DNA of 42,569 bases from Acidobacteriota bacterium (lineage in GTDB: Bacteria > Acidobacteriota > Thermoanaerobaculia > UBA5066). Below the pieces are notes generated by a model. The model was not told the DNA's origin. It searched no databases and was given only the letters and a program-made list of their open reading frames with translations. This document shows, in pieces, positions 1-42,569 of the stretch. Where the stretch lies: assembly GCA_029567505.1 (NCBI GenBank), contig JAKPXO010000003.1, positions 1 to 42,569 on the forward strand, in the 5' to 3' direction. The translations under genes and the position numbers were made by a program. Position 1 is the first letter of the stretch, and every line of letters begins with the position of its first letter.

Positions 1-831
1 CACCTCGCGCGGGAGATGCTCCTCCCGCGGCGTCTCGCGGTCGTGACGACGCTCCACGGGACCGACGTCACCATCGTCGGGCAGGACCGCTCCTATCTCC
101 CGATCACCCGCTTCGGGATCGAGCGCTCCGACGCCGTCACGGCCGTCTCCGAGTACCTCGCCCGGGTCACCCGCGAGGTCTTCGAGCCGGTCAAGGAGAT
201 CGAGGTCGTCCCGAACTTCATCGACCCCGAGCGCTGGCGGCCGGCCGACGGCCCGCGCCGGCGGAGCTGCTTCGCGAAAGCAGGCGAGAAGCTCCTCCTT
301 CACGTCTCGAACTTCCGGCCCGTGAAAAGGGTCCTCGACGTCGTCGAGGTCTTCGACCTCGTTCGCCGCGAGGTTCCGGCCCGGCTCCTGATGATCGGCG
401 ACGGCCCGGACCGCCCCGCCGCCGAGGAGCTCTGCCGGGCGCGCGGGATCGCCGGGCTCGTCCACTTCCTCGGAAACACGCCGGCGGTCGAGGAAGTGAT
501 GCCGACGGCGGACCTCTACGTCCTGACGACCGACATGGAGTCGTTCGGCCTCTCCGCGCTCGAGGCCCAGGCGAGCGGCGTGCCCGTCCTCGGCTACCGC
601 GCCGGCGGCCTGCCGGAGGTCGTCGAGAGCGGCACGACCGGCTTCCTCCGTCCGGTCGGAGACGTCGCGGGCCTCGCCGCCGACGGCGTCGCGCTCCTCG
701 GAGACGACCTCGCCTACCGCGAGGCGTCGAGCGCCGCCCGTGCCCGTGCCGTGGCCCTGTTCGACGCCGACACGATCGTCGAACGCTATCTCGCCCTCTA
801 CGAGAGGGTCGTCGCCGAAGCCGGGGGCTGA
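1..831 (+). CDS. bshA: BshA-like glycosyltransferase, 5' end outside window
   Basis: The frame is open from base 1, so the N-terminus lies outside the window; 276 residues are visible. It is a GT4-family, GT-B fold glycosyltransferase. The segment TTLHGTDVTIVGQD, then ITRFGIERSDAVTAVSEYL, closely matches BshA, which joins UDP-GlcNAc to L-malate as the first step of bacillithiol synthesis in the cytoplasm. The C-terminal nucleotide-sugar domain has HVSNFRPVKR, then ESFGLSALEAQASGVPVLGYRAGGLPE, with the two Glu residues of the GT4 EX7E motif. The 3' end overlaps the convergent adenosine deaminase gene by 34 bases. The glycosyltransferase call is firm. The BshA assignment rests on recalled family motifs; other bacillithiol genes are not in the window. 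Confidence 0.8.
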   Translation, partial: HLAREMLLPRRLAVVTTLHGTDVTIVGQDRSYLPITRFGIERSDAVTAVSEYLARVTREVFEPVKEIEVVPNFIDPERWRPADGPRRRSCFAKAGEKLLLHVSNFRPVKRVLDVVEVFDLVRREVPARLLMIGDGPDRPAAEELCRARGIAGLVHFLGNTPAVEEVMPTADLYVLTTDMESFGLSALEAQASGVPVLGYRAGGLPEVVESGTTGFLRPVGDVAGLAADGVALLGDDLAYREASSAARARAVALFDADTIVERYLALYERVVAEAGG

Positions 832-1799
832 TGGCGGCCGGCCGGCGAAAGCGCCGCCCGAAAGCCGGCGCGAAGGACGGAGGCCAGCTCCCGCTCGGTC
901 GCCCCGAGGCGGGCGAGGAGCCGGTACTCGCCAAGGAGCGTCGTTCCGAAGAGGCCCGGGTCGTCGGTCGCGAGAGTCACGGCGACGCCGGATCGGAGCA
1001 GCCGAAGGACCGGATGTCCCCCGAGCGGGTGGGTGCCGGTCGCCGCGTTCGAGGTGAGGCAGACGTCCAGGGCGACGCCCGACCGGGCGAGGCGCCGGAC
1101 GAGGGCCGGGTCGGCGGCGGCACCGACGCCATGCGCGATCCGGCGCGGCCTCAGCCAGCGGAGGGCCTCGGCGACGGAGTCGGGGCCTCCGGTCTCGCCC
1201 GCGTGAACGACGGGCGCGAGACCGAGGCCGGGCAGGCGGCGGTAGACGGAGACGAAGTCCCGGGCCGGCAGGGCGAGCTCGTCGCCGCCGAGGCCGAAGC
1301 CGACGGCGCGCGGCCAGGGGTGGCTCGCCTGCAGGTCCAGGACGCGGTGAGCCGCGTCGGGGCCGAAGTGACGGACCGCGTCGAGCAGGACGCGAACGCG
1401 GCCGTGACCGGCCCGCTCGTGGGCGGCGAAGACCCGCTCGACCGCGTCGCGGACGGGGGGCCAGGGAAGTCCGACGCGCTCGACGACGGCCGGCGAGACG
1501 TAGACCTCGGCGTAGACGATCCGGCCGCGGCGAAGCCGGGCCGTCAGGTCCCGAGCGAGGAGGGCGAAATCGTCCGGTCCGCGCAGGAGGCGGCAGACGT
1601 CGCGGTAGAGGGTGAGGAAGCCCGCGAGCGAGCCGGGTCGGCTGCGGGCACGGACGGCCGCGAGGTCGTGGAAGAGGGGCGAGCCGGCCCGGCGGGCGAG
1701 GCCGACGAGCGTCGCGGGGCGGACCGCCCCTTCGAGATGGAGGTGGAGCTCGGCCTTCGGGCGGAGGGCGAGGGCGCGGAGGGCGTCGGCGGCGGCCAC
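798..1799 (-). CDS. add: Adenosine deaminase family protein
   Basis: This 333-residue protein is the usual length for bacterial adenosine deaminase, which hydrolyses (deoxy)adenosine to inosine in purine salvage. The zinc ligand motif HLHLEG is at residues 19-24. HAGE, the RRIAHGVGA segment and the late ATDDPGLF motif (metal-binding Asp) follow in family order. The start is GTG at 1799: an upstream open frame continues but is charged low-complexity shadow sequence of the RDD gene. No ribosome binding site precedes the GTG; a TAGGAT hexamer ends 8 bases before it, suggesting a leaderless message. The stop lies inside bshA, convergent. The related aminodeoxyfutalosine deaminases cannot be excluded by eye. 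Confidence 0.88.
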   Translation of the reverse strand: MAAADALRALALRPKAELHLHLEGAVRPATLVGLARRAGSPLFHDLAAVRARSRPGSLAGFLTLYRDVCRLLRGPDDFALLARDLTARLRRGRIVYAEVYVSPAVVERVGLPWPPVRDAVERVFAAHERAGHGRVRVLLDAVRHFGPDAAHRVLDLQASHPWPRAVGFGLGGDELALPARDFVSVYRRLPGLGLAPVVHAGETGGPDSVAEALRWLRPRRIAHGVGAAADPALVRRLARSGVALDVCLTSNAATGTHPLGGHPVLRLLRSGVAVTLATDDPGLFGTTLLGEYRLLARLGATERELASVLRAGFRAALSPAGRHQPPASATTLS

Positions 1800-2249
1800 T
1801 GGGCCGCATCCTACGGGAGGAGGCGGCCGGCGGAGCCGACGGCGGTCCCGTCCGAGCGCCTTTGGCTGCGGGCGGCGGCGTTCGGCCTCGACTTGATCTG
1901 CCTCGCCGGCGGCCCGCTCCTCCTCGCGACCGTCGTCGTCTTCCTCATCGGGGTGTTCGCCCCGGACCCTCCGGCCGGCCTCCCCCGGGTCTTCCGGGCG
2001 GCGCAGGCGCTCTTCGTCCTCCTCTTCCTCCTCCGCGACGTCCGAGGCGCGAGCCCCGGGAAGGCGTTGCTGGGGCTCGCGGTCGTCCGGACCGACCGGG
2101 GCCCGCTGCGGGTCCGCGATTCGATCCTCCGGAACCTCCCTCTCCTCGTTCCGGGTCTCAACCTGCTCGAGGCCCTCGCGGTCCTCCGCCGGGCCGATTC
2201 CCGGCGCCTCGGCGACCGCCTGGCCGGCACCGCGGTCGGGGAATCGTGA
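1737..2249 (+). CDS. RDD-family membrane protein
   Basis: The C-terminal 140 residues look like an RDD domain, a small membrane domain of unclear, probably transport-related, function. There is an early RAAAFGLDLICLAG segment with the Arg/Asp pattern, two hydrophobic stretches, the GASPGKALLGLAVVRTDRG motif and the terminal RRLGDRLAGTAVG. The start is doubtful. The nearest in-frame ATG is 1737 (used here) and would overlap the divergent adenosine deaminase gene by 63 bases with a charged, unconvincing N-terminus. A GTG at 1743 and a CTG at 1866 are other in-frame options. Domain identity is good; the first 40 or so residues may not be real. Confidence 0.7.
   Translation: MEVELGLRAEGEGAEGVGGGHWAASYGRRRPAEPTAVPSERLWLRAAAFGLDLICLAGGPLLLATVVVFLIGVFAPDPPAGLPRVFRAAQALFVLLFLLRDVRGASPGKALLGLAVVRTDRGPLRVRDSILRNLPLLVPGLNLLEALAVLRRADSRRLGDRLAGTAVGES
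1808..1813 (-). promoter_or_regulatory. Putative -10 element of the adenosine deaminase gene
   Basis: On the minus strand TAGGAT lies 8 bases before the GTG start at 1799. Transcription from it would begin at or within one or two bases of the start codon, agreeing with the missing ribosome binding site. No convincing -35 was found. Confidence 0.4.
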
Positions 2250-2301
2250 CCGGACCGAAACTTCCGGCCCGTTTCGTTCGTTACTGCTGGTGGAGGTCGT
2301 C

Positions 2302-3120
2302 ATGGACCGCATCCCCAGGCTCCCTCGCCTCATTCGCCCGCTCGCGGCCCTCGCCGTTGCGACCCTCGCCCTGACGGGCGGGGCGCTCGCCGGCCAGGTC
2401 CTCGAAGAGCCGTTCGAGAAGACCTATGACGGAAACGGCATCGAACGCGTCCGCCTTCAGAACGTGAACGGGCCGGTCCGGGTCGGGACCTGGGACAAGG
2501 CCCACATTCGGGTCTCGGCCGTGAAGCGGGCGAAGGGGTCCCGGGCCGAGGAGGCGATCGCGGAAACCGAGATCCGCGTCGCGAAGCGGGCGGGCGCGAT
2601 CGAGATCGAGACGGTCCTCCCGAAGCCGACGCGATCCTGGGGGATCTTCAGCTGGGGAAGCCGGGGCGGGGCCGAGGTCGCCTACGAGCTCCTCCTCCCG
2701 GCCGCGCTACCGGTCGACGTCGAGACCGTCAACGGACGGGTCACGGCCGAAAAGCGGCTCGGATCGCTCACGCTGAACACGGTGAACGGCTCTGTTCGCG
2801 TCGAGGAGCAGGGGGGGCCGCTTCACGTCAACACGGTGAACGGCTCCGTGGAGGTCGTCTTCTCCGGTCCGCTCCAGGCGGCCGACCTCGAGACGGTGAA
2901 CGGCTCCGTGACCGTCACCTGCGCGCGCGACTCTTCCTTCCGGTTCGACCTCCAGACGGTCAACGGAAAGATCCGATCCGACTTTCCCGACGTGACCGTC
3001 GAAGGGAAGTGGGGCCCGAAGGAAGCCCGCGGCGAGATCGCCGGGGGCCGCGAGCGGCTGACCGTCGAGACGGTCAACGGCGAGGTCCGTGTCCTCGCGG
3101 GAGACGCGGCCGAGCGCTGA
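2302..3120 (+). CDS. Exported DUF4097-like protein with TVNG repeats
   Basis: This is a 272-residue exported protein of unknown function. A basic start and a hydrophobic run (LAALAVATLALTGGALAG) form a signal peptide ending near residue 30. The rest is a series of short beta-strand repeats centred on VNG: QNVNG, ETVNG, NTVNG, NTVNG, ETVNG, QTVNG and ETVNG, usually followed by a V or I pair. This is the pattern of DUF4097-type adhesin-like right-handed beta folds. The ATG at 2302 was preferred to an in-frame GTG at 2290 because TGGAGGT at 2291-2297 is well placed as its ribosome binding site. Such proteins often sit near anti-sigma or PspC genes, but none is adjacent here. Confidence 0.75.
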   Translation: MDRIPRLPRLIRPLAALAVATLALTGGALAGQVLEEPFEKTYDGNGIERVRLQNVNGPVRVGTWDKAHIRVSAVKRAKGSRAEEAIAETEIRVAKRAGAIEIETVLPKPTRSWGIFSWGSRGGAEVAYELLLPAALPVDVETVNGRVTAEKRLGSLTLNTVNGSVRVEEQGGPLHVNTVNGSVEVVFSGPLQAADLETVNGSVTVTCARDSSFRFDLQTVNGKIRSDFPDVTVEGKWGPKEARGEIAGGRERLTVETVNGEVRVLAGDAAER

Positions 3121-3167
3121 GCGAGCGGATTCCCTTACACTCCGGCCATCACCGAAAGGAGATCCCG

Positions 3168-3539
3168 ATGCCGGAAGAAGTCGGAGCTCCGGCTCCGCCG
3201 CCCCCGCCGCCGCCTCCGCCCGCCCCGCCGGCGAGCTCGAACAGGTCCGTGATGCTCGTCCTCTCGTACCTCGGGATCCTGGCCCTGATCCCGCTCCTCA
3301 CGGAGAAGAACGACCGCGAGGTGCAGTGGCACGCCAAGCACGGCCTCGTGCTCCTCGTCGCCTACCTCGTCCTGATGGTCGGCATCATGATCGCGAGCTT
3401 CGTCGTCGGCTTCTTCGGGATGCTCCAGATCCCGCTCTGGCTCGGCTATCTCGTCGTCATCATCCTCGGCATCACGAACGCGCTGAACGGCAAGCGGTTC
3501 GTCATCCCGGGGGTGTCGGAGTTCGCCGAGAAGCTCTGA
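3168..3539 (+). CDS. DUF4870-like small membrane protein with polyproline N-terminus
   Basis: This protein has 123 residues. After MPEEVGAPA comes a run of nine prolines and a short linker, then a hydrophobic domain with SYLGILALIPLLTEKNDREVQWHAKHGLVLL. The HAKHG-type segment and three predicted membrane spans fit the DUF4870/Tic20-like family, whose role is unknown. AAAGGAG at 3155-3161 is a good ribosome binding site and fixes the start; longer open frame upstream is shadow of the preceding gene. A strong intrinsic-terminator-like hairpin follows the stop. The proline run would be expected to need EF-P for efficient translation. Confidence 0.8.
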   Translation: MPEEVGAPAPPPPPPPPPAPPASSNRSVMLVLSYLGILALIPLLTEKNDREVQWHAKHGLVLLVAYLVLMVGIMIASFVVGFFGMLQIPLWLGYLVVIILGITNALNGKRFVIPGVSEFAEKL

Positions 3540-3578
3540 GCGGATCGGACCGCGAAGCCCGGGGAGCCCGGGAAAGAT

Positions 3579-3606
3579 CGAAGGCCCGCCTTCCGGCGGG
3601 CCTTCG
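3579..3606 (+). terminator. Hairpin terminator after DUF4870-like gene
   Basis: A perfect 12-base-pair stem (CGAAGGCCCGCC and its complement) has a TTCC loop and a short CGTT tail. It lies 40 bases after the stop at 3539 and also separates this gene from the convergent tRNA. Confidence 0.75.
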
Positions 3607-3619
3607 CGTTCCTGAGAAG

Positions 3620-3704
<85 letters not shown>

Positions 3705-3773
3705 ACGGTGGGGGAGGGAGATGATACCGATCCGCGCCGGGGAATCAAGCCTCGAAGCGGATCGGGCCGGGAA

Positions 3774-4187
3774 TCAGTTCGGAGCGGGGGCCGGAGCCGC
3801 GGGGGCCGGCTCGGCGTTCGCCGGGGCGGGCGCGACGGGCACGGCGCCCCCCGGAGCGGGAGCGACGGGCACGGCATTCGCCGGGGCGGGGGCCGCCGGT
3901 GCGGCCGGAGCGCTCTTGACGGGCTGGCTTCCGAGCTGCTTGATGACGGACGATTTCGGCCGGGCCTGCAGCAGGGAGATCGAGACCGCCAGGAGCGAGA
4001 ACGCGACGAACGACCAGGTCGTCACCTTCTCGAGGACGGTCGTCGCGCCGCGCGCGCCGAAGGTCGTCTGCGAGGACGAGGCGCCAAGCGCGCTCGCGAC
4101 GTCCGCTCCCTTCCCCTGCTGGAGGAGGACCACCAGGATGAGGAACACGCAGACGATGACGTAGATCGGGACGAGGACGTAAATCAT
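3774..4187 (-). CDS. secG: Preprotein translocase subunit SecG
   Basis: A 137-residue protein with two membrane spans (residues about 5-22 and 56-73) joined by the conserved loop VVLLQQGKGADVASALG and then the FGARGATTVLEKVT segment, diagnostic of SecG in the SecYEG channel. SecG is usually 75-110 residues; here a C-terminal tail of about 45 residues is almost only Ala, Pro and Val, with repeated VPVAPAP units that also show as DNA repeats. The gene follows pgk and tpiA on the same strand, a common bacterial arrangement, with a hairpin between tpiA and secG. tRNA-Leu follows 69 bases later. Confidence 0.93.
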   Translation of the reverse strand: MIYVLVPIYVIVCVFLILVVLLQQGKGADVASALGASSSQTTFGARGATTVLEKVTTWSFVAFSLLAVSISLLQARPKSSVIKQLGSQPVKSAPAAPAAPAPANAVPVAPAPGGAVPVAPAPANAEPAPAAPAPAPN

Positions 4188-4221
4188 GCGCGAGTCTCCG
4201 GCCCGCCGCCCGGAGGCGAAA

Positions 4222-4250
4222 CGGGCCGGTGAGGATACCCCACCGGCCCG
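4222..4250 (-). terminator. Hairpin between tpiA and secG
   Basis: A 10-base-pair stem (CGGGCCGGTG and complement), read on the minus strand, is followed by TTTCG in the 97-base gap after tpiA. It may be a partial terminator or attenuator lowering secG expression relative to the glycolytic genes. Confidence 0.5.
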
Positions 4251-4284
4251 AAAAGGCCAAAATCGGCCCGGAAAGGCCGGAGCC

Positions 4285-5052
4285 TCAGGCCCCGGCGGCG
4301 ACGGCCAGCGCGGCGAAGTCGGCCGGGACGAGCGACGCCCCGCCCACGAGCCCCCCGTCGATGTCTTCCTTTCCGAAGAGATCCTTCGCGTTCGCGGGGG
4401 TCACCGACCCGCCGTAGAGGATGCGCGTCGCGACCGCGGCCGCGGGGCCGAAGCGCTCGGAGAGGCGGGCACGGAGGAAGGCGTGGGCGTCCGCCGCCAT
4501 CTCGGGCGTCGCCGCGCGCCCCGTGCCGATCGCCCAGACCGGCTCGTAGGCGAGGACGAAGCCGGGCGGCAGGGCGTCGCCGAACGCGTCGAGGGCGGTC
4601 ATCTGCGCGGCCAGGACGGCCTCCGTCCTTCCGCCGTCGCGCTCCTCGAGCGTCTCCCCGACACAGTAGACGGGGGAGAGCCCGGCGTCGGCGAGGCGCT
4701 TCATCTTCCGCGTGAAATCCGCCTCGGCCTCTTTTCGATCGCGCCGGCGCTCGCTGTGCCCGACGAGGACCATCGCGACGCCGCAGTCGGCGAGCATCGC
4801 GACGGAGACCTCGCCCGTGTGGGCCCCCTTCGGCTCGACGTGGACGTCCTGAGCCGCGAGCTTCACCCGCGTCGGGAGGAGGTGCCGGCCGACCCGCTCG
4901 AGGGCCGGGAAGGCCGGGGCGATCGCGAGCTCGGCCCGCTCCGGGAGCGAGGGGAGGCGCGAGAGGAAGTCGTCGCAGAAGACGGCGGCCTCGGAGGGGG
5001 TCTTGTTCATCTTCCAGTTCGCGATGACGAGCGGCGTGCGCGAGGGGTGCAT
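4285..5052 (-). CDS. tpiA: Triosephosphate isomerase
   Basis: This 255-residue protein of normal length interconverts dihydroxyacetone phosphate and glyceraldehyde 3-phosphate. Visible catalytic elements are the substrate-binding ANWKMN (Lys14), electrophilic His in VLVGHSERR, catalytic Glu in AYEPVWAIGTG, and the phosphate-binding ILYGGSVTP motif. AGGTCC sits just before the ATG as a weak ribosome binding site. It lies 62 bases after pgk and is almost certainly cotranscribed with it. Confidence 0.97.
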   Translation of the reverse strand: MHPSRTPLVIANWKMNKTPSEAAVFCDDFLSRLPSLPERAELAIAPAFPALERVGRHLLPTRVKLAAQDVHVEPKGAHTGEVSVAMLADCGVAMVLVGHSERRRDRKEAEADFTRKMKRLADAGLSPVYCVGETLEERDGGRTEAVLAAQMTALDAFGDALPPGFVLAYEPVWAIGTGRAATPEMAADAHAFLRARLSERFGPAAAVATRILYGGSVTPANAKDLFGKEDIDGGLVGGASLVPADFAALAVAAGA

Positions 5053-5114
5053 CGGACCTCCATGGGGCGGGTCCGGCGCGCCGGCCCCGCGGGTTCTGCG
5101 GACGGGTTCGGGGT

Positions 5115-6305
5115 CTAGAGGAGCGCCTCGACGCCCGGCAGCTTCTTGCCGCTGATCAGGTCGAGGGAGGCGCCGCCACCGGTCGAGACGTGGGAGATCT
5201 TCGGTCCGAGGCCCGCCTCGTTGATCGCCTCGACGCTCTCGCCGCCGCCGACGACGGTGAAGGCGCCCGACTCGGCCATCAGCTTCGCGACGCCGCGCGT
5301 CCCGGCGTCGAACGGCTTCGTCTCGAAGACCCCCATCGGGCCGTTCCAGAAGATCGTCTTCGCCCCCTTCGCCATCCGGGCGAACATCTCGAGCGTCTTC
5401 GGGCCGACGTCAAGCGCCGCCTGGTCGGCGGGTATGGCGTTCATCGCGACCGCCTTCGCCTGGCCGGCCGCCTCGAGCGACGGCGCGACGAGGAAGTCGG
5501 AGGGGAGGACGAGGTTCACGCCCCGCTCCTTGCACCGGTCGATCACCTTCCGGGCGATCGGGACCCCCTCGGGCTCGAGGAGCGACTTGCCGACGCCGAG
5601 GCCGAGCGCGACGACGAAGTGGTTCGCCATCCCGCCCCCGATCAGGAGCGTGTCGGCCCGCTCGACGAGCGCCTCGAGGGCCGCGATCTTCCCGAGGATC
5701 TTGGCGCCGCCCAGGATCCCGACGAACGGCCGGTCGATGTCGTCGACGACCTTCCCGAGGGCGTTCAGCTCCTTCTCCATCAGGAGGCCGACGCCGCGGG
5801 CGTCCGCGGCGAAGTGCGCGGCCATCCCCGCCGTCGACGCGTGCGCCCGGTGCGCCGTGCCGAAAGCGTCGTTCACGTAGACCTCGGCGAGGGAGGCCAA
5901 CGCCTTCGCGAAGGCGGGGTCGTTCCCCTCCTCGCCCGCGCGGAAGCGGGTGTTCTCGAGGAGGAGGACGCCGCCATCGGCGAGGGCCTTCGCGGCCCCC
6001 TCTGCCGCCTCGCCGACACAGTCGGCGGCGAACGCGACGGGCGCGCCGAGGAGCGCCTCCAGCTTCTTCGCGACGGGGGAGAGAGAGTACTTCGGGTCGG
6101 GCGTTCCCTTCGCCTTGCCGAGGTGGGAAGCCAGGATCAGCCGCGCCCCCTTCTCGCGGGCGAGGCGGATCGTCGGGAGGGCCTCGGTGATCCGCGTGTC
6201 GTCCTTGACGACGCCCTCCTTGATCGGGACGTTGAAGTCGACGCGGAGGAAGACCCGGCGGGAGGAGAGCTCGAGGTCTCGGATGCTGCGGGGAAGCGTG
6301 GCCAT
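5115..6305 (-). CDS. pgk: Phosphoglycerate kinase
   Basis: At 396 residues this is full length. It transfers phosphate between 1,3-bisphosphoglycerate and ADP in glycolysis. Motifs in order: [13 protein letters not shown] near the N-terminus, [29 protein letters not shown], the hinge region GGAKILGKI, and the nucleotide-binding [10 protein letters not shown] and TVVGGGES near the C-terminus. AGGAG 8 bases before the ATG is a clear ribosome binding site. The gene is divergent from mtnA across an 85-base gap and heads the pgk-tpiA-secG string. No gap gene is present next to it, which is the usual partner. Confidence 0.97.
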
Positions 6306-6378
6306 CGGAAGACTCCTCGGGTCCGTCCGCTTTGGCGCGAGCCGGGACGGACCGGCACCTCGTGGCGAGGATCGATTC

Positions 6379-6384
6379 TATAGT
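6379..6384 (+). promoter_or_regulatory. Putative -10 element for leaderless mtnA
   Basis: TATAGT, close to the TATAAT consensus, ends 6 bases before the GTG start of mtnA. A start of transcription about 7 bases downstream would coincide with the start codon. No ribosome binding site precedes the GTG. Confidence 0.5.
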
Positions 6385-6390
6385 CCGCGC

Positions 6391-7488
6391 GTGAGCGAGA
6401 CCCCTCTCGGGACGCGCGTCCGCCCGATCGACACCGCGTCCGGCCGCCTCCGCCTCCTCGATCAGAGACGCCTCCCGCGGGAGGAGACGTGGATCGACTG
6501 CGATTCCGCCGACGCGACGGCCGAGGCGATCCGGAGCCTGGCCGTGCGGGGCGCGCCCCTCATCGGCGTCGCGGCGGCCTGGGGCCTCGCGGTCGAGGCG
6601 CGGCGGCTCGCGGGCGCCGACGGGGGCTTCGACGCCTCCTGGGCGGCCGCCGCCGATCGCCTCGGGAAGGCCCGCCCGACCGCGGTGAACCTCCGCTTCG
6701 GCGTCGAGAGGATGCGGACGGCGTTCCGCGCCTCCGCCGGACGGCCGCCGGCCGAGAGGGTCGCCCTCCTCGAGGCCGAGGCGGCCCGGTTCGAAGAGGA
6801 GGACCGCGAGGCGTGCGCCGCGATGGGGCGTCACGGCGCCGCCTGGATCGCCGCGCACCTCGGCGCGGACCCGGCCGGTCCGCTGCGCGTCCTGACCCAC
6901 TGCAACGCCGGGGCGCTGGCGACGACCGGCGTCGGGACGGCGCTCGGCGTCGTCCGCGCCCTCGCGGCCGGCCGCCCCGTCGCCGTCTTCGCCGACGAGA
7001 CCCGTCCCTTCTGGCAGGGGGCGCGCCTCACCGCCTGGGAGCTCGCGAAGGACGGGATCGACGTGACGATCCTCCCCGACGTCGCGGCGGCCTCCGTCAT
7101 CGCTTCGGGGAAGGTCTCCGTCGCCGTCGTCGGCGCGGACCGGATCGCCGCGAACGGCGACGTCGCGAACAAGGTCGGGACCTACGGCGTCGCCCTCGCC
7201 TGCCGGGCGCACGGCGTCCCGTTCGTCGTCGCGGCCCCGCGGACGACGCTCGACTCCGCCTGCCCCACGGGGCGCGACATCCCGATCGAGTGGCGCGACG
7301 GCGCGGAGGTCCTCCTCCTCGACCCGGCGGGCGAGAGCCCGCTCTCCGTCGCCCCCGCCGGCGTCCCCGCCCTCTACCCGGCCTTCGACGTCACCCCGGC
7401 GGCCCTCGTCGACGCGATCGTGACCGAGGCGGGCGTCTCGACCGCGCCGCACGCCGACGGGCTCGCGAGGCTCCTCGCCCTTCCGTGA
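6391..7488 (+). CDS. mtnA: S-methyl-5-thioribose-1-phosphate isomerase (MtnA family)
   Basis: A 365-residue aldose-ketose isomerase of the eIF2B-related family. It converts methylthioribose 1-phosphate to methylthioribulose 1-phosphate in methionine salvage. Signature segments are [16 protein letters not shown], the catalytic-Cys region [18 protein letters not shown], and the catalytic Asp in [19 protein letters not shown]. The GTG start gives [13 protein letters not shown], the normal family N-terminus; the frame is open further upstream but that part is antisense to pgk. The stop overlaps the tsaD GTG start by four bases. No other methionine-salvage gene is nearby, and some MtnA homologues act on related sugar phosphates. 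Confidence 0.92.
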
Positions 7489-8591
7489 CGTACGTCCTTG
7501 GCCTCGAGACCTCCTGCGACGAGACCTCGGTCGCCCTCCTCCGGGAGGACGGCTCGATCGCCGCGTCGGTCGTCTCCTCCCAGATCGACATGCACAAGCG
7601 TTACGGCGGCGTCGTCCCCGAGATCGCCGCGCGGGCGCACCTGACGAACCTCCCGCCGCTCCTCGACGAGGCGCTCGAGCAGGCCGGGGCACACCTCCAG
7701 GAGGTCGGCCTCGTCGTCGCGACGGCCGGCCCGGGGCTCGTCGGCGCCCTCCTCGTCGGCCTCGCGGAGGGGCGCGGGCTCGCGCTCGGTCTCGGCGTCC
7801 CGTTCGTCCCGGGGCACCACATCGAGGGCCACGCCCTCTCGCCCTTCCTCGACCTCGACGGGGGCCCGGCGCGGGCCGTCCCGCCCCGCTTCGCGGCGCT
7901 CGTCGTCTCGGGAGGGCACTCGCACCTCTTCTCGTTCGCGCCGGAAGGGATCTCCGTCCTCGCGAAGACGCGCGACGACGCTGCGGGCGAGGCCTACGAC
8001 AAGGTCGCGAAGATGGCCGGGCTCGGCTATCCGGGCGGCCCGGTCGTCGACCGCCTCGCGCGGAGCGGCCGGGTCGTCGAGCCGTTCGCGGTCCCGCGCT
8101 TCAAGGGAGGCTCACACGACTTCTCCTTCTCCGGCCTGAAGACGGCCGTCCGCGACCGCCTCGCCGCCCTCGGCTTCGCGCCGAACACGGGGGTCGCGCT
8201 TCGCGGTCCGGCGCTTCCCGAGGAGGAGGCCCCGCCGGCCCTGCGCGACCTCCTCGCCGCGTTCCAGGAGGCCGTCGTCGCCCAGCTCGAAGACCGGGTC
8301 GAACGGCTCCACGAGTCGGAGCGCTTCCCGCTCCTGACCGTCTCCGGCGGCGTCGCGGCGAACTCGCTCCTTCGGGAGCGGCTCGCGGCCTGGGGGGCGC
8401 GGCGCGGCGTCGAGGTCCTCCTCGCTCCCCGGGCCCTCACCTCCGACAACGCGGCGATGGTCGCCTTCGCCGGCCTCCTCCGGCACAGGGCCGGGGGGCC
8501 GCACGAGGGCCTCTCGGCGCCGGCCCGCTCCCGCTGGCCGCTCGAGGGGCTGCCGTGGGGAGCTTCGGCCGGGCCGCCGAGGTTCCGCTAG
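7485..8591 (+). CDS. tsaD: tRNA threonylcarbamoyladenosine transferase TsaD
   Basis: This 368-residue protein is the catalytic subunit that transfers the threonylcarbamoyl group to A37 of ANN-decoding tRNAs. The N-terminal [15 protein letters not shown] ATPase motif, the metal-binding HHIEGH pair, VSGGHSHL, the [19 protein letters not shown] segment and C-terminal [12 protein letters not shown] with [10 protein letters not shown] are all intact. The GTG start at 7485 overlaps the mtnA stop (GTGA), so the two are translationally coupled. The partners tsaB, tsaC and tsaE are not in the window. Confidence 0.97.
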
Positions 8592-8594
8592 AAT
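8589..8594 (+). promoter_or_regulatory. Possible -10 element upstream of lepA
   Basis: TAGAAT (one mismatch to TATAAT) overlaps the tsaD stop codon and lies 32 bases before the lepA ATG. No good -35 is visible. Confidence 0.35.
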
Positions 8595-8626
8595 CAAAGG
8601 TTCGGGCGCGAGGCCCGACCCACACC

Positions 8627-10426
8627 ATGCCCGACCCTTCCCGCATCCGAAACTTCTCGATCGTCGCCCACATCGACCACGGCAAGACGACCCTCTCCGA
8701 CCGGATCCTCGAGATCACGGGGGCCCTGAGCGCGCGCGAGATGCGTGAACAGGTCCTCGACGACAACCCGATCGAGCAGGAGAGGGGGATCACGATCAAG
8801 GCCCGCGCGGTCTCGCTCAAGTACCGGAGCGAGGACGGCCAGGACTGGGTCCTGAACCTGATCGACACGCCGGGACACGTCGACTTCACCTACGAGGTCT
8901 CCCGGTCCCTCGCGGCCTGCGAGGGGGCGGTCCTCGTCGTAGACGCCACCCAGGGCGTCGAGGCGCAGACCCTCGCGAACGCCTACCTCGCGATCCACGG
9001 CGACCTGACGATCGTCCCCTGCATCAACAAGGTCGACCTCCCGAGCGCGGTCCCCGAGATGGCCCGCGAGCAGATCGAGGAGGTCATCGGGATCCCGGCG
9101 CAGCACGCCGCGCTCACCTCCGGAAAGGTCGGCACGGGGGTCCGCGACCTCCTCGAGCACATCGTCCACGACGTCCCGGCGCCGACGGGGAACGCCGAGG
9201 GCCCGCTCCGGGCCCTCCTCTTCGACTCGTGGTTCGACGTCTACCGGGGCGTCACCTGCCTCGTCCGCGTGAAGGACGGCGCGATCCGGCCCGGGATGAA
9301 GATCAAGATGCTCGGGATGGACCTCGTCTCCGAGGTCCAGGAGGTCGGCGTCTTCACGCCCAAGGCCCAGGTCGCCCCCGAGCTGACGGTCGGGATGGTC
9401 GGGTACGTCATCGCCGGCATCAAGGACCTCCACTCCACGAAGATCGGCGACACGATGACCGAGGCCGAGCGCCCGGCGTCCGAGCCGCTCCCCGGCTTCC
9501 AGGACGTCAAGCCGATGGTCTTCGCCTCGATCTTCCCGACCGAGTCGGACGACTACGAGGACCTGCGCGACGCCATGGGGAAGCTCCGGCTGAACGACGC
9601 GTCGTTCACGTTCGAGCCGGAGTCGTCGACGGCCCTCGGCTTCGGGTTCCGCTGCGGCTACCTCGGCCTCCTCCACCTCGAGATCGTCCAGGAGCGCCTC
9701 GAGCGCGAGTTCGACCTCTCGCTCATCACGACCGCGCCGTCGGTGCCGTACCGCGTCACGACGACCCGCGGCGAGGTCCTCGAGATCTCGAACCCGGTGA
9801 AGCTCCCGGAGACCCAGCTCATCGACGTCATCGAGGAGCCGCGGATTCTCGCGACGATCATCACGAAGGACGAGTACCTCGGCGGCATCCTCGCGCTCTG
9901 CGAGGAGCGCCGCGGACGACAGGTCTCGCTCGAGTACGCCGGCACCCAGCGCGCCGTCCTGAAGTACGACCTCCCGCTGAACGAGGTCATCCTCGACTTC
10001 TACGACAAGCTCAAGTCGGTCTCCCGCGGTTACGCCTCGTTCGACTACCAGCTGACGGGGTACGCCGAGGCCGACCTCGTCAAGCTCGACGTCCTCATCA
10101 ACTCCGAGCCGGTCGACGCCCTCGCCTTCATCGTCCACCGCGACAAGGCGCAGGTCAAAGGCCGCGCCCTCGTCGAGAAGATGAAGGAGATGATCCCCCA
10201 GCAGATGTTCGAGGTGATCATCCAGGCGGCGATCGGGGCGAAGATCCTCGCCCGCTCGACGGTGAAGGCGCTTCGCAAGAACGTCCTCGCGAAGTGCTAC
10301 GGCGGCGACATCACGCGGAAGAGGAAGCTCCTCGAAAAGCAGAAGGAAGGCAAGAAGCGGATGAAGAAGGTCGGCCGGGTCGAGCTCCCGCAGGAAGCCT
10401 TCCTCGCGGTCCTGAAGGTCGACTGA
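8627..10426 (+). CDS. lepA: Elongation factor 4 (LepA)
   Basis: A 599-residue translational GTPase, exactly the family length. It acts on the ribosome during initiation and elongation. G-domain motifs are visible: [13 protein letters not shown] (P-loop), RGITIKA (switch I), [10 protein letters not shown] (switch II) and CINKVDLP. The LepA-specific C-terminal region ends with [22 protein letters not shown]. The ATG at 8627 begins [17 protein letters not shown], the expected N-terminus; an earlier in-frame ATG at 8555 lies inside tsaD and was rejected. lepB follows after 11 bases, the classical lepAB pairing. Confidence 0.97.
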
Positions 10427-10437
10427 GGGAGCGGGCC

Positions 10438-11160
10438 GTGGCCTCCGCCGCCGGGGACGGCCCGGCGCCCCGCGTCCCGCGCCACCGCACCACCCTGCGT
10501 GAGTACGCCGAGGCGGTCCTCGTGGCGGTCGTCTTCGCGCTCTTCGCGAAGGCGTTCCTCGTCGAGACGTACCAGATCCCGAGCGGGTCGATGGAGGAGA
10601 GCCTCCTCGTCGGCGACCACGTCGTCGTCGACAAGCTCGGCTGGGCGCCGCGGGGAGTCCCGTGGGGGCCCCTCCTCCCGTCGCGCGGGATCCGCCGGGG
10701 CGACGTCGTCGTCTTCCGGGGGCCGGAGGAGCCGGGCCGGGACTTCGTCAAGCGGGCCGTCGCGCTGCCGGGGGAGACGCTCGAGATCCGCGGGAAACGG
10801 CTCTTCGTCGACGGCGTCCCCCAGGAGGAGCCCTGGGTCGTGCACCGGGACCCCGCCGTCCTCGCGGGGGAGGACGTCCCCGCGTCGGTCCGGGGGCGGG
10901 ACGAGCTGGCGCCGCGGACGCTCCCGGCGGAGACGTTCTTCGCCCTCGGCGACAACCGCGACGAGTCCCGGGACTCGCGGGCCTGGGGCCCCGTGCCGAT
11001 GGGGCACGTCCGGGGGCGGGCCCTCTTCGTCTACTGGTCCGTCCGGCCCCCCGCGGAGCCGATCGTCGGACGAAACGCCGGCCTGCGCCGTCTCCTCGAC
11101 GGCGCGATACACTTTTTCTCGAGAACCCGCTGGAAGCGGACCTTCCACGCCGTCGGCTGA
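10438..11160 (+). CDS. lepB: Signal peptidase I
   Basis: A 240-residue membrane serine protease that removes signal peptides from exported proteins. One N-terminal membrane span (residues about 24-42) precedes the catalytic-Ser box QIPSGSMEESLL (Ser51); the catalytic Lys is in GRDFVKRAVALPGE (Lys105). The conserved FALGDNRDESRDSR box is near residue 180. The GTG start at 10438 has GAGGGAG just upstream and lies 11 bases after lepA. Upstream of the membrane span is an Ala/Pro-rich leader. A small single-span membrane protein follows. Confidence 0.95.
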   Translation: MASAAGDGPAPRVPRHRTTLREYAEAVLVAVVFALFAKAFLVETYQIPSGSMEESLLVGDHVVVDKLGWAPRGVPWGPLLPSRGIRRGDVVVFRGPEEPGRDFVKRAVALPGETLEIRGKRLFVDGVPQEEPWVVHRDPAVLAGEDVPASVRGRDELAPRTLPAETFFALGDNRDESRDSRAWGPVPMGHVRGRALFVYWSVRPPAEPIVGRNAGLRRLLDGAIHFFSRTRWKRTFHAVG

Positions 11161-11178
11161 GCCGCGCGGGAGGGCCCG

Positions 11179-11556
11179 ATGAGGAGGCAGAGCATGTCGA
11201 CCCGGAAACGGAATCGCGGTGAAGGGGCCTTCGGGGCGATCGTCGGGATCGCGATCGTCGTCGTCGTCGGCATCGCGCTCTTCAAGATCGTGCCGCTGCA
11301 CTACGCCGGCAACAAAGTGAAGGACGCGATGAGCGAGCAGGCGAACTTCGCGGGGGTCAAGCCGCTCGACAAGATCCAGTACGAGATCTTCGTCATCGCC
11401 CAGGAGGCCGGGACTCCCCTCACGATCCAGGACATCAAGATCCGCAGGCACGGGGGCGACGTCATCGTCGAGGCGAAGTACATGCAGAAGACCTCCGTCC
11501 TCGGCTACCAGTACACCTACGCTTTCGACCACACCGTCCAGAAGCCGGTCTTCTGA
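11179..11556 (+). CDS. Single-span membrane protein of unknown function after lepB
   Basis: This 125-residue protein has a basic N-terminus (RRQSMSTRKRNRGEG), one membrane span (AIVGIAIVVVVGIALFKIVPL) and an outward domain of about 80 residues rich in short beta strands (GGDVIVEAKYMQKTSVLGYQYTYAFDH). GGGAGG six bases before the ATG supports the start; an in-frame ATG at 11194 is the alternative. It is 18 bases after lepB. In size, topology and place it resembles DUF4845 proteins, which follow lepB in many proteobacteria, but the sequence similarity is only an impression. It is followed directly by a repeat-type hairpin. Confidence 0.7.
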   Translation: MRRQSMSTRKRNRGEGAFGAIVGIAIVVVVGIALFKIVPLHYAGNKVKDAMSEQANFAGVKPLDKIQYEIFVIAQEAGTPLTIQDIKIRRHGGDVIVEAKYMQKTSVLGYQYTYAFDHTVQKPVF

Positions 11557-11562
11557 AGTGAA

Positions 11563-11605
11563 CGCGGGGGTTTCTCGGTCCCCCCGCGCCCCCCACCGGG
11601 GGCGA
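11563..11605 (+). repeat. GC-rich palindromic repeat, copy 1
   Basis: The unit starts six bases after the stop at 11556. CGCGGGGG at 11563-11570, a loop reading TTTCTCGGT, and CCCCCCGCG at 11580-11588 form a stem, followed by CCCCCCACCGG and more Gs. The same unit occurs at 11773, 28905 and, inverted and diverged, at 15629-15667. It may double as a terminator, though it lacks a T run. Confidence 0.75.
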
Positions 11606-11650
11606 GTGAACGCGGGGCGGGGGCCCTGCTACGCCGATGACGCGGATGCG

Positions 11651-11680
11651 AGGCGGGGGGTCCGGGGGGCGTGCGAACGC
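11651..11680 (-). repeat. GC-rich palindromic repeat, inverted diverged copy
   Basis: On the plus strand GGCGGGGGGTCCGGGGGG is identical over 18 bases to the element at 15633-15650 in the pyrKD gap. Read on the minus strand it follows the same order as copy 1. Confidence 0.6.
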
Positions 11681-11711
11681 GGACGCACGCGGAATGCGAA
11701 CCGCGCGAAAT

Positions 11712-11766
11712 CGGGTGGGGGGCCGGGGGGCGCGCGAAGCTCAGCCCCCCGTGTGGCGCCCCCCGG
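11712..11766. repeat. Paired G-rich and C-rich repeat remnants
   Basis: GGGTGGGGGGCCGGGGGGCG at about 11713-11732 is followed by C-rich blocks (GCCCCCC, then GCGCCCCCCGGCC) that can fold back on it. It looks like an inverted copy and a forward remnant side by side. The boundaries are approximate. Confidence 0.45.
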
Positions 11767-11772
11767 CCAGCC

Positions 11773-11800
11773 TCGATCCCCCCGCGCCCCCCACCGGGAG
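11773..11800 (+). repeat. GC-rich palindromic repeat, forward partial copy
   Basis: TCGATCCCCCCGCG followed by CCCCCCACCGG matches the right-hand part of the unit at 28917-28941 without a mismatch. The left stem arm is missing. The 288-base gap 11557-11844 between two genes contains these repeats and no credible coding sequence. Confidence 0.7.
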
Positions 11801-11844
11801 CGGAAGACCGCGGCGCGGGGGCTCGTCCGCGCGCCGGGCCGGGG

Positions 11845-12264
11845 ATGACGCGGGAGAGGAGCCGCCCGGGGCCGGAGGCGGACGCCGCTGGCGTCCGCCT
11901 CGACGTCTTCCTCGACGTCGCGTGCATCTTCCCGACCCGCTCGCAGGCCAAGGAGGCGTGCGAGGGGGGGAAGGTCGATCTGAATGGGTCGGCGGCGAAG
12001 CCGCACCGGACGGTGAAGCCGGGGGACACGCTCCAGGTCACCGTCCCCGGGCGACGGCGGACGCTCGTCGTGAGGGCTGTCGCCGAACGGCACGTCCCGA
12101 AGGCCGAAGCGCGAACGCTCTACGAGGAGACGACCCCCGAGCTCACGTCGGAGCAGCTCGAGGCGCGGCGGCTGGAAAAGCTCCTCGCGCCTCGCCGCGA
12201 CGCCGGGGCCGGCCGGCTCTCCCGGCGGGAGCGGGAAGAACGCGGCCGGCTCCGCGGCTACTGA
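11845..12264 (+). CDS. S4-domain RNA-binding protein (Hsp15-like)
   Basis: A 139-residue protein with an S4 fold at residues about 17-65: VRLDVFLDVACIFPTRSQAKEACEGG, then KVDLNGSAAKPHRTVKPGDTLQV, the standard S4 RNA-binding pattern. The C-terminus is a long, charged, Arg/Glu-rich helix ending RRERGRLRGY-like. This layout matches Hsp15/HslR and YlmH-related proteins that bind the 50S subunit carrying a stranded peptidyl-tRNA. The ATG at 11845 gives a sensible N-terminus, with GCCGGGG as a poor ribosome binding site. Upstream open frame runs through the repeat block and was excluded. Confidence 0.85.
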   Translation: MTRERSRPGPEADAAGVRLDVFLDVACIFPTRSQAKEACEGGKVDLNGSAAKPHRTVKPGDTLQVTVPGRRRTLVVRAVAERHVPKAEARTLYEETTPELTSEQLEARRLEKLLAPRRDAGAGRLSRREREERGRLRGY

Positions 12265-12293
12265 CCGCGCGCCGCCGGCGCGGCGTCGCGGGC

Positions 12294-12299
12294 TAAGAT
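12294..12299 (+). promoter_or_regulatory. Putative -10 element before the ArsA-like gene
   Basis: TAAGAT ends 15 bases before the ATG at 12315. The implied leader is 8-10 bases and carries no ribosome binding site. The same hexamer precedes the PspA-locus first gene at 25765-25770. Confidence 0.35.
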
Positions 12300-12314
12300 G
12301 CCTCCTCCCATTCG

Positions 12315-13520
12315 ATGAGAATCCTCCTCTACACGGGCAAGGGCGGCGTCGGCAAGACGACCGTCGCCGCGGCCACGGGGCTCGCGCTCGCCGCGCGCGG
12401 CCTGAAGACGCTCGTCCTGTCGGTCGACGCGGCGCACTCGCTGGCCGACGCCTTCGACCTCGACGGACGCCTCGCCGACAAGCGGCACGGCGTCCCGGTC
12501 GCGGTCGCCGGGAACCTCTGGATCCAGGAGGTCGACGTCACCGAGGAGATCGGCCGCCACTGGTCCGACATCTCGGGATACATCGCGACTCTCCTCGCGG
12601 TCACCGGCATCGAAGAGGTCCTCGCCGAGGAGCTCGCGATCTTCCCCGGCATGGAGGAGGTCTCCGCCCTCCTCTACGTCAACCGGTATGCCCGCGAGGA
12701 AGCGTACGACGTCCTGATCCTCGACTGCGCGCCGACGGGGGAGTCGCTCCGGTTCGTCTCGCTCCCTCCGACGCTCGACTGGTACATGAAGAAGCTCTTC
12801 CGGATCGAGAGGTCGATCCTGAAGGTGGCCCGGCCGATGGCGGAAAAGGTGACGAACCTCCCGATCCCCTCCGAGCGCTACTTCGACAACGTGAAGGCGC
12901 TCGCCGGGAAGCTGGACGGCGTCGACGCGCTCCTGAAGGACCCGAAGACGACGACGGTGCGCCTCGTCACGAACGCCGAGAAGATCGTCCTGCGCGAGAC
13001 GCAGCGGGCGTTCATGTACTTCGGGCTCTACGGCTTCACGGTCGACGCCGTCATCGTGAACCGCCTCCTCCCGGACGGGCTCGGGGACCCGTTCTTCGAG
13101 AAGTGGCGGCGGACGCAGGCGACCTTCCTCGCGGAAGCGAAGCGCTACTTCGATCCGGTGCCGATCTGGACCGTTCCGCTCGAGGACGACCAGGTCGTCG
13201 GGGCGGCCGGCCTCGCGAAGCTCGGCGCCTCCCTCTACGCGGGGCTCGATCCGGCCGCGTCGTTCCGGAGGACCCCGCCCTACCGATTCCAGAAGCGGGC
13301 GGGGGCTTACGTCCTGACCCTCGACCTGCCGTTCGTGGAGAAGGAGGACGTCGAGCTCGCGGTCGCGTCGGGGGACCTCGTCGTCACTCTCGGGAACTTC
13401 CGCCACCACATCCCGATTCCGAGGACCCTCGCGGGGAGCGTGCCGACGAAGGCGAAGGTGGAGGCGGGGCAGCTGACGATCCGCTTCGAGCGGAGCACGG
13501 CGGAGGCGAATCGTGGCTGA
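12315..13520 (+). CDS. ArsA/Get3-family ATPase with Hsp20-like C-terminus
   Basis: A 401-residue single-half ArsA-type ATPase. The deviant Walker A YTGKGGVGKTTVAAATG is at residues 6-22. VLSVDAAHSLADAFD (switch I) and LILDCAPTGESLRF (switch II) are intact, as is VTNAEKIVLRETQRAFMYF. The C-terminal 80-90 residues (YVLTLDLPFVEKEDVELAVASGDLVVTLG) resemble the alpha-crystallin/Hsp20-like domain seen on many bacterial ArsA homologues. No arsenite pump (arsB, acr3), arsR or arsC is nearby and no ArsA-type Cys triad was noticed. A Get3-like client-binding or other chaperone role is more likely than arsenite export, but this is inference. It overlaps the next gene by 8 bases. Confidence 0.9.
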   Translation: MRILLYTGKGGVGKTTVAAATGLALAARGLKTLVLSVDAAHSLADAFDLDGRLADKRHGVPVAVAGNLWIQEVDVTEEIGRHWSDISGYIATLLAVTGIEEVLAEELAIFPGMEEVSALLYVNRYAREEAYDVLILDCAPTGESLRFVSLPPTLDWYMKKLFRIERSILKVARPMAEKVTNLPIPSERYFDNVKALAGKLDGVDALLKDPKTTTVRLVTNAEKIVLRETQRAFMYFGLYGFTVDAVIVNRLLPDGLGDPFFEKWRRTQATFLAEAKRYFDPVPIWTVPLEDDQVVGAAGLAKLGASLYAGLDPAASFRRTPPYRFQKRAGAYVLTLDLPFVEKEDVELAVASGDLVVTLGNFRHHIPIPRTLAGSVPTKAKVEAGQLTIRFERSTAEANRG

Positions 13521-13923
13521 GAGGCGAAAGGGCCGGAGCCGGGGCGCGGAGGACGGGCTGGAGGCCGACTTCGGTCCCGGGCCCGAGCCTGCCGAGGAGG
13601 AGCGGGCCGAGGCGGCGGGCCACCGGCCTCGCGGGCCGGGCGTCGAGGGCGCGCCCGAGGAAGGGTGGACCGCCGAGGCGGGCGCGCGGGTCCCGTGCGG
13701 GAAGGAAGGATGCCTGCTGAAACCGCTCGGAGACCTCGCGACCCGATTCGTCCTCGAGCTGGCCCGCCGGGGGCACTCCGACTCGGCGGCCCGGGCGGCG
13801 ACCTCCGGGATCGAGCTGCTGAAGGCGCTCCGGGACTTCCTCGACGAGGAGATCGCCCTCGCCGAGCGGGCGGCCGAGGCCCGCCGGACGGCGGCCCGCT
13901 ACACGAAGATCCCGGTCGAGTAG
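13513..13923 (+). CDS. Unknown small protein coupled to the ArsA-like ATPase
   Basis: A 136-residue protein I do not recognise. The first 60 residues are charged and Gly/Glu/Pro-rich, probably disordered. Then comes VPCGKEGCLLKPLGDLATRF with a Cys-X4-Cys pair, followed by two amphipathic helices (ATSGIELLKALRDFLDEEIALAERAAEARRTAAR) and KIPVE at the end. The helical part is reminiscent of short membrane- or partner-binding helices. The GTG start at 13513 overlaps the end of the ATPase gene by 8 bases, so the two are probably coupled and may interact. Confidence 0.7.
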   Translation: MAERRKGRSRGAEDGLEADFGPGPEPAEEERAEAAGHRPRGPGVEGAPEEGWTAEAGARVPCGKEGCLLKPLGDLATRFVLELARRGHSDSAARAATSGIELLKALRDFLDEEIALAERAAEARRTAARYTKIPVE

Positions 13924-13935
13924 GCGCGGGCGCGC

Positions 13936-13956
13936 CTCCCGCCGGCACCGGGAGGT
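13936..13956. terminator. Convergent-gene hairpin
   Basis: A CCTCCCG/CGGGAGG stem with a short loop lies in the 42-base gap between the convergent unknown gene and pyrF. It has no T run and could act in either direction. Confidence 0.4.
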
Positions 13957-13965
13957 CCTGGCGGT

Positions 13966-14682
13966 TCAGGCCCCGTTGATCTCGTCCGCGATCGCCCGCG
14001 CCGCCGCGGCCGGGTCGGGCGCTCCCGTGATCGGCCGCCCGATGACGAGGAGGTCGGCTCCCGCGCGCGCCGCCGCGCGGGGTGTCGCGATCCGCTTCTG
14101 GTCGCCGGCGGCGCTCCCCGCGGGGCGGATCCCCGGGACGACGAGGAGGAAGTCCGGGTTGCAGGCCGAGCGGATCGTCCCGATCTCCTCCGGAGAGCAG
14201 ACGACCCCGTCGAGACCCGCCTGCCGCGCGAGGAGCGCGAGGCGAAGGGCGGTCTCCCGCGGGGCCCCGGCGAATCCGACCTCGGCCAGCGCCGCTGCGT
14301 CGAGCGAAGTGAGGACGGTGACGGCGATGACCTTCGGCACCGGGAGGCCGGCGGACGTCGCGGCCTCCCGGGCCCGCTCGCCGGCGGCGCGCATCATCTC
14401 GGCGCCGCCGCCCGCATGGACGTTCAGGATCGAGGCGCCCGTCCGCGCGGCGGCCGCGGCGGCGCCGCCCACGGTGTTCGGGATGTCGTGGAGCTTCAGG
14501 TCGAGAAAGACGGGTGCGAGCGCGGCCAGCTCGCGGACGAGCTCGGGACCGTGGCCGCAGAAGGCCTCGAGCCCGACCTTCAGGACGCCGACCGCCGGCC
14601 CGACGAGCCGCGCGAGCTCGAGGAGCCGACTCCTCTCGGAAGCGTCCAGGGCGACCGCGATCCGCTTCCGGCCGTCAGACAT
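13966..14682 (-). CDS. pyrF: Orotidine 5'-phosphate decarboxylase
   Basis: A 238-residue group I OMP decarboxylase, catalysing the last step of UMP synthesis. Motifs: IAVALDAS at residue 9, KVGLEAF, the catalytic Asp-Lys-Asp array in [17 protein letters not shown], and the phosphate-binding VVPGIRPAG and [14 protein letters not shown] near the C-terminus. It overlaps the end of pyrD by 8 bases and is the last gene of pyrK-pyrD-pyrF. Confidence 0.96.
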
Positions 14683-15619
14683 ACGCCTTCTCGGGGCGCG
14701 GGCGCGTCTTCAGCGTGCCGGTCAGGTCGGAGACCCTCTCCACGCCGTGCCGCTCGCACCAGCGCGCGAGGTCGCGGACGAGCCGGCCGGAGATGCCCGG
14801 GTCGCGGAAGCTGGCCGTTCCGACCTGGACGGCATTCGCCCCCGCGATGAGGAACTCGACGACGTGCTCGGCCGTCTCGATCCCGCCGATGCCGAAGATC
14901 GGGACGTGAGGTAGGGCCCGTCGCACCTCCCAGACCATCCGGACGGCGACCGGCCGGATCGCGGGCCCGGAGAGACCGCCCGTGGTGAAGCCGATCTTCG
15001 GCTCGCGCGTCTCGATGTCGATCGAGAGGCCGACGAGCGTGTTGATGAGCGAAAGGACGTCGGCCCCGCCGTCGACCGCCGCCCGGGCGGCGGCAACGAC
15101 GTCGGTGACGTTCGGCGAGAGCTTCACGACGAGCGGGAGGCGCGTCGCGGGGCGGACCGCGGCGACGAGCGCGCCGAGGGCCGACGGGTCGTTCCCGAAG
15201 ACCATCCCCCCCTTGACGACGTTCGGGCAGGAGACGTTCAGCTCGACGGCGGCTACCCGTGGGTCGTCGCCGATCCGCTCGACGACGGCGCGGTACTCCG
15301 CCTCCGTGTCGCCCCAGACGTTCGCGATGACGGTCGCTCCCGCCTCGTGGAGCTTCGGGAGCTTCTCGCCGAGGAACTCCTCGACGCCGACGTTCTGGAG
15401 GCCGATTGCGTTCAGCATCCCGGCGTCTGTCTCGCAGATGCGCGGCGGCGGGTTGCCGAGGCAGGGCCGGAGCGAGAGGCCCTTGACGGAGATCGCCCCG
15501 AGCGACGCGAGGTCGACGAACTCCGCGAACTCCAGCCCGTACCCGAACGTTCCGGACGCCGTCGCGATCGGGTTCTTCAGCAGGAGTCGGCCGAGGTGGA
15601 CGGTGAGGTCGACGCTCAT
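14675..15619 (-). CDS. pyrD: Dihydroorotate dehydrogenase, class 1B
   Basis: A 314-residue FMN enzyme oxidising dihydroorotate to orotate. It is class 1B: the catalytic base is Cys131 in [13 protein letters not shown], and the electron-transfer partner pyrK lies just upstream. FMN-binding segments include [13 protein letters not shown] at the N-terminus and [27 protein letters not shown] near the C-terminus. The ATG at 15619 overlaps the TGA of a truncated duplicate of its own first 21 codons (15616-15735), giving an ATGA junction. The first 64 bases or so of the gene region are duplicated 116 bases upstream. Confidence 0.96.
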
Positions 15620-15621
15620 CG
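15558..15621. repeat. 64-base direct repeat, copy within pyrD start
   Basis: Identical base for base to 15674-15737, offset 116. It covers the first 20-21 codons of pyrD and one base beyond the ATG. Confidence 0.95.
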
Positions 15622-15735
15622 GCCACGGCTCCGGCGGGGGGTCCGGGGGGGCCGCGAAACCCCCGGGAAGAGAGCCGTCGCGATCGGGTTCTTCAGCAGG
15701 AGTCGGCCGAGGTGGACGGTGAGGTCGACGCTCAT
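15616..15735 (-). pseudogene. Truncated pyrD 5' duplicate, 39 codons
   Basis: On the minus strand an ATG at 15735, with GAGAGGAG 6-7 bases upstream, opens a frame with the same first 21 residues as PyrD ([20 protein letters not shown] plus Ala). It then runs into the GC-rich element ([18 protein letters not shown]) and stops at TGA overlapping the real pyrD ATG. It probably represents the original start of pyrD, cut off by the insertion. It is likely still translated, as it retains the good ribosome binding site, and may deliver ribosomes to pyrD by coupling. Confidence 0.8.
15622..15673 (-). repeat. 52-base GC-rich palindromic element between the duplicated pyrD ends
   Basis: Read on the minus strand, CCCGGGGG, then TTTCGCGGC, a run of seven Cs, CGGA and CCCCCCGCCGG follow the same order as the repeat unit at 11563-11605 (CGCGGGGG, TTTCTCGGT, CCCCCCGCG, CCCCCCACCGG). 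It is flanked on both sides by the 64-base direct repeat. Confidence 0.8.
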
Positions 15736-15737
15736 CG
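15674..15737. repeat. 64-base direct repeat, upstream copy in the pyrK-pyrD gap
   Basis: Second copy of the pyrD 5' end. On the minus strand it keeps the GAGAGGAGCG ribosome binding site region just upstream, in the original context after pyrK. Confidence 0.95.
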
Positions 15738-15748
15738 CGACGCTCCTC

Positions 15749-16555
15749 TCATACCCGGCTCCAGTCGATCGCGGTCGGCGGGAGGCAGGGTCCCTCGGTG
15801 CAGATCGTGTGGAAGCGCCCGTCGCGGCCCGGCAGGACGCAGCCGAGGCAGACGCCGAACCCGCACGCCATCTCCGACTCGAGGGCGAACGACCCCTCGA
15901 CGCCTGCGGACTCGAGAATCCCGGCGAGAGTCCGGAACATCGGGACCGGCCCGCAGGCAAAGACGCGCCGATAGCTCGTCCCGGCCTCGAGGGCGGCGCC
16001 GAAGATGTCGGTCACGCGACCCCTCTTCCCGAGCGAGCCGTCGTCGGTGGCGTAGCGGCAGCGGTGCGCGCCAAGGAAGCGCTCGAAGTCGGGACGCTTC
16101 AGCACCTCGCTCTCGTTACGGCCGCCGTAGAAGAGGTCGGCCGGGATCCCTCTTTCGGCGAGGCGCCGCGAGAGGAAGACGAGCGGGGCGAGGCCGATCC
16201 CGCCGGCCACGAGCGCGACCCGGTCGGACTGCTTCAGGTCTTCGATCGGGAACGGCACGCCGAGCGGTCCGAGGACCGGGATCGGTGTCCCCTCCGCGAA
16301 TCGGCCCAGCGCCTCCGTCCCGACCCCGACGGCCCTCACGACGAGCTCGATGCCGGGGACGCCCGCCACCGTCGTGACGTCGGCGACGGAGAACGCGCGG
16401 CGGAGGTAGGGCCGGAGGCCGTCGCCGGCCTGGATCATGACGAACTGCCCCGGCTTCGCGGCCGCGGCGATCGTCCCGGCCTGCAGAAACACGGAGAAAT
16501 GGGCCGCGTCGTAGCGGACGGTGCGGAGGATGCGGAGGGCTTCGTTGACCACCAT
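15749..16555 (-). CDS. pyrK: Dihydroorotate dehydrogenase electron transfer subunit
   Basis: A 268-residue FAD and [2Fe-2S] protein passing electrons from PyrD to NAD+. The N-terminal FAD-binding barrel has PGQFVMIQAGDGLRPYLRRAFSVAD. The NAD-binding part has VALVAGGIGLAPLVFLSRRL and later FACGPVPMFRTLAGI. The C-terminal cluster motif is MACGFGVCLGCVLPGRDG with the fourth Cys in FHTICTEGPCL. It is the first gene of pyrK-pyrD-pyrF and is divergent from the phosphodiesterase-like gene across 32 bases. A CATAAT hexamer on the minus strand at 16583-16588 is a possible -10 element. Confidence 0.95.
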   Translation of the reverse strand: MVVNEALRILRTVRYDAAHFSVFLQAGTIAAAAKPGQFVMIQAGDGLRPYLRRAFSVADVTTVAGVPGIELVVRAVGVGTEALGRFAEGTPIPVLGPLGVPFPIEDLKQSDRVALVAGGIGLAPLVFLSRRLAERGIPADLFYGGRNESEVLKRPDFERFLGAHRCRYATDDGSLGKRGRVTDIFGAALEAGTSYRRVFACGPVPMFRTLAGILESAGVEGSFALESEMACGFGVCLGCVLPGRDGRFHTICTEGPCLPPTAIDWSRV

Positions 16556-16587
16556 GCGGAAGACGGCGAGACTCGCGGACGCGGATT

Positions 16588-18273
16588 ATGAGCGAGGCTC
16601 TCCGGCGCAGCCACCCCGCGCTCCTCGGGGCCATCGCGGGCCTCGCGGCGGGGAACGTCCTGCTGGCCCTGAACCCGCACCTCCTGGCCCCGCTCCCGTC
16701 CCTCCGCCTCCTCGCGGCCTGCGGCCTCCTCGGGTTCCTCGTCCTCGCCCCGTTCGGCCTTCTCGTCCGGGAGCCGGGAACCCCGTCCGCCGGGTTCTGG
16801 GGCCTCTCCGCGGTCGTCTTCACCCTCCTCGCCGTCCACGCCGAGGCCCAGCGGAAGCTCTACTACGACTTCCTCGGGAACGGGACCCGGCGCCTCCTCG
16901 TCGGCGTCGCGATCGTCGGCGCCGTCTCCGCCGTCGCCTCTCTCCTTGCGGCCCGGAAGCGGCCGCGCGGACGGCGCGCCGCCGCGTACCTCCTCGGCCC
17001 GGCGGCGCTCCTCTCGGCGGTGCCGCTGCTCGGGCGTCACGGGCCCGAGCGCCTGCCCCTCGACCCGCCGCAGTCGATCCCGAGGACGGCGACGCGGAGC
17101 CTCCTCGTCGTCGGCCTCGAAGGGGTCTCCTGGGAGCTCCTCTCTCGCGCGGCGTCCGACGGCAGTCTCCCCGTCTTTGCACGGCTCCTCGACGAAGGGG
17201 CGGGCGGTCCGCTCGGCACGCTCGCCCCCTACGACCGCTCGGCCCTCTGGACGACGGCCGCGACCGGGAAGATGCCGCGCAAGCACGGCGTCGTCTCGGA
17301 GACGTCGCAGTCGACGCCTGCAGGGCTCCTTCGGCTCGGGCCGCGCCTACCCGGCTTCGCCCGACCGATTCCGCTGCCGCTCGCGAGCCCGCGCCGCGAG
17401 GGCGGGGCGACGCGGCGGAGCCGGACTTTCTGGGAGGTGCTCGCGGAGCGCGGTCACGAGGCGGCGGTCCTCTCCTGGCCCGCAGCCGACCCTCCGCGGG
17501 AGGGGCTCGTCCTCTGGGCCACCGAACGGTTCTTCTCGGAAGAGGGGGCGAAGGGGGAGGCTCTCCCGGAGGAGACCGCGGAGCGGGCGAGGCTTCTCCT
17601 CCTCGGCGCCGGGAACCTCGACCGCCCGCTCGCGCGAGCCCTCGAGCCGGCCGGGCTGCCGGACGCCGAGCGGACCCAGGCGCGCGCGGCGGCCGGCGCG
17701 GCGCGCGATCTCGGGATCGTCGGCGCCACGCTGGCGGGCGTTCCGACCGGCCCCGGAAGCGTCTCGGCCCTCGTCCTATCGGGCCTCTCCGGTCCGGCGC
17801 GCGCCCTCGGCCCGGCGGCGGACCCCCGCCGCTACTTCGGTGTCTCGCGCCGCGAGACCGATGCCGCCGAGAAGGCGCTCCTCGCCTACTACAGGTTCCT
17901 GGACGACACGCTCGGAGACCTCCTCGAGCGGGAGGGCCGCGAGCGGACGCTGTGCGTCTTCGCCCCGGCCAGCTTCGGCCCCGCGCCGCCCCTGACCGCG
18001 CTCCTCGACCTCCTGCGCGGGCGGGCTCCGGTCGCGTCGCCCGACGGGGGCGACGACGGCTTCCTCGTCCTCTGGGGCTCCGGGATCCGCGCGGGCGTCC
18101 GGCTCACCTCGGCCGACGTCGTCGACCTGGCGCCGACGCTCCTCGCCCTCGCGGGCGAGCCGATCGCCCGCGACATGGACGGCCGGGTCCTCGCCGAGGC
18201 GTTTGACGACCGCTTCTCGCAGGGGACGAGCATTCCGGTCGTGGAGACGTTCGAGCCGGAAGGTCCGCAGTGA
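16588..18273 (+). CDS. Membrane protein with degenerate phosphodiesterase-like domain
   Basis: A 561-residue protein. The first 150 residues contain about four or five membrane spans; the rest is a periplasmic or extracellular domain of the alkaline phosphatase/type I phosphodiesterase fold (RSLLVVGLEGVSWELL, LWTTAATGKMPRKHGV, YYRFLDDTLGDLLE, DLAPTLLALAGEP, DMDGRVLAEAF). Residues that normally bind the two metals look lost. The first Asp is Glu (GLEG). The usual SDHGF is replaced by APASFGP. The usual Asp-X3-His segment reads SGLSGPAR, and the late HxxxG His is absent. Ser in DRSALW could still be the nucleophile. It is coupled by GTGA to a GT39-like glycosyltransferase, so a structural or glycan-binding role is possible. 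Confidence 0.82.
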   Translation: MSEALRRSHPALLGAIAGLAAGNVLLALNPHLLAPLPSLRLLAACGLLGFLVLAPFGLLVREPGTPSAGFWGLSAVVFTLLAVHAEAQRKLYYDFLGNGTRRLLVGVAIVGAVSAVASLLAARKRPRGRRAAAYLLGPAALLSAVPLLGRHGPERLPLDPPQSIPRTATRSLLVVGLEGVSWELLSRAASDGSLPVFARLLDEGAGGPLGTLAPYDRSALWTTAATGKMPRKHGVVSETSQSTPAGLLRLGPRLPGFARPIPLPLASPRREGGATRRSRTFWEVLAERGHEAAVLSWPAADPPREGLVLWATERFFSEEGAKGEALPEETAERARLLLLGAGNLDRPLARALEPAGLPDAERTQARAAAGAARDLGIVGATLAGVPTGPGSVSALVLSGLSGPARALGPAADPRRYFGVSRRETDAAEKALLAYYRFLDDTLGDLLEREGRERTLCVFAPASFGPAPPLTALLDLLRGRAPVASPDGGDDGFLVLWGSGIRAGVRLTSADVVDLAPTLLALAGEPIARDMDGRVLAEAFDDRFSQGTSIPVVETFEPEGPQ

Positions 18274-20114
18274 CGGCGTCGGCGCGGCGACTCGCGACGG
18301 GGACGGCGCTCCTGACGCTCCTCCTCGCCGGCGCCGCGCTCCGCCTCCACCGCGTCCGGGCGGCGCCGCCGGGTCCCTGGATCGACGAGGCGCTCGCCCT
18401 GCGCGCCGCGCGGGTCGTCTCGGCGACGAACGCGCCCCTTCTCGGCACCTCGCCTCTGCAGCCCCCCGATGCGGGTTTCGTCAACTCCTGGCTGACGAAC
18501 CTCTCGCTCCACGGCCTCTCCGTCATCGACCGCGCCGCCGGGGGAGGAATCGCCTCCGTCCGCGCGATGTCGGTCCTGCCGGCGCTCGTCCTCCTCGCGG
18601 GGATCGCCGCCCTGGCCGGAGCCGCGGCGGGCGCGCGGCCGCTCCCCCTCCTCCTCTCCACCTTCCTCGGCGCCACCTCGTCCTGGCTCCTCGTCACCGG
18701 GAGGTGGGGCTGGAACGCGGTCGCGACCTCGGCCGTCGTCGTCCTCGCCGCGGCGCTCGCGCTCCTCGCCGCGAGCCGGCGGTCGGTCCCCCTCGGCGCC
18801 GCCGCGGGGGCGCTGGCCGGGCTCGCGGGGTGGGGCTACGTCGCGGCCTGGGCCCTCCTGCCGCTTCCCCCGGCGCTCTGGCTCGTCGGCCGGCTCCGCG
18901 AGCGCCGGGCCACCGCGAACGACGCCCCGGACGCGGCCGCGTTCCGGCGGGTCGCCGCGGCCGGCCTCGTCGCGTTCGCCCTCGTCCTCGCCCCGCTCGC
19001 GGCCCACTACGCCGCGCATCCCGAAAGGGCGCTCGCGCGTGCCCGCGAGCTCTCCGCCGCGCGCGAAGGGACCGGGACCGCCCTGTCGAGCCTGGCCCGG
19101 AACGCCGCGGCCTACGCGCGGCTCTTCGCCCTCGGAGGCGATCCGAACGAGCGCCACGGCGACCCCGGCCGTCCCGTCCTGCCGCTCGCGGTGACGGGCC
19201 TCGCCCTCGTCGGGGCCGCGGCCGGGTTGCGCCGCGGAGGGTCGGAACGGCTCCTCGCGTCGGCCGCGGGGCTCTTCCTCCTCGCGAGCCTCTTCGCCGT
19301 CGAGGAGGCCGCGAATGCGTACCGAGCCGTCCACGCCGCTCCGTTCCTCGTCGTCCTCGCGGCCCTCGGCGCCGAGCATCTCGTCGCCGTGTCCGGAGGG
19401 CGGCGCCGCCTCGCCATCGCCGCCGTCGTCGCGGTCGTCGGCGTCGCCGGCGCGACCGACGCCGGGGCCTTCCTCCGCTGGCTCGGCTCGCCGCGGCTCG
19501 AGGGCGCCTTCGGCGGGCCGGAGCGCGCGCTCGCCGACGCGATCCGGGCGGACCTCGACGCCCGCGGCCCGGCCGACGTCGTCCTTTCGCCGGGCGCCGC
19601 GCGGAACGCCTTCGTCGTCGACACTCTCCTCGCCCGGCCGGAGAGCGGGCGACCGGCGATCCGGCTGGCGGACGGCCTCGACGCGCTCCGCTACCGCCCG
19701 TCCCGCGACCTCCTCCTCGCGGAGTCCGCCGCCACCGCGCGCCCCGCCGCGCCGGGCTCCCTCGCCGTCGCCACGGGCGGAGCGCTGCCGGGCTTCCCCG
19801 GCTGGAGGCTCCTCCGCGTCCCGGCCGGCGCGGCGGCCGCGGCGGCGGCCGCGTCCCTCGGCGCGCTCCCGCTCCTCCCGGCCCCCGGACGGGGCGAGCT
19901 CCTCGTCGCCGAGGAAGGGCTCTACTCCTTCTCGAGCCGCGGCGGGCTCGACGCGCGCCTCGACGGGAGCGTCCTCTTCGGCGAGGCGCGTCCGGCCGGG
20001 AGGCTCACCGTGCGCCTGGCGCCGGGACGGCACGACCTCTTCGTGCACGCCCTGCGCCCCGGGGCGGAGCTGCGCGTGACCGGGCCGGACGGCTTCGTCC
20101 TCCCGGCGCCCTGA
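18270..20114 (+). CDS. GT39-like membrane glycosyltransferase
   Basis: A 614-residue polytopic membrane protein. An N-terminal span is followed by PPGPWIDEALALRAARV, where the Asp-Glu pair is the usual catalytic position of ArnT/PMT-type (GT-C) enzymes that use polyprenyl-phosphate sugars. About ten further hydrophobic segments extend to residue 420, then a soluble C-terminal domain of beta-rich sequence (about 190 residues). The GTG start overlaps the previous stop by four bases. Substrate and acceptor are unknown. The pair may decorate an envelope or exported glycan. Confidence 0.75.
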   Translation: MTASARRLATGTALLTLLLAGAALRLHRVRAAPPGPWIDEALALRAARVVSATNAPLLGTSPLQPPDAGFVNSWLTNLSLHGLSVIDRAAGGGIASVRAMSVLPALVLLAGIAALAGAAAGARPLPLLLSTFLGATSSWLLVTGRWGWNAVATSAVVVLAAALALLAASRRSVPLGAAAGALAGLAGWGYVAAWALLPLPPALWLVGRLRERRATANDAPDAAAFRRVAAAGLVAFALVLAPLAAHYAAHPERALARARELSAAREGTGTALSSLARNAAAYARLFALGGDPNERHGDPGRPVLPLAVTGLALVGAAAGLRRGGSERLLASAAGLFLLASLFAVEEAANAYRAVHAAPFLVVLAALGAEHLVAVSGGRRRLAIAAVVAVVGVAGATDAGAFLRWLGSPRLEGAFGGPERALADAIRADLDARGPADVVLSPGAARNAFVVDTLLARPESGRPAIRLADGLDALRYRPSRDLLLAESAATARPAAPGSLAVATGGALPGFPGWRLLRVPAGAAAAAAAASLGALPLLPAPGRGELLVAEEGLYSFSSRGGLDARLDGSVLFGEARPAGRLTVRLAPGRHDLFVHALRPGAELRVTGPDGFVLPAP

Positions 20115-20129
20115 CCCGCCGCGCCGCTC

Positions 20130-21056
20130 CTACTCCGCGAGGGCGGCCCGGAGCGTCTCGTGGAAGAGGCGGGGCGCCTCGAGCGGCGCGTCGTGCCCGG
20201 TCCCGCGGATCACGAAGAGGCGGGCGTTCCTCGCACGCGCGAACGCCGCGCGCGTGTCGGGCAGGGGGCAGATGAGGTCCTCGGCGCCATGGACGAAGAC
20301 GGTCCCCTCGGGGAGCTCCGCCTCGCGGCCGAGGAGGCCGTCCTTCTCCTCCAGCGCCGCCACCGTCGCGACGACGTTCTCGCTCCGGTACTGTCGCCCG
20401 AAGGCGTCGAGGAGGAACCCGGAGGCGGGAAACGGCTTCCGCAGGAAGAGGAGGTCGTAGAGCCGGCGGGCGCCGGCGCGGTCTCCGGGCGAGAGGCTCG
20501 TCCGGAGCTCGGCCTCGGCCCGCGGGTCGGGCTTCGAGAAGCCGGCGGCGTCGACGAGGACGAGCCGGCGGACGCGGTGCGGCTCGGCGAGCGCGAAGGC
20601 CCCGGCGGTCCAGCCCCCGAGCGAGTGCCCGACGAGGTCCGCCTTCCGGACCCCCAGGGCGTCGAGCAGCGCCGAGACCGCCGCGACGCGCCCCGGGATC
20701 CCCCAGCCCGACTCCGCCGCGGGCGGGTCGCTCCGCCCGGAGCCCGGGGCGTCGGGGACGATCACCGTTCGCCCGGCGCGGGAGAGGTCGATCGCCGTCT
20801 CGGCCCAGTAGTGCGAGGCGGCGCCGAGGCCGTGGAGGAGGACGACCGGCGTCTCGGCCGAGCGGGGCCCGAGCTCCCGGGCGAACAGGCGCGTCCCCGA
20901 GGGGCCAGGCACCGTCGTCGCGCGCGCTCCGGCGGAGCGGAAGCGAAGCGCCCCGGCGTCGGCGACGAGGCCGATCGGGTCGGCGAAGAAGGCGCCCACC
21001 CCGAGCGCGCCGAGGAAGAGGGCGGCGAGGGCGAGCGGGGGAAGCGCCCGCTTCAC
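20130..21056 (-). CDS. Exported or membrane-anchored alpha/beta hydrolase
   Basis: A 308-residue alpha/beta hydrolase. An N-terminal hydrophobic segment (LPPLALAALFLGALGVGAFF) looks like a signal anchor. The core has VVLLHGLGAASHYW (oxyanion region), VIVPDAPGSGRSDPP, the nucleophile elbow VGHSLGGW, and catalytic His in IRGTGHDAPLE; the acid is probably Asp in HGAEDLICP. The GTG start lies one base after the stop of the fused E1 gene, so the two are cotranscribed. The substrate is unknown. The convergent glycosyltransferase gene ends 15 bases away. Confidence 0.88.
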   Translation of the reverse strand: MKRALPPLALAALFLGALGVGAFFADPIGLVADAGALRFRSAGARATTVPGPSGTRLFARELGPRSAETPVVLLHGLGAASHYWAETAIDLSRAGRTVIVPDAPGSGRSDPPAAESGWGIPGRVAAVSALLDALGVRKADLVGHSLGGWTAGAFALAEPHRVRRLVLVDAAGFSKPDPRAEAELRTSLSPGDRAGARRLYDLLFLRKPFPASGFLLDAFGRQYRSENVVATVAALEEKDGLLGREAELPEGTVFVHGAEDLICPLPDTRAAFARARNARLFVIRGTGHDAPLEAPRLFHETLRAALAE

Positions 21057-21057
21057 G

Positions 21058-23193
21058 TCAGTACGCGAGGAGCTCCCGGAGCGCCTGCTCGATCTCCGCG
21101 CTCTGCGGGAGCGTCGCGTCCTCCAGCTGCGGCGCGTAGCCGCAGAAGACGTCCTTCGCCCCGACGCGCCGCACCGGAGCGTCGAGCCGCTCGAAGAGCT
21201 CGTCCGACGCCCGCGCCGCGACCTCGGCGCCGAAGCCGTGCGTCTTCCAGTCCTCGTGGACGACGAGGAGCCGGCTCGTCTTCCCGACGCTCGTCGCGAT
21301 GGCGTCGAAGTCGTACGGGGCGAGCGTCCGCAGGTCGATCACCTCGACCTCCTTCCCCGAGTCCTCGGCGATCTTCCGCGCCGCGACGACGCTCCGGAAG
21401 ACGGTCGCGCCGTACGTCACGACCGTGGCGTCGGCGCCGGGGCGGACGACCTTCGCCTTCCCGAACGGGACCATGTAGTCGGGGCCGGGGTTCGCCCCCT
21501 TGTTGTGCGTCTGTCGATAGAGGTGCTTGTGCTCGAGGAAGAGGACCGGGTCGTCGCAGCGGATGGCGGTCCGGAGGAGGCCGTTCGCGTCGAGGGCGTT
21601 CGACGGATAGGCGACGCGCAGGCCCGGGATGTGCGCGAACGTCACCTCGCCCGACTGCGAATGGTAGGGGCCTCCCCCCGTCAGGTAGCCGCCGATCGCG
21701 ACCCGGACGACGACGGGAGCTTTCCAGGTCCCGCCGGAGCGCCAGCGGACCGTCGCGAGCTCGTCGCGCAGCTGCTGCATCGCCGGCCAGATGTAGTCGA
21801 AGAACTGGATCTCGACGACCGGCTTCAGGCCGCGGGCCGCCCAGCCGATCGCCGAGCCGACGATCGTCGCCTCGGCGAGGGGGGAGTTGAAGACGCGGTC
21901 GGAGCCGAAGGCCTTCTGGAGGCCCGCGGTCACCTTGAAGACGCCCCCCTTCCCCTTGCACTCGGCGAGGACCTCGGCGCGCGTCGCGTCGGCGACGTCC
22001 TCGCCGAAGACGACGATCCGCCCGTCCCGTCGCATCTCGTCCTTCAGGGCGGCGTTGATCAGGTCGACCATCGTCGTCGGGGTGCCGGTGAACGCGGGGG
22101 CGTCCTCGGTGTCGAACGCGGGGGAGGTCGGGTCGACGTCGGGGGAGATGACGTGGGCGAAGACCTCCGCCGCCTCCGGCTGCGGGCTCTCGATCGCCGC
22201 GTCGGCCGCCGCGTTCACCTCGGCGTCGACCTCGGCTTTCAGCTCCGCGAGCTTCTCCGCGTCCAGGACGCCGTGCTCGAGGAGGAGCGCCTCCATCCGG
22301 ACGAGCGGGTCGCCTTCGGCGTCCTTCTTCCGCTCCTCCTCCGTCCGGTAGAGCCGGTCGTCGTCGGAGAGCGAGTGCGAGTAGGGGCGGACGACGTGGG
22401 CGTGGACGAGGGCGGGCCCCTTCCGCTCCGTGCAGTAGGCGAACGCCCACCGCAGCGCGTCGAAGGACGCCAGGAAGTCGCACCCGTCGACCTCGGCGAG
22501 GAAGAGGCCGGGGTAGCCGCGAACGACCTTCGAGATCGAGCCGCCGGGCGTGTTCACCTCGACCGGCGTCGAGATCGCGAACTTGTTGTCCTCGACGAGG
22601 AAGAGGACCGGGAGCCTCCGGACCGTCGCCGCGTTCAGCGCCTCCCAGAACTCCCCCTCGGATGTCGATCCGTCGCCGATCGTGACGACCGAGACCTCGT
22701 CCTTCGCGAAGCCGGAGGTGGCGGCGAGGAAGGGCCGGGACTCGGGCCGCTCGAGGAACCGCCCCGCCTCGGCGACGCCGACGCCGGGGAGGCACTCGGA
22801 GCCGGTCGGGGAGGAGGTCGTGAAGATGTTGAGACGCCGGGAGCCCCAGTGGGACGGCATCTGCCGCCCGGCGGAGGCCTCCCCGGCCTTCGCGCCGACG
22901 GCGGTCTGCAGCATCTCGAGCGGCGTGACGCCGAGACCGAGGCAGAGGGCCCGGTCCCGGTAGTACGGGAAGAGCCAGTCGACGCCGGGCCGCATGAGCA
23001 TCGCCGCCGCGACCTGGACCGCCTCGTGCCCGGCCCCGCTGATCTGGAAGAAGATCCGGTTCTGCCGCTTGAGCTGGATCTCCTTGTCGTCGATCCGGCG
23101 CGAGGTGTACGCGATCCGGTAGGCCCGGACGAGGTCGTCCGGAAGGAGGCCATGGAGCTTCTCCAGGGGCGGGGTCGAGACTTCGATCGCCAT
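21058..23193 (-). CDS. Fused alpha-beta 2-oxo acid dehydrogenase E1 (branched-chain or pyruvate type)
   Basis: A 711-residue protein joining the E1 alpha and beta subunits, normally separate in this class. The alpha half (residues 1 to about 340) has [27 protein letters not shown], and the thiamine diphosphate motif [20 protein letters not shown] with EDN. The beta half (from about 385) has [28 protein letters not shown] with the cofactor-activating Glu, and [11 protein letters not shown]. It ends with the C-terminal transketolase-type domain ([23 protein letters not shown]). ATG at 23193 is used; ATG at 23199 is also possible, with GAGG close by. No E2 or E3 gene is nearby. The sequence most resembles 2-oxoisovalerate dehydrogenases; the substrate is not certain. 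Confidence 0.9.
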
Positions 23194-23291
23194 CGTCATC
23201 CTCGGCGTCGGGAGTGGGCGCCCACGGGCCGCCCCGGACGGGACGGGAGAGTAGCAGAGCGGGTTTGGGCGCCGGCGCGGGCGCCCGGCGC

Positions 23292-24725
23292 TCAGGACGC
23301 GGCCGTCAGGCCGAGGGCGCGGATCCGCCGGTAGAGCGTCGACCGGGCGACCTGGAGGCGGTCCGCGGCGGCCCTCACGTTCCCGTTGGAGGCGTCGAGC
23401 GCCTGCTGGATCGCGGCCCGCTCGTGGTCCTCCATCGTGACGAGGCTCGGCGCGGCCATCGCCGCCTTCTGAAGGCCGGCGGCGGGGGTCGGGGGGCCGT
23501 CTGGCCGGGCCGGATACGGGCGCGGCTGGTAGCGCGGCACCCGGTCGGGGGAGAGGTCCGGGAAGTCGGCGGTCGTCAGGAACGGCCCCCGCGCGGAGAC
23601 GACCGCGCGGAAGACGGCGTTCTGCAGCTCCCGGACGTTCCCTGGCCAGGTGTACGCCTCGAGCGTGACGATCGCCTCGGGCGTGATCCCCTCGACGGGG
23701 CGGCCGGTGCTCGCCCGGAAGACCCGGATGAAGTGGTGGACGAGGAGCGCGATGTCCTCGATCCGCTCTCGGAGCGGGGGAAGCCGCAGCGGATAGACGA
23801 CGACCCGGAAGTAGAGGTCCTCCCGGAAGCTCCCCTGACGGACGGCGGCCGTCAGGTCGCGCTGCGTCGCGGAGATAAGCCGGGCGTTGTAGGGAATCGT
23901 CTCGCTGCCGCCCACCCGCACCAGGGTCTTCTCCTGGAGGACGCGGAGGAGCCGGGCCTGGGTCGCGTGAGCCATCTCCCCGAGCTCGTCGAGGAAGAGC
24001 GTCCCGCCGTCGGCCTGCTCGAGCTTTCCCTTGTGGCGGGCCGCGGCGCCGGTGAACGCCCCCTTCTCGTGACCGAAGAGCTCGCTCTCGATCAGCGTCT
24101 CGGGGATCGCGGCGCAGTTGATGTCGACGAACGGGCCCTTGCCGCGCGGTCCGTTCTCGTGGAGCCACCGGGCGACGAGCTCCTTGCCCGTCCCCGTCTC
24201 CCCGAGGAGGCAGACGGCGATGTCGGTCTCGACGACCCGCTCCATCTCGGAGAAGAGCGCCTTCATCGCGGGGCTCTCGCCGACGAGCGTCCGGCCGAAC
24301 GCCTCCTGGCGGACCCTCTTGCGGAGGTCCCGGTTCTCGTCCAGCAGCGCGCGCCGCTCGGCGGCGTGCGTCAGGGCCGTCCGGAGGCGCTCCGGAGTGA
24401 CCGGCTTGACGAGGAAGTCGTAGGCGCCGGCCTTCATCGCCCGGACGGCGGTCTCCACGTCCTCCATGGCGGTCATGACGATGACCGGGACGAGGACCCC
24501 CTCCTCCCGCAGCCGTTCGAGGTACTCCAGACCGCTCTCGCCGTCGAGGAGGACGTCGAGGAGGAGCGCGACCGGCTCCGGCTCGCCGGCGAGGAGCGCG
24601 CGGGCTTCCTGCGTCGACCGGGCCTCGGAAACCTCCCAGCCGTCCACCTCGAGCATCCGCCGGACGACCGTCCGTGCGAAAGGCTCATCGTCGACGACGA
24701 GGATCCTGCCGAGGTTCTCCGCCAT
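23292..24725 (-). CDS. NtrC-type sigma-54 dependent response regulator
   Basis: A 477-residue three-domain activator. The receiver domain has VVDDE, phospho-acceptor Asp57 in LLLDVLLDG and Lys in FLVKPVT. The AAA+ domain has Walker A GETGTGKE, the sigma-54-contacting GAFTGA loop, Walker [12 protein letters not shown] and the arginine-bearing [27 protein letters not shown]. The Fis-type helix-turn-helix is at the C-terminus ([22 protein letters not shown]). All are intact, so it should work with RpoN. No histidine kinase is nearby, making it an orphan. A sigma-54 promoter is present in the window at 36363, but a link between them is not shown. Confidence 0.95.
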
Positions 24726-24737
24726 AAAGGGCTTCCA

Positions 24738-24743
24738 AGTCTA
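24738..24743 (-). promoter_or_regulatory. Putative -10 element of the response regulator gene
   Basis: TAGACT on the minus strand lies 12 bases before the ATG at 24725, in the 18-base gap after the desaturase gene. The implied leader is only about 6 bases and no ribosome binding site is present. The same hexamer precedes the Uma2 gene and marR. Confidence 0.4.
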
Positions 24744-25706
24744 TTACAGTCGGGCGCGCCAGTCCGTGTGAGGCGCCCGGTTCCTCACGAGCCAGTCCCA
24801 GACGAGCTCGCGGTAGCGGCGCGCGCGGAGCCCCTCGCCGTCGAGGAACGGGGTCAGGGCGGCGTTCAGGTCACGCAGCCTGTAGAAGGGGACGGTCGGG
24901 AAGTAGTGGTGCTCGAGGTGGTAGCTCGACCAGAGCCAGGCCACGTCCCAGAAGCGGGAGCGCGCCATCCGCGTGCCCCATCTCGACGGCTCGCCGGGGT
25001 CGACGTCGTAGTGCTGCCCCAGCCGGTTCAGCGTGAAGACCGGCGGGAAGACGACGAAGACGGGGATCGCCCAGAGCCAGACGACCCGCTCCCACCCGCC
25101 GAGGAGGCCGATCGCCCCCGCGACGGCGAGGTGGAGGAGCGTCGCGGCCGCCCGCTCGAGGAGGATCGTCCGCCGGAGCGCGGCGGGGTAGTCCGCCATC
25201 GCGTGCCGGGCCGCCCGGAAGTAGATCGGGAAGAGGGCGGGCGTCGCGTAGAGGAGCTTCAGCCACCGGACGTTCCGCTTCGGCGAGAGCCAGGCCCGCT
25301 TCGGGTCGTCCGTCGCCGAGCCGAGCTCGGCGTGGTGGTCGAGGTGCCAGCGCGTGAACTGCGACGGCGAGAGCCCCGACGGCAGGGCGTACAGGAGCCC
25401 GAGCAGGCGGTATGCGCGCGGCCGGTCGGAGCGGAAGACCGTCCGGTGGACGACCTCGTGGAGGAGGATCGTCCCGTCGAAGACGCAGAGCCCGAGGACG
25501 ATCGCGGCCGGGACGCGGACCCAGAGGCTCTCGAACGCCCAGCCGGCGGCGAAGGCGCTGGCGAAGAGGAGCGACTGGCGAAGGACGACCGCGAAGTGCC
25601 GCGCGGCGGAACGCCGGTGCAGCGCCCGGAGCGTCTCGCGCGGCACCGCCGTCGCGAGACGTTTCCGGAGCTCCTCCGTCGACCGGGCCCAGTGACCGCG
25701 CGCCAT
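24744..25706 (-). CDS. Membrane fatty acid desaturase family protein
   Basis: A 320-residue integral membrane di-iron desaturase/hydroxylase-type protein. The three histidine boxes are complete: HEVVH near residue 86, HLDHH near residue 121 and the C-terminal HLEHHYFPTVPFYRL. About four membrane spans separate them in the usual order. GGGAGGGAG immediately before the ATG is the ribosome binding site. The family includes acyl-lipid and acyl-CoA desaturases and carotenoid hydroxylases or ketolases; the substrate cannot be told here. It lies upstream of the response regulator gene on the same strand. Confidence 0.9.
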   Translation of the reverse strand: MARGHWARSTEELRKRLATAVPRETLRALHRRSAARHFAVVLRQSLLFASAFAAGWAFESLWVRVPAAIVLGLCVFDGTILLHEVVHRTVFRSDRPRAYRLLGLLYALPSGLSPSQFTRWHLDHHAELGSATDDPKRAWLSPKRNVRWLKLLYATPALFPIYFRAARHAMADYPAALRRTILLERAAATLLHLAVAGAIGLLGGWERVVWLWAIPVFVVFPPVFTLNRLGQHYDVDPGEPSRWGTRMARSRFWDVAWLWSSYHLEHHYFPTVPFYRLRDLNAALTPFLDGEGLRARRYRELVWDWLVRNRAPHTDWRARL

Positions 25707-25764
25707 CTCCCTCCCGACTTTACGACGGCCCGGTCGGGGAGCGGATTCCGGGCCGCCCGCTTGA

Positions 25765-25770
25765 TAAGAT
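25765..25770 (+). promoter_or_regulatory. Putative -10 element of the PspA-type locus
   Basis: TAAGAT within TTGATAAGAT lies 19 bases before the first ATG of the locus, in the only A+T-rich stretch of the 83-base divergent gap with the desaturase gene. No clear -35 and no sigma-54 motif was found. Confidence 0.35.
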
Positions 25771-25783
25771 CTCGAATTCGAGA
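25770..25783. promoter_or_regulatory. Perfect 14-base palindrome at the start of the PspA-type locus
   Basis: TCTCGAATTCGAGA is a perfect palindrome covering the expected transcription start and leader, ending 6 bases before the ATG at 25790. It takes the place of a ribosome binding site. It could be an operator for a dimeric repressor. Confidence 0.45.
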
Positions 25784-25789
25784 CTTGCC

Positions 25790-26455
25790 ATGAGCGAAAA
25801 GAAGAACTGGGGCTCCACCGTCCTCGGCTGGTTCGTCGTCAAGGAGGCGGGGGAGGAGGCTTCTCTCCCCGCGGAGGTGGACGTCCCGGCGGCGGACGGG
25901 GAACCCGCGGCCGCGCCCCCTCCCGGACCGCCGCCCGTCACGTTCGTGAAGGAGCCGCCGAGGGCGGTCGCCGGCCAGGTCGACTTCGACGGCGTCCTGG
26001 ACGCCGCGGGGGTCGACGCCCAGGAGCGCGACCTCTTCGCGAAGGCGCAGGCGCTCCTCGGGGGCCTTCCCCCGGGGACCGACCCGGCCGTGAAGAGGCA
26101 GATCGTCGAGGCGTCGCTGAAGGCGTTCGGCGTCCCCGTCGACAAGATCATCGAGGCGGGCGTCGAGTCGATCCAGGCGCTCGAGGGCTACCTTCGCCGG
26201 ACGGCGGGCGAGACGGCCGACACGGCGCGCGAGGTCCAGACGATCGTCGCCGGGTACGAGCAGAAGATCGCCGAGGCGCGCGCCCTCCTCGACCGGAAAC
26301 TGCAGGAGCAGGCCGCCGTACAGACGAGCTGTAACGCGAGGAAGCTCGAGGTCCAGCAGGTCCTCGAGTTCTTCGGGCAGGAGGAGGTGGCGCGGGTGGT
26401 CCATTCGTCCCCGAAGCTCATCGAGCCGACCGCCCCGCCCGAGAGGAAGGATTAG
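25790..26455 (+). CDS. Unknown helical protein, first gene of the PspA/ABC/AAA locus
   Basis: A 221-residue soluble protein I do not recognise. The N-terminus ([21 protein letters not shown]) is followed by an acidic, Ala/Pro-rich linker to about residue 60. Then comes a helical domain ([27 protein letters not shown]) and a long amphipathic helix ([34 protein letters not shown]) likely to form a coiled coil. Two residues on from a [16 protein letters not shown] segment the tail is short. It ends one base before the PspA-like gene. Position and the predicted coiled coil suggest a partner of the PspA-like protein; this is inference. Confidence 0.75.
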
Positions 26456-26456
26456 C

Positions 26457-27170
26457 ATGGCCAACGTCGGTTTCTTCGCGAGGCTGGGCAACCTCTGGAA
26501 GGGATTCCTCTCGATCTGGATCTCGGACGTCGAGAAGGAGCACCCGGAGATCGCCTACGAGAACGCCATCAACTCGATGGTGGAGAAGTACACGAAGCTC
26601 AAGACGGCGACCGCGTCGATCATCCGGCGCCGCGAGGACATCGACGAGCGCCTGAAGAAGTCGACGCGCGAGCTCGCGCAGACCGAGGCCGAGCTGAACG
26701 CGGCGGTCGAGACGGCCCAGGACGACCTCGCCGTCATCCTGATCCAGAAGAAGAACCAGCTCGAGGCCGACATCACGGAGATGCGGGCCGACATGGACAC
26801 GGCCTCGAAGGACGCCGAGTCGGCGAAGAGCTCGCTCCTCCAGGTGCAGGGCGAGATCAAGAAGCTGAAGGCCGAGCGCGACACGATGCTCGCGCGAATG
26901 CAGTCGGCGCAGGCCCGGCTGAAGATCCAGGAGCAGCTCGACGGCCTCTCGGTGGACGCCGAGGTGAAGGCGCTCGAGAACGTCCGCGACCACATCAAGA
27001 CGACCGTCGCCGCCGCGAACCTCGGCAAGGAGCTCTCGGAGACCTCGCTCGACGGCCGCCTCGCGGCGCTCAAGACCCAGGCCGGCGACGTGCAGGCCAA
27101 GCAGCAGCTCGCCGAGCTGAAGGCGAAGCGGGCCGCGGCCCAGGCGGCCCAGGGCCAGAAGACGATGTAA
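26457..27170 (+). CDS. PspA/IM30 (ESCRT-III-type) family coiled-coil protein
   Basis: A 237-residue, almost entirely helical protein. The N-terminal amphipathic helix ([21 protein letters not shown]) corresponds to the membrane-binding helix 0 of PspA/Vipp1. It is followed by [21 protein letters not shown], like the PspA P-E-x-x-L motif region. A long charged coiled coil extends to about residue 200, with an Ala/Gln-rich end ([20 protein letters not shown]). PspA-type proteins polymerise on membranes and repair or remodel them. The start is 1 base after the preceding stop, with GAGGAAGG about 9 bases upstream. A strong terminator follows, so the first two genes may be more abundant than those downstream. 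Confidence 0.85.
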
Positions 27171-27173
27171 GGA

Positions 27174-27205
27174 CGAGCGGCCCCCGCGGGGGCCGCTCGC
27201 GTTTT
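27174..27205 (+). terminator. Intrinsic terminator after the PspA-like gene
   Basis: A GC stem of 11-12 pairs (CGAGCGGCCCCC and complement) ends in GCGTTTT. It lies 4 bases after the stop at 27170 and separates the first two genes from the substrate-binding protein gene. Confidence 0.8.
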
Positions 27206-27269
27206 CGCGGAGAGGGGCCGCGGCGCGATCCGGCGCCGGAGCGGTCGCCCCTCCGCCAGGGAGAGGGAC

Positions 27270-28898
27270 ATGAAGCTCACCCCGTTCGCGAAGCTCTTCA
27301 TCACCGTGGTCGTCCTCGGCGTTCTCGGCTACGCCTTCTGGCACTACAAGGGGGACACCGTCCGGCAGTGGGCGGGAGCCGAGAAGAAGGGAGCCGTCGA
27401 GAGCGCCGGAGTCGACTCCGCCGACTTCGACGCGCTCAAGGGCGCTCCCGCCGACGCCGAACGGGGCAAGGGTTCCGAGGGGGTGACGGGTGCCGCGCTC
27501 ACCGGCTCCGGCAAGCTCGGACGGCCGCTCGTCGTCGCCATCAACACCTGGGCGGGGCATGCCCCCGGCGTCGTCTTCAACGCCGGCATGGACCCGAACC
27601 CCACCTCCTACTACAAGCGGAAGTACGGCCTCGACGTGAAGTTCGTCCTCCTCGAGGACCCGGCGGCCAAGCTCGCCGCGTTCCGGAAGGGCGACGTCGA
27701 CGTCATGTGGAACACCGTCGACAACTGGGCGCGCGAGGCGTCGATCCTCGCCGAGCAGGGGGCGAAGGCGAAGTCGATCCTCCTGCAGGACTGGTCCCGC
27801 GGCGGCGACGGCATCGTCTCGCTCGCCTCGATCAAGTCGATCGAGGACCTCCGCGGGAAGAAGGTCGCCTGCACGCAGTTCACGCCCTCCCACTTCCTGC
27901 TCCTCTACCTCCTGTCGCAGTCGGGCCTCACGCCCGAGGAGCGCGCCGGCGTCGAGAAGGCGATCGTCTTCACGCAGGACGCGCCGGCCGCGGCCGCGAT
28001 GTTCAAGGCGCGGCAGGTCGACGCCGCCGTGACCTGGGAGCCGGACCTCTCCGCCTCCGTCGAGGCGCGGAACGACGCCCACATCCTCGTCTCCACCGCC
28101 GCCGCCACGAACATCATCGCGGACACGCTCTGCGCCCGGCAGGACCTGATCGACTCCTACCCGGAGACCGTCCGCGACTTCGTCCACGGCTGGTTCGACG
28201 GGATCGAGATGATGAAGTCGGACCCGGCAGGCTCCTACGCCGTCGTCGGCAAGGCGCTCAAGCTCGACGAGGAGACCGTCTCCGGGATGCTCTCAGGCCT
28301 CAAGCTCACCCCTTATGCCGACAACGCCCAGTTCTACGGCCTGACGGGCGGCAAGGCCCACTACGAGACCCTCTTCGACACGGCGTTCGTCATCTGGCGG
28401 AAGAAGGGGCTCGTCACGCGGCCGGTCGACGCGAAGGACTGGGCCGACACCCGCTTCCTCGGCGCCCTCGCCGCCGCGTACCAGACGCAGCAGGTCGAGG
28501 AGCCGAAGGTCGCCGCGAAGGCGCCGGCGGCGACGGACCGGGCGATCATCAACAAGCAGATCCAGATCCACTTCACGCCGAACAGCGACGAGATCATGCC
28601 GGGCTCCTTCTTCGTCCTCGACGCCCTCGGCGAGACGATGACCTCGTTCGGGAACACGTACCTGCGCGTCGAGGGGAACACCGACGCGACCGGTAAGGCC
28701 TCGCTGAACATGGCCCTCTCCGAGCGGCGGGCGCTCGCCGTGAAGAACTACGTCCTGACGAACTTCCCGAACATCGAGGCGAGCCGGTTCCAGACGATCG
28801 GGCGCGGCTCGACGAACCCGGTCGCCGACAACACGACCGAGACGGGACGGCAGCTGAACCGCCGGACCGACATCAAGGTCGTCCTCGCGACGAACTGA
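27270..28898 (+). CDS. Substrate-binding protein fused to OmpA peptidoglycan-binding domain
   Basis: A 542-residue fusion. Residues about 5-26 are a hydrophobic span (AKLFITVVVLGVLGYAFWHY) without a clear cleavage site, so probably an inner-membrane anchor. Residues about 88-400 form an NMT1/SsuA/TauA-like periplasmic binding domain (PLVVAINTWAGHAPGVVF, KLAAFRKGDVDVMWNTVDNW, DLRGKKVACTQFTPSHFLL, FKARQVDAAVTWEPD). Residues about 430-542 are an OmpA C-terminal domain (IQIHFTPNSDEIMPGSF, VEGNTDATGKASLNMALSERRA, GRQLNRRTDIKVV), with the Asp and Arg that bind diaminopimelate present. GAGAGGGAC precedes the ATG. Permease and ATPase genes follow. The ligand is unknown. The fusion would hold the receptor between membrane and cell wall. 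Confidence 0.92.
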   Translation: MKLTPFAKLFITVVVLGVLGYAFWHYKGDTVRQWAGAEKKGAVESAGVDSADFDALKGAPADAERGKGSEGVTGAALTGSGKLGRPLVVAINTWAGHAPGVVFNAGMDPNPTSYYKRKYGLDVKFVLLEDPAAKLAAFRKGDVDVMWNTVDNWAREASILAEQGAKAKSILLQDWSRGGDGIVSLASIKSIEDLRGKKVACTQFTPSHFLLLYLLSQSGLTPEERAGVEKAIVFTQDAPAAAAMFKARQVDAAVTWEPDLSASVEARNDAHILVSTAAATNIIADTLCARQDLIDSYPETVRDFVHGWFDGIEMMKSDPAGSYAVVGKALKLDEETVSGMLSGLKLTPYADNAQFYGLTGGKAHYETLFDTAFVIWRKKGLVTRPVDAKDWADTRFLGALAAAYQTQQVEEPKVAAKAPAATDRAIINKQIQIHFTPNSDEIMPGSFFVLDALGETMTSFGNTYLRVEGNTDATGKASLNMALSERRALAVKNYVLTNFPNIEASRFQTIGRGSTNPVADNTTETGRQLNRRTDIKVVLATN

Positions 28899-28904
28899 AA
28901 CGAT

Positions 28905-28941
28905 CGCGGGGGGTTCTCGATCCCCCCGCGCCCCCCACCGG
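28905..28941 (+). repeat. GC-rich palindromic repeat, intact copy
   Basis: It starts 7 bases after the stop at 28898. CGCGGGGGG and CCCCCCGCG make a perfect 9-pair stem around the loop TTCTCGAT, followed by CCCCCCACCGG. The same unit follows the gene ending at 11556, also 6-7 bases after the stop. Confidence 0.85.
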
Positions 28942-28965
28942 AGACCGGTATAGGGGGCGGGTACC

Positions 28966-28991
28966 CGGGAGGCGCGGCGACGCGCCTCCCG
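28966..28991 (+). terminator. Strong hairpin between binding-protein and permease genes
   Basis: CGGGAGGCGCG pairs perfectly with its complement around a GCGA tetraloop (11 pairs), 19 bases before the permease ribosome binding site. There is no T run. It could stabilise the upstream message or reduce readthrough so that the binding protein exceeds the permease. Confidence 0.5.
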
Positions 28992-29021
28992 CGCCGGGAG
29001 ACGAGGCAGGAGGGGAATGGC

Positions 29022-29819
29022 TTGAGCAACCGTGGACTCTTCGCGCTCCGGGCGCCGCTCCCGAAGCGGACGGCGCTCGTCCTCGGCTTCGTCATGCCGG
29101 CGCTCGTCCTCGCCGTCTGGTGCGTCCTGAGCTACGGCGGTCTCGCGCCGGCCGACTTCCTCCCCTCGCCGACGGAGGTCGTCCGCGGCACGCTCCAGCT
29201 CTTCCTGCAGCACGACCTCTGGAGGGCGATCCTCGTCTCCACGAGGCGGATCGCGCTCGCGTTCCTCATCGCCTCGGCGGTCGCGCTCCCGCTCGGCGTC
29301 CTGATGGGGGCGTTCACCCCGGTGAACAGGCTCTTCGAGCCGATCGTCGCCCCGCTCCGGTACATGCCGATCTCGGCCTTCATCCCGCTCCTCATCCTCT
29401 GGTTCGGGATCTACGAGAAGCAGAAGATCGCGTTCCTCTTCCTCGGCGTCTTCGTCTACCTCCTCCCCGTCGTCGTCACGGCGATCCGCACGGTCCCCGA
29501 GGAGTACGTCCAGACGGCGATGACGCTCGGCGCCACGCGAGGGCAGGTGATCCGGACCGTCCTCCTCCCGGCGGCGGCTCCCGAGATCTTCGATTCCTTC
29601 CGCGTCATGAACGCGATCTCCTGGACCTACGTCATCCTCGCCGAGGCGGTGAACCCCGAGCACGGCCTCGGCTACATGGTCGAGCTCGCCCGGACGCACC
29701 AGAAGGCTTCCTGGTCGTTCGCCGGCCTTCTCGTGATCGGCGGCATCGGCCTCCTGACCGACTTCCTCATCTCGTCGGTCTCGCGCCTCCTGTTCCGCTG
29801 GCGCGAGGTGAACGCGTGA
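29022..29819 (+). CDS. ABC transporter permease (SsuC/TauC family)
   Basis: A 265-residue permease with six predicted membrane spans, of the binding-protein-dependent BPD_transp_1 type. The family N-terminus FLPSPTEVVRGTLQLF and the cytoplasmic EAA-loop equivalent PEEYVQTAMTLGATRGQVIRTVLLPAAAPEIF are clear. The start is TTG at 29022 with AGGAGGGG at 29009-29016. An ATG at 29017 cannot be used, because it reads ATG-GCT-TGA. The permease overlaps the ATPase gene by four bases. Confidence 0.93.
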   Translation: MSNRGLFALRAPLPKRTALVLGFVMPALVLAVWCVLSYGGLAPADFLPSPTEVVRGTLQLFLQHDLWRAILVSTRRIALAFLIASAVALPLGVLMGAFTPVNRLFEPIVAPLRYMPISAFIPLLILWFGIYEKQKIAFLFLGVFVYLLPVVVTAIRTVPEEYVQTAMTLGATRGQVIRTVLLPAAAPEIFDSFRVMNAISWTYVILAEAVNPEHGLGYMVELARTHQKASWSFAGLLVIGGIGLLTDFLISSVSRLLFRWREVNA

Positions 29820-30622
29820 GCGCCGCCGCGCCGGCCGCCGTCCCGCGGCTCTCGGTGAAGGACCTCTCCGTCACGTACATCGGGCGGGGAGGCGAGAAGA
29901 CCGAGGCCGTCCGCGACGTCTCCTTCGACATCGCCGACAAGCCCGGCGCCGGGGAGATCGTCGTCTTCCTCGGCCCCTCCGGGTGCGGCAAGTCGACGAT
30001 CCTGAAGGCCGTCGCCGGCCTCCTGCCGCCGACGAAGGGGGAGGTCCTCCTCGACGGGCAGCCGATCGGGGGCCCCTCGCAGGACCGCGGGATGGTCTTC
30101 CAGGCCTACACGTCGTTCGGCTGGCTCACCGTCCAGGAGAACGTCGAGTACGGCCTGAAGCTCCGGGGCGTCGCCGCGAAGGAGCGCGGCGACCGCGCGC
30201 GCGAGGTCCTGAAGGAGGTCGGCCTCCTCGACTTCGCGAAGCGGTTCCCGAAGGACCTCTCGGGCGGGATGAAGCAGCGGGTCGCCATCGCGCGGACGCT
30301 CGTGAACAAGCCGCGCGTCGTCCTGATGGACGAGCCGTTCGGCGCGCTCGACCCGATGACGCGGTGGGGGATGCAGGGGCTCCTCCTCGACGTCTCGAGG
30401 ATCGAGGACAACACGATCCTCTTCGTGACGCACGACGTCTCCGAGGCGGTCTACCTCGCCGACACCTGCTACGTCCTCTCCTCCCGCCCGGCCCGGATCC
30501 TCCACCGGGTCGACGTCCCGAATTTCGCGGAGCGGGACGTCCACTTGAAGTCGACGGACGAGTTCCGGGCGATCGAGAAGAAGCTCCTCGACATGCTCTA
30601 CGCCCCGCAGCCGGCGGGCTAG
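29816..30622 (+). CDS. ABC transporter ATP-binding protein (SsuB/TauB family)
   Basis: A 268-residue ABC ATPase. Walker A GPSGCGKST is near residue 51, followed by Q-loop MVFQAYTSFGWLTVQENV, signature DLSGGMKQRVAIARTL, Walker B VVLMDEPFGALD and switch His in LFVTHDVSEAVYL. The Q-loop insertion and C-terminus fit the nitrate/sulfonate/taurine importer group. The GTG start overlaps the permease stop (GTGA). With the anchored binding protein it would complete an importer, although coupling to the PspA and AAA proteins raises the option of a mechanical or sensing role. Confidence 0.95.
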   Translation: MSAAAPAAVPRLSVKDLSVTYIGRGGEKTEAVRDVSFDIADKPGAGEIVVFLGPSGCGKSTILKAVAGLLPPTKGEVLLDGQPIGGPSQDRGMVFQAYTSFGWLTVQENVEYGLKLRGVAAKERGDRAREVLKEVGLLDFAKRFPKDLSGGMKQRVAIARTLVNKPRVVLMDEPFGALDPMTRWGMQGLLLDVSRIEDNTILFVTHDVSEAVYLADTCYVLSSRPARILHRVDVPNFAERDVHLKSTDEFRAIEKKLLDMLYAPQPAG

Positions 30623-30633
30623 GACGGGGCACG

Positions 30634-31560
30634 GTGGCGGAGCAGCAGGTCCCCCGGAACCGCTCCGCGGCGCAGAGGTCCGCGGCCCGGTCGGGCGTCT
30701 CGCCGGCCGTGCGCGCGGCCGCGAAGGAGACCGCGGTCGACCTGCTGAAGGGAAGGGCGGCCGACACGGTCTTCGGCGCCCAGCCGTCCTACGTGAAAGC
30801 CGCGTTCCTCAACCCCTACAACCTCTCCCTCCTCGGGGGAGCGGCGGCCGCGTCGCTCCTGACGCTGAACCCGCTCCCGATCCTCGGCGCCCTCGGCCTC
30901 GAGGCGCTCTGGCTCCTCTGGGCCCCCGACAGCAAGCGCCTCCGCCACCTCCTCTGGGACCCGCGCTTCGCGAAGCTTCGCGAGGCGATCGAGGCCGAGG
31001 AACGGAGGAAGCGGATCGCGGTCCTGCCGGAGCACGACCGGGAGAGGGTCGAGGCGCTCGTCGCCCGCCGCAGGGAGATCGAGCGGCTCGCCGCGCAGAA
31101 CCCGACGTTCACGGGCGAGCTCCTCCGGGGCGAGCTCGTGAAGACGGACCGTCTCGTCGACGCCTTCGTCGAGATGGCCCTCACCTGCGCCCGCTACCGC
31201 TCCTACCTCGACTCCGTCGACGCGCGGGCCCTCGAGCGGGACGTCGAGCGCTACGCGGCCGAGGTCCGCCGGGGGGACCCCGAGGACCAGCGGACCGAGA
31301 TCTCGCAGAAGAACCTCGCGATCGTCGTGAAGCGTCAGGAGCGGATGCGGGAGATCGACCACTACCTCGCCGTCGCCCGCGGCCAGCTCGACCTGATCGA
31401 GAACACGTTCCAGCTCATCGCCGACCAGATCGTCACGATGCAGTCGCCGAAGGAGCTCTCGGGCCAGCTCGACGAGCTCCTCGAGGGGGTCGAGGCGATC
31501 AAGCAGTCGGCGCGCGACACCGAGGCGATGCTCGAGGCCTCCGGCCTCTCGAACCCGTGA
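30634..31560 (+). CDS. Unknown membrane-associated coiled-coil protein
   Basis: A 308-residue protein I do not recognise. After a basic, Ala-rich start, residues about 63-95 contain a hydrophobic hairpin (LSLLGGAAAASLLTLNPLPILGALGLEALWLLW) that could cross or dip into the membrane twice. The rest is charged and helical: AKLREAIEAEERRKRIAVLPEHDRERVEALVARRREIERLA, then LERDVERYAAEVRRG, then a long C-terminal helix pair ending TEAMLEASGLSNP. The GTG start at 30634 is 11 bases after the ATPase stop; its own stop overlaps the next gene (GTGA). It is probably a membrane-tethered adaptor for the AAA and PspA-like proteins. This is inference. Confidence 0.78.
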   Translation: MAEQQVPRNRSAAQRSAARSGVSPAVRAAAKETAVDLLKGRAADTVFGAQPSYVKAAFLNPYNLSLLGGAAAASLLTLNPLPILGALGLEALWLLWAPDSKRLRHLLWDPRFAKLREAIEAEERRKRIAVLPEHDRERVEALVARRREIERLAAQNPTFTGELLRGELVKTDRLVDAFVEMALTCARYRSYLDSVDARALERDVERYAAEVRRGDPEDQRTEISQKNLAIVVKRQERMREIDHYLAVARGQLDLIENTFQLIADQIVTMQSPKELSGQLDELLEGVEAIKQSARDTEAMLEASGLSNP

Positions 31561-32108
31561 ACGAGGGACCCGGTCCCTCCGGGGAGCGCCTCCGCGCCGC
31601 GTTCGACGCGGTGCACGACCTCCTCGAGTCGAGGTACGGGATCCCCGTGAGGATCGCCGACGTCCTCGACCCGAACACCGGCGACTTCGACGGCTTCGAG
31701 ATTGCCGTCGACCACGACCAGGAGGTCGACGTCGCGCTCTTCGTCCTCGCCCACCTCTTCGGGCACACGGTCCAGTGGAACGTGTCGGAGGAGCTCCGGG
31801 AGCTCGGGATCGCGGCCTCGTCGCTCGACGCGAGCCCGGGCCCCGAGCGGCTCGAGGCGATCCGACGCTACGAGCGGGAAGCCTCTGAGTACGCCCTGGC
31901 GCTCTTTCACGAGGCGGGCGTCGAGGACCTCGACGCGTGGCTCTCGGACTGGGCCGAGGCCGACTGGCGCTACCTTTCCGCGGCCTACGCCGGGAAGGCG
32001 CTTCCCGGGGAGTTCCGCGCCCACCTTCGCCCGGGGGCCGCCCTCCTCGTCCCGCGCTCAATCCCCCCGTTCCAGCCGACCCGCTGGGTCTCGCGCTACT
32101 CGTTCTGA
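31557..32108 (+). CDS. Zinc-peptidase-like (ImmA/IrrE-like) protein lacking catalytic Glu
   Basis: A 183-residue soluble protein. The helix FVLAHLFGHTVQWN has His66 and His70 in the HxxxH spacing of gluzincins, but Leu stands where the catalytic Glu of HExxH should be. About 36 residues later RYEREASEYALALF (Glu106, Glu108, Ala109) resembles the third-ligand helix of M78/ImmA-IrrE peptidases. The N-terminal part (LLESRYGIPVRIADV and FDGFEIAVDHDQEVDVAL) matches the small beta sheet before that helix. It probably keeps the fold and perhaps zinc without normal proteolysis. It is coupled to the preceding coiled-coil gene by a GTGA overlap, and the AAA gene follows 13 bases later. Confidence 0.65.
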   Translation: MNEGPGPSGERLRAAFDAVHDLLESRYGIPVRIADVLDPNTGDFDGFEIAVDHDQEVDVALFVLAHLFGHTVQWNVSEELRELGIAASSLDASPGPERLEAIRRYEREASEYALALFHEAGVEDLDAWLSDWAEADWRYLSAAYAGKALPGEFRAHLRPGAALLVPRSIPPFQPTRWVSRYSF

Positions 32109-32121
32109 CCAAGGAGCCGCC

Positions 32122-33972
32122 ATGGCCGAAGCCCGCATCCTCCCCGCCTGGGCCGAAGACCTCCGCCGCCGCTACCTGCGCAACGAGGCGGTCCTCTTCG
32201 TCCTCCACGGGAACGTCCACGACCTCGTCCTCGTCGACGGCGCCCTGAGGCCGCTGACCGAGTTCCTCACGGACGTCTTCTGGAAGGACGTGAGGGACAC
32301 GATCGCCGTCTACAACCTCGCGACGGGTGTCCGCTTTCCGAAGAAGGCGAAGGAGGCGGAGGCGCAGGCCGAGCTGATGCGGGAGGCGCCGCGCGAGAAG
32401 GCGCTCGCCGGCCTCGAGCGGCTCCTCGTCACCTCGCGGAAGGTCGGTGTCGTCGTCGAGTACGCCGAGACGATCGCCCCCTCCGGCGACCCGTCGTTCC
32501 AGGGGGACCTCGACCGCGCCTCCATCGTCACGCTCCACCGCTGGTCGTTCCTCCCGCAGATCGAGAAGCAGGACAACGTCGTCCTCCTCGTCGCCGAGAA
32601 CCTCGCCGAGCTCTCGCCGAAGCTCGTCTCGAACCCGAAGGTCGCCGTCGTCGACGTCCCGATGCCCGACCGCGAGACCCGACGGGCCGCGGCGCGGATC
32701 GTCGACCCGCGCCTGACCGAGAGGGAGGCCGAGCGCTACGCCGACCTGACGGCGGGCCTGAAGCTCCTCCAGATCGAGGCGATCCTCGCCCCGCCCCCGC
32801 CCGCCGAGGAGGACCGCGCCGAGCGCGAGGCCTTCATCGCCGGCCTCCTCGGCACCGCGGCCGACGCTGCCGAGCGGGCCAAGAAGCTCTCCCAGCTCAC
32901 CGCGGGCCTCACGCGCGACGAGATCCGCGCCCTCCTCGCTCCCGGCGCCGCCGACCCGGCCGTTGCGGCCGCGGCCGACGCGGCCGAGCGGGCGCGGAAG
33001 GAGGTCGACCGCCTCATCTCGAAGAGGAAGCGGGAGATCCTCGAGCGGGAGTGCTTCGGCCTCGTCGAGTTCGTCGAGCCGGGGCACGACTTCTCCGTCG
33101 TCGGCGGGATGGACGAGGTGAAGAAGGACCTCCTCGTCCTGGCCGACAACATCCGCGAGGGGCGGCGGAGCCGCGTCCCGATGGGGATCCTCTTCACCGG
33201 CCCGATGGGGACGGGGAAGACGTTCGTCGCCGAGGCGTTCGCGAAGGAGTGCGGCCTCCCGACGATCAAGCTGAAGAACTTCCGCTCCAAGTGGGTCGGG
33301 GCGACCGAGGGGAACCTCGAGCGGATCCTGACCGTCATCAAGGCGATCGGGCAGGTCGTCGTCATCATCGACGAGGGGGACCGGGCGTTCGGGAACACCG
33401 ACAGCGAAGGGGACGGAGGGACCTCGAGCCGCGTCATCGCGCGGATCAAGGAGTTCATGTCCGACACCTCGAACCGGGGCCGGATCCTCTTCCTCGTCAT
33501 GACGAACCGCCCCGACAAGCTGGACGTCGACCTGAAGCGCGCGGGGCGCCTCGACCGGAAGATCCCGTTCCTCTACTCGCAGGCGCCCGAGGAGGTCGAG
33601 GCGGTCGCGAAGGCGCTCGTGAAGAAGAACAAGGTGAGGTCGGACGTCGACCTCGCGACGATCCGCGACACCTTCTCCGCGAAGCTCGTCGGCTACAGCA
33701 ACGCCGACGTCGAGGCGGTCGTCCTGATGGCGAACGACGACGCCGCCCGCGAGGCGGGGGGCGACGCGCCCGTCACCGCCGAGCACTTCGTGAAGGCGGC
33801 CTCCGACTACTTTCCCTCGCGCGACGCGGAGCTCCTCGAGTACATGGAGCTCCTTGCCGTCTTCGAGGCCTCGAGCCGCAGGCTCCTTCCGGCCAAGTAC
33901 GCCCACATGACGCCGGAGGAGCTCGACGTGAGGCTCCGGCTGCTGAGGGCGACGGTCGGGACGCGGAGGTAG
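32122..33972 (+). CDS. Classic-clade AAA ATPase with degenerate N-terminal AAA-like region
   Basis: A 616-residue protein. Residues 310-616 form an active classic AAA module: [13 protein letters not shown], Walker A GPMGTGKT (360-367), pore-type segment [14 protein letters not shown], Walker B VVIIDEGD (413-420), second region of homology [20 protein letters not shown] (460-479) with two arginine-finger candidates, and sensor-2 region SNADVEAVV. The first 300 residues ([41 protein letters not shown]) look like an inactive AAA/Ycf46-like N-domain. AAGGAG at 32111-32116 sets the start. The clade includes Vps4, katanin, FtsH and Cdc48. Beside a PspA-type (ESCRT-III-like) gene it could be the remodelling motor. 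Confidence 0.9.
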
Positions 33973-34015
33973 ACCGCGCCGGCGTGCCGGACGCGGAGGA
34001 GGTGGGCGGGGGCGC

Positions 34016-34021
34016 TAGACT
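34016..34021 (+). promoter_or_regulatory. Putative -10 element for leaderless Uma2-family gene
   Basis: TAGACT ends 6 bases before the GTG at 34028, and there is no ribosome binding site between them. The predicted transcription start coincides with the start codon. Confidence 0.45.
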
Positions 34022-34027
34022 TCCCCC

Positions 34028-34624
34028 GTGTCGACCAGCCGGAGCCCGAAGAAGGAGGCGACGTACGCCGACCTCCTCGCCCTCCCGGAGAACGTGATCG
34101 GCGAGATCGTCGACGGGGAGCTGATCGCCTCCCCGCGGCCGACGGCGCCGCACGCCCGGGCCACCTCGGTTCTCGGGGGGGACCTCGGGCCGCCGTTCGA
34201 CCGGGGACGGGGCGGGCCGGGGGGCTGGTGGATCGTCTTCGAGCCGGAAGTTCACCTCGGGCGGCAGGTTCTCGTCCCCGACCTCGCCGGCTGGCGGCGG
34301 GAGCGGATGCCCGCCTTCCCGACGGACGCGTTCTTCACCCTCGCCCCCGACTGGGTCTGCGAGGTCCTCTCCCCTTCCACCCAGCGCCTCGACAGGGTGC
34401 GCAAGCTCGCGGTCTACCTCGAGGAGGGGGTGACCTGGGCGTGGCTCGTCGACCCGCTCGCCCGGACGCTCGAGGTCTTCGAGAGCCGCGGGAACCGCTG
34501 GACCCTCGCGGGGGCCTGGGAGGGCGACGCCGTCGTCCGCGCCGTCCCGTTCGACGCGGTGGAGATCGAGATCGGCGGCTGGTGGGTCCCGGGCGCGGAA
34601 CCGACGGCCGATCCCCGGCCCTGA
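34028..34624 (+). CDS. Uma2-family (DUF820) putative nuclease
   Basis: A 198-residue Uma2/DUF820 protein, a PD-(D/E)XK-fold family abundant in Cyanobacteria and other large genomes, with no settled function. Visible are ATYADLLALPENVIGEIVDGELIASPRP at the N-terminus and VLVPDLAGWR. Then DWVCEVLSPSTQRLDRVRKLAVYLEEGVTWAWLVDP follows, with the family Asp, Glu-X-Leu-Ser-Pro-Ser-Thr and downstream Lys in place. The C-terminus carries a Trp-rich tail. It lies after the AAA gene but has its own apparent promoter. It is not obviously part of that locus. Confidence 0.9.
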   Translation: MSTSRSPKKEATYADLLALPENVIGEIVDGELIASPRPTAPHARATSVLGGDLGPPFDRGRGGPGGWWIVFEPEVHLGRQVLVPDLAGWRRERMPAFPTDAFFTLAPDWVCEVLSPSTQRLDRVRKLAVYLEEGVTWAWLVDPLARTLEVFESRGNRWTLAGAWEGDAVVRAVPFDAVEIEIGGWWVPGAEPTADPRP

Positions 34625-34657
34625 CCCGGCTGAACGTGAAGGTCCGCCGCCGGCCGG

Positions 34658-36133
34658 CTACCTCGCCGGGAGCGGCTCCGCGGCCCGCTCCATGGAGTTG
34701 CTGAATCGCCAGAGGCGGATGGCGCGGCCCTGCGCGTCGACCTCGAAGCGGATCTCTTCGGCGAGCGAGCCGTCGTCGCGGAGGCGCCGGAAGCGGTGCT
34801 CGCCGGCGGGCTTCAGCTTCACGAGGGCGTCCAGCGGCCTTTCGGAGGGGGTCGGGAGGAGCGCGAGGCCGTCGTCCCACGGGAAGACGTTCGCCTCTCC
34901 GGCGAGCCAGTTGTCGTACCGCCCGGCGTAGCGCGCGAACGCGGCGACGTGGGGTTTCGCCCCCGACGGGTCGTCGAGCGCCTTCCTCACGGCCGGGGCG
35001 ACGACGTCGTAGGCGACCTGCGCGTAGCGCTGCGCGTCGATCCCGTTCGTGTTCGTCATGAAGACGGTCGCGAGCTTCTCGTCCGTCTGGACGAGGAGCT
35101 GGCTCTGGTAGCCGGGGCAGTAGCCGTTGTGGCCGACGAATGTCCTCTCCCCGCTCCGCCAGACCTGGAAGCCGAGCCCCCAGCTCGTCTTCCACCCCGG
35201 GTCCATGAACTGCACCCGCTGCATCTCGCGGAGCGTGTCGACGTCGAGGAGCTCGGTCTTCCCGCTCCCGAGGAGGCGGAGCTGCCAGGAGGCGAAGCGG
35301 CCGAGGTCCTCGACGGTCGAGGTCATCCCGGCGGCCGGCGCGATCCCGCGCACCTCGTACGGCGGCACCTTCTCGCGCGTCCCGTCCCTGCGGGGCGCGG
35401 TGTAGCCGGTCGCGAGCCGGTTCCCGCGCCAGCGGTCGAGATGCTCGACCTCGGTGCCCGTCATCCCGAGCGGGTCGAGGATCCCGGACTTCACGAGCTC
35501 GGCCCACGGCTTCCCTGCCGCGGCGGCGGCGACCTCGCCCGCGAGCGTCAGCCCGAGGTTCGAGTACTGGAAGACCGTTTCGGGCCGGTAGAGCATCTCC
35601 TGCTCGCCGACCCTGCCGCGGATCTTCTCGGCGGGAGGGAAGTGGTAGCCGGGCCCGGTCCAGTACGGGACGTCCGACTCGCGCGGGAGACCCGAGGAGT
35701 GGGTCAGGAGGCCGAAGACGGTCACCGGCGGCGCGCCGACGGGCATCCCGCCGATCGAGAACCAGGGCAGGTGCTTCGACACCGGGTCGTCGAGCCGGAG
35801 CCGCCCGGCGTCGCGCTGCTGCATCAGGGCGACGCTCGTGAAGAGCTTCGAGATGGAGCAGATCGAGTACATCGTCTGCGGCGTCGCGGGCACCTTCGTC
35901 TCGAGGTGCGCGTACCCGAAGCCGCGCGCGTAGAGGAGCTCCTGGTCGCGGACGACGGCGAGCGAGAGGCCCGGCAGCCGCCGGTGGGCCTGCTCGGCGT
36001 CGAACCAGGCGGTCAGGAGCGAGAGCGCCTGCGTGACCCGCGGGTCGCGGGCGACCTCTCCGGGCGCGGGCGCGGCCGGCGCGCGAAGGGATCCGAGGAG
36101 AAGAAGGAGCAGGGCCGGGGTCGTTCTCGCCAT
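34658..36133 (-). CDS. Exported beta-lactamase-family serine hydrolase
   Basis: A 491-residue protein of the beta-lactamase/D-Ala-D-Ala carboxypeptidase-like family (PF00144). A signal peptide (ARTTPALLLLLLGSLRAPAAPAPG) opens the protein. The nucleophile motif SxxK is SISK within MYSICSISKLFTSVALMQQ. The YxN motif is YSN in FQYSNLGLTLAGEVA. A C-terminal domain of about 110 residues (HVAAFARYAGRYDNWLAGEANVF) is the beta-sandwich often found on these esterase-like members. GGAGGTGA seven to eight bases before the ATG is an excellent ribosome binding site and rejects a longer upstream start. True beta-lactamase activity is unlikely; esterase or peptidase roles are more usual. Confidence 0.92.
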   Translation of the reverse strand: MARTTPALLLLLLGSLRAPAAPAPGEVARDPRVTQALSLLTAWFDAEQAHRRLPGLSLAVVRDQELLYARGFGYAHLETKVPATPQTMYSICSISKLFTSVALMQQRDAGRLRLDDPVSKHLPWFSIGGMPVGAPPVTVFGLLTHSSGLPRESDVPYWTGPGYHFPPAEKIRGRVGEQEMLYRPETVFQYSNLGLTLAGEVAAAAAGKPWAELVKSGILDPLGMTGTEVEHLDRWRGNRLATGYTAPRRDGTREKVPPYEVRGIAPAAGMTSTVEDLGRFASWQLRLLGSGKTELLDVDTLREMQRVQFMDPGWKTSWGLGFQVWRSGERTFVGHNGYCPGYQSQLLVQTDEKLATVFMTNTNGIDAQRYAQVAYDVVAPAVRKALDDPSGAKPHVAAFARYAGRYDNWLAGEANVFPWDDGLALLPTPSERPLDALVKLKPAGEHRFRRLRDDGSLAEEIRFEVDAQGRAIRLWRFSNSMERAAEPLPAR

Positions 36134-36362
36134 CGCGTCACCTCCCGCCGGGGAGACGACGATCGGCCGGTGGGCGCCGGCCGTCAAGCCCGCCGCTCGA
36201 GGAACGAGGCCGTCGGTCCGGGGAACGCCGAGGGGATCGGGACGCGTCCGTCTCACGGCTCGCCTTGAAAAAGTGTCCTCGCGGTGAAGAGGCGTCGGAA
36301 AGATCTTCCTCCCTCTCCCGGCCGGACGGCCCGCGAACGGCGTCCCGGCGGGGCTCCGGGCC

Positions 36363-36377
36363 TGGCACGGCTCCTGC
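36363..36377 (+). promoter_or_regulatory. Sigma-54 promoter of the small stress operon
   Basis: TGGCACGGCTCCTGC matches the consensus TGGCACG, four bases, TTGC with one mismatch, and keeps the essential GG-N10-GC spacing. It lies 37 bases before the ATG at 36415. The start site should fall near 36389, before the AAAGGAGAG ribosome binding site at 36401-36409. Confidence 0.8.
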
Positions 36378-36414
36378 GGTCTCGAGTCCGGACGGAACCG
36401 GAAAGGAGAGAGAG

Positions 36415-36567
36415 ATGCTCTGGACCATATTCGTCATCCTGCTCGTGCTCTGGCTGCTCGGCATGGTGAGCTCCTACACGCTGGGCGGCTTCCTCCACGT
36501 GCTGCTCGTTCTCGCGATCGCGGTCGTCCTGATCCGGGTGATCCAGGGCCGCGACCCGATCGCCTGA
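36415..36567 (+). CDS. lmo0937-like small membrane protein
   Basis: A 50-residue protein with two membrane spans separated by a short turn: WTIFVILLVLWLLGMVSSYTLGG and then FLHVLLVLAIAVVLIRVIQG. This is the standard form of the lmo0937/DUF5670 family, common in stress operons but of unknown function. A strong AAAGGAGAG ribosome binding site sets the ATG. It follows the sigma-54 promoter and starts a three-gene set with BON and DUF883-like genes. Confidence 0.9.
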   Translation: MLWTIFVILLVLWLLGMVSSYTLGGFLHVLLVLAIAVVLIRVIQGRDPIA

Positions 36568-36629
36568 CGCGGGCGGCGCGTCCCCGACTCCCGCACGCCC
36601 GTCGCGTCCTTCGACCGAAAGGAGAAGCC

Positions 36630-37202
36630 ATGAAGAACCTCTCACGCAACGCCACCACCGCCCTCTTCGCCGCCGCGCTCCTCGCCGCGGCCCCCTTCGC
36701 GGCCGCCGAGGCGACGACGATGGAGAAGATCGACACGGAAGTCTCCGAGGCGCTCACGGCCATCGCCGTGAAGGCCAGGCTCATCACGAAGCTGGGCGGA
36801 GACGGCCTGGCCGTCAAGGTCGAGATCCACGGCAACAAGGCCGTGCTCACCGGCGAGGTCGAGAAGAAGGAGAGCCAGGAGCTCGCCAAGGAGGTCGCGC
36901 TCTCCGTCGCCGAGGTCAAGGAGGTCGACAACCGCGTCACGCAGAAGCCGTCCGAGCGCGCGTCGACGGCGGAGGAGGTCGAAGCCGAGATCAAGGACGG
37001 AATCCTCGAGACCCGGGTCAAGGGCGCCCTCCTCTCGGAGGTCGGACGCAACGCGCTGAAGATCGAGGTCGAGGCGACGAACGGCGTCGTGAGCCTCCGC
37101 GGCACGGTGCCCTCCACCGCCATCTCGAAGGCCTCGGTCGCGAAGGCGAAATCCGTTCCGGGCGTGACGAAGGTCGTCAGCCTGCTTCTGGCGGCCGCCT
37201 GA
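36630..37202 (+). CDS. Periplasmic protein with two BON domains
   Basis: A 190-residue OsmY-like protein. A signal peptide (ALFAAALLAAAPFAAAEA) is followed by two BON domains. The first is at about 45-105 (ALTAIAVKARLITKLGGDGLAVKVEI, KAVLTGEVEKKES, VKEVDNRV). The second is at about 120-190 (GILETRVKGALLSEVGRNALKIEVEA, GVVSLRGTVPSTA, PGVTKVVSLL). BON domains bind phospholipid membranes and are typical of osmotic and envelope stress proteins. GAAAGGAGAAG precedes the ATG. It probably shares the sigma-54 promoter upstream; no separate promoter was seen in the 62-base gap. Confidence 0.93.
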   Translation: MKNLSRNATTALFAAALLAAAPFAAAEATTMEKIDTEVSEALTAIAVKARLITKLGGDGLAVKVEIHGNKAVLTGEVEKKESQELAKEVALSVAEVKEVDNRVTQKPSERASTAEEVEAEIKDGILETRVKGALLSEVGRNALKIEVEATNGVVSLRGTVPSTAISKASVAKAKSVPGVTKVVSLLLAAA

Positions 37203-37272
37203 CCCGGGGGAGGGGCCGCCGGTCCCTCCCGAATCACGCCGACCCCGCGAAACGACGAACCGGAGGACTCCC

Positions 37273-37599
37273 ATGGAAAACGTCCTCAGCCCCGCCGTCA
37301 CCGAATCCATCCGAAACGCCGAACGTGATGCCCGGACGATGGGTCCGGACGTGAGGAGCGAGCTCCGGGAGGCGGTCGCCCGCGGCCACGGCCTCGCGGA
37401 CCGCCTCGCCTCCGACGTCCGGACGGCCGCCGGGGAGCTCTCCGACCGTGCGAGAGGCGCGCTCTCGGAGAGCCGCCGGAGGGCCTCGCGAGCCGTCGAC
37501 CGCGTGAGCGATTACGCGGACGAGAACACCGCGCTCGTCTCCCTGGCCGTCTTCGGCGTCGGGCTCCTCTTCGGGGCCCTCGCGGCCCGCCGGAGGTAG
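37273..37599 (+). CDS. DUF883/ElaB-like ribosome- or membrane-anchored stress protein
   Basis: A 108-residue protein. A charged amphipathic N-terminal part (LREAVARGHGLADRLASDVRTAAGELSDRARGAL) is followed by one C-terminal membrane span (TALVSLAVFGVGLLFGALAARRR) ending in arginines. This C-tail-anchored plan matches the DUF883 family (ElaB, YgaM, YqjD), stationary-phase and stress proteins. ACCGGAGG is the ribosome binding site. It is the third gene of the stress set. Confidence 0.8.
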   Translation: MENVLSPAVTESIRNAERDARTMGPDVRSELREAVARGHGLADRLASDVRTAAGELSDRARGALSESRRRASRAVDRVSDYADENTALVSLAVFGVGLLFGALAARRR

Positions 37600-37736
37600 C
37601 GGCCGGCTCGTCCTCCCGAGTCCGCCCGTCCGGAGACACCGGCACGACGTCGCCGCGCCCGCGCATCGAATGATGCGCGGGCGCGAGCCCGTCGGCGCGT
37701 GTCGTCGTCGCGCGAGTGCGGGAGGGGTGCGGACCT

Positions 37737-38525
37737 TCAGGGCTCCGCGCCGTCCGCGCTCCGCGTCCGGAAGAGGTCCGGAAGCCGGCGCACGAGCGTC
37801 GGAATCGAAGGGAGCAGGAGTCCGGTCCGCGCGACCCACGCCGGGTGCTCCGGGTAGCGCGACATCGACCGATCCTTGCGGAGCATGTTCGGCAGGAAGA
37901 CCTGGAGCCAGACCGTCGCGCAGGCGGCCCAGGGGAGCCAGTGCTGCGCGAGGAGACAGAAAGAGGAGTAGATGAGGATCTCGCCGAGATAGTTCGGGTT
38001 TCGGGTCGCCGCGAAGAAGCCGTCCGTGATCAGCCGCCGCGGGCGCTGGTGCGCGAGGACGAAGTGCTTCTGGCCGTCGGCCCCGAAATGGAGGAAGACG
38101 CCGAACGCGTAGCAGGCGACGGCCGCCGCGGCGACGCCGGCGGGAAGGGTCGCCGTCGTTCCCCAGCCTCCCGGCACGGCGCTCCCGAGTTCGGTGAGCA
38201 TGACGAGCGGGGCGAGGTAGTAGAGGCCGAGCGGGTAGACGAAGACGGCGACGGCCGAGGTGAGCGACTGCGGGCGGCGCCAGGCGGGGTCCGGGAAGGC
38301 GACGTCCTTCGCGAGCCACAGGAGTCCGTACGACCCGTGGAGGACGAGGTAGAGCCACGCGGCGAGGGTGAAGTCGCCCGCATGCAGCATCAGCCCGAAG
38401 ACGACTCCTCCCGCCGTCGCCTTCTGAAGGTTGATCGGGACGCGCGGCGCCGTCCGGCCCGCTCCCCCCGGGAGACGGTAGAGGTACCGGTCGTTGAAGC
38501 GCGAGACCCACTCCGCGACCGACAT
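37737..38525 (-). CDS. Isoprenylcysteine methyltransferase-like membrane protein
   Basis: A 262-residue polytopic membrane protein with about six spans. The C-terminal third has RRLITDGFFAATRNPNYLGEILIYSSFCLLAQ and the terminal NMLRKDRSMSRYPEHPAWVARTGLLLP. These are the Asn-Pro-Asn-Tyr and RY-P-E motifs of the ICMT/DUF1295/steroid 5-alpha-reductase-like superfamily. Members methylate or reduce lipids; the substrate is unknown here. GGGAGGAGG before the ATG fixes the start. The 137-base gap 37600-37736 to the stress operon, convergent, holds nothing recognisable except short GC palindromes. Confidence 0.85.
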   Translation of the reverse strand: MSVAEWVSRFNDRYLYRLPGGAGRTAPRVPINLQKATAGGVVFGLMLHAGDFTLAAWLYLVLHGSYGLLWLAKDVAFPDPAWRRPQSLTSAVAVFVYPLGLYYLAPLVMLTELGSAVPGGWGTTATLPAGVAAAAVACYAFGVFLHFGADGQKHFVLAHQRPRRLITDGFFAATRNPNYLGEILIYSSFCLLAQHWLPWAACATVWLQVFLPNMLRKDRSMSRYPEHPAWVARTGLLLPSIPTLVRRLPDLFRTRSADGAEP

Positions 38526-38599
38526 GGCCTCCTCCCGTCTCCCGGCTCGTGCGGTCCGAGAACACACCCGATCCGTCGGCACGTCAACTCCGCCGGTCG

Positions 38600-38965
38600 C
38601 TACAGGACGAGGTAGAGCGTGAGGAGGATCCCGAGGACGCCGAGGAGCGTCGCCATCCGCTCGTGGAGGCGCGCGTCGCGCCCGGCGGGACGGTCGCTCT
38701 CCGGGAGCGTCCGGAGGAAGGCGCGGTGCTCGCGCGCCGCGACGAGGATCGAGAAGGTCCCGGCGAGGACGAGGAGGACCCCGATCGCGTGCGAAAGGGG
38801 CGCGAAACGGGGCGTGTGCGCCTCGGCCCCGAGCTGCGCGGCGGCGACCCGGAGGAAGAGGCCGAAGCGGGCGACGAGGAAGCCGAACGCCATCACGGTC
38901 AGGCCGGTCCGGATCCACGCGAGGAGGGTCCGCTCGGCGGCGAAGAAGACGCGGGGATCGCCCAT
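38600..38965 (-). CDS. DUF202 (YidH-like) membrane protein
   Basis: A 121-residue protein with three membrane spans. The N-terminal MGDPRVFFAAERTLLAWIRTGLTVMAFGFLVAR is the DUF202 signature (AxERTxLAWxRT). Two more spans follow (HAIGVLLVLAGTFSILVAAR and MATLLGVLGILLTLYLVL). The function of the family is unknown; YidH/YidG and the vacuolar VTC channel share the domain. No strong ribosome binding site is visible. It is divergent from marR. Confidence 0.92.
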   Translation of the reverse strand: MGDPRVFFAAERTLLAWIRTGLTVMAFGFLVARFGLFLRVAAAQLGAEAHTPRFAPLSHAIGVLLVLAGTFSILVAAREHRAFLRTLPESDRPAGRDARLHERMATLLGVLGILLTLYLVL

Positions 38966-39089
38966 GCGGGCGAGAGTACACGGGGCGCCGCGCGGGACGC
39001 GCCCCCTCCTCGTCCGTTCCTTCGCCGGAGACGGCTCACCCCGTCCGGCCGTTCGCCCGGAGAGATGGCCCCCGAAACGCAGCAGGCGC

Positions 39090-39118
39090 TTGCGGCCGTC
39101 CGGGTCGATAGTTAGACT
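39090..39118 (+). promoter_or_regulatory. Sigma-70-like promoter of marR, leaderless
   Basis: TTGCGG at 39090-39095 and TAGACT at 39113-39118 are separated by 17 bases. Transcription would start at or next to the GTG at 39126. Confidence 0.55.
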
Positions 39119-39123
39119 TCTAA
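39112..39123. promoter_or_regulatory. Candidate MarR operator
   Basis: TTAGA and TCTAA form an inverted repeat around two bases, overlapping the -10 element and ending just before the marR start. Placement fits autorepression, usual for MarR family genes. Confidence 0.45.
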
Positions 39124-39125
39124 TC

Positions 39126-39563
39126 GTGTCCGGCCGGTTGATGGAGCTCGTCTCTCGCGCCCACCTCCGATGGAAGCGCCGCGTCGCGAGGGACCTGGCT
39201 CCGTACGGCGTCCATCCGAAGCAGCTCTTCGTCCTCCGGAAGCTCCGGGAAGCGGGGAGCCTCCTGCCGAGCGAGATCGCGGCGCTCGTCTTCGCCGATC
39301 GCCCGACCACGACCTCCATGCTCGCGACGATGGAGCGGGCCGGCTGGATCACCCGCCGGCGCGACCCCGGGAACGGCAGGCGGGTGATCGTCGAGGTCAC
39401 AGCGGCGGGTCGGAGGAAGCTGGCCTCCGTTCCGGCCCGCCTCTGGAGGACGGGACGGACGGCGATCGACCCCGAAGCCGGCCTCTCGGCCCCGGAGCGA
39501 GCCGAGGCGATACGGCTGCTCGAGAAGCTGAACGCCTGGCTCGACCAGGCCGGGGACCGCTGA
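39126..39563 (+). CDS. MarR-family transcriptional regulator
   Basis: A 145-residue regulator. The winged helix has VHPKQLFVLRKLREAGSLLPSEIAALVFADRPTTTSMLATMERAGWITRRRDPGNGRRVIVEVTAAGRRKL, with recognition helix (PTTTSMLATMERAG) and wing (RDPGNGRR) clear. Helices on either side form the dimer interface. GTG at 39126 is used, with ATG at 39141 as the alternative. The esterase gene follows 16 bases downstream and is probably the regulated partner; the effector is unknown. It is divergent from the DUF202 gene. Confidence 0.92.
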   Translation: MSGRLMELVSRAHLRWKRRVARDLAPYGVHPKQLFVLRKLREAGSLLPSEIAALVFADRPTTTSMLATMERAGWITRRRDPGNGRRVIVEVTAAGRRKLASVPARLWRTGRTAIDPEAGLSAPERAEAIRLLEKLNAWLDQAGDR

Positions 39564-39579
39564 AGGAGGTCGTCCTTCG

Positions 39580-40539
39580 ATGGATCACGACCCCGTCTAC
39601 AGGGGTGGCCGCCTCGACCCGCAGGCCGAGGCGCTGCTCGCCGCGATCGCCGCGGAAGGACCCGCGCCGACAGCATCGCTCACGCCGGTGCAGGCCCGCG
39701 CGACCTTCCTTCGTCCCTCCTGGCTCGGATCCCCCCGCGAGATGGCGGCCGTGCGCGACCTCCTGATTCGGGGCCCGGCCGGCCCGCTGCGCCTTCGAGC
39801 CTACCGCCCTCACGGACGCCCGCCCCTCCCCGTCCTCGTCTTCTTCCACGGCGGCGGCTTCGTCGTCGGCACGCTGGAAGAGTTCGACGCGTTCTGCACG
39901 CTCCTCGCGGACGGCGCCGGCTGTCTCGTGGTCTCCGTCGACTACCGGCTCGCTCCGGAGCGGCCGTTCCCCGCGGCAGCGGAGGACGCGTTCGCGGCGC
40001 TCCGCTGGGTCGGCGCCCGCGCCGGAGAGATGGACGGGGATCCCGCACGGATCGCCGTCGCGGGCGACAGCGCCGGAGGCAACCTCGCCGCAGGCGTGGC
40101 GCTCCGAGCACGAGACGAAGGGGGGCCGGCGCTCGTGCAGCAGGTCCTCATCTCTCCGTGGGTCGACCTCTCCTGCACCGAGACGGAGTCGTTCCGCCTG
40201 TTCGGCCGGGGGGGCTGGCTCTCGGCCGCGAGCCTGCGGTGGTACCGCGACCACTACCTGACGGACCCGGCGCAGGCGTCGCACCCGCAGGCCTCCCCGT
40301 GCTTCGCCCGGGACCTCCGCGGCCTGCCGTCGGCGCTGGTCCTCGACGCCGAGTTCGACGTCCTCCGGGACCAGGTCCGGGCCTTCGCGGCGCGCCTGCG
40401 GGAAGCGGGCAATGCCGTTGACTACCGTCGGCACGCGGGACAGCTCCACGACTTCGTCGTCCTGCCGGGCCTCTTCGAACAGGCGACGATCGCCATCGAC
40501 GAGGTCTGCGCGTCGCTTCGAGCGGCCTTCCGGCGATGA
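39580..40539 (+). CDS. HSL-family (type IV) esterase
   Basis: A 319-residue alpha/beta hydrolase. The oxyanion motif HGGGFVVG and VVSVDYRLAPERPFPAA are those of the hormone-sensitive-lipase esterase family. The nucleophile is in VAGDSAGGNLAAG, the acid in LDAEFDVLRDQ and the His in GQLHDFVVLPG. It lacks a signal peptide. AAGGAGG before the ATG is a good ribosome binding site. It is cotranscribed with marR. Short-chain acyl esters are the likely substrates. Confidence 0.93.
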   Translation: MDHDPVYRGGRLDPQAEALLAAIAAEGPAPTASLTPVQARATFLRPSWLGSPREMAAVRDLLIRGPAGPLRLRAYRPHGRPPLPVLVFFHGGGFVVGTLEEFDAFCTLLADGAGCLVVSVDYRLAPERPFPAAAEDAFAALRWVGARAGEMDGDPARIAVAGDSAGGNLAAGVALRARDEGGPALVQQVLISPWVDLSCTETESFRLFGRGGWLSAASLRWYRDHYLTDPAQASHPQASPCFARDLRGLPSALVLDAEFDVLRDQVRAFAARLREAGNAVDYRRHAGQLHDFVVLPGLFEQATIAIDEVCASLRAAFRR

Positions 40540-40553
40540 CTCGCCGGGAGGGC

Positions 40554-40582
40554 TTGACCTGGAGGAGCGCCTAATCTAGAAT
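40554..40582 (+). promoter_or_regulatory. Sigma-70 promoter of rex
   Basis: TTGACC at 40554-40559 and TAGAAT at 40577-40582 with a 17-base spacer; each hexamer has one mismatch to consensus. The start point should be near 40589, in an A+T-rich island unlike the rest of the window. Confidence 0.8.
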
Positions 40583-40586
40583 TTTT

Positions 40587-40608
40587 TATCGAGATGTTTT
40601 TCTCGATA
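40587..40608. promoter_or_regulatory. Candidate Rex operator
   Basis: TATCGAGA and TCTCGATA form a perfect 8-base inverted repeat around the spacer TGTTTT, covering the predicted +1. The geometry is like Rex sites (TTGTGA, six bases, TCACAA) but the half-site differs. It lies 25 bases before the rex ATG. Confidence 0.65.
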
Positions 40609-40633
40609 TATCCGCTCAGACCCGGAGGCGCGC

Positions 40634-41302
40634 ATGCGCGTGGATTCGGTTCCTGAAGCCACCCTGCGACGTCTTCCTTCCTACTACCACTACCTCCTCC
40701 GCCTCCGCGAGAAGGGCCAGGAGGCGACTTCCGCGGCCCAGATCGGCGCGGCGCTGGGGGTTCACCACACCCAGGTCCGGAAGGATCTCGCCGTCACGGG
40801 CAGCCAGGGACGACCAAAGGTGGGGCACCGGGTCGACGACCTGATCGCGTCCATCGAGGAGTTCCTCAACTGGAACAACGTGTCGGACGCCTTCCTCGTG
40901 GGGGCGGGGCACCTGGGCACGGCCCTGCTCGGATACGCGGGCTTCGAGCGGGCCGGGGTCCGGATCGTCGCGGCTTTCGACGCCAGCCCCAGGAGGGCGG
41001 GAAGGAAGGTCCAGGGCGTTCCCGTCCTGCCCGTGGAGAAGCTCCCGGACCTCGCCCGGCGCATGCACATCGCCATCGGCATCCTCACGGTCCCCGCCGA
41101 CGAGGCCCAGGCGGTGGCCGAGATGATGGTCGGCGCCGGGATCCAGGCCATCTGGAACTTCGCCCCCATCGTGCTCGACCTTCCGGAGGCGGTCATCGTC
41201 GAGGACGTGGCCCTCTATTCCAGCCTGGGCGTGCTCTCCCGCAAGCTCGCCGTCCGCCGGAAGGCGGCGTCGGGAAAGGGCTCCGCCGGCACGGGGCCCT
41301 GA
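40634..41302 (+). CDS. rex: Redox-sensing transcriptional repressor Rex
   Basis: A 222-residue NADH/NAD+-sensing repressor. The N-terminal winged helix has VPEATLRRLPSYYHYLLRLREKG and ALGVHHTQVRKDLAVTGSQGRPKVGH, which is the Rex pattern. The Rossmann domain begins AFLVGAGHLGTALLGY. The C-terminal swapped helix includes SLGVLSRKLA after the conserved GIQAIWNFAPIVLDLPE segment. GGAGG precedes the ATG. NuoE- and NuoF-like genes follow on the same strand. Its promoter overlaps a perfect inverted repeat, suggesting autoregulation, with redox control of the downstream NAD-linked complex. Confidence 0.96.
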   Translation: MRVDSVPEATLRRLPSYYHYLLRLREKGQEATSAAQIGAALGVHHTQVRKDLAVTGSQGRPKVGHRVDDLIASIEEFLNWNNVSDAFLVGAGHLGTALLGYAGFERAGVRIVAAFDASPRRAGRKVQGVPVLPVEKLPDLARRMHIAIGILTVPADEAQAVAEMMVGAGIQAIWNFAPIVLDLPEAVIVEDVALYSSLGVLSRKLAVRRKAASGKGSAGTGP

Positions 41303-41409
41303 GCCGGTTCAACGAGGAGGGTCCCGAGGGACACCTCCGCCGTCGCCCGGTCCCGGGTCCCGTCCCGCGAGGACCGGCCCCACGGGCCACGCCCGAAGCT
41401 CTCACCAGC

Positions 41410-41430
41410 GGGCCCTCCTTTCGAGGGCCC
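41410..41430 (+). terminator. Hairpin between rex and the NuoE-like gene
   Basis: GGGCCCTC and GAGGGCCC pair perfectly around a CTTTC loop in the 165-base rex-nuoE gap. There is no T run, so it may be an attenuator or processing site more than a full terminator. The rest of the gap shows no gene. Confidence 0.45.
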
Positions 41431-41467
41431 CGGACCCAGCCTGCCCTTGTGGCAACGAGGCGAACAG

Positions 41468-41974
41468 ATGCTCACAGTCGAAACCGAAGCCCCGGAGACC
41501 GCACGTCAGTTCACGTCGGTGCTCCGAATCCTGGAGTCCTTCGACCACGATCGCTCGAAGCTGGTGCCGATCCTCCAGGCAGTTCAGGAGGAATACCGCT
41601 ACCTGCCCGAGGAGGTCATGACCTTCGTGGCCACGGCGCTGGACATTCCTCCGGCCCGCGTCTACGGCGTCGCGACCTTCTACAGCCACTTCGCCCTGGA
41701 ACCGAAAGGCAAGTACGTCGTCCGGATCTGCGACGGCACAGCCTGCCACGTCAAGGGAAGCCAGGACATCGCGGACGCACTCGTGGAGAGCCTGAAGCTC
41801 CCCAAGGGCAGGACGACGACGCCCGACATGCTCTTCACGCTCGAGACCGTCAGCTGTCTCGGCGCTTGCGGCCTCGCTCCGGCGGTCGTCGTCAACGACG
41901 AGGTCCACGGGCAGATGGACCCGGAACGCACCCGGGCGCTCATCGACCGGATCCGCGCGGAGGAAGCCCAGTGA
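41468..41974 (+). CDS. NuoE/HndA-like [2Fe-2S] subunit
   Basis: A 168-residue 24-kDa-type subunit of an NAD(P)-linked oxidoreductase. The N-terminal helical part (VLRILESFDHDRSKLVPILQAVQEEYRYLPEEVM) and the VYGVATFYSHFALEPKGK segment are typical. The thioredoxin-like [2Fe-2S] ligands are in ICDGTACHVKG and CLGACGLAP. ATG at 41468 with CGAGG seven bases upstream is chosen over a TTG at 41447. It overlaps the next gene by four bases. With Rex upstream and no other Nuo genes in view, it probably belongs to an electron-bifurcating hydrogenase, formate dehydrogenase or similar complex rather than complex I. Confidence 0.9.
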   Translation: MLTVETEAPETARQFTSVLRILESFDHDRSKLVPILQAVQEEYRYLPEEVMTFVATALDIPPARVYGVATFYSHFALEPKGKYVVRICDGTACHVKGSQDIADALVESLKLPKGRTTTPDMLFTLETVSCLGACGLAPAVVVNDEVHGQMDPERTRALIDRIRAEEAQ

Positions 41975-42569
41975 CCGCCCGGCTCGAGACGAACCTGGAA
42001 GCCACCCGCCGGGACTACCTGGAGGCCGAGAAGCGGTTCGCCCGCCGCGTGGTGATCTGCGCCGGCACGGGCTGCATGGCGAACGGCGCCCTGAAGGTCT
42101 TCAAGGCTCTCCACGAGCAGGCCCGCGAACGAGGCATCCGCCTCGAGATCGAGCTGGACTACGAGGACGAGCGGGACAAGGCCGGCCTCCTCACCCGGAG
42201 CGGATGCCAGGGCTTCTGCCAGATGGGGCCGCTCCTCTCCATCGAGCCGGACGGAATCCTCTACTGCGGCGTGAAGCCCGGCGACGTGCCCGAGATCATC
42301 GAGGGCGTGGAGAGCGGCCGGCCGGTGGAACGCCTCCTCTACCGGGTTCCGGCCACCGGCCAGGTCTGCAGGGGCCACGGCGACATTCCCTTCTACGCGC
42401 AGCAGCAGCGCACGGTGCTGAAGGCGTGCGGCAGCCTCGACCCGGAGAACCTCCGCGAGTACATCGCGCGGGGCGGCTACTTCGCGGCCCGCAAGGCGCT
42501 GACCGAGATGACGGACGAGCAGGTCTGCCAGGAGATCCTGGAGGCGGGCCTTCGCGGTCGCGGCGGCGG
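41971..42569 (+). CDS. NuoF/HndC-like flavoprotein subunit, 3' end outside window
   Basis: The first 199 residues are visible. The GTG start overlaps the NuoE-like stop (GTGA). An N-terminal [2Fe-2S] thioredoxin-like domain has VVICAGTGCMANGAL and, about 40 residues later, GCQGFCQMGPLLSIEP. This extra domain is found in HndC/HydB-type subunits and in some bidirectional NAD enzymes, not in most NuoF proteins. It then enters the FMN/NADH domain with REYIARGGYFAARKALTEMT and ends at GLRGRGG. The NADH site and [4Fe-4S] motif lie beyond the window, so the complex cannot be named. Confidence 0.88.
   Translation, partial: MTARLETNLEATRRDYLEAEKRFARRVVICAGTGCMANGALKVFKALHEQARERGIRLEIELDYEDERDKAGLLTRSGCQGFCQMGPLLSIEPDGILYCGVKPGDVPEIIEGVESGRPVERLLYRVPATGQVCRGHGDIPFYAQQQRTVLKACGSLDPENLREYIARGGYFAARKALTEMTDEQVCQEILEAGLRGRGG

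Follow-up and report, generated by a model that had tools for sequence, protein, structure and literature searches.

A family of short G/C-rich hairpin repeats at gene edges in Acidobacteriota, with duplicated flanks at insertions

Introduction

The target duplications made by DDE transposons are not known to vary in length, and the palindromic elements of Rickettsia are palindromes that lie in frame inside reading frames. REP/BIME elements, which number in the hundreds, and REPINs are short dispersed palindromes found at gene ends and in clusters, in both orientations and often near stop codons. REP super-families GTAG and CGTC have been described (PMC3733652), E. coli REPs no more than 15 nt from a stop codon down-regulate translation (PMC12306157), and repeats of the triplex type have been linked to local instability in the same species (PMC4666352).

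The hairpin repeats described here come from a genome of 5.14 Mb in 532 contigs, in a setting with a GC fraction of about 0.7 to 0.8, and were found in the window, by which we mean the whole 42,569-nt stretch of DNA analysed (contig C446). Compared with the Rickettsia elements, they offer one clear in-gene case, and most copies lie at gene edges. They share with REP/BIME elements and REPINs the traits listed above, but they number only in the tens, have flank duplications of 13-64 nt, lack a GTAG or CGTC foot in the consensus and have no repeat-bearing Y1 transposase locus (n = 15). The fixed-length target duplication by which MITEs are recognised is likewise absent, the lengths running from 13 to 64 nt. 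With the TM-ECO (PIT) repeats of Enterobacteria they have in common a hairpin arm and, at a distance of three bases, another G- (or C-) run, an intergenic location and a tie to local change between strains (PMC4666352). The order of parts differs, being G-N3-G-loop-C here and C-loop-G-N3-G in TM-ECO; runs of five or six bases replace runs of nine and do not fit the nine-base-stem TM-ECO consensus; and the loops are conserved and 9-22 nt long, as against 1-6 nt in the triplex search of PMC4666352. The host here is an acidobacterium, and the likeness to a triplex is one of sequence layout. Mitochondrial GC clusters and hairpin elements (PMC4478555) are also tiny, gene-free, mobile GC-rich hairpins with rapid turnover and merged copies, although host and sequence are unrelated and the yeast clusters are flanked by AG or ACT rather than by 13-64 nt. 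The literature compared also includes PMC3116915. No description of this hairpin family was found in a literature search judged mostly from titles and abstract openings, and Rfam at the gathering score gave no match within the window.

Results

Two forms of a hairpin repeat

Read with the C-runs to the right, the repeats are built from a G-run of 5-6 bases, a loop, C6, GNN and a second C-run of 5-6 bases. Form A has the loop TTTCTCGAT, with variants TTTCTCGGT, TTTCGCGAT and TTTCCCGAT, and TGTTCCC precedes its G-run; the consensus, TGTTCCCGGGGGTTTCTCGATCCCCCCGGACCCCCC, was built from 27 of 35 cores, the 8 dropped being six tandem or repeated copies and two whose loop is longer. In form B the loops are more extended, as in CTGAGCTTCGCGCG. 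The layout of the repeats is that of intrastrand triplex motifs, with three complementary runs of which two are joined by a short linker (C6-GNN-C5-6). The form-A stem extends outwards: the second outer pair is C-G in 19 sequences, G-C in 6 and unpaired in 2 (n = 27), and the outermost is unpaired in 20 of the 27. Covariation was seen in the stem (8 double-changed cells, compared with 2.9 in shuffles), on which the five inner pairs are uninformative because they are invariant. RNA folding energy was unexceptional, with z from -2.2 to +0.9. Longer composites at four loci (L298, L301, L290 and L005) resemble one element nested within the loop of another.

Copies were counted by pattern searches and blastn. 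The first-pass annotation had proposed a dispersed repeat family, and a genome-wide search for GGGGGTCCGGGGGGC with at most one mismatch gave 32 matches, compared with 3 for the reversed pattern; blastn against the same genome gave 49 matches at E≤10, 27 at E<0.05 and 14 at E<1e-4, including the query itself. By both the blastn and the reversed-pattern counts, the genome thus holds many further copies rather than few or none. The common pattern GGGGN3-22CCCCCCGNNCCCCC had 52 + 13 matches in the same genome, a count inflated by overlaps, versus 2 for its reverse. Within the window, the bare motif CCCCCCGCG occurred at chance level (6 found, 6.0 expected) and the hairpin CGCGGGGG-N3-16-CCCCCGCG well above it (2 found, 0.02 expected). 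We conclude that the repeat, a palindrome of 20-40 nt in many dispersed copies as in REP/BIME elements, is a real family of short G/C-rich hairpins.

The two forms differ in distribution, form A being found in four genera of the family and form B being concentrated in the window's genus. The exact form-B core GGGGGTCCGGGGGGC occurs 14, 21, 16 and 4 times in four genomes of that genus, with no reversed match, and 0-5 times in ten other genomes of the family; form B has multiplied recently in the window's genus. Form A, with the same loop, was found in genomes of other genera (G004, G007 and G009) by the common pattern, whose counts are inflated by overlaps. In a sample of 396 genomes of the phylum, the exact form-A 20-mer GGGGTTTCTCGATCCCCCCG matched the genome of origin only; since G004, G007 and G009, all carriers of form A, were outside the sample, this result speaks for rarity and not absence. 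In G007, one of the ten other family genomes, CGGGGGGCCTGGGGG, the control pattern in reverse, gives 18 exact matches, which suggests that another G-run repeat family is present in that genus.

Copies and duplications in the window

The first-pass annotation had counted at least four copies, whether full or partial and of either orientation, in the 288-base gap at 11557-11844; we located four, on the + and - strands, together with the following features.

11557-11569, + strand: 13-nt direct repeat AGTGAACGCGGGG, left copy
11558-11848, + strand: open frame bridging the gap, GTG start, 96 aa, its TGA overlapping the next gene's ATG
11563-11597, + strand: full form-A hairpin repeat, 6 nt past a stop codon
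11574-11624, + strand: 51-nt direct duplication, first copy, 44/51 identical to the second
11605-11617, + strand: 13-nt direct repeat AGTGAACGCGGGG, right copy
about 11655-11676, - strand: partial form-B copy, reading GGGGGGTCCGGGGGGC on the + strand
11714-11768, - strand: full form-B hairpin repeat
11772-11797, + strand: form-A 3' half
11772-11822, + strand: 51-nt direct duplication, second copy, 44/51 identical to the first

PyrD matches place the genome in the Thermoanaerobaculia of the Acidobacteriota; the closest named records by PyrD are L076 (RA.bin138) and L077 (Go_UH_bin_178), at 97% identity each, and the ten next-closest stand at 77-85%. The orthologous gap in L076 and L077 is short and without a full repeat; the 13-nt repeat is single in L076 and replaced by GATGAACGCGGGG in L077. 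Conversely, L076 carries repeats of this kind over ∼240 nt at a place where they are lacking in the window. The 51-nt duplication, which the first-pass annotation had not mentioned, brackets the form-B part of the gap. The gene after the gap has an S4 domain; the 96-aa frame had no Pfam match and may be a chance product of high GC. In a more distant relative (L086), the orthologous gap holds another hairpin repeat, GGGGGAACCCGG...GGGTTCCCCCGCGCC, shortly past the same stop codon.

The further copies annotated at 28905-28941 (+) and 15622-15673 (-) are both real, and the second lies within a duplicated gene start.

15558-15621, - strand: real start of pyrD (dihydroorotate dehydrogenase), one 64-nt duplicate
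15616-15735, - strand: 39-aa open frame that begins at the truncated pyrD start, crosses the element and ends with a stop overlapping the real ATG
15622-15673, - strand: element inserted upstream of pyrD, with a copy of the gene start on either side
15674-15737, - strand: truncated second copy of the pyrD start, the other 64-nt duplicate
28905-28941, + strand: form-A copy, 6 nt past the stop of an OmpA/NMT1-domain gene

The element at 15622-15673 exactly fills the space between the 64-nt copies, an arrangement that had gone unrecorded. It is also present in L076 and L077, with a shorter gene-start repeat, and missing, as judged by eye, from ten more distant loci (L078-L087); the leader frame through the element, with its stop on the real ATG, is the same in the window, L076 and L077. 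In the window the two copies agree at all 64 nt, so the duplication has since been renewed or homogenised. Among ungapped 51-nt pairs 60-300 nt apart in the window, identity of at least 42/51 was found only at 11572 (+198) and 15546 (+116), and both of these close duplications bracket hairpin elements. The site at 28905-28941 is empty in a relative (L211).

Placement at gene ends

Two copies had been described as beginning 6-7 bases past a stop codon, and indeed the stops end at 11556 and 28898 and the stems begin at 11563 and 28905. Orientation and distance to stop codons were counted for 103 cores from six genomes (35 form A and 68 form B), in loci chosen for holding a repeat, with tandem copies counted singly and with a gene end defined as the stop of a frame of at least 100 codons (open frames, not annotation). 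In form A, 18 of 35 cores began no more than 15 nt from a gene end on their own strand and 2 of 35 from one on the opposite strand, compared with 3.7% of random positions in the same loci. The spacing was 3-14 nt past the stop in half of the cores. Form B showed no orientation preference (9/68 same strand versus 11/68 opposite; 20/136 flanks). The extragenic, stop-proximal placement typical of REP/BIME elements is therefore clear in form A, which is kept right behind stop codons on the coding strand, and weaker in form B.

Gain, loss and flank duplication

We compared 17 sites of the window's genome with their orthologues in three genomes of the genus and in L076/L077; C100 was set aside since its far flank gave no alignment. 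At least one relative was without the element at 13 of the 17 sites, and at C365:6757, C142 and C25 some copy was present in every alignable relative. Unit number also varies: C232 has two units in the window's genome, one in L181 and none in L186 and L188, and the gyrB-gyrA junction (identified from sequence, not by profile) has three, with one in L208 and none in L194. Elements have thus been both gained and lost recently between close relatives.

When the 130 nt on the two sides of each core were aligned directly, a score of at least 36 marked a flank duplication at 13 of the 57 genus sites, which represent 12 of the 46 distinct positions, and at 3 of 2,090 controls placed in those loci; only scores of at least 36 were counted because controls reach 101 of 2,090 (4.8%) at 26. 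The other 34 of the 46 positions had no duplication at the threshold. In G009, 4 of 20 sites had flank duplications, three of them apparently tandem arrays. Insertions are accordingly often accompanied by duplicated flanks, which measure 13 to 64 nt in the clear flank-element-flank cases and are cleanest, with empty sites in relatives, at C171 (39 nt), C28 (27 nt) and C333:3408 (41 nt). In most of the clear cases the inserted piece has its left edge 6-11 nt ahead of the G-run, and microhomology at the junctions, judged by eye, is inconsistent. An insertion within a gene that carries an N_methyl pilin signal is in frame and repeats RGFTLI, and L214 and L216 are empty at this site.

Two further arrangements were observed. 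The start of what is apparently the same gene has a flank-element-flank structure, with related loops, in L259 (G009) and in C232/L181, and the flanks in each resemble their own genome's gene start; this case either is old and has been homogenised or marks a hot spot. In L062 (contig C168 of the window's genome) and L296 (G011), the 3' half of a putative tRNA gene stands in tandem next to an apparently intact tRNA, with a hairpin of the family shape after each half.

Y1 transposases

The first-pass annotation had seen no TnpA(REP) transposase in the window, and a Y1 profile search (PF01797, the sole profile searched) gave none on its contig. Fifteen Y1 loci were found elsewhere (3 in the window's genome, 5 in the genus, 2 in G010, 1 in G009 and 4 in G001), and none had the repeat in its fetched flanks, which extended up to about 1.4 kb and were shorter at contig ends; mobilisation by a TnpA(REP) protein, as had been suggested, is not borne out. 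G007 (83% complete) and G004 (87% complete) contain form A and gave no PF01797 match at E≤0.01. No unpaired GTAG or CGTC foot is present in the 27-sequence form-A consensus. Y1 genes of the family (L043, L219, L220, L222, L278 and others) are bounded by inverted repeats of their own, such as GGTGCCAGGCGTGA and GGGGTCAGGTCT.

Discussion

The family is of a known general kind, and its insertion signature is unusual and well documented. The likeness to REP/BIME elements holds as a description (short palindromes, copy number, gene ends, orientations and clusters), and the mobiliser suggested along with it finds no support. We infer that replication template switching is likelier than a transposase as the means of spread, and we give an even chance to the explanation that a REP-like hairpin family has spread in this way, by insertion that duplicates a variable stretch of the target. 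New copies would enter beside or inside gene edges, often with duplication of a target stretch of 13 to 64 nt, so that the gene would stay whole. Replication would be stalled by the hairpin or by a triplex of the G-rich strand, and the new strand would switch by way of the G/C runs to another repeat copy, copy about 50 nt and return upstream of its point of departure. Such a path would give rise to flank-element-flank structures, to tandem units, to element loss and to duplications that differ in length. The uneven length of the duplications, the tandem and nested copies and the turnover agree with replication that runs into trouble at a strong hairpin and switches template between copies, as does the lack, in 15 loci, of any Y1 transposase linked to the repeat. 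Several observations count against this explanation: the 34 of 46 positions without a duplication at the threshold, loops longer than those of the triplex search in PMC4666352, the inconsistent junction microhomology, the unexceptional RNA folding and, for TM-ECO, an in vivo footprint that did not support a stable triplex (PMC4666352). The form-A loop is also too conserved for a mere by-product, which makes some recognition or function likely. It is possible, though on the doubtful side, that the repeats make up a new class of tiny mobile DNA, in which gene-free G/C hairpins without a transposase of their own would copy themselves into gene edges, each insertion duplicating a long and variable target and leaving the gene intact.

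The rather fixed left edge argues for some recognition, and an enzyme is therefore a serious rival to template switching. Acting in trans, it would insert the element as a small non-autonomous transposon, with widely spaced nicks leaving true target-site duplications; the clean flank-element-flank cases with empty sites (C171, C28 and C333:3408) and the existence of two forms that differ in the loop agree with this, but the spread of duplication lengths from 13 to 64 nt and the absence of any element-bounded gene among the loci read (PF01797 being the only profile searched) leave it rather unlikely in our estimate. If the enzyme were the Y1 REP transposase (TnpA-REP/RAYT) and the repeats ordinary REP/BIME elements, then their size, palindromy, gene-end placement and two-orientation clusters would be explained and Y1 genes are indeed present in the genome, yet the 15 Y1 loci without a nearby repeat, several with other inverted repeats, the two form-A genomes lacking a Y1 match and a consensus without the GTAG or CGTC foot make this quite improbable. 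Moreover, insertion with flank duplications of 13-64 nt is not described in the passages on REP elements consulted, those of PMC3733652 and PMC12306157 among them.

That form A is chiefly a functional mRNA 3' element, its mobility being secondary, is compatible with template switching and, judged from sequence features, falls only a little short of an even chance; it would slow terminating ribosomes, block 3' exonucleases or help to end transcription. Strict orientation and spacing behind stops in half of the cores, the conserved loop and stem covariation point in this direction, as does the effect of stop-proximal E. coli REPs on translation (PMC12306157), whereas tens of copies per genome are too few for a general terminator, there is no T-run, the folds are unexceptional and form B lacks an orientation preference. 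That copies were selected because they encode inserted peptide segments or leader peptides, in the manner of palindromic elements inserted in frame, appears improbable: the in-frame insertion in the pilin-like gene, the 96-aa frame across the gap and the frames that bridge gyrB-gyrA and, in three species, the region upstream of pyrD could be read in this way, but at 73% GC long frames often arise by chance, and none crosses the copy at 28905. The view that a GC-rich genome simply produces G/C runs by chance, which would account for the frequency of CCCCCCGCG alone, has a negligible claim, being ruled out by the reversed-pattern controls and at odds with a loop conserved across genera and with matching long flanks.

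The spread of REP-like and triplex-like repeats can be followed here in unusual detail: closely related genomes retain empty sites, solitary copies, tandem copies and flank duplications that match, and for this reason insertion can be read at base level and the mechanisms proposed for it can be tested.
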